Shown here: positions 1-27,086 of the stretch, in pieces | Numbering within the stretch: position 1 is the first letter of the stretch | How the letters are laid out: each line of letters opens with the position of its first letter | Source of the DNA: a virus | Direction: 5' to 3' (one strand) | Length of the DNA stretch: 27,086 bases | Virus record (IMG/VR): IMGVR_UViG_3300049448_000048 | Location: 1 to 27,086 of that record | The notes under the pieces: generated by a model | The model's input: only the letters and a program-made list of their open reading frames with translations | Databases searched by the model: none | What the model was told of the DNA's origin: nothing | Translations under genes and position numbers: made by a program

Positions 1-291
1 GTCTCAGCTACGCCGTTGCAGTCGAATTCATCGACTCCGGCAGCTAGCTACTCCGGCGCTCCCGGCTCCTTCCAGTCGTGTGTCATCGCACGCGAGTCCG
101 GTGGCAACCCTGGCGCCGTCAACGCATCCTCGGGTGCCGGTGGCCTATATCAGTTCCTTCCCTCAACCTGGGCAGCGCTAGGCTTCCCAGGCCTTCCCGA
201 GAACGCTAGCGTGGCAATGCAGAACGCGGCGTTCGCGAAGGCATACGCGGAGTCCGGCACAAGTCCGTGGGCTCCCTACGACGGCTGTTAA
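1..291 (+). CDS. Lysozyme-fold transglycosylase domain protein, 5' end cut by window edge
   Basis: The frame is open from base 1 to the stop at 289-291, so the true start may lie outside the window; the first start codon inside it is the TTG at 16. The visible C-terminal part is a compact lysozyme-like domain of about 73 residues. Counting from the TTG, the motif ARESGGNP places the likely catalytic Glu at residue 27. The later segments GLYQFLPSTW and the ending SPWAPYDGC are typical of small actinobacterial and actinophage SLT/Rpf-like domains. Cys22 and the terminal Cys91 probably form a disulfide, which suggests action outside the cytoplasm. The family cleaves the glycan backbone of peptidoglycan. 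It is the only plus-strand gene and converges on the phage late operon across a hairpin. It could be a further phage lysis or virion enzyme, or a flanking host gene; the window does not decide. Confidence 0.75.
   Translation, partial: VSATPLQSNSSTPAASYSGAPGSFQSCVIARESGGNPGAVNASSGAGGLYQFLPSTWAALGFPGLPENASVAMQNAAFAKAYAESGTSPWAPYDGC
147..163. repeat. 17-nt direct repeat, copy 1
   Basis: The 17-nt word ATATCAGTTCCTTCCCT lies inside the transglycosylase gene, where it encodes part of YQFLPS. It recurs exactly at 1384-1400 across the ribosome-binding site and start of the holin gene. The following bases stay partly similar, with both copies reaching TGGGC. Function unknown. Confidence 0.6.
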
Positions 292-311
292 CCGTCCGAG
301 CCCATACGTGA

Positions 312-352
312 CTCTGCCCCGGTTACCGTCGGAGGTCGGTACCGGGGCAGAG
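312..352. terminator. Hairpin terminator between convergent genes
   Basis: The arms at 312-328 (CTCTGCCCCGGTTACCG) and 337-352 (CGGTACCGGGGCAGAG) are complementary apart from one bulged base, around an 8-nt loop. The hairpin lies between the plus-strand stop at 291 and the minus-strand stop at 364, where a shared bidirectional terminator is expected. No long T tract follows on either strand, which is common for GC-rich actinobacterial terminators. Termination is inferred from structure and position. Confidence 0.8.
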
Positions 353-363
353 GTCTGTTCGGG

Positions 364-525
364 CTAGACGCGTCTGGAGTACGCCGTGGGCAGCGCCCAG
401 TACGCGACGAGCAGGACGCCGATGGCTCCGATCAGGATGGCCAGTGCATGGACGACGGACAGACCGCCGACCCACAGGACCACGGCCACGATGATGAGAG
501 CGATTCCGATCAGGACAGCGAGCAC
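364..525 (-). CDS. Small two-helix membrane protein of the lysis cassette
   Basis: This 53-aa frame starts with GTG at 525 and is preceded by a near-ideal Shine-Dalgarno, AAGGAGGT, about 4 nt upstream. The product is almost wholly hydrophobic. Helix one is about residues 2-22 (starts MLAVLIGIALIIVAVVLW). Helix two is about residues 27-46, followed by a short basic tail ending SRRV. It starts 12 nt after the stop of the papain-like hydrolase gene and is the last gene of the operon before the terminator. Size, topology and place fit a second holin, an antiholin or a small lysis regulator. No family is recognised, so the role is inferred. The strong ribosome-binding site makes it very likely to be a real gene. 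Confidence 0.85.
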   Translation of the reverse strand: MLAVLIGIALIIVAVVLWVGGLSVVHALAILIGAIGVLLVAYWALPTAYSRRV

Positions 526-537
526 GGTACCTCCTTC

Positions 538-1098
538 TCAGGCTGACTTCCGCCAGGCCTGGCTATCGTTGAACTGCCACCAGTCACCCGGCGTACATAT
601 CCGGGTGTCGGTCGCCTCGGGGCAGGCCAGAGAGAAGTGATGGTAGATCCAGGCCCATGCCGAGGAGCACACTACGTGGCCAGGGAGCAGCCCGTTCTTG
701 GTCGGCCACCGCCACAGCTGGTCTAGCGCAGCCTGGAGGGCATCTAGGTCAAGGCTGTGTGCCAAGTCCTCAGAGATGCCGACCCAGTCGTACGGCGTAC
801 CGGTCAGCTGGGCAGCGCCAGCCAGGAGACCCTTGTTCTGATCGGCTGTCCTGGCCTGGCCGTGGTTGCTGCGAGTGCGGTTGTCGTTGAGGTACGGTGT
901 ACAGTCCGCCAGACCGAATCCTCCTGGTCGGCCCTCCAGCCCCATCCAGCGACCGTGAGCATCCTGATGGGTCACGCCGATGACGTGGTTGGCCACAGCT
1001 GGCTTGCCTTCGATCACGTCTCCAATACGGATCAAGTCCTGTGTGATACCAGAACCTGTCCAGACCGCCAGGACATCACCTGGCGCGGCCGGCATCAT
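538..1098 (-). CDS. Permuted papain-like (NlpC/P60, YiiX-like) hydrolase
   Basis: The 186-aa product begins with PGDVLAV, followed by NHVIGVT with His38 and LEGRPGG with Glu55. Near the end comes GHVVCSSAWAWIY with Cys144. His before Cys is the order in circularly permuted NlpC/P60 (YiiX/LRAT-like) thiol hydrolases, in which Cys attacks an amide or ester bond. Residues 97-106 (QLTGTPYDWV) resemble the Y-D-W stretch that precedes the nucleophile in such proteins. There is no signal peptide or membrane helix. The start overlaps the holin stop by 4 nt (ATGA), so it is probably translated with the holin. A peptidoglycan peptide bond is the most likely target given the lysis cassette, but the substrate is inferred. 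The exact catalytic set needs structural comparison. Confidence 0.7.
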   Translation of the reverse strand: MMPAAPGDVLAVWTGSGITQDLIRIGDVIEGKPAVANHVIGVTHQDAHGRWMGLEGRPGGFGLADCTPYLNDNRTRSNHGQARTADQNKGLLAGAAQLTGTPYDWVGISEDLAHSLDLDALQAALDQLWRWPTKNGLLPGHVVCSSAWAWIYHHFSLACPEATDTRICTPGDWWQFNDSQAWRKSA

Positions 1099-1385
1099 GG
1101 CTGGACCGGAGGCACAGCAGGCGCCACGGGTGCGACGGGCTGGGCCGGAGGAACAACCGTGACGAGATCTGGCCGGTTCGTGTGAGGAGCGATGTACGAC
1201 GCTATAGAGCCAAGCACGGTCGCAAGCACGACCGGTGCCTGAAGCTGGAGGTCCATCGGGATCCTGGCGGCCAGCGACGGCCAGAGCGCCAGGGTCAGCG
1301 CCACGGCATAGCCGATGACTGCAACGGTTGACATCCCGGCGACCGGTTTGGCCTCGATCGGGGTGCCCTTCACCTTTACTGCCAT
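1095..1385 (-). CDS. Holin
   Basis: The 96-aa protein has two hydrophobic stretches, about residues 19-39 and 49-66. A short basic and polar N-terminus precedes them. The tail from about residue 75 is rich in Pro, Ala and Val (ends PVAPAVPPVQP) and probably cytoplasmic or flexible. Size, topology and the position directly after the endolysin gene fit an actinophage holin, which forms lesions in the cytoplasmic membrane so that the endolysin can reach the wall. The ATG at 1385 has an AGGGAAGGA ribosome-binding site a few bases upstream. Its 93-nt leader holds two interleaved inverted repeats that could control expression (see 1406-1468). It overlaps the next gene by 4 nt. Confidence 0.8.
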   Translation of the reverse strand: MAVKVKGTPIEAKPVAGMSTVAVIGYAVALTLALWPSLAARIPMDLQLQAPVVLATVLGSIASYIAPHTNRPDLVTVVPPAQPVAPVAPAVPPVQP

Positions 1386-1400
1386 ATCAGTTCCTTCCCT
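1384..1400. repeat. 17-nt direct repeat, copy 2
   Basis: Exact copy of the 17-nt word at 147-163. Here it covers the holin ribosome-binding site and the first two bases of the holin start codon. Confidence 0.6.
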
Positions 1401-1405
1401 TTGCT

Positions 1406-1468
1406 TGGGCTTCCTGAGGACACCCTGGACCGGAAAGGGAAGCCCATCTTGGCCAGCCCAGGGTGTCC
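1406..1468 (-). promoter_or_regulatory. Two interleaved inverted repeats in the holin leader
   Basis: Pair A is 1406-1414 (TGGGCTTCC) with 1438-1446 (GGAAGCCCA), 9 perfect pairs. Pair B is 1418-1428 (GGACACCCTGG) with 1458-1468 (CCAGGGTGTCC), 11 perfect pairs. The order A-B-A'-B' would give an H-type pseudoknot if both form, or two alternative hairpins if not. On the transcribed strand, B' begins 10 nt after the endolysin stop and A ends about 20 nt before the holin start. Pair B alone could act as an attenuator or RNA-stability hairpin. The base pairing is seen directly; a regulatory role is inferred. Confidence 0.55.
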
Positions 1469-1478
1469 GATCATGGGA

Positions 1479-2414
1479 TTACTGCAAGACCCAGAGCTTG
1501 GATCCAGCAGCGATGGGGTGGTGCGGGTCCTCGGCCGGGTCACCGAGCGCGTAGTTCAGCCAGTCGAACATCTGCGCGTCCCAGTGGCCACCGTCCTTCA
1601 TGCACGTGGCCCGTAGGATGTGCGCCGGCGACATGCCCGGTGCTCCAGCTGCCGTCAGCTGACGGCTGACTGCCGCCAGTGACTGGTTCCCGTCGGTCGT
1701 CCACCACGACCAGGTGAACGTTGGGCCAGACGACGGCCGTGGGAACTGGCCGTAGTCGTTATGTAGACCGGCGTCGAGGTCGCACTGGACACCGCCGATG
1801 GTGACGAACCCACCCTGCATGATGTCCGGCGTGAAGCCCGACGTCGCCCACTCGGAGCCGGACCATGCTGGCGTGCCCCAGACATAGGTGCACTTGCCAG
1901 CAGCCTTCGCCCGGCTCGTCGGCCAGAAGCCACCGTACATGCCGACCCGGCTCCGGCCTAGGACGGCCGCGCAGCCGTCGAGGTAGGAGTTGATGAGACT
2001 CTGCTGGCCAGACGTAGCATCCCAGTCGGCCGCGAAGTAGATCGGGATGCCGTCAACGCCGCACGCCTTGGCGAGCGTCTCGGCGTTCTGGGCGTCAGCC
2101 TCGCCACCCGACTTCCCGCGCAGCATGTCCTGAGCACCGTACTCGTACACCAGGACGATGCTCACACCGGCCGCGCGCAGGTCATGCGCCCGGCTCGGCG
2201 TCAGGTTCTTGCTGGGATCCAGACTGGCGTACTGAGCCACGAACACTTCACCAGCACCCTTGACGGAACCGACGCTGGGCTTGGTCCAGGCGTAGTCGAT
2301 ACCCGGCACGCCGTTCCGGCTCAGCGCCGGAGCATGCACCGTGGCGAACTTGAACGGGTCGCCACCGTCGGCCGGCATGGCCACTGCCTGTAGGTCCGAG
2401 AAGGTGTAAGTCAT
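1479..2414 (-). CDS. Endolysin, DUF1906 glycoside hydrolase-like domain plus C-terminal wall-binding domain
   Basis: The 311-aa protein has a DUF1906 (Rv2525c-like, TIM-barrel) domain at about residues 37-226. Visible landmarks are GIDYAW (Asp40), FVAQYAS, LVYEYG (Glu91), IYFAADWDA (Asp130, Asp132), MYGGFWP and QCDLDAG. These acidic residues line the pocket in the family and are good catalytic candidates. The last 85 residues have a LysM-like start (NQSLAAVSRQL) and end (AAGSKLWVL) around an inserted segment, and probably bind the cell wall. DUF1906 domains are common in actinophage lysins and are thought to act on peptidoglycan or linked glycans. There is no signal peptide, so release would depend on the downstream holin. 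The ATG overlaps the preceding stop by 4 nt, and only a weak ribosome-binding site is seen, so coupled translation is likely. Confidence 0.85.
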   Translation of the reverse strand: MTYTFSDLQAVAMPADGGDPFKFATVHAPALSRNGVPGIDYAWTKPSVGSVKGAGEVFVAQYASLDPSKNLTPSRAHDLRAAGVSIVLVYEYGAQDMLRGKSGGEADAQNAETLAKACGVDGIPIYFAADWDATSGQQSLINSYLDGCAAVLGRSRVGMYGGFWPTSRAKAAGKCTYVWGTPAWSGSEWATSGFTPDIMQGGFVTIGGVQCDLDAGLHNDYGQFPRPSSGPTFTWSWWTTDGNQSLAAVSRQLTAAGAPGMSPAHILRATCMKDGGHWDAQMFDWLNYALGDPAEDPHHPIAAGSKLWVLQ

Positions 2415-2656
2415 GATGGCGTCACATGCTCTCCGGTGTCCTTGAGGCTTGGCGCGTTCGCATCGTGCTGACGCTGCAAGTCGAACAGACCTTGCATCAG
2501 ACCGAACGCTGCGTCCTCGTACTCCGCCAGCCCGTCTGTCTCGGCGTGGCGGAGTTCGCGCACTGCCGCTTCGGCGTAGGGCTTGTTGTGGTCGTCGTCC
2601 TTGAGTACGCCGACGAATTCGATCAGCGCATTGTGAAGATTGCTACTGAGGGCCAT
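2411..2656 (-). CDS. Small acidic hypothetical protein
   Basis: The best start is the ATG at 2656, giving 81 aa (MALSSNLHNALIEFVGVLK...). An upstream extension of the frame runs through the leader and part of the preceding gene and has no protein-like composition. AGGAG lies about 9 nt before the ATG inside a leader that is nearly repeated at 17136-17155. The product is soluble, acidic and mostly helical by composition, with one short helical region at about 28-64 (AEAAVRELRHAETDGLAEY) and a polar tail. No catalytic motif is visible. It overlaps the endolysin start by 4 nt, which ties its expression to lysis. Similar-sized acidic proteins occur next to actinophage lysins, but no function can be assigned. 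Confidence 0.7.
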   Translation of the reverse strand: MALSSNLHNALIEFVGVLKDDDHNKPYAEAAVRELRHAETDGLAEYEDAAFGLMQGLFDLQRQHDANAPSLKDTGEHVTPS

Positions 2657-2661
2657 TCCCT

Positions 2662-2681
2662 TTCTCCTGTTCCTCGTTGGG
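2662..2681 (-). promoter_or_regulatory. Extended ribosome-binding leader, copy 1
   Basis: On the minus strand this reads CCCAACGAGGAACAGGAGAA, and it ends 5 nt before the ATG at 2656. It matches 18 of 20 bases of 17136-17155, which sits at the same distance from another start codon. It contains the AGGAG Shine-Dalgarno. Confidence 0.55.
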
Positions 2682-2705
2682 CTTCCCTGGGAGAATAGTA
2701 GCTCG

Positions 2706-3089
2706 TCAGCGCACCGGAACCTTATATATCTGGGCACAGTCGACAGGCCGGAATGTATGGTCGACAAATGCCAGGAACGCCTTCTCCCGGATAGCGTCCT
2801 GCTGCGTGGGATGCGGGTCGCTGAAATGCTGGACCAGTCCGTGCCACAAGGTGATCTGATCCGCTCGCGCATCATTGCCGATGTGGCAGGCAGTTATCTG
2901 TGAGTTGTGGAAGAAGAAGAAGATCGCCACGCTGAGAAGTATGTCGATTGATACGGAAATGGCCAGACCCCATATCAGCCTCTTGACTATCTTCCGGAAG
3001 GCGAACAGCTGATTGATCCTGGCTATTGAGTCTCCCAGTCTCTCGGCGAGCTCAAGAGCGTCCTTATTCTCCGGGCGATTCGGGGTCAC
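2706..3089 (-). CDS. Single-pass membrane protein, actinophage lysis-region type
   Basis: The 127-aa protein has a polar helical N-terminus (residues 5-37), one strong membrane helix at about 38-60 (LIWGLAISVSIDILLSVAIF) and a C-terminal domain with Cys68 and Cys118. The outer part fits a recurrent actinophage architecture with a cysteine just after the helix and a final cysteine near the C-terminus, which could pair outside the membrane. The GTG at 3089 has GGAAGG upstream and lies 26 nt inside the preceding gene. Lying upstream of the endolysin, it may adjust lysis timing or exclude superinfecting phage; both are inference. The topology (N-in, C-out) follows from the basic residues before the helix (RKIVKR). 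Confidence 0.75.
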   Translation of the reverse strand: MTPNRPENKDALELAERLGDSIARINQLFAFRKIVKRLIWGLAISVSIDILLSVAIFFFFHNSQITACHIGNDARADQITLWHGLVQHFSDPHPTQQDAIREKAFLAFVDHTFRPVDCAQIYKVPVR

Positions 3090-3273
3090 CCTGACCTTCC
3101 TTTCCTTCCGGCCTTATCTCTCGGTACAGCTGTCCCTGTCGCTCGATGGTCTCGGTCAAATCCTCAAGCAGTTCCTCGGCTCGTTTTTGCTGCTCCATAA
3201 TCTCAGCATCTATCTCATCGGGTGTCAATCCGTCTACTCTTCGGCGAATTGCGAATTTCACGGTGGCCGCCAC
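3064..3273 (-). CDS. Small charged helical protein
   Basis: I place the start at the GTG at 3273, which overlaps the preceding TAG by one base (TAGTG), giving 69 aa (MAATVKFAIRRRVDGLTPDEI...). The same frame is open further upstream, but that part lies on top of the 3273-3584 gene and is low-complexity, with many Arg and Gly. The product has a helical, heavily charged middle (about residues 17-53, including EQQKRAEELLEDLTETIER) that could form a coiled coil, and an acidic, proline-containing tail. It lacks a membrane helix. It sits between a membrane-anchored coiled-coil protein and a single-pass membrane protein and may partner one of them. No family is recognised. Confidence 0.65.
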   Translation of the reverse strand: MAATVKFAIRRRVDGLTPDEIDAEIMEQQKRAEELLEDLTETIERQGQLYREIRPEGKEGQGDPESPGE

Positions 3274-3584
3274 TATCTCTTGTCCATACGGCCAGCCAAT
3301 TCCGTTAGCAGACCTAGGACGTGTTTCTGCGACTGGTTGATAGCCTCCAGCATCGGCATTGTCTGCTGCTCCTGGAGGTCCATCAGCTTGTCGCGCTGAT
3401 CCTCGGCGCGTTCCGCGCGGCGCTGCATCGAAGTTATCATGGCTTGAGTCTGCTGCCAGAGGTCGTCGGCCTGGCTGGTACCGACTCGTCCACTGCCGCT
3501 CCTCCGGCCCACCAGGTAGGTGGACAGACCGCTGCTGAGGGCGATGGCGACCGTGACGATTATCCCAAGCCATACCAGATCCAT
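3273..3584 (-). CDS. Membrane-anchored coiled-coil protein
   Basis: The 103-aa protein starts with a membrane helix at about residues 3-25 (MDLVWLGIIVTVAIALSSGL). A basic linker follows, then a long helical region at about 42-98 (QAMITSMQRRAERAEDQRDK...) with heptad-like spacing. The cytoplasmic helix may oligomerise. The ATG at 3584 follows a strong ribosome-binding site, GGGGAGGT, and the gene begins 13 nt after the stop of the tail fibre-like gene. Such short N-anchored coiled-coil proteins are frequent next to actinophage lysis genes and resemble spanin- or antiholin-like helpers in layout, but no such function is shown here. The next gene starts on its last base. Confidence 0.75.
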   Translation of the reverse strand: MDLVWLGIIVTVAIALSSGLSTYLVGRRSGSGRVGTSQADDLWQQTQAMITSMQRRAERAEDQRDKLMDLQEQQTMPMLEAINQSQKHVLGLLTELAGRMDKR

Positions 3585-3597
3585 TCACGACCTCCCC

Positions 3598-4548
3598 CTA
3601 AACGAATAGCGGTATCGTAAAGTAGCAATCTACCCGAGTAGCGACCCCGGAAATCCCCTGGCAGTTCACGGATCCATCAGCCGCAAATTCCAGAGCCGCA
3701 GACTCCTGATTGGGCCCGGCTCCCACTATTCGAAGAACATCCGCCACGCAAGGGACACGGTGGAACGTAGGCACACGATAGGCAGCCGGGAAGGATCCTG
3801 CAGCCCATATATTCGTGCCGTCCGTAGTCGTGCCGCAAACCAGCTGCTTGAATGCCACCTGGAGATCGTTGTCACCGTTCAGCCGGTACCGGGCAAAGCC
3901 ACCTATGCTCCAGCCATTCGTCATAGCTGGCATGCTGCCTGGCGTAACGTCAGGCGGCTGCACCAGAAACGTCCATGCTGAGCCATTCCACAGCATCAGC
4001 GCATCGGTGTCCGTCTGGTAGTACAGGGTCGGTCGGACCAGCCATGTCGGCATGTTCGCTGCCGGTCCAGACTGCATGGTCTTGCCGGTATCAAAGCGCT
4101 CATCTACCAAGCTAGTCAGTCCGCCCGCAGAGGTAGAGGTCCAGTGCGAGATCGGGAGATCCCAGATACCAGTGGTGGTCTGGACTAGTGCTGGTAGTAC
4201 CGGGCTGCCCGAAGGTGTGCCGGTGATGATGTTGGGCTGGAGGAACGCCGTAGCGGTGCCGGCTGTCCTGAGAAGCCGAAGCGTCAGCCTGTCGATCCGG
4301 TTGGAGCCTGAGGCAGCCGGGACAGCCGTATTGACCGGGGCATCGCATGACCACAGCTTGCCCTTGACGATGCAGGAGCCAGCGGCCATGACGGCATTGC
4401 GTCCGACGCCATCAAGGCTCGGGGCAAGGCTGGTGGTGGGATTCATGATAACGCCATCGCCGTCGCCAACTCCGCCGATCAGAGACTCCCAGTCAGCGTC
4501 ACTAGTCAGCTGAAGGAATGGGCTGGGCCTTGCGTTCGTTACGGTCAT
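3598..4548 (-). CDS. Tail fibre-like / minor tail protein
   Basis: This is a 316-aa protein rich in Thr, Ser, Gly, Ala and short beta-type segments, typical of phage minor tail or receptor-binding proteins. The segment NRIDRLTLRLLRTAGTA (about residues 83-99) resembles the D-R-x-V-L-R-Y strand found in baseplate and fibre proteins of actinophages. Residues 160-200 include the YYQTDTDALMLWNGSAW pattern often seen in fibre shafts. The C-terminal third is a probable beta-sandwich. It starts 5 nt after the giant tail-tip gene with AGGGGAC as a close ribosome-binding site, so it should be made with the tail tip and probably attaches to it. Receptor binding is inferred from position and composition. 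Confidence 0.7.
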   Translation of the reverse strand: MTVTNARPSPFLQLTSDADWESLIGGVGDGDGVIMNPTTSLAPSLDGVGRNAVMAAGSCIVKGKLWSCDAPVNTAVPAASGSNRIDRLTLRLLRTAGTATAFLQPNIITGTPSGSPVLPALVQTTTGIWDLPISHWTSTSAGGLTSLVDERFDTGKTMQSGPAANMPTWLVRPTLYYQTDTDALMLWNGSAWTFLVQPPDVTPGSMPAMTNGWSIGGFARYRLNGDNDLQVAFKQLVCGTTTDGTNIWAAGSFPAAYRVPTFHRVPCVADVLRIVGAGPNQESAALEFAADGSVNCQGISGVATRVDCYFTIPLFV

Positions 4549-4553
4549 GTCCC

Positions 4554-7500
4554 CTATCCTATCTGAGCATTCAAACGGCGCTCTAGTCGCTGAACACGCT
4601 TGAGCAGTTGCTGGACGAATGACGGATCAATGGCGCCTGGGTCTGACGAATACCCAACCGTCGGAACAACCGACATTGCCGGTTGCTGGGTAGCGTCAAT
4701 ATTCAGCGTCACACCGGTGACGATATCCGAATAGATGTCACCAGGCCTGGGCTCAACCGAGACAATGTCGCCTAGGAAATAGTCGCGACCGAAAGTCAGC
4801 AGTGGGATATCGGTAGCGGTCATCTGCAGAGCCGGGCTGGGCTGGCCCTGAGTCAGCGCATCGGTAGCTGCCTGCTGCGCCTGAACCGGGTCGGTCTGCC
4901 CGGTCTGGTCAGAATACACCTCAATACGAGACCAGTCAGTCTCAGGATTAGGACTGGCAGCCGTAGCAAAGAACAGTGGCGCGGCAGCAGCCTGAGTAAG
5001 CACGGTGGTCACCGTAGCGTCGGCCAGGGATAGCGACACCGCTGTCAGGTTGCCGATGTCCGGGCTGAAGTAGGCTGTGCCGGTTCGGTCGGTCGGGACG
5101 TAGGTCTGGAACAACAGACGCTGGCCCTGGCGAATGATCCTGACGCCCATCGGTCCGCCCGTGCCGATCAGCGATCTGATGATGTCCATCAGGTTGAGGT
5201 CAACACCCTGGGCGAACTTGACATCGTAGGTCACAGCCGTACCGGCACCCTGCGGGATATCTATGTCCAGCAGGTTAACCTTGCGAGCCACAACGGCGCT
5301 CGGTCCAACGTTGTCAGTCACAATAGCCTTGATGACGTTCTCAAGCTGGCCGGTGTACGTCTTGATACCGGCAGCCGTCTGGCCGCCCCAAGCCTTGGTC
5401 GGGTCCGGGAATGCGATCCTATTGGCCACTAGGGAGAGATAGTCGGCCCCGCCCAGGGTTATTAGTGGGCCGGGAGCCGTAACTGGCCCAGACGTCGTGC
5501 CCGTCCCAGCTTGCTGGTTCGTCGTGAACGAGTAACCGGGGATCTCGACCTTGCCACCGAACTTGAACAGACCCTGCCAGTTCACCTCAATAGTACACAG
5601 ACCGTTCTGGGTGATGGCTCCAGTCACCGGGTCCACGGTAATGAACTTCTTGACCTGCTGCCAGAAGCTGTCGTCGAACGGAATAGCCATAGCCCACGAG
5701 CCGACAAAGTTGTAGAACAGCTGCGCCGTTAGCGACGTGAAGTTTATCGGCGCAATCGGATTCAGGTTCTCGTCCATGAGGACGGCCGTCACCGGATCAG
5801 ACGATCCACCGGGCGGAGGGAATACGGCTGCCACAGCGAACTGGACACTGATGGCAAAGAACCCAGTTGCCGTATGGCCATTCGCATCGGTAACCGTCAC
5901 GCTGAATCCGACTACTCCGGCAGTCCCGAGCGATGGCGTACCAGACAGCAGCCCCGTGCTGTCAAGCGTCAATCCCGACGTTGCGAAAGTAGAGCTAAAT
6001 GAGTACGGCGGAACGCCACCGTGCGCATTCCCGGCGAGGCTCTGTGAGTACGGAACATTCTCACGCGCATCCGGGAGCGTACCGCTGCCCATGGATAGAG
6101 CTGCATCAATTATCAGCGTGATGGTCTGGACAGCTGTGTTGCCGACCGAGTCCGTGGCCAGGAAGGCCAGCGGGTAAGCTCCAGCCGTTCCCGATGATGG
6201 CGTCCCGTGAAGCAGCCCGGTAGTGTCTAGCGTCAGGCCGGTTGGCACAGCTACCGATCCGGTCGTCAACCCAACGGTGACAGCAGGTATGCCACCCGTG
6301 GTGCCAACCAGCTGCGAGAACGCTGATCCCTCAGCACCGTCAGGCAGAGTCGTCGTGGTAAAGGCCAACGGCGTACCGGCACCAGGTGCACAGTAGAATG
6401 TGGCTAGGGCAGCCGACCAAGATGTCATCGTTCCCGAGGCATACGTCAGAACATCAGAGGCTGTCTGGGTCGTGGCACCGCTAGTTCCGCGCACGCCCTG
6501 GAACACGGCAGTCAGGCTGTTGACAACCCCATCGGCCGAATAGCCGGAACCGGGTGCCCAAGAGGACGTTCCGAATGCCGGGCTGGACAATGCCGAGAAG
6601 AAGCCTCGCGCCAATCCACCACTGTACTGCTGCGCTGCCGAGTTGGTCACGTTCAGGGTAGCCGGAGAGGCAATGGCAGCTATGGCCCCAGCGCCACCAA
6701 CCTGATCTACGGCTGCCGCATACCCGGCAGGAATTGTCTCCTCGTATAGCTTGCCCTTGACCGTAGCGCTCGGGTTGGAGTAGCTAAAGATGGCAAGGTG
6801 TGTAGCATCCCCATATAGCCCGACCGGGGCATTCAGTCGAGCCCATATCTGGGAACGCGAGTTAGATGTCGCCGTACCGGCCTTACCTTCCGATACCATC
6901 TGCCAGTTTCCATCGTTGGCCCATATAACTTGGTTGCAGTCATTGGACATGATCTCGACGAATAGACTAGAGTTCAGCAGGCTCGGATAGCCACCAGACG
7001 GTGGCGTCACTGCATTGAAGAACATGCTTATCGAACCAGCTGCCATGAGAGCGTTCCACAGCTGCTGTAGCGGACCGATCATATCGCTACCAGCCGTCAG
7101 CGTGTTCTGGTTCGGCGAACCCTTGTTGCCGTTGTACCACATAACGGCGTCACGCTTAGTGGCAGTCAGAATTGACGATATGATGTAGTTGATGTACGTC
7201 GGGAATAGCGACGGCGTATAAGAGGACGTTCCTTCCGCCCGGCCAATCTCGCCGTATCCAAATGCCATCCCATTGGTGTTGCATATTGAGATCAGTGAAG
7301 ATATCGGCGTCAGGTTAGTCGTTCCGCCGGAGGTCAGATTCTCCCAAGTGGAGCCGTAGAAGTCGATCATCCCGATGTCGGGAATACAGCCAAGTCCGAT
7401 GATGGCCGTCAGCCAAGTACATGCTGCGCTGGAGGATCCCCCGGTAGTCATGCTATGACCGGCCGCATCATAGGCGACCTTGACGTGGTGCCCTAGCGAG

Positions 7501-10319
7501 TCCGTGACAGCCTGGGCCAGCGGGCAATAGTGCGCGAAGAAGGAGGCATAGGTTGACTGGGTAAACGTCGTGGTGCCGCTACCGACAAGCCAACTCGCAT
7601 TCTGGGGCTCCTGAATGGGGATGACCACAACGCCGTTCGCACCGTTCGGGTGATGGTTTGCCCACCACTGAACCGATGCCACAAAGTTAGCATCCTCGGC
7701 CGGGCTGAACGTCGGGTTAGGCTGGTAACACAGATAGATGACAGCGCCACCGTTGACGATGGCCGTCATGTCCTGCCCGGTACCGTCTACGAATGCCTGT
7801 GGATAAACGCCTGTCCCTAGCGATCCGCCTGGGCCATTGTTGGCGTTCTGGTAGTACACCTTCTGCGCAGTATATCCGAGCCGGTACTGAGTACCAAGGA
7901 TGCCGTCAAAGAAGTCAGCTGCCTGCTGATGCGTAGCCTGCGCGGTGGTCGGCAGGTTCTCGTTACATATGGCACCGACAAGGCTGCTGGTGGTACTGCT
8001 GTTGGCTCCGATGAAGTTCTGTGACTGCTGCCTCTCGGTGAACGCACCCGACGTTCCAGGTCCGGTAGGAATGGTTCCCTCGGGCGAGCCATAGGCGACA
8101 ACGTTGCCGTTGGATATCACACAAACCGGCGGAGTCGTACCGACATGCGGAATGAACGACATGTTCTCCGGACGAGAAGCAATAAATCCTAGGGAACCAG
8201 TTGGGTCGCCATTGGTCCAGTGAATGCCATCAGACGACAGCGCCAGACCTGAGCCGCTCCCGGTGTCCTGAGTACAGCAGTAGACATACCCTGTATCAGA
8301 TATACCGCACGGCCCAGGCTGGCCACTGCCGACACCCACAGCGATCGGTCCAGTCTTTGTCGCACCTGCTCCGACCGTTCCGGTGTGGGCTCCAACTATC
8401 TTGAACAGCCCTGCCTGTGTGGTATACCAGATCTCACCTGTGCGAGTCGGATGGGCGGCAATAGTCCCGCAAAGACCATCGTTGTTGGTGACAGCGAATA
8501 CCTGCACCCAGCTACCCGAAATACCATAGTTGTTCGAGCGCCAGATGCCAGAAGCCTGATCAAACACATAGACGTACTGACTAGCCTTGACGTGAGCAAA
8601 GTTGACGAGGTTACCCGATCCGCCCGTGCAGAATGCATTGCTTACGATGGACCAGGTTGTGCCGTTGTGATACCAAAGGCCGGTGTTAGGCGAGGCAGCC
8701 AGGAGCGTCTTGGCACTGCTCGCGTTATTCAGCGCGCAAAGACCAACAGCCGTCTTGTGACCCTCCGAAACGCTACTACCGGCATCAACAGCCGTCGCCA
8801 GGTTCATGGCGGTCCATACCGGGTTCAGAGCCTTCGGAGCCTTGTAGACGTCACCGGCAATGGTCGTGTACTTCTGGTTGGCCGCAGTCGAGCTTGTGTA
8901 GATGATCGTCTCGTCTTCGCTGATGGCCACGGCATATGCCTCAGCGGAGCCAATCGGGTTAACTGCATTCAGAGACGAGGCATTCTCACTGCCGACCGCT
9001 AGGTCAATCAGGGTACCGAAGTCGGAGGACGTAAACATCAATCCCCAGGAGGCAGCCGTAATCGCATGCCCGAGGAACTGAGGCATCACGTTGGAGCACA
9101 GCTGCCATACCGAGCTAGCGTTCGGCCAGCGATACAAACCCTGCGAAGCCGAGCAGTATAGATCCCCGAAGTGAGTCGGGTCAGGATCCCACCTGACATG
9201 TGGGCAGATCATACCAGCGCCACCCAGCGCTTCACCGACTCCGCTGTTCCACCAGGTTCGCGTTCCGCCGACGGTCTGGATCACGCCGACATTCATCTGC
9301 GAGTTGAGGTGCGTCATCTGAAGCGTGCTGCTTATTGCTCCAGTCGTAACGTTCCTCACGAACTTGACGACGGCCCGGTGCGTGTCGTCGCCGGCCAGCT
9401 TTACCGGCTTGGCGCAGGCAATGGCTATCCAGTGGTTACCAGAGCCGTCGTTGATGACGTCAACAGTCGACCACCACGACGTGGGGTCAAGAGCGCCGGT
9501 GTTTCCAATCTGGGTCCAGCTGTTCGTGTTGCTTGTCGCTGCCACCCACAGGCCATCGAAGCCCAGGGCCACGTACACCCATCCGTCTGCGACTACAACG
9601 TCCTCTACCGTACTACCGGCCGGAAGCCCAGAGCACTGAATGAAGTTCGGAGCCGCTGGCGTAGCGACATGCGCATTCGCACACTTCCACAAACCACCGA
9701 AGTTGGTAGTGCCGCCACGGTCTGCGAATCCGGCATATATGGTAGTCGGAACAGCAGGGTCCTGGCAAATACCTCTGGCATAGTAGTTCGAGCCGGGTGC
9801 TGCTCCGGCCATGGTGCAGATGATTGGCCATGTGCTCCCGTGATCCCCCGACCGCATGATGCCCTGCTTCATGCTAGCGGTAAACAGGAAGCTACTGTCT
9901 TCGGCGAAGTACCTACGGCCACTACGCTGCCAGTTATTCTGTACGCCACCCGGCACGTGGTAGGTGTTGCCGGAGTACTGCGGCACACGACTGAGCATGG
10001 ACCAGGTGTCCATACGATCGGTGGACTTCATGATGCCACCGTTGCTGCCGTTGTCGCCTACGGCAATCAGAACGGTGTTGCCGGCTCCAGCCGGGTCAAA
10101 CTTCGGGGCAAAGATAGCTGCTGCCTGGTGCCAGGCATTCTGCGGTCCTTGGCCACGGTTACGGATGACAGATTGCTGGCCGTACAGATGGGTGGTTCCG
10201 TCGCGCTGAGTTCGGTACGTTCCCTGTGTGTCGGATCCCATGTAGAGGTAGCCATCACCAGAGAAGTAAATCTCCTGGAGAAGGCCACCACCGTCGAACT
10301 GTATCGGCGCAAATGTCAT
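4554..10319 (-). CDS. Giant tail-tip protein: BNR propeller, glycosidase-like barrel, two He_PIG domains, Gp37-like tail domain
   Basis: I choose the ATG at 10319 (1921 aa): it overlaps the Dit stop as ATGA and follows CGGAGGT; another ATG eight codons upstream is less likely. Residues about 1-770 look like a BNR/sialidase-type beta-propeller, with Asp-box motifs near 99-106 (STDRMDTW), 157-164 (SGDHGSTW) and 695-701 (SSDGIHW). Residues about 787-1100 look like a clan GH-A (GH26/GH5-like) barrel: PIQEPQNAS gives Glu904 as acid/base and FGYGEIGR gives Glu1024 as nucleophile candidate. Residues 1100-1315 are unassigned beta-rich sequence. Two He_PIG Ig-like domains follow (about 1318-1402 and 1410-1497). 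Residues 1510-1895 resemble the siphovirus ReqiPepy6 Gp37-like tail protein, and a short coiled coil ends the chain. The C-terminal part probably anchors to the tail tip while the N-terminal modules bind or cut host surface glycans; this arrangement is inferred. Confidence 0.85.
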   Translation of the reverse strand: MTFAPIQFDGGGLLQEIYFSGDGYLYMGSDTQGTYRTQRDGTTHLYGQQSVIRNRGQGPQNAWHQAAAIFAPKFDPAGAGNTVLIAVGDNGSNGGIMKSTDRMDTWSMLSRVPQYSGNTYHVPGGVQNNWQRSGRRYFAEDSSFLFTASMKQGIMRSGDHGSTWPIICTMAGAAPGSNYYARGICQDPAVPTTIYAGFADRGGTTNFGGLWKCANAHVATPAAPNFIQCSGLPAGSTVEDVVVADGWVYVALGFDGLWVAATSNTNSWTQIGNTGALDPTSWWSTVDVINDGSGNHWIAIACAKPVKLAGDDTHRAVVKFVRNVTTGAISSTLQMTHLNSQMNVGVIQTVGGTRTWWNSGVGEALGGAGMICPHVRWDPDPTHFGDLYCSASQGLYRWPNASSVWQLCSNVMPQFLGHAITAASWGLMFTSSDFGTLIDLAVGSENASSLNAVNPIGSAEAYAVAISEDETIIYTSSTAANQKYTTIAGDVYKAPKALNPVWTAMNLATAVDAGSSVSEGHKTAVGLCALNNASSAKTLLAASPNTGLWYHNGTTWSIVSNAFCTGGSGNLVNFAHVKASQYVYVFDQASGIWRSNNYGISGSWVQVFAVTNNDGLCGTIAAHPTRTGEIWYTTQAGLFKIVGAHTGTVGAGATKTGPIAVGVGSGQPGPCGISDTGYVYCCTQDTGSGSGLALSSDGIHWTNGDPTGSLGFIASRPENMSFIPHVGTTPPVCVISNGNVVAYGSPEGTIPTGPGTSGAFTERQQSQNFIGANSSTTSSLVGAICNENLPTTAQATHQQAADFFDGILGTQYRLGYTAQKVYYQNANNGPGGSLGTGVYPQAFVDGTGQDMTAIVNGGAVIYLCYQPNPTFSPAEDANFVASVQWWANHHPNGANGVVVIPIQEPQNASWLVGSGTTTFTQSTYASFFAHYCPLAQAVTDSLGHHVKVAYDAAGHSMTTGGSSSAACTWLTAIIGLGCIPDIGMIDFYGSTWENLTSGGTTNLTPISSLISICNTNGMAFGYGEIGRAEGTSSYTPSLFPTYINYIISSILTATKRDAVMWYNGNKGSPNQNTLTAGSDMIGPLQQLWNALMAAGSISMFFNAVTPPSGGYPSLLNSSLFVEIMSNDCNQVIWANDGNWQMVSEGKAGTATSNSRSQIWARLNAPVGLYGDATHLAIFSYSNPSATVKGKLYEETIPAGYAAAVDQVGGAGAIAAIASPATLNVTNSAAQQYSGGLARGFFSALSSPAFGTSSWAPGSGYSADGVVNSLTAVFQGVRGTSGATTQTASDVLTYASGTMTSWSAALATFYCAPGAGTPLAFTTTTLPDGAEGSAFSQLVGTTGGIPAVTVGLTTGSVAVPTGLTLDTTGLLHGTPSSGTAGAYPLAFLATDSVGNTAVQTITLIIDAALSMGSGTLPDARENVPYSQSLAGNAHGGVPPYSFSSTFATSGLTLDSTGLLSGTPSLGTAGVVGFSVTVTDANGHTATGFFAISVQFAVAAVFPPPGGSSDPVTAVLMDENLNPIAPINFTSLTAQLFYNFVGSWAMAIPFDDSFWQQVKKFITVDPVTGAITQNGLCTIEVNWQGLFKFGGKVEIPGYSFTTNQQAGTGTTSGPVTAPGPLITLGGADYLSLVANRIAFPDPTKAWGGQTAAGIKTYTGQLENVIKAIVTDNVGPSAVVARKVNLLDIDIPQGAGTAVTYDVKFAQGVDLNLMDIIRSLIGTGGPMGVRIIRQGQRLLFQTYVPTDRTGTAYFSPDIGNLTAVSLSLADATVTTVLTQAAAAPLFFATAASPNPETDWSRIEVYSDQTGQTDPVQAQQAATDALTQGQPSPALQMTATDIPLLTFGRDYFLGDIVSVEPRPGDIYSDIVTGVTLNIDATQQPAMSVVPTVGYSSDPGAIDPSFVQQLLKRVQRLERRLNAQIG

Positions 10320-11224
10320 GCCCGCAGCCACCTCCGAGTCCATGTCAGCTGAATGGACGAGTCAGCACCGGCGCCACCCATGGTCAGGAAGATCTCATTC
10401 ATCCCGCGCGCCAGTGACCATAGGTCTCGTGGGGTTGACTGCACGACATCGGACCATACACTCACACCGGCGCCAATGTCAACAGCGCTCTGGCTGCCAG
10501 GCTGGGTGTTAACCTGGATCTGCTGGAGGTCGGCCATCGCATTGGTGAGGCTGAACTGCCGGCCGGTCGTCTGGTTCTGGATCGTCGGAAGGCCAGGACC
10601 GGTAATCAGCCATTCCGGATAGGCTTCAGCGCCACCCTCGTTGTCGATGATGTCGGCACCGAACACCGTGCTGACCGTCGTGGATATCGGCAGTATAGGA
10701 AGGATGCCTGCAGCTCCGGAACTGGCTAGCTGATAGTTCGTCACGTTCGGGTTAAGGTCATACCAGAACGGGTCGTCGGCCTGTAGCGTCAGCGTGTAGG
10801 TAGACCAGTCAACGCCGCTATCCGTCGCAGCATCCTGTCCGCCGACGCAGTACACATTGCGGAAGCGCGACGTACCATCCTGGCGTTGTACGACCAACTG
10901 TCCTGGCGTAGGAACATTGTTACGGACGTTGTAGAAGGAATATGCAAACGAGTCAAGCAGCGCCATGTAGGCGTTGATGTCGCCCTGGGACTCGAAGAAC
11001 AACCCCAGACCTATGCTGCCAACCTGTGGCGTATACAGCTGCGGGAGCGCGCCACCGTTGAGCAACGGAATAGATGAGAACGACACCGGGATCCCGGACA
11101 CGCCAACGATACCGGTGCATATGTAGCCATTGGACAGCAAAAGATCGGTGAGAGGCCAGGTGTTGCCATCCGGGTCTATATAGCTGATCTGCGGCGGAGG
11201 AATCGAATCGAATGGAGTAGTCAC
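10316..11224 (-). CDS. Distal tail protein (Dit-like)
   Basis: The 302-aa protein follows the tape measure gene and precedes the tail-tip gene, the usual place for Dit. The N-terminal part (about 1-150) has the beta-rich Dit pattern, including PLTDLLLSNGYICTGIVGV and a Y-L-DPFWYD block near residue 150. The C-terminal part has the galectin-like domain pattern with INNxG-type (IIDNEGG) and PEW segments, ending in LTWTRRWLRA, a very common end of actinophage Dit proteins. Dit forms a hexameric ring that closes the tail tube and holds the tip proteins. The GTG at 11224 shares its first base with the tape measure stop (TAGTG), preceded by GGAGG. No insertion of a carbohydrate-binding module is visible. 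Confidence 0.85.
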   Translation of the reverse strand: MTTPFDSIPPPQISYIDPDGNTWPLTDLLLSNGYICTGIVGVSGIPVSFSSIPLLNGGALPQLYTPQVGSIGLGLFFESQGDINAYMALLDSFAYSFYNVRNNVPTPGQLVVQRQDGTSRFRNVYCVGGQDAATDSGVDWSTYTLTLQADDPFWYDLNPNVTNYQLASSGAAGILPILPISTTVSTVFGADIIDNEGGAEAYPEWLITGPGLPTIQNQTTGRQFSLTNAMADLQQIQVNTQPGSQSAVDIGAGVSVWSDVVQSTPRDLWSLARGMNEIFLTMGGAGADSSIQLTWTRRWLRA

Positions 11225-13914
11225 TATTGCCTCCGACCCATCCGGGCCACCCTACCTCGGCCGATGTCCATCTGCTGGAATGCCCTGCGCGTCATCGCCT
11301 CATGCGACTGCGCCGTTACGCCGTCAAAGTGTGCAACGTAAGTTGTTCCGCCATCCCCACCCTTGACTGCAGCCTTGCTAATAGCGTCCCACTGTTTCGG
11401 AGTCAGAACAGGCTCAGGCTGAGTTGTCGTGTTGATCCCCCAGTCGCCTGGCATCAGCCATCCACCTTCATCATAGCCATGGCCCGATCCGATGCCCATC
11501 CCGCCGGACATCAGCGACGGCCCGTACACATGCCTCGCGTAGTTCAGCGCGGCGGCGATGTTCGCGAGTGGGTCATAGATGTTGCTCGACGTCCCCGGCC
11601 AATGGTACGCCTGGAACGTAGACATAATGGTCTGCATAAGACCACGGGACGGGTCGCCGTGGGCGGCGTTGGAGTCGGTCAGGTTGATCGCGTTCGGGTT
11701 CCCGCCGGACTCGGTCTGCATCTGGAACAGAACACGACCGAGCAACATCGGGGAAAGACCCTCCATGGCCAGAGCCTTCTTCACCAGCCCGGCCCACCGC
11801 TGCACGCCTGATCCCACGTTAGCCACGCGCCGAGCCGCAGTCTGCGCTGCGGCCACAGCCTTATGCGCAGTAAACTTAATGCCAGCCTCAAGATGGTGCA
11901 TCAAGTTCGCGCCAAGGTCATAGAACACAGAACCGGGGTGCGGGGGCGACATATGCAGGAATTTCATGATTGCGCCCGGAATACTACCGATGAAGGTCTT
12001 CAGCCAGCTGAGAACCGTTCCGCCTACGGCCTTCAGTCCGTCTAGGAACTCGGTGAGCGCAGCATGGGCGAAAGCATACAATGAATGCCCAAAACCGGAC
12101 AGGGCGCCAAGGGCCATGCCGGGCAGCTTCCTGAACCATCCGATGACGCCAATTATACCATTATGTACCTGGTTAATTGTATTGCGCCATATCGCATCCC
12201 AAGCAGAGGAAATGTCATGCCGCACATTATCGAATATGGAAGAAGTGTTGTGCCGCCACTTATCAAACTCGACGACAACATCATGGTTACCTTGCTTCGT
12301 GGTGCCCAAGGTGTGGTTCCAGAGCGAGTCCCATATACGAGAGACACCGTGCCGAACATCATCAGCGATCTGGACAATACGGTCGCCAAGGCCAGACCAG
12401 GAGTTCAGCCAGGTCTGCTGCTGCGCCTTGTCCGGTGGCCCGAAAGACTGCCACCAGGTCTGCTGTCCATGGCCCGGCCTCTTCTGATTAACTGCATCGA
12501 TAATGCCTGCGGCCAGCAATGTCCCGATGCTGAATCCGAGCAACCTGGGATGGTCTGCTAGCGCTCCGGCAAGCTGCAGCCCGACCTTGATTGTCCCGGT
12601 CTTAGAGAGCAGTAGCAGAGCACCAGCAGCCTCGGTTAGTGGCGCCTGCCATCCCTTCGGAAGACTAGCAATTAGCGCGAAGAACTGAGAAAGTGCTTTC
12701 AGTTCCATTTGCCCGACAGTCGATGCCCCGGAAAATATACCGGGAAGAATCTTTCCAAGACTGGACAGGAGACTATTAACGACCGGACCTTCGGTGTGCA
12801 AGTAATGCAAGAATCCCTGCACATCCGCGCGAGCCTTCGCCGATTTCGACCATGTGTCGAAGGCTTTACCCCACGCCTTCAGGTGGTCTCCGAAGGTGCC
12901 AAAGTTTACGTTATTTGCAGACAGGTCGGTTCCAAGATGGAATATCCCTGCTCCGATGTTCACCAGGAAACTACCGATATCGCGAAGCTGGCTAGCCGAG
13001 AACTTCCCGAAAGACTCGGCAAGCTGTCGCAGCTGCTCGGCCACTATCGTGTTCGAGAAGTATCTCTGCAGAGACTGTCCCCAGTCCCTGAACACAGCCG
13101 CAATCGGGGTGACAATTGGCTTTATGAATTGCATTGCATCCCTGGCAGCGTGCAACCAGGGGACTAGTGCTCCAGCAATAACAGGCGTAAGACTCTTCTT
13201 GACATTGTCCCAGGAGGTACTTAGATCGCCAACCTGCTTGGACAGCTGGATCTGAGCCGGGCTCATGCCCTTGTAGGCAAGCGCAATAGCCTTCTGCTCC
13301 GCTGCATAAGCAGTAGAATGCTTGACACCGGCTGCAATAGCTATGTTGTATCTCTCCTGGGCCGTCTTCACGGCCGCAGCAGCAGTACCGGCCTGGGTGA
13401 GAGCCGACTTGGCCAGTACTCCGAATAGCCCAGCTCCAATTACAGCAGCACCAAAGGAGACGGCAATAGCGCCTACGCCCGAGGCAATTCCAGCCGCCAG
13501 CGGAATAAGAGAGGGAGACAGCGCCAATGCAGTACCCATGGCCGACGGCTGAATGAAGCTCGCCTGGGAGAACTTGTTGAATTTCGACGCCAGCTGAGCT
13601 CCGAAACTCTTGTCGACATTGACCTTGAGTTCTACCGGACGAGCCTCCTGCTCCTTACGCATCTCATCTATATGCTCGCTGGCTCCGGCGGTCTCCGCAT
13701 TGACATTGACCTCTAGCGCACTAGCTTTCAGGTCTGCCTTGATCTTCTCTATGTAGATTCGGACGCTCTCCTGGATGCCACGCCCCAGCTTGGAACCGTA
13801 CTCCCGGCCTATGTTGTCAGCTTCCGGGAATAGCTGCCTTCGCAGTTCCTCGTTGAACTTACTGGCGTCCGGAACAACACCGACGGCAACTTCTCCAACG
13901 AAAATTTCAGCCAC
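11224..13914 (-). CDS. Tape measure protein with C-terminal lytic transglycosylase domain
   Basis: At 896 aa this is the second longest gene and follows the chaperone pair, as tape measures do. Residues 1-115 are helical and charged. Residues about 130-172 form hydrophobic Ala/Gly-rich segments (IPLAAGIASGVGAIAVSFGA). A long helical region follows with repeated W-D-x-(I/L)-W motifs around 535-590. Residues about 715-795 form a lysozyme-fold SLT domain: FQMQTESGGNPNAI gives Glu735 as the expected catalytic residue, then RGLMQTIMSTFQAY and NIAAALNYA. It sets tail length, by the usual 0.15 nm per residue about 130 nm, and should cut peptidoglycan locally during DNA entry. The GTG at 13914 overlaps the chaperone stop by 8 nt and is preceded by AGGGAAG. 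Confidence 0.92.
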   Translation of the reverse strand: MAEIFVGEVAVGVVPDASKFNEELRRQLFPEADNIGREYGSKLGRGIQESVRIYIEKIKADLKASALEVNVNAETAGASEHIDEMRKEQEARPVELKVNVDKSFGAQLASKFNKFSQASFIQPSAMGTALALSPSLIPLAAGIASGVGAIAVSFGAAVIGAGLFGVLAKSALTQAGTAAAAVKTAQERYNIAIAAGVKHSTAYAAEQKAIALAYKGMSPAQIQLSKQVGDLSTSWDNVKKSLTPVIAGALVPWLHAARDAMQFIKPIVTPIAAVFRDWGQSLQRYFSNTIVAEQLRQLAESFGKFSASQLRDIGSFLVNIGAGIFHLGTDLSANNVNFGTFGDHLKAWGKAFDTWSKSAKARADVQGFLHYLHTEGPVVNSLLSSLGKILPGIFSGASTVGQMELKALSQFFALIASLPKGWQAPLTEAAGALLLLSKTGTIKVGLQLAGALADHPRLLGFSIGTLLAAGIIDAVNQKRPGHGQQTWWQSFGPPDKAQQQTWLNSWSGLGDRIVQIADDVRHGVSRIWDSLWNHTLGTTKQGNHDVVVEFDKWRHNTSSIFDNVRHDISSAWDAIWRNTINQVHNGIIGVIGWFRKLPGMALGALSGFGHSLYAFAHAALTEFLDGLKAVGGTVLSWLKTFIGSIPGAIMKFLHMSPPHPGSVFYDLGANLMHHLEAGIKFTAHKAVAAAQTAARRVANVGSGVQRWAGLVKKALAMEGLSPMLLGRVLFQMQTESGGNPNAINLTDSNAAHGDPSRGLMQTIMSTFQAYHWPGTSSNIYDPLANIAAALNYARHVYGPSLMSGGMGIGSGHGYDEGGWLMPGDWGINTTTQPEPVLTPKQWDAISKAAVKGGDGGTTYVAHFDGVTAQSHEAMTRRAFQQMDIGRGRVARMGRRQ

Positions 13915-14395
13915 GGCCTGTCACTTCCCTGTAGCGCAGAACGGCGTCCTCATCAGGCAATTCGCGCATCCGAGGGTCGATCTCCTTGATCTGGGCTGCA
14001 GTCATAATCCTGCCCCTTGGCCTGGCCCGAACACCCGGCCTCTCGAGAGGTGCCGGTGGCGTGATCTTGGACTTTGAGTGCCTTTGCGCGTACATCCAGG
14101 CCAACTGCCTCACTTCATCTATCAGCAAGGCTAGCAAGTGATCAGTCGGAGACCATGGTGCCTTCACCGGGTCTCCGCGCCGGTCAGCTAGCTCGTCCTC
14201 CGGAATGTCATTCCGAATTGCAGTAGCAGTTGCGCTCTCCGGAGGTAGCTGCTGCACCAGCACCAAAATTCGGCGCCAGGTAAGACCGCTGCCAGGCCGG
14301 AAAAGATCAACGAAATTGGTACCTGGATAGTAACGAGCTAGATCGGCCTCTATCTCCTCCGAGTACGTCTCGACGAGCCAGAGGACTTTCTGGAT
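13907..14395 (-). CDS. Tail assembly chaperone, frameshifted C-terminal part (T)
   Basis: This frame has no credible start of its own. It continues directly from the slippery site at 14395-14401, where a -1 shift gives IQKVLWLVETYSEEIEA and then LARYYPGTNFVDLF and SGLTWRRILVLVQQLPPES, text typical of actinophage chaperone T segments. The shift adds 162 residues to the first 116 of the G frame, for a 278-aa GT product. A TTG start at 14266 would drop the conserved first 43 residues and is unlikely to be used. The GT protein binds the tape measure and the tail tube subunit during tail assembly and is absent from finished virions in lambda-like systems. Its end overlaps the tape measure start by 8 nt. 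Confidence 0.85.
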   Translation of the reverse strand: MQKVLWLVETYSEEIEADLARYYPGTNFVDLFRPGSGLTWRRILVLVQQLPPESATATAIRNDIPEDELADRRGDPVKAPWSPTDHLLALLIDEVRQLAWMYAQRHSKSKITPPAPLERPGVRARPRGRIMTAAQIKEIDPRMRELPDEDAVLRYREVTGRG

Positions 14396-14742
14396 TTCCC
14401 CAGGCCGAGCCTAGAGGTCCGTGCACACTGGGTGACGACGGCCTCCATCTCGAAGAGCCTTAGATCGGCATCCTGCCAGACCTTCAGTTCCCTCTCGTCG
14501 AGGATGGCCTCCTGAGCCCAGGTGTCGAAGTCGCCATTCATCATCGCACGATATGCAGTGGACGTCCAATCGCCCGCATGCATGATGTGGATGACCTTTC
14601 CGTCGATCCTGACGGTGGTGGCCTTTCCGACAGCCTCGGCGTGCAGCTGATCCTGCATCTCATCGAGGTCAATATCGACTTCGACTTCCTCATGCTCCTC
14701 GCCCTCGACTGCCTTCAGGGCAGCCTGGTCCTTGCTCGCCAT
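14350..14742 (-). CDS. Tail assembly chaperone, short form (G)
   Basis: The unshifted product is 130 aa and lies between the major tail gene and the tape measure gene, the standard place for the G protein. An acidic N-terminus (about 13-35, HEEVEVDIDLDEMQDQLHAE) is followed by a compact domain (40-100) with HAGDWTSTAYRAMMNGDF and LFEMEAVV. After the slippery Gly-Lys codons the zero frame gives only a short Arg/Ser-rich tail ending RRTRRR, a sign that the conserved reading continues in another frame. G and GT act together on the tape measure protein in a fixed ratio set by frameshifting. The ATG at 14742 has only a weak GGGCGG upstream. Confidence 0.88.
   Translation of the reverse strand: MASKDQAALKAVEGEEHEEVEVDIDLDEMQDQLHAEAVGKATTVRIDGKVIHIMHAGDWTSTAYRAMMNGDFDTWAQEAILDERELKVWQDADLRLFEMEAVVTQCARTSRLGLGKSRKSSGSSRRTRRR
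14395..14401 (-). promoter_or_regulatory. Programmed -1 ribosomal frameshift site, GGGGAAA
   Basis: On the minus strand the zero frame reads CTG GGG AAA TCC. Slipping back one base at GGGGAAA opens the T frame with ATC CAG AAA. The conserved chaperone protein text switches frames exactly here. A short hairpin (CCAGA with TCTGG, 6-nt loop) begins about two bases downstream and may assist. Confidence 0.85.
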
Positions 14743-14757
14743 GTCGAGACCGCCCTA

Positions 14758-15411
14758 TCAGGTGAAGTAGGCGGCGACGGTGACGCCGGAGCCGGTGTAG
14801 TTGATGTAGCGCTTGGCCACGCCGGTCACCGGGCTGGTCTGGTTGATGGTGCCCGGGTAGAACTCGACCGTGAACTGCAGGCTTTCGACGTCGGCCTGCT
14901 GCTGGTTGTCGTCGCCACGCGCCGTTACCTTGACGTTCGGCGCGAACAGGCGCTGCTTCTTGGTCCCGTCGAACGAGTCGAAGATCATGGAGTACCGGTT
15001 GTCGGCAGGCGGATCCGGGACGACGTAGCTCGCGATGAGGGTGGCGGTGGCCGGCTTCAGCGGGCTGCTCGCCACTGGGAAGATGGGCACGTCGTCGTAC
15101 AGCGCGCGGACGAAGGGGTTCATCGCCTCCAGAGCCGTGAACTGCGCCGACTTCATGCCACCGGTCAGTACTGTCCGGATAGACGACAGCGTACCGGCAG
15201 CCGGGATGTCCTTGATGGTCTGGTCGTTCTTGAAGATGTAGCCGGAGACGTCCAGCCAGCCGAAGCAGCGCCAGGAACCGGCAGGCGTCAGGGTGCTGAG
15301 ATCCTCGAAGCCGACCGGAACAGCCGGGTTGAGGACATTGGGAATGGCAACGTATGCGACTACGTCAGCTGCTGCGAAGGTTGCCAGGTTATTCTTCAAT
15401 TCGGCCGTCAT
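14758..15411 (-). CDS. Major tail (tube) protein
   Basis: I choose the ATG at 15411 (217 aa, MTAELKNNLATFAAADVVAY), preceded by AAAGGAAA at a good distance. The frame is open a further 29 codons upstream, but those overlap the preceding gene and look unlike protein. Length, an N-terminal beta-strand-rich half with SWRCFGWLDVSGYIF, a helical region at about 75-100, and a C-terminal half with IFDSFDGTKKQRLFAPNV and VESLQFTVEFYPG fit actinophage major tail proteins of the lambda gpV/HK97 tube fold. It precedes the chaperone pair by 15 nt and follows the tail completion gene. It polymerises into hexameric rings around the tape measure. Confidence 0.85.
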   Translation of the reverse strand: MTAELKNNLATFAAADVVAYVAIPNVLNPAVPVGFEDLSTLTPAGSWRCFGWLDVSGYIFKNDQTIKDIPAAGTLSSIRTVLTGGMKSAQFTALEAMNPFVRALYDDVPIFPVASSPLKPATATLIASYVVPDPPADNRYSMIFDSFDGTKKQRLFAPNVKVTARGDDNQQQADVESLQFTVEFYPGTINQTSPVTGVAKRYINYTGSGVTVAAYFT

Positions 15412-15425
15412 TACGATTTTCCTTT

Positions 15426-15815
15426 CTATGCGGCCCGGATGAAGATCTCGTACGTTGCTCCATATCGAGTGATATTCTGGTTGGTGTCCGGCAGCCATTT
15501 CGGGCCACTTATCGTGTTGACCCGCTGTATCACCCCATTCGCCGTAGCAGCACCCTGGAGCGAAAGCAAGGCTGCCTGTATGCTCCGCGCAGCAGTACTG
15601 GCGTCAGCTTCTCCGGTTGCGGAGAAGACGTCTATATCAACAATCGGCCTATCAATGAACAGGCTCCGATTTGCCCCGCTGATCTTGTGAACCCGAACTA
15701 TCACGCCGGAGAGTGAAGCCGGAAGCTTGGTAGAGAATCGGTAGCTGCTGAACTTCGGAACAAGGATCGACAAAAGCTCGATCTCAGAATCGGGAAAGAC
15801 TGACACATTAGTCAT
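15426..15815 (-). CDS. Tail terminator / tail completion protein
   Basis: The 129-aa protein is the last gene before the major tail protein, where the tail terminator normally lies. It shows the alternating pattern of that fold: an N-terminal segment that sets a domain (PDSEIELLSILVPKF), beta strands around 30-70 (GVIVRVHKISG, IVDIDVFSA), a helix at about 70-88 (ADASTAARSIQAALLSL), then NTISGPKWLPD and a final strand YEIFIRAA. The family forms a ring that caps the tail and joins it to the head. No strong signature residue is seen, so the call rests on size, pattern and gene order. It overlaps the preceding gene by 4 nt (ATGA). Confidence 0.7.
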   Translation of the reverse strand: MTNVSVFPDSEIELLSILVPKFSSYRFSTKLPASLSGVIVRVHKISGANRSLFIDRPIVDIDVFSATGEADASTAARSIQAALLSLQGAATANGVIQRVNTISGPKWLPDTNQNITRYGATYEIFIRAA

Positions 15816-16141
15816 AGCCGACCCCCGATAATCGCCGCAACCAACAAGGTGTGGTATGGCTCAGAACCTGCCGAACCGAACTCAACGAATAGTGCCTCTG
15901 GCGAATCATTCCAGACGATAGCCTCTGCCCGGTCGTGGGTCGCTCCCCCACGCGTATGCGAACGCACATGGAAAGAAGCCTTATATCGTCCATGATGCGG
16001 ATCTTCGGGCGGACCCACTGGAGCTATGGCCTCGCCATAATTCTTGATAGCCTCCCCGACATCATGCACGGTCCGCAACATGAAATCGGAATTGAGCATG
16101 GCTACCATTCCCCGGCGATTAACCTTGTAGCTACTGCTCAT
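15812..16141 (-). CDS. Neck / tail-completion protein, HK97 gp10-like
   Basis: The 109-aa protein has an N-terminal helical part with MLNSDFMLRTVHDVGEAI and an outer segment HHGRYKASFHVRSHTRGG. It then has a strand-turn DRAEAIVWNDSPEALFVEFGS, and ends PYHTLLVAAIIGG. The pattern of a helix, an R-x-S-F/H strand and then a V-E-F-G-(S/T) turn followed by H-x-L matches the HK97 gp10-like minor structural family. Members sit at the head-tail joining region and are required to finish tails. It overlaps its neighbours by 4 nt on both sides, which implies coupled translation with the stopper and terminator genes. Assignment is by motif and order. Confidence 0.75.
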   Translation of the reverse strand: MSSSYKVNRRGMVAMLNSDFMLRTVHDVGEAIKNYGEAIAPVGPPEDPHHGRYKASFHVRSHTRGGATHDRAEAIVWNDSPEALFVEFGSAGSEPYHTLLVAAIIGGRL

Positions 16142-16494
16142 ACCGAGGCACCCGTCACCAGTCGGCCACGAGCCTCGATATAGCTCGTTATGCCGGAGAA
16201 CGGCGAAGAGTTCTGTGCCGGGCTGCCCTGTATCTCATACGTCTTGCCGTCCGGCAGGATCAGCCGGTCGTACGCCGTGATACCTATCGCAGCGTCCGGC
16301 AGGTACACAGTCACGTCTGATGCGACCGTGTCTGTCCCTGACGTGTTTTCAGTGCTCGCCCCATACGTGATTGCGCACCCGGTGATAACTTGGCTAGCGT
16401 TCGTGTAGGTGTCGTTGCCCCGGCTGTCCTGGCCGGAGACCGTCCGATGTACCCAGGTAACCGGGTCACCTTGAGAGAGGCTAGTCAGTGGCAT
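16138..16494 (-). CDS. Head-tail stopper protein
   Basis: This 118-aa, beta-rich protein begins with QGDPVTWVHRTVSGQDSRGND and later has VYLPDAAIGITAYDRLILPDG and TYEIQGSP. The final third contains a GI-TSYIEARG strand typical of small SPP1 gp16/HK97-type stopper proteins. Stoppers close the connector after packaging and form the surface for tail docking. The start at 16494 shares one base with the preceding stop (TGATG). It has a helix-poor composition with no Cys-based motif or membrane segment. The assignment comes from the D-x-L-x-x-x-D-G-x-x-Y-x-I-x-G pattern plus the position between the connector and gp10-like genes. Confidence 0.75.
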   Translation of the reverse strand: MPLTSLSQGDPVTWVHRTVSGQDSRGNDTYTNASQVITGCAITYGASTENTSGTDTVASDVTVYLPDAAIGITAYDRLILPDGKTYEIQGSPAQNSSPFSGITSYIEARGRLVTGASV

Positions 16495-17129
16495 CAGGAC
16501 CCCAGCTGGATCGTACTGTACTTGCCACCACGGTAGTCGTCAAGTGCTGACAGGTCGGCGTCCTTGAGAGCAGCGCTTATTCCACCGCCGGTCCTCTGGA
16601 GCCTGTAGCTGTAGTTGCCCACGGTCTCGCCGATCACTCCGGCTGCCATCGTGGGAGCGGTGAGCACCGATATGACAGCTGTACAGAGGACGGAGACGGC
16701 CACGTCGGGCACCGAGGTAAAGCCATGGTCGTAGTTGACCTGGAAGGTGCTGCTGAACCAGCCGATGTCGTACCAGTACTCCGGCAGGTTGATGATTCCG
16801 GACCAGCCGGGATCGGCGACGACGATCTCGTCAATGCCGTCGTATATGTACCAGGTCACGTTGATGTTCGGTATCCCGATGGCACCGGAAAGCGCCACCA
16901 CCGAATTGACAGCCTGCACCGGGCGATACGGAAGCTTGATCACTCCGCCCGATGCCTTGATGTTGACGACGTCACCAGGATGGTTCTCGAAGTCCTTGCG
17001 AACGTACTGACGGATAAACGCACTCCCGTCGGCAAGGAGTGCGTCTATCCGTGCAGCCTCGATAGTGTTCAGGCTTCGCCCCAGCCTAGCTTCCACATCC
17101 GACATCTGCGCCAGTGGCGGGAGCGTCAT
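16494..17129 (-). CDS. Head-tail connector (adaptor) protein
   Basis: The 211-aa protein follows the major capsid gene. The N-terminal helical domain (about 8-45) has the typical opening QMSDVEARLGRSLNTIEAARI and AFIRQYVRKDF of HK97 gp6/SPP1 gp15-type adaptors. A beta-rich insertion follows (55-135, with RPVQAVNSVVAL and WYDIGWFSSTFQVNYDHGF). The last third returns to helix, with VAVSVLCTAVISV and VGNYSYRLQ, ending in DDYRGGKYSTIQLGS. Adaptors form a dodecameric ring under the portal. The ATG at 17129 has AGGAG upstream in a leader almost identical to that at 2662-2681. The length is above the usual 100-150 aa because of the beta insertion, common in actinophage versions. Confidence 0.82.
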   Translation of the reverse strand: MTLPPLAQMSDVEARLGRSLNTIEAARIDALLADGSAFIRQYVRKDFENHPGDVVNIKASGGVIKLPYRPVQAVNSVVALSGAIGIPNINVTWYIYDGIDEIVVADPGWSGIINLPEYWYDIGWFSSTFQVNYDHGFTSVPDVAVSVLCTAVISVLTAPTMAAGVIGETVGNYSYRLQRTGGGISAALKDADLSALDDYRGGKYSTIQLGS

Positions 17130-17135
17130 TGCCTG

Positions 17136-17155
17136 TTCTCCTGTCCCTCGTCGGG
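17136..17155 (-). promoter_or_regulatory. Extended ribosome-binding leader, copy 2
   Basis: On the minus strand this reads CCCGACGAGGGACAGGAGAA, and it ends 6 nt before the ATG at 17129. It shares 18 of 20 bases with 2662-2681, including the AGGAG. Confidence 0.55.
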
Positions 17156-17171
17156 TTGGTACCGGCCTGGC

Positions 17172-18440
17172 TCAGCGACCCTTGGTGGTCGTCCCCTCGC
17201 CTTCGCCTGCCGGCAGGGCACCCTGGTCGGCGCCAGCCTCGCGCGTCTCCTTCACGTTGCGACGCAGTGCCGCCTGGCTGACACCCTTGTCCTTGAGGAA
17301 CTCCTCGTAGTCCGCAGCCTGCGCTGCCGCGACCGCGTGGAGACCCTGCACGTGCTCGACGGCTGCCTCGTCCGACAGCCCGGCCACCGAGGACGGGTCG
17401 AAGCCGGTGAACGCACCGGCCGTCGCGTAGGACGTCATCTGGGTCAGCGCCGCAGCGGTGATCGGAGCAGTCGCGGTCGTCGGCAGGATGGCGCCGAACG
17501 GCCAGCGAGCCGTGATGCTGGTGGCCGGGTTGAGAATGGTCACCGGGTTCACCACGGCGTAGGCGAGCCGCATGACCATCCGCATGGCCACGGCGTCCTG
17601 CTGCATCAGGTTCAGGATGACCTTGCCGGTGTCGTCCGACACGACACCCTCGGTGAACATCTTGAAGCTGATGTCCTGCCGGACGCCGATCATGGACTTG
17701 TTCCAGTCACCGAGCAGGATCTCGGCACCGGTCGCCGTGCTGTTCCACGCACCGTTGTCGATCTCGGCGAGCGGACGACCGTACAGCCTGCCGGGTGCGT
17801 TGGCGTTGCCACCCTGGAGATCCGGCTCGTAGATCGGCACACCCTGCGCCGACCGGATGGTTACCAGCTTCCAGCTGAGTCCCGGCATGGCTGCCGCGCC
17901 AGCCGGGTTATAACCGGCCTGCACGATCTTCTGCGCCAGGTTGGCGATGTCCACGCCGTAGTCGACGCCGGTGCCGGCCTTCACGACCTGGAGCGTCTTC
18001 TTGGCACCGACGAACACCGACTCACCCCAGGTGGCCGGCTTGTTGACGCCGAACAGCACGGCGTTGTCGATCAGGGCACCCGCCGACTCGACCATGCGCG
18101 GCTGCACGGCCGACCAGATCGGCATGTCGGCGTCGTCCAGGTACGCCTGCGGGATGGGCACGATGGTGGCCAGTTCCTCGACCACCAGGACCACGTTCTT
18201 CCATCCCTGGAAGGTGGTCTGCTTCATGCCGGTGTCGCCGGACACCCAGTAGCTGACGGGCAGGATGTCCAGCACGGGGATGCGCTGGGTCTTGCTCGAA
18301 AGGGTGGTCCGCTGCATGAGCGTCATGGCCGCCGAAGAGCGCGGCAGTTCCTCAATGATTGACGTCGCCAGAGGCTCCGGGACGAGCGCATCCGCCTGCC
18401 CGGAGGTCCGCGAGATCGCGGTGTTGTAAACGTTCGTCAC
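17172..18440 (-). CDS. Major capsid protein, HK97 fold
   Basis: The 422-aa protein starts at the GTG at 18440 with AAAGAGGT upstream. The N-terminal half has SIIEELPRSSAAMTLMQRTTLSSKTQRIPVLD-type text, split as a helix then the E-loop start, followed by KNVVLVVEELATIVPIP and DIPIW-like helix text (AYLDDADMPIWSAVQ), classic for HK97-fold capsids. The A-domain includes ALIDNAVLFG, QKIVQAGYNP and LAEIDNGAW. Residues about 325-422 form an extra Ala/Thr-rich helical tail ending EGTTTKGR that ordinary HK97-fold proteins lack. It directly follows the scaffold gene, has no obvious prohead protease gene beside it, and no delta-domain-like propeptide is clear. It builds the icosahedral shell. Confidence 0.92.
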   Translation of the reverse strand: MTNVYNTAISRTSGQADALVPEPLATSIIEELPRSSAAMTLMQRTTLSSKTQRIPVLDILPVSYWVSGDTGMKQTTFQGWKNVVLVVEELATIVPIPQAYLDDADMPIWSAVQPRMVESAGALIDNAVLFGVNKPATWGESVFVGAKKTLQVVKAGTGVDYGVDIANLAQKIVQAGYNPAGAAAMPGLSWKLVTIRSAQGVPIYEPDLQGGNANAPGRLYGRPLAEIDNGAWNSTATGAEILLGDWNKSMIGVRQDISFKMFTEGVVSDDTGKVILNLMQQDAVAMRMVMRLAYAVVNPVTILNPATSITARWPFGAILPTTATAPITAAALTQMTSYATAGAFTGFDPSSVAGLSDEAAVEHVQGLHAVAAAQAADYEEFLKDKGVSQAALRRNVKETREAGADQGALPAGEGEGTTTKGR

Positions 18441-18481
18441 GTTGTACCTCTTTCAGCGCGACGTCCTATCGCCGCGCGCGA

Positions 18482-19162
18482 TTAGCGTGAATTAGCAAAC
18501 ATCTCGCGAAGCCAGTCGTCATTGTTTGGCGGCCGTCCTCCGCGTGCGGGCTGAGTCCCGCCACCCATGGCTTCCACTGGACGATGCCCTGCCCTTGCGG
18601 CCGCAGCAGATGCAGTGTCCGAACCGTTCCCGTTCCCGAGAGTACTAGGGTCGATTCCGGCTGCCTGGAACATCTGCGTTGCAAGCCTCGTCGCTTCGGT
18701 CTGAATGGCGCCGGACAGAAGTTCGGCGCGCTCTTCGATCTCCTCGGCCGTTCCGGTTCCGAGCAGGTCGATCAGGTCGACTGGAACATCATGGGTTGCA
18801 GCTGCCATGATCCGCGCATGCGTCTGTAGGGCTTCATCGCGCTGGCGCTCAGCCTCTTGCTGCGCTTCCTGGGCTCGCTGTAGTTCGGTCTTGTTGGCGT
18901 CCTGCGTCTTCTGCCATTCGGCGGCTGCCTTGGCGTTCTCCTTGGCCCTGGCCTCCTGCTTCCTGGCCTGGGTCTTCCAGTGCGCCAACTGAGCGGCCAT
19001 GTCCTCCTGGCCGTCATCGTCGCTGCCATCCGCAGCCCCAGGCGTTGCGCCATCAGGCTGGGCAGCTGGGTTCTGATCCTGGTCGTCGCCGTTCGGCTGA
19101 CCAGCGTCATCGCCCTGGGAAACAGCCGTTCCGGCTGGCTCCACGGCTGCTGAATGCGACAT
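18482..19162 (-). CDS. Scaffolding protein
   Basis: The 226-aa protein lies just before the capsid gene. Residues 1-55 are acidic and disordered (DDAGQPNGDDQDQNPAAQPD). Residues about 56-118 are a long charged helix, probably coiled coil (AHWKTQARKQEARAKENAKA, EAQQEAERQRDEALQ). Residues 120-165 form a second helical part with VPVDLIDLLGTGTAEEIEE and SGAIQTEATRLATQMF. The C-terminus is flexible and ends PPNNDDWLREMFANSR, a short conserved capsid-binding-like end common in actinophage scaffolds. It guides procapsid assembly and then leaves or is degraded. The ATG at 19162 follows GGGGAAA. A gap of 167 nt with two hairpins precedes it. Confidence 0.88.
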   Translation of the reverse strand: MSHSAAVEPAGTAVSQGDDAGQPNGDDQDQNPAAQPDGATPGAADGSDDDGQEDMAAQLAHWKTQARKQEARAKENAKAAAEWQKTQDANKTELQRAQEAQQEAERQRDEALQTHARIMAAATHDVPVDLIDLLGTGTAEEIEERAELLSGAIQTEATRLATQMFQAAGIDPSTLGNGNGSDTASAAAARAGHRPVEAMGGGTQPARGGRPPNNDDWLREMFANSR

Positions 19163-19179
19163 TACGTTTCCCCAATCGT

Positions 19180-19201
19180 AGGACTTCCTTGCGGGAATCC
19201 T
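19180..19201 (-). promoter_or_regulatory. GCAA-loop hairpin before the scaffold gene
   Basis: On the minus strand the arms AGGATTCCC and GGAAGTCCT enclose GCAA, a GNRA-type tetraloop. The stem has nine positions with one G-U pair and one mismatch. It lies about 18 nt before the scaffold start and could stabilise the scaffold-capsid transcript. Function is inferred. Confidence 0.4.
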
Positions 19202-19240
19202 AGCTGATTTAGCCTTTCTCGCAAAGCCAAGTCCGGTAAC

Positions 19241-19263
19241 GCCTATCTCACTATCAGATAGGC
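19241..19263. terminator. Perfect 8-bp hairpin between decoration and scaffold genes
   Basis: GCCTATCT at 19241-19248 and AGATAGGC at 19256-19263 enclose a 7-nt loop. There is no T tract. It lies in the largest intergenic gap of the operon. It could be a weak terminator or an RNA processing site that sets the scaffold-capsid genes apart from the genes upstream. The remaining sequence between 19163 and 19329 holds no convincing promoter. Confidence 0.4.
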
Positions 19264-19329
19264 GAACAGAACAATAGGTCCTGCAAGAAGAAGTACATAT
19301 GCAAACAGGTCGGAGGCACTAACTTGTAT
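19243..19329 (-). other. Hydrophobic 28-codon open frame directly after the TGA of the preceding gene
   Basis: The codons after the TGA at 19330-19332 continue in frame for 28 residues to a TAG at 19243-19245. They encode ASDLFAYVLLLAGPIVLFAY followed by LIVR, a clear membrane-helix pattern. There is no ATG, GTG or TTG in frame before the helix; the first codon is ATA. The sequence AGAGG lies about 8 nt before that ATA. It could be a read-through extension, a small gene with a rare start, or chance. Expression is not supported by the sequence alone. Confidence 0.3.
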
Positions 19330-19674
19330 TCACACAGCCTCTAGCTCCAGCCGCCATGTATTGGCGGTTCTCAGTTTCCCGGTCTTTGTCACATCAAGCC
19401 GACACCAGGACAATCCATATGTGGCATTGTCCAATGCCGGAATTGCAACCGTGGCCTTTCCAGGGTTGCCAACCTGGTCTGGGTCTGCCGTCACCGTATA
19501 CGTCTTGGCAGACGGATCCGTGTCCGGTAGGTACCTGTTCTTCTTCCTGGTGAATAGCAGCGTACATCCGGTCAGGCTGAATGGCGCATTGCCGTTGTTG
19601 GGGTCAGTGACCATGAACGTCAACGTCACATCGTTGCTCTGGGGGATTGTCAGGAGTGTAGCGTCGTCAGCCAT
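19330..19674 (-). CDS. Small beta-sandwich virion protein, BppU N-terminal-like
   Basis: The 114-aa protein is all-beta by pattern: TLLTIPQSNDVTLTFMVTD, then FSLTGCTLLFTRKK, KTYTVTADPDQ, GKATVAIPALDNA and WRLELEAV. The order resembles the N-terminal domain of phage baseplate upper proteins (BppU) and related Ig-like phage domains, in which a G-D-T-x-x-L-x-F opening is followed by L-x-G-x-x-(I/L)-x-F. Here it lies among putative decoration genes rather than tail genes, so it may attach to the repeat protein or the capsid. It overlaps the repeat protein gene by 8 nt, which suggests the two are made together. The family match is weak and the role is inferred. Confidence 0.65.
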   Translation of the reverse strand: MADDATLLTIPQSNDVTLTFMVTDPNNGNAPFSLTGCTLLFTRKKNRYLPDTDPSAKTYTVTADPDQVGNPGKATVAIPALDNATYGLSWCRLDVTKTGKLRTANTWRLELEAV

Positions 19675-21649
19675 CTATTGCCTCCGCTGCGAGTTTGTCA
19701 GCATATCCGATTGCCGATATTACGTCCCTAGATATGCTAGCTGATAGGGTATTAACCGTAACGGCAGACGCAATTGTATCCTGGCCGACAGTTGCACCAA
19801 GGCTATCGATCCTCACTATCGTAGCGCTGAGGTCCACTACCAAGATGCCGGCGAATGCAGCTGCCACGCCGACAATAGACAAGGATCCAGATGCAAGCGC
19901 ATTGGCCCTAGCCGATACTGATCCTACGACGATCAGGGTCGCAATAGCAGTCGCCCGGACACCAGCCTGAGCAGAGCCGGCAATAGCCAAGTTGCCGGAT
20001 GGAGCTATAGCCACCCTGGCCGTGGCAGTAGCGGCAATGGAAAAGGTTCCCGTTGCAGATACAGGAACCTGCGCCACAACGGATCCGACAATGGACAAAG
20101 ATCCTAGGGCAGCAGGACCTGGACCTATCGCCGTACCATTGATCGAGACAGACCCAGAGGCTATCGCCTTGGCTGCAGCAGCAGCCGTTCCTGTCAAGGC
20201 AAAGGCTCCGGTTGCCGTAACTGGTGCTGCGGCCGTAGCCGTTCCTGCCAAGGACAGGCTGCCAGAGGCTATCACAGCAGCCTTAGCCGTAGCCGTACCA
20301 GCCAAAGCTATGGAACCAGCAGCATTGTTCCCTGGGCCAATAGCCGTTCCGTTGATGACGATAGAACCAGATGCAGCAGCGACAGCCTTAGCCGTAGCCG
20401 TACCGGAAATAACAAGCGATCCGGAGACAGCCGATATCTGCCAAGCTGCCGTACCAGTCAGGATCAGCGAACCAGATGCCGAGGACGCTGCTCCAGATGT
20501 AGCCGTTCCAACGAGACTCAGCGAACCGGAGGCAACTACCTTGGCTACGGCTGAAGATGTGCCGGTGAGACTCAACGAGCCAGAGACGACCGTAACGACG
20601 TCTCCTGGCGGACCTGTGCCGATCAGCGTGATAGAGCCAGTAGCAGCAGCCGTAGTCGCAGCGGTGGCCGTACCTGTGAAGCTGATGCTCCCGGATGCCG
20701 TCACGGCACCTGCTGCAGAGGCTGTTCCAGTCAGAATCAGCGACCCAGGCACAGCCGGCACCAGAGCACCCGGTGGGCCAGTTCCTGTGATACTTATGCT
20801 GCCTGCGACGACAGCCGGTATCTGCCAGGCAGCTGTTCCCGATATGTCTAGGTTGCCCGAAGCTGATGCAGCAACAGCAGATGCTGCCGGGGCAGGTGGG
20901 GCCATCTGTGCGCGCCGCCACCGTTTCCGCCATCTCAAACCACCCGGCTGTTCTGTGCTGTCTGCTCCAGCTGCCACGCCAGAACGAACGGCAACAGCCA
21001 CGGTCTGCCCGTCGATCGCGTTATTCGTCGGGGACGCCGTGACCGTCGTCTGCCGGGTGCCCGTGGCCGCATTAGAGGCGAGTGCCTGCCAGGCAGCCAT
21101 CATCCCGGCGTCGGTGGACCCCGCCAGCGCCGACGCGACCTGCGCCGCGATCGTCATCCCCGCTGGGGTGCTGTACGTGTCGCTCGTGTTCGCCGTGGTC
21201 GGGTCGCCGAGGCCGAACCCTATGAGCAGCAGGTCCACCGACGCCGAAGGGGTGATTCCGGGCGACGTAATCGTGGACAGCGCCGACACGCCGCCGTTGT
21301 CGGTGACGACCGCCACGTCTTCCGGTGTCGTGCCGTCTGCGCCCTGCACCGCCACGCACACCGCGGCGAACCGCCCCGACGTGCCGGTCACCGTGGGATT
21401 AGCATCCCCGGCTTGCATGACCCGTCGGTACACGGCCATGCAGCTCGATGTGGACGCACCCGAAGCGAACGACGCCGCTACCGTCGTCCATCCAGAAGGA
21501 GCAGCCCCCATCGACCCGGCTGATGCCCGGTCCTCAGCGAATATGTAACAAACATCACCAGCAGCAAACCCAGCTGGCAATGGCATCGAGAATGACGCCT
21601 CGGTTGCTGCCGAAGCGTAGGTGGACGAACTTCGAACGGTGGCTGGCAC
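19667..21649 (-). CDS. Repetitive virion protein with fibre-type N-terminal domain
   Basis: The 660-aa protein has three parts. Residues about 1-228 form a beta-rich domain (EASFSMPLPAGFAAGDVCYI, PSGWTTVAASF, MAVYRRVMQAGDANP, FAAVCVAVQGADG) known from many phage and bacterial fibre-like proteins. A basic junction, LRWRKRWRRAQM, follows. From about residue 258 to 605 there are about 19 tandem repeats of 16-20 residues with consensus ASGSLSLTGTATAxA, which suggests a beta-solenoid or repetitive shaft. The last 50 residues differ (DLSATIVRIDSLGATVGQDT...). There is no signal peptide or enzyme motif. Lying between head genes, it may be a capsid fibre or decoration protein; this is inference. The DNA of the first part looks richer in CG than the repeat part, as if two pieces had been joined. 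Confidence 0.8.
   Translation of the reverse strand: MPATVRSSSTYASAATEASFSMPLPAGFAAGDVCYIFAEDRASAGSMGAAPSGWTTVAASFASGASTSSCMAVYRRVMQAGDANPTVTGTSGRFAAVCVAVQGADGTTPEDVAVVTDNGGVSALSTITSPGITPSASVDLLLIGFGLGDPTTANTSDTYSTPAGMTIAAQVASALAGSTDAGMMAAWQALASNAATGTRQTTVTASPTNNAIDGQTVAVAVRSGVAAGADSTEQPGGLRWRKRWRRAQMAPPAPAASAVAASASGNLDISGTAAWQIPAVVAGSISITGTGPPGALVPAVPGSLILTGTASAAGAVTASGSISFTGTATAATTAAATGSITLIGTGPPGDVVTVVSGSLSLTGTSSAVAKVVASGSLSLVGTATSGAASSASGSLILTGTAAWQISAVSGSLVISGTATAKAVAAASGSIVINGTAIGPGNNAAGSIALAGTATAKAAVIASGSLSLAGTATAAAPVTATGAFALTGTAAAAAKAIASGSVSINGTAIGPGPAALGSLSIVGSVVAQVPVSATGTFSIAATATARVAIAPSGNLAIAGSAQAGVRATAIATLIVVGSVSARANALASGSLSIVGVAAAFAGILVVDLSATIVRIDSLGATVGQDTIASAVTVNTLSASISRDVISAIGYADKLAAEAIDG
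19836..20870 (-). repeat. Tandem coding repeats, about 19 units of 48-60 nt
   Basis: The units code for the pattern GS(L/I)x(L/I)xGTA followed by an Ala/Val-rich stretch. Some units contain GPPG or IGPG turns in place of ATA. Two units with AWQI(P/S)A and two with NGTAIGPG look like local duplications. Units near the left end diverge (GSVSAR, GVAAAF), so the array is old at one end and more uniform in the middle. Confidence 0.85.
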
Positions 21650-21669
21650 GGCCTATGCCCTCTGGTCGT

Positions 21670-22254
21670 TCAGTTCTCGGTGTAGACCTTCAGCATCTCC
21701 AGCTGGCACAGGTTGGCAGCGTTAGAAGTCTGGCACGCCACCGACAGCCACAGGGAATACCACTGCGAGTCGTCATAGGTGGCAACCGTCGGCGCAACAT
21801 TGTTGTCGGGAATGGTTCCGGAGAACGGAGACGCCAAGAACTTTGGCGACCGTACTTCGCCGAACGTCTTCAGCGTGCTCGCTCCGCCGACGCTCAGCGC
21901 ACTAAGAGACACCTCAGCATCTACGGCTACCGGTGCAAGGGTCTGAGATGCTACCGAAGTCAGGGCAGCCGTGGAGCCAAGAAGCAGTCCTCCAGCAGTC
22001 CACGTGGCGGTCTGCGCCAACATTCGAAGCGACCAAGTGAACGTGGGGGTCGCTGCCGTAGTTCCGGCCCGCATGAATGCCTTGATTCGCATTGTCTTGG
22101 ACAGCTTGCCGAGCACAGTGAAGTACTCGGCAGGGATCACGCACAAAGGACAAGCTCCCTGAAGGGATGCCTCTGTGGTAAATGTATTCAGCTGGGTACC
22201 GGTGCCGGCAAACGAGTACTTGACCTCCGGCATCGTCATGGTGTAACCAGACAT
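21670..22254 (-). CDS. Putative virion beta-sandwich protein
   Basis: The 194-aa protein begins MSGYTMTMPEVKYSFAGTG. It contains alternating strand segments (TMRIKAFMRAGTT, TFTWSLRMLAQ, EVSLSALSVGG, PTVATYDDSQWYSLWLSVAC) consistent with a jelly-roll or concanavalin-like sandwich. Cys35 and Cys38 form a CPLC motif and two more cysteines lie near the end (VACQTSNAANLCQLEM), which allows disulfides or metal binding. GAGAGG lies upstream of the ATG at 22254. It sits between the 130-aa fibre-like gene and the repeat protein gene. Proteins of this pattern occur in head-gene regions of actinophages and are probably decoration or fibre components. No exact family is recognised. Confidence 0.65.
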   Translation of the reverse strand: MSGYTMTMPEVKYSFAGTGTQLNTFTTEASLQGACPLCVIPAEYFTVLGKLSKTMRIKAFMRAGTTAATPTFTWSLRMLAQTATWTAGGLLLGSTAALTSVASQTLAPVAVDAEVSLSALSVGGASTLKTFGEVRSPKFLASPFSGTIPDNNVAPTVATYDDSQWYSLWLSVACQTSNAANLCQLEMLKVYTEN

Positions 22255-22264
22255 CTACTGCCTC

Positions 22265-22657
22265 TCAGCTAGCCGTGAAGCTGGTGGCTCCGGATGCGAC
22301 CGTGATTGACGCTGCCGTCACTGACGACCCGAGGGGAGCACCGATCCCGTAGGTACCGGCGCCATACGTGGCAGAGGACCAGCCGGCCACATGCGTGACC
22401 GCTACCGTCCCCAGCGTGGAGAACGTCAGCGCCGATGAGTTGGTCTTCGCCGATCCCGCCGAGGAAGAGGACCAGGCTGTGGTCTGCCGAGCGTAGGAGC
22501 CGGAGTTGGCTGTCTCCGACGTGCCGGTTGTGCCAGGCGTAGCGGTGTGAAGCGCCACGGCCGTCATCAGGTTAACGGCACCGGCACCAGCGCCAGTGCC
22601 TGTCGCGTCCAGCGCGTTGAGAGCCTGGCTCTGTCCTGCGGTTCCAAGTAGTGCCAT
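22265..22657 (-). CDS. Phage fibre-like / decoration protein
   Basis: The 130-aa protein follows a widespread phage pattern. A short N-terminal segment leads to VALHTATPGTTGTSET, then GSYARQTTAWSS, a Ser/Ala-rich strand region, FSTLGTVAVTHVAGWSSA, GTYGIGAPLGSS and a final strand VASGATSFTAS. The L-H-T-A-x-P-G-T-T-G...YARQ...VTH...W core is found in many small proteins encoded among head and tail genes and usually annotated as tail fibre or hypothetical. It is all-beta and low in charge. Three bases separate it from the preceding gene and ten from the next. A structural role on the capsid or tail surface is likely; the exact site is unknown. Confidence 0.7.
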   Translation of the reverse strand: MALLGTAGQSQALNALDATGTGAGAGAVNLMTAVALHTATPGTTGTSETANSGSYARQTTAWSSSSAGSAKTNSSALTFSTLGTVAVTHVAGWSSATYGAGTYGIGAPLGSSVTAASITVASGATSFTAS

Positions 22658-22660
22658 GAC

Positions 22661-22963
22661 TCAGGCGTCCTCTCGCTTCAGGGCACCGCACGAGTCAGTG
22701 CAGTTGTGCACGAACGGGATGGACTCGTCGTGGTCCGGGTGGCCGTGCTCCTCGTGGTGTACGCCGATCTGGTGCGCCAGTTCACCAGCGTGCTCCAGGG
22801 AATTGACCTCGATCACCTGCTCCGACACGTCATACTCGGTACCGTCGGAAGTGGTCATCTTCCCGTACACCGGACCGGTGACCACGACGTGGCCATCCGA
22901 CTCGTAGTGGAAATGCGGGGTACCGTCCTCGTTCAGCCCGAGGTACGTCTTGTTGATTGCCAT
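22661..22963 (-). CDS. Histidine-rich hypothetical protein
   Basis: The 100-aa protein starts MAINKTYLGLNEDGTPHFHY and contains short strand-like segments (HVVVTGPVYGKM, EYDVSEQVIEV). It then has a His/Asp/Glu-rich stretch IGVHHEEHGHPDHDESIPFV followed by HNCTDSC. The histidines plus the C-x3-C pair could bind a metal ion, but this is only suggested by composition. It is acidic, without membrane segments. It is flanked closely by head-region genes on both sides (3 nt each), so it is probably made with virion proteins. I do not recognise a family. Confidence 0.6.
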   Translation of the reverse strand: MAINKTYLGLNEDGTPHFHYESDGHVVVTGPVYGKMTTSDGTEYDVSEQVIEVNSLEHAGELAHQIGVHHEEHGHPDHDESIPFVHNCTDSCGALKREDA

Positions 22964-22966
22964 GTG

Positions 22967-23539
22967 TTACTTTCCTCCCTGTGTCTTCTTGAGGTAATTC
23001 TGCATCCTCTGGCCGGTCAAGTTCTGCAGCTTCGCTGCAGAATTCCTGGAAGCAATACTATGAAGCCTTGAACCCTCATCGGCCCATTCCTTGGTACCGT
23101 TCGGAACAGCGACCTCGTACTGAGTTTCGCCGAAAGCCTTTCTGGTCTTGCCGGTCAGTTTGCTTCCTTGCAAACCAGCGCTCTCCCTTGCAGCCGTATT
23201 GGCTGCCGACTTAGAGGCTGCAGACTCCGGCTTGTATGCCGGACCCTCGCTACTCATCATGCCACGGAAGATCGTCTCGTTGGACGTGCCCGAACCATAG
23301 GCATGACTATTGTGCTTGCCGGTGTGCACAGCCTCGGCAGCATGAGCAGCTGTGTGATAGTCCTTGGTCTCTCCACCGATGCTTACGCGATAGACATTCT
23401 TATGCACGTTGTTGCGAACGGTGTGACCCTTCATAGTCACCCGTTCGCCCGGTCGCATCGTCTTGAGCCGGGATGTAATGTCCCCAAGGTGAATCCACTT
23501 ACCACCTGGACCACGTGGTTCGTTCGGGTCGAATGCCAC
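22967..23539 (-). CDS. Head-region protein with PRGPGGKW motif
   Basis: I choose the GTG at 23539, which gives 190 aa and has AAGGGGA about 8 nt upstream; the open frame further upstream covers the preceding gene. The N-terminus FDPNEPRGPGGKWIHLGDI carries a motif seen in several actinophage minor head proteins (D-P-x-E-P-R-x-x-x-G-K/R-W). A segment with MRPGERVTMKGHTVR and VYRVSIGGETKDYHTAAHAAEA follows. Then comes an Ala/Ser-rich helical part, and the end is basic (GQRMQNYLKKTQGGK). No enzyme motif is visible. It lies among five small genes between the MuF-like gene and the decoration genes. An internal head role is possible but unproven. Confidence 0.65.
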   Translation of the reverse strand: MAFDPNEPRGPGGKWIHLGDITSRLKTMRPGERVTMKGHTVRNNVHKNVYRVSIGGETKDYHTAAHAAEAVHTGKHNSHAYGSGTSNETIFRGMMSSEGPAYKPESAASKSAANTAARESAGLQGSKLTGKTRKAFGETQYEVAVPNGTKEWADEGSRLHSIASRNSAAKLQNLTGQRMQNYLKKTQGGK

Positions 23540-23540
23540 G

Positions 23541-23804
23541 TCAATTCCCCTTCTTTGTATCAGCTGCTGCCTGCTCGACACCTGGTGCGTGCCCCGGCCA
23601 TCCACCAGTCGCACGCTTGTGGAGATTGGCGCACAGACCCTTGACAACGCCTGGGCCAACGTACTTGCCTAGCTCGACAACGCACCGGTCGAAGTCACCG
23701 GGCACACCCCATCGAACCTTAGCTGCCCCGGCACCCTCAGCCCAATATTTCATCAGTCGTTCGGTGTCAACGGCTGTTCCTGGCGTCTCGCGACCGGCGG
23801 CCAT
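23541..23804 (-). CDS. Conserved small head-region protein
   Basis: The 87-aa protein contains a dense conserved core: LMKYWAEGAGAAKVRWGVPG, DFDRCVVELGKYV, then VKGLCANLHKRATGGWPGH. The same core, with tryptophan, the G-x-P-G-D-F-x-R-C motif and C-A-N-L-H-x-R, is common in phage head gene clusters of actinobacteria, where it is annotated as hypothetical. The two cysteines and the histidine (C41, C58 and H62) could form a structural or metal site. It is followed after one base by the next gene, whose ribosome-binding site lies in its last codons. Function unknown. Confidence 0.7.
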   Translation of the reverse strand: MAAGRETPGTAVDTERLMKYWAEGAGAAKVRWGVPGDFDRCVVELGKYVGPGVVKGLCANLHKRATGGWPGHAPGVEQAAADTKKGN

Positions 23805-23805
23805 C

Positions 23806-24207
23806 TCACCTCCTGGGCTTCTTGAGCATCGCCCGGAAAGCCTGTTCCTTACCGGCAGCTGAAGAAGCGTCAGACTTGTCCTCGGCAGCCCGGCTTGTCA
23901 TCTTAACACTGGCAACCTTGCTGTGAAGCTTCGCCATTTCGGAATGGTGCGTTGACTGCTCAGCACTGCTAGTCAAATTGGCAGCCTTGCGATGTGCGGC
24001 TGCAGCTTCACGATGGACGTTCAGCGCACTCTGCGTGCTGTCGCCCATATTGAATGCGTCCTTGGACAGGTTGTTGGCATGGTCCTCGGGAGCCGCATGC
24101 GGGCTGGAAGGCTTCCACCCCTTCGGAACATCACCGTGGAACTTCTCTTTGGCTGCTTCTTCCGTTAGCGGAATCCAGCCATGTCTCCAATTGTGTACAG
24201 CAGCCAT
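23806..24207 (-). CDS. Ala/Lys/His-rich head-region protein with HGWIPLT motif
   Basis: The 133-aa protein begins with NWRHGWIPLTEEAAKEK, a motif that recurs in small actinophage head-cluster proteins. It continues as a polar, Ala/Ser/His-rich helical chain (NVHREAAAAHRKAANL, THHSEMAKLHSKVASVK). Sequence-wise it resembles a disordered or amphipathic-helix protein rather than an enzyme, and it ends in a basic tail (AMLKKPRR). The ATG shares one base with the preceding stop (TAATG). It could be an internal or DNA-associated head protein; this is inference from composition and place. Confidence 0.65.
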   Translation of the reverse strand: MAAVHNWRHGWIPLTEEAAKEKFHGDVPKGWKPSSPHAAPEDHANNLSKDAFNMGDSTQSALNVHREAAAAHRKAANLTSSAEQSTHHSEMAKLHSKVASVKMTSRAAEDKSDASSAAGKEQAFRAMLKKPRR

Positions 24208-24644
24208 TAGGCTCTCCTTGCCTGTCGGTCAAGCTTCGCTGCCTCAGCATTGAGCACTCGGATCTGGGTTCGTAGCGTTGCGATCTGAGTGGCAACGGAT
24301 GCGGTGGCGCTTGGCTTGCTGGACTTCTTGGCGTTCGTCGTCTTGCGCTTGGTGGTCATCTTCTTGGCGACGCCGGACTTACTACCCTTGACGGCAGTCT
24401 TGGACTTGCCGGTAGTCTTACCGACCTTGGACGTCTTACTTTGGGCGAGCAGTTGCCTAAGCTGTACCTCAAGGGTGTGAGCCTCAGCCCTATCGGCTCT
24501 GGCCTGCTGACGGTCTGCGCGTGCCTGCGGAGAGCCACCCTTACCTCCAGCTGGCTGCTGCTTATTGCCCGACACGCCAAATTTGCCACCCGATTGCCTC
24601 GGATGCAGTGACGGATTGAATGATCCGCCTGGCCCAACCAGCAT
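24207..24644 (-). CDS. Lys-rich, histone-like head-region protein
   Basis: The best start is the ATG at 24644, overlapping the preceding TGA (TGATG) with GGAGGA 5 nt upstream, for 145 aa. The first 22 residues include SFNPSLHPRQSGGKFGVSG, close to the F-N-P-x-x-H-P-R-x-x-x-G-(K/R)-F motif of phage minor head proteins. Residues about 35-70 are Gln/Arg/Ala-rich helix. Residues about 70-115 are very Lys/Ser/Thr-rich (SKVGKTTGKSKTAVKGSKSG, KKMTTKRKTTNAKKSSK), like the tails of H1-type histones. The last 30 residues form a coiled-coil-like helix (IATLRTQIRVLNAEAAKLDR). DNA binding inside the head or during packaging is plausible but inferred. Confidence 0.7.
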   Translation of the reverse strand: MLVGPGGSFNPSLHPRQSGGKFGVSGNKQQPAGGKGGSPQARADRQQARADRAEAHTLEVQLRQLLAQSKTSKVGKTTGKSKTAVKGSKSGVAKKMTTKRKTTNAKKSSKPSATASVATQIATLRTQIRVLNAEAAKLDRQARRA

Positions 24645-24922
24645 CAGCTTCCTCCGGTCGTCAATGTCCCATCGGACTTCCAGGTGGCCGGGATATCGCT
24701 TGACCATCCCTTATCCCTGGCCACGCCAATGATATACCGTCGAACGCTGGCACGATGCTCAGGCGTATTCGGCCGCGAACGGCCGACAGCCAGGATAGCG
24801 TTCGCCAGGCTATCCGGTCCCGTTCGTGCCTTGATTGGAAAGCTGGGGTCGCCCTGGGCGTTGTTCATCGCCTGCCCCTTGGCCTTCAGCTTGGCCAGCT
24901 GCGCCGCCGTCACGTCCGCCAT
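24644..24922 (-). CDS. Small conserved head-region protein
   Basis: I choose the ATG at 24922 (92 aa), with GGGAAAGG upstream; an in-frame ATG 14 codons earlier has no better signal. The sequence follows a pattern shared by many actinophage proteins near the capsid genes: DVTAAQLAKLKAKGQAM, then FPIKARTGPDSLANAILAVG and ASVRRYIIGVARDKGW. Similar (F/Y)-P-I-x-(D/N/A) ... A-x-x-A-(I/L) ... V-x-x-x-I-x-x-x-A motifs occur alone or as tails of prohead protease and capsid proteins. Its start lies 113 nt inside the MuF-like gene in another frame, an unusually long overlap for this operon. Function unknown. Confidence 0.68.
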   Translation of the reverse strand: MADVTAAQLAKLKAKGQAMNNAQGDPSFPIKARTGPDSLANAILAVGRSRPNTPEHRASVRRYIIGVARDKGWSSDIPATWKSDGTLTTGGS

Positions 24923-25775
24923 TGCTCTGCCTTTCCCAGTGATCCTGCCAAGCCTTTCGAGCATTGGCTCCGGACTTGCCTCGTGTCACCTGTTGCCACT
25001 GCTTCGCTAGATCCTGGCTCTGCTGCGAAGGATCCTGTCCGTCGAACACCGGAATAGCCGTACAGTTGCAGTGGTCGTGAGCCCGGAAGTCAGCACTCTT
25101 CTCGTTCCTGTAGACCGCGCCACGGCTGGCCAGCATAGAGCAGAAGCTGCACGCCGTAGACGAGATGGTTCGCTCCCAGCCTTCTGCCTTCGGGTCTGAA
25201 TGCACAGCCTGCGTCATGGTCTGCCGGCCACCCTTGAGCGACAGCCTGGCACTGGACGCCTGGAGAGACTCCTCGGCTGTAGCGGCAGCCTGGCTTAGGT
25301 CATCCGGCACCGTGGGCAGCGTCTGGAAAAACCGGCCGATACCCTGGCTGTCCACAACCCTCTCGAGCTCGCGCTGAGGTAGCTCGGCCATGCGGATCGG
25401 CCGGTGCCCAAGATCCGCCTGCACCCTCATCTGCTCATATGTGCTGGCCGAGTCGGCTGCCGATGCCTGGAAGTACTGGCGGACCAGGTTCAGCACCACA
25501 TCACGGATGCTGGCCCAGCTGTCGGCCATGTGAGCCGGGTCGATTCGATGCTGCCATATGGCAGCGACTGCACGGCTAGCGGCCAGTGCGATCGCCATTT
25601 GACGCTGTCGATACAGCTGGGCAAGCTGATCGAGGGACGCGACACCGGCCAGGCCAGACGTCCCCGGTGCGATTGCCTGGGCTTCCAACGTGCGAGGAAG
25701 GGTCCGGGCACCCACTAGGGTGCCTCCACCAGCGTTATCGGCTGATTTCGTAGTTTGGGTCGCAGGCGTGGTCAC
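24810..25775 (-). CDS. MuF-like minor head protein
   Basis: The 321-aa protein starts at GTG 25775, overlapping the portal stop by 4 nt (GTGA). Residues 45-190 are helical (QLYRQRQMAIALAASRAVAA, WASIRDVVLNLVRQYFQASA). Residues 205-245 carry the signature of MuF-type capsid morphogenesis proteins. CSFCSMLASRGAVY provides Cys209 and Cys212, and DFRAHDHCNCTAIPVF provides His233, His235, Cys236 and Cys238, a likely metal-binding cluster. The C-terminal 75 residues are Gln/Gly-rich and probably flexible. MuF-like proteins are packed inside the head near the portal and may be ejected with the DNA. The terminal 113 nt also encode the start of the next gene. There is no toxin-type C-terminal domain. 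Confidence 0.85.
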   Translation of the reverse strand: MTTPATQTTKSADNAGGGTLVGARTLPRTLEAQAIAPGTSGLAGVASLDQLAQLYRQRQMAIALAASRAVAAIWQHRIDPAHMADSWASIRDVVLNLVRQYFQASAADSASTYEQMRVQADLGHRPIRMAELPQRELERVVDSQGIGRFFQTLPTVPDDLSQAAATAEESLQASSARLSLKGGRQTMTQAVHSDPKAEGWERTISSTACSFCSMLASRGAVYRNEKSADFRAHDHCNCTAIPVFDGQDPSQQSQDLAKQWQQVTRGKSGANARKAWQDHWERQSNGGRDGGAAGQAEGQGAGDEQRPGRPQLSNQGTNGTG

Positions 25776-27086
25776 GTAGCCGATCCCCCACCCGGTGCAT
25801 TGAGCATCTTGGCAGACCTAGCGATCAGGGCTGCTGGACTGTTGCCACCGGGAGCCGGACGAGCCGCAGCCGGAGGAGCCTGACCGGGCTGCGATTGTGC
25901 GCCATTCTGCGTCGGTGGGGCGCTACCCCCAGGCGGTGCTGGGGCCGGAGGATACGGCGAGCTCAGCAGCTGGCTCTGGACCGCTAGGGCCACCTTCGCT
26001 GCCTCTTGGGCCGTCGCCATAGCCTCGGCACGTGCCTTCGCCTCAAGCCAGGCCTCGACATCGTCAGCGGTGACGCCAGGGATCCGACGCCATAGTTCCT
26101 CAACCGGCACACCCAGCATCTGGGCTGCCTTGCCGAGAGCGTCCACGGTCGCAGCAAACGACCGGGCTGAGGTGTCACGCCACACCACGACGCCATTGAG
26201 GTCATTCCAGCCGGGATCGTCTCCGACAGCCTTGGCGTTCAGACGGAAGGTGTTCCGCCAGCTGTCATTGAGCATCGCCTGCTCTTCCTCGATCTTGCGG
26301 TCTAGGCCATCTCTGGCGGCCGCAAGTGCTTCCGCAGATAGGTTGGCGATCTGGCCCAGCAGGTGGTATGGAGGAACCTGCGAGACGGTCGACATGTGGC
26401 GGATGGCCGATTCGCGCGCAGCGTCGAACGGTGCCAGTGGCGACACATCGAATTCCCCGAACTTGGTAGTGGCGTCATCGCTTGACCAGATACGGTCAAC
26501 GCCAGGCCGGAATGGCTCAGTTGGCCGACCCTGCTCATCCTCGCCGGCCATCCCGCTCACCCAGCGCTGACGGAATGCAGCGAACTGGGTCGTGAGCATC
26601 TCGTTGAAGGTGAAGAAGTTGATCTGGTCCTGGATCGTCATCAGCGGCTCGATCTCGCCAGCGACATCCTCGCCATCCAGGTCATCCTCGTACAGGAACC
26701 TGACAACCGGCACCAGGCCCATATTGTGAGCCGATACCGGAGGCTTGCCGTCCAGGTACGGGTCACCAGGCTCCGCCAGCGCCAGTGGCTGGGTATTGTT
26801 CCCCGGCACACCGGTCATGATATAGCGATTCTGCTCATCGTAGATGGTGATGATGAGCCTGCGCTTGCCGGTCACCTTGGGGTCGTACACGTCCATCTGT
26901 TCCATAGCCACCTGGGGCCATTCGTCATTCACCGGATCCGTGTAGAGCGCGATCATCCTCTTTGCGCTGCATGCACGCATCACCGGAAAGCTCTGGACCT
27001 GCTGATCGCTCATCGCCATCTGGCCAGGCAGCACAACCACGTATGCCATGCCGTGCTTCATCACGGCCCTGTGAACACCGTGCTGC
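25772..27086 (-). CDS. Portal protein, SPP1 gp6-like, 5' end beyond window
   Basis: The frame is open to the right edge, and the GTG at 27064 is only the first start inside the window. Visible residues (430 from that GTG) fit the SPP1/gp6-type portal family. The wing region has RLIITIYDEQNRYIMTGVPG and NMGLVPVVRFLYEDDLDGE. The stem region has IEPLMTIQDQINFFTFNEM and AFRQRWVSGM. The clip/crown part has STVSQVPPYHLLGQIANLSA and EALAAARDGLDRKIEEEQAM, a very conserved block. The C-terminal 75 residues are Pro/Ala/Gln-rich. The portal forms the dodecameric channel for packaging and ejection. The terminase gene is expected just beyond the right edge. Confidence 0.92.
   Translation of the reverse strand, partial: QHGVHRAVMKHGMAYVVVLPGQMAMSDQQVQSFPVMRACSAKRMIALYTDPVNDEWPQVAMEQMDVYDPKVTGKRRLIITIYDEQNRYIMTGVPGNNTQPLALAEPGDPYLDGKPPVSAHNMGLVPVVRFLYEDDLDGEDVAGEIEPLMTIQDQINFFTFNEMLTTQFAAFRQRWVSGMAGEDEQGRPTEPFRPGVDRIWSSDDATTKFGEFDVSPLAPFDAARESAIRHMSTVSQVPPYHLLGQIANLSAEALAAARDGLDRKIEEEQAMLNDSWRNTFRLNAKAVGDDPGWNDLNGVVVWRDTSARSFAATVDALGKAAQMLGVPVEELWRRIPGVTADDVEAWLEAKARAEAMATAQEAAKVALAVQSQLLSSPYPPAPAPPGGSAPPTQNGAQSQPGQAPPAAARPAPGGNSPAALIARSAKMLNAPGGGSAT

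Follow-up and report, generated by a model that had tools for sequence, protein, structure and literature searches.

A probable actinophage tail hub with large N-terminal modules in an uncultured soil virus, and extensions at the same end of the hub in its relatives

Phage tail hubs are commonly viewed as proteins with a fixed N-terminal structural core and variable C-terminal parts. Among annotated phages, Gp37-like hubs stand alone, as in Thestral gp21 and Saftant gp20 (403-405 aa), or come first in a longer protein, as in Percival gp17 and Icarian gp19 (688-708 aa). In siphoviruses the usual position of the Tal gene is adjacent to the gene of the distal tail protein (Dit), and in Tals the structural domain is N-terminal and the extensions come after it; in lambda gpJ and T5 pb3 the hub segment starts later in the chain (PMC7291167). 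The window analysed here is a stretch of 27,086 nucleotides, a 27-kb virus fragment (IMG/VR record IMGVR_UViG_3300049448_000048), and encodes a protein of 1921 aa in which the hub domain is found at residues 1515-1889, which is not the layout of a Tal with a C-terminal extension. On balance, this protein is likely to be an actinophage-type tail hub whose front modules are directed outward and bind glycans, possibly also cutting them, and whose N-terminus is a site of module exchange.

Gene position, domain layout and a full-length relative

The hub gene runs on the minus strand from an ATG at 10319 to a stop codon at 4554; a preliminary description of this DNA had its coordinates right, to which the strand is now added. 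The gene, its parts and its neighbours are as follows, with L002 denoting a second virus contig and L032 a prophage of Actinomadura rudentiformis.

4554..10319, minus strand: P0001, tail hub protein of 1921 aa carrying N-terminal modules; open reading frame and translation, full-length relative in L002
8055..10319, minus strand: residues 1-755, apparent Asp-box, GH74-like tandem beta-propeller; hhalign to GH74, NCBIfam Asp-box match, blade-like motifs
10230..10232, minus strand: Asp30, in the column of the TDIGG Asp, the first of the catalytic Asp pair in GH74; by hhalign and in three modes of MAFFT
6990..8054, minus strand: residues 756-1110, probable (beta/alpha)8 barrel, GH-A-like; AF2 secondary structure (pLDDT 33), structural comparison
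7608..7610, minus strand: Glu904 (IQEPQ), end of predicted strand 4; low-confidence model, conserved in L002
7248..7250, minus strand: Glu1024 (GYGEIGR), in predicted strand 7; low-confidence model, conserved in L002
6375..6989, minus strand: residues 1111-1315, fast-evolving module; 49% identity to L002
5820..6374, minus strand: residues 1316-1500, spacer of two He_PIG (Ig-like) domains; Pfam PF05345, E 3.4e-14
4554..5819, minus strand: residues 1501-1921, Gp37-like tail hub domain; PF14594, E 1.4e-26; phrog_538 minor tail protein, E 2.5e-39
10316..11224, minus strand: distal tail (Dit) protein, directly upstream of the hub gene; phrog_106, phrog_33
11224..13914, minus strand: tape measure protein with an SLT (transglycosylase) domain close to its C-terminus; phrog_167; Pfam SLT, E 2e-9
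3598..4548, minus strand: 316-aa protein directly downstream of the hub gene; phrog_17342, 36% identity over 220 aa to L032

Read along the minus strand, the genes encode the portal, a VG15-like protein, the scaffold, the capsid, the tail tube, the tape measure, Dit, the 1921-aa hub, the 316-aa protein and an Rv2525c-type lysin. The hub gene comes straight after those of the tape measure (13914-11224) and Dit (11224-10316), which is the position of a siphovirus Tal or baseplate hub. Its start at 10319 overlaps the stop codon of Dit and has a GGAGG upstream; the reading frame is open up to 10343, and a 'VAAG' pre-start frame is also present in relatives. Elsewhere in the window, an Rpf-type transglycosylase-like domain on the plus strand (1-291) is truncated by the end of the record, and a 660-aa protein rich in short tandem repeats (GSLSLxGTA) is encoded among the head genes (19667-21649, minus strand) and had no match in Pfam or PHROG. 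The virus is probably a siphovirus-like soil phage with an actinobacterium as its host, the latter because of the lysin type and of relatives in an Actinomadura prophage and in Streptomyces and Microbacterium phages.

Both the He_PIG pair and the Gp37 domain at the C-terminus, described earlier from the sequence, score above the Pfam cut-offs. Sipho_Gp37 (PF14594) matches residues 1515-1889 with 93.8 bits against a cut-off of 26.2, covering model positions 5-369 of 370, and He_PIG (PF05345) is found in two stretches ahead of it with 53.5 bits against a cut-off of 24. A second virus contig, IMG/VR 3300012209_000022 (L002), encodes the same full-length protein with its domains in the same order. 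Residues 1-755 are 83% identical between the two, residues 756-1110 69%, residues 1111-1315 49%, the Ig-like part ~50-57% and the hub (1501-1921) 80%, and Asp30, Glu904 and Glu1024 are all conserved. With the same gene present in a second contig, chance is ruled out and a chimeric assembly is unlikely; the retention of order and residues indicates that the order and the parts are real and under selection. The earlier view of the protein as a tail-tip hub with a C-terminal structural anchor and glycan-enzyme-like modules ahead of it is supported.

Both its length and its order set the protein apart from most known hubs, as might be expected had an assembly or sequencing artefact joined a glycosidase gene to the hub gene; the chance of this is negligible, however, since it is refuted by L002, a different contig in which the gene recurs at full length with 69-83% identity, and since the start overlaps the Dit stop codon and other N-terminal fusions occur in the clade of the closest relatives. 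Rather improbable, too, is a polyprotein whose N-terminal modules are released by cleavage after translation and work as an enzyme of their own, soluble or loosely bound, leaving the hub to assemble alone. Close relatives do assemble with a stand-alone hub of ~430 aa, and Ig-like spacers lie between the two halves of the protein, but the fusion is kept in both contigs and inspection of the 1921-aa gene revealed no start codon with a ribosome-binding site ahead of the hub domain, so that the hub would be produced as a fusion only.

L002 was the only relative of the N-terminal modules found in GenBank phages, in IMG/VR (by single sequence, alignment and DNA motif) and in ~300 actinobacterial genomes, where the lone weak match turned out to be an unrelated cyclase-type protein. 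Likewise, a sequence search of the PDB gave no match for the whole protein or for the profiles of the two modules. Residues 1111-1315 are without a Pfam or PHROG match; a domain suspected by eye to be common to this segment, the extensions of relatives and the 660-aa protein of the window was unsupported by profile comparison.

The apparent propeller and the probable barrel

Residues 1-755 look like a tandem Asp-box propeller. The Asp-box motifs previously noticed near the N-terminus are present (SGDHGSTW at 157), as is SSDGIHW at 695, and the NCBIfam Asp-box glycosylhydrolase model gives a weak match at 575-639 (E 4e-5). Furthermore, ~13 blade-like motifs at steps of 41-130 residues fit a double propeller, GH74 enzymes having two seven-bladed propellers in tandem; the motif had been picked by eye after the sequence had been seen. 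Single-sequence searches of the PDB and Pfam with the propeller gave almost no matches. In hhalign, a two-row profile of the propeller was set against 23 GH74 sequences from actinobacterial genomes, one of which was confirmed as GH74 against the PDB. The alignment begins at residue 2 of both and extends over residues 2-252 (212 columns, E 4.5e-5, 69% probability), with a score of 47.7; the best of 60 column shuffles reached 25.8, the reversed profile 16.5, five other Asp-box proteins 22-37 and single GH74 sequences 30-48. At the level of sequence profiles, the likeness is specific to the start of GH74, beyond that of a general Asp-box propeller. Asp30 (MGSDTQGTYR) falls in the column of the first catalytic Asp (YARTDIGGAYR) in hhalign and in three MAFFT alignments. 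For the second catalytic Asp (GDIGGF) the alignments are unstable, and Asp433 (SSDFGT) is a candidate chosen by eye. That both positions are important is indicated by Ala variants in the PDB, with Ala at the first in 5fkq and at the second in 5fkt. The second half of the propeller had no profile match.

Residues 756-1110 are a probable (beta/alpha)8 barrel of GH-A-like type. In an AlphaFold model of residues 750-1315 (pLDDT 33, pTM 0.30), strands and helices alternate as in a TIM barrel over residues 770-1110; the first strand is unmodelled, and strands at model residues 69-75, 111-116, 149-154, 196-200, 233-239, 270-277 and 311-314 are each followed by a helix. Glu904 (IQEPQ) and Glu1024 (GYGEIGR) are located as had been claimed and correspond to model residue 155, just past the fourth strand, and to model residue 275, inside the seventh. 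This predicted secondary structure weakly favours the proposed TIM barrel with Glu on strands 4 and 7, and a match to a GH-A family was not obtained: no significant match came from searches of Pfam, PHROGs and NCBIfam or from hhalign comparisons, with a query alignment of two sequences only, to GH5, GH26 and GH39, none of which emerged as a parent of the barrel. Foldseek searches, which had been suggested as a check for both parts, returned mostly propellers among the top matches for the propeller model (pLDDT 29) and many TIM barrels for the barrel model, none of them significant and all taken as weak hints only. Both models were built from two-row alignments and cannot be used to assign a fold. 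A structural comparison of the barrel model gave mostly GH5, GH29 and GH113 TIM-barrel glycosidases at Z 5-7, values that possibly reflect just a common arrangement and are read as a weak hint only.

In clan GH-A the nucleophile is a Glu at the end of strand 7, and the acid/base Glu ends strand 4; in most families the latter is preceded by Asn, and Gln takes this place before Glu904. This replacement, the alignment of a single member of the GH74 catalytic Asp pair and the divergence of the second propeller half past detection are in line with front modules that are lectin-like binders only, that is, degenerate glycosidases holding the host glycan without cutting it. We regard this as a substantial possibility that falls short of being probable; against it, Asp30, Glu904 and Glu1024 are retained in L002 though the barrel is down to 69% identity.

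In the preferred reading, an outward-reaching actinophage-type hub, the C-terminal Gp37-like domain would sit under the Dit ring and close the tail tube, and the ~1,500 front residues, comprising the GH74-like tandem propeller, the GH-A-like barrel, the variable module and the two Ig-like spacers, would extend outward. With the hub as a trimer, the tail tip would bear the front modules in triplicate, in contact with the glycans of the host surface, which they would bind and possibly cut, so that the tip could reach the cell wall. The virion location and the glycan binding are what we infer for the front modules, and catalysis and substrate are guesses: the most likely ligand would be a beta-linked polysaccharide, maybe cut, and because of the GH74 likeness a beta-1,4-glucan-type backbone is a putative substrate.

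Extensions before the hub in uncultured relatives

A scan of IMG/VR with a hub alignment yielded 25 loci with 42-47% identity, most of them with 11-35 residues before the hub. In the closest uncultured-virus clade (soil viruses, L193-L217), 7 of ~16 distinct hub genes have N-terminal extensions of 247-1500 aa. The extensions measure 247 aa in L214 and L217, 398 in L194, 485 in L205, 570 in L198 and L199, 650 in L193 and 1500 in the window, and they begin at the end of the Dit gene and are true fusions. In a maximum-likelihood phylogeny built from the hub domain, the distribution of extensions requires five changes, at least four of them forced by well-supported branches, with gain and loss not distinguished. 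Two groupings have full support: L193 (650 aa) and its sister L216 (27), and L214 (247) together with L210 (28).

L193 and L198 have extensions that show kinship, that of L194 is phrog_553-like, and profile comparison detected no kinship among those of L194, L205, L214 and the window, save a short repeat common to L193 and L205. The clade contains about five unrelated kinds of extension. The stand-alone hubs of L195, L206 and L216 start with ~28 residues (e.g. SVNGLSATGSLGTGW) that resemble one Ser/Ala/Gly-rich repeat unit, and Ser/Ala/Gly-rich repeats stand just before the hub in extended relatives; these short starts are possibly a remnant or a recombination seed. The closest named relative, the Actinomadura rudentiformis prophage (L032, 36% identity), encodes at 9289-12442 a stand-alone hub of 409 aa, then a homologue of the 316-aa protein and then a separate 730-aa beta-helix (pectate-lyase-like) spike.

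The hub-last order is rare, not unique, and the hub N-terminus is a recurrent plug-in site, of which the window protein is the largest known case. Unrelated modules at the same front end in relatives suggest that this is a swappable site for host-targeting parts, where whole modules may be gained, lost or exchanged. Its presence in several uncultured relatives makes the order more interesting as such a site and less as a one-off type of tail tip. The fuller proposal, in which the clade's hub N-terminus is a modular docking site for host-targeting domains and its cargo here is a two-enzyme depolymerase (GH74-like propeller and GH-A-like barrel) in three copies, is tentative and on the doubtful side. 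The clade has its variable parts repeatedly at the end opposite to the one commonly assumed, and its hub tolerates large N-terminal cargo; close relatives with and without cargo form natural pairs, so that the effect of the cargo on host choice can be tested.

Comparison with described tail hubs

The order had been considered uncommon, which holds against the cultured phages examined and ~700 actinobacterial genomes but not in the sense of a single case, given the extensions of 247-650 aa in the nearest uncultured relatives. PF14594 was matched 39 times in the 299 genomes surveyed from one actinobacterial order and ~16 times among 396 from the phylum, and neither these matches nor the annotated cultured phages examined included a hub-last protein. 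The longest open frame with PF14594 in these genomes has 786 aa (L043), a length due to reading upstream of the likely start; like the apparent N-terminal extensions of L011 and L231, it is no fusion but stems from out-of-frame sequence or from read-through ahead of the probable start codon. A hub-last layout was not described in the literature searched, and as far as the searches reach this would be the first report of a GH74-like module in a tail hub. With GH74 xyloglucanases (PDB 5jwz, 2cn3, 5fkq) the window propeller shares the start, the GGG motif, the column of the first catalytic Asp and the Asp-box turns, but only its first third matches by profile, and it is fused to a phage hub.

The Gp37-like hubs of the Streptomyces and Microbacterium phages named above belong to the same Pfam family and have the same gene position, whereas they are 403-708 aa long, have the hub alone or first and lack N-terminal modules. 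Tal or baseplate hubs with C-terminal extensions (SPP1 gp21, TP901-1, 80alpha Tal) resemble the window protein in that the hub domain follows tape measure and Dit and carries long modules that bind a receptor or cut the cell wall (PMC7291167); their hub domain is N-terminal with the extension behind it, in contrast to the extension before the hub in the window. In lambda gpJ and T5 pb3 a hub-like segment also lies away from the N-terminus (gpJ 327-499 of 1132; pb3 ~529-725 of 949; PMC7291167), yet the preceding part is far shorter (~330-530 residues) and is not reported as glycosidase-like, and gpJ has modules behind the hub too. Finally, evolved Dit and evolved Tal proteins with carbohydrate-binding modules likewise have glycan-binding modules plugged into core proteins of the tail tip (PMC7291167), but there the insertions are in Dit loops or inside the Tal structural domain, as opposed to 1,500 residues placed before the hub.
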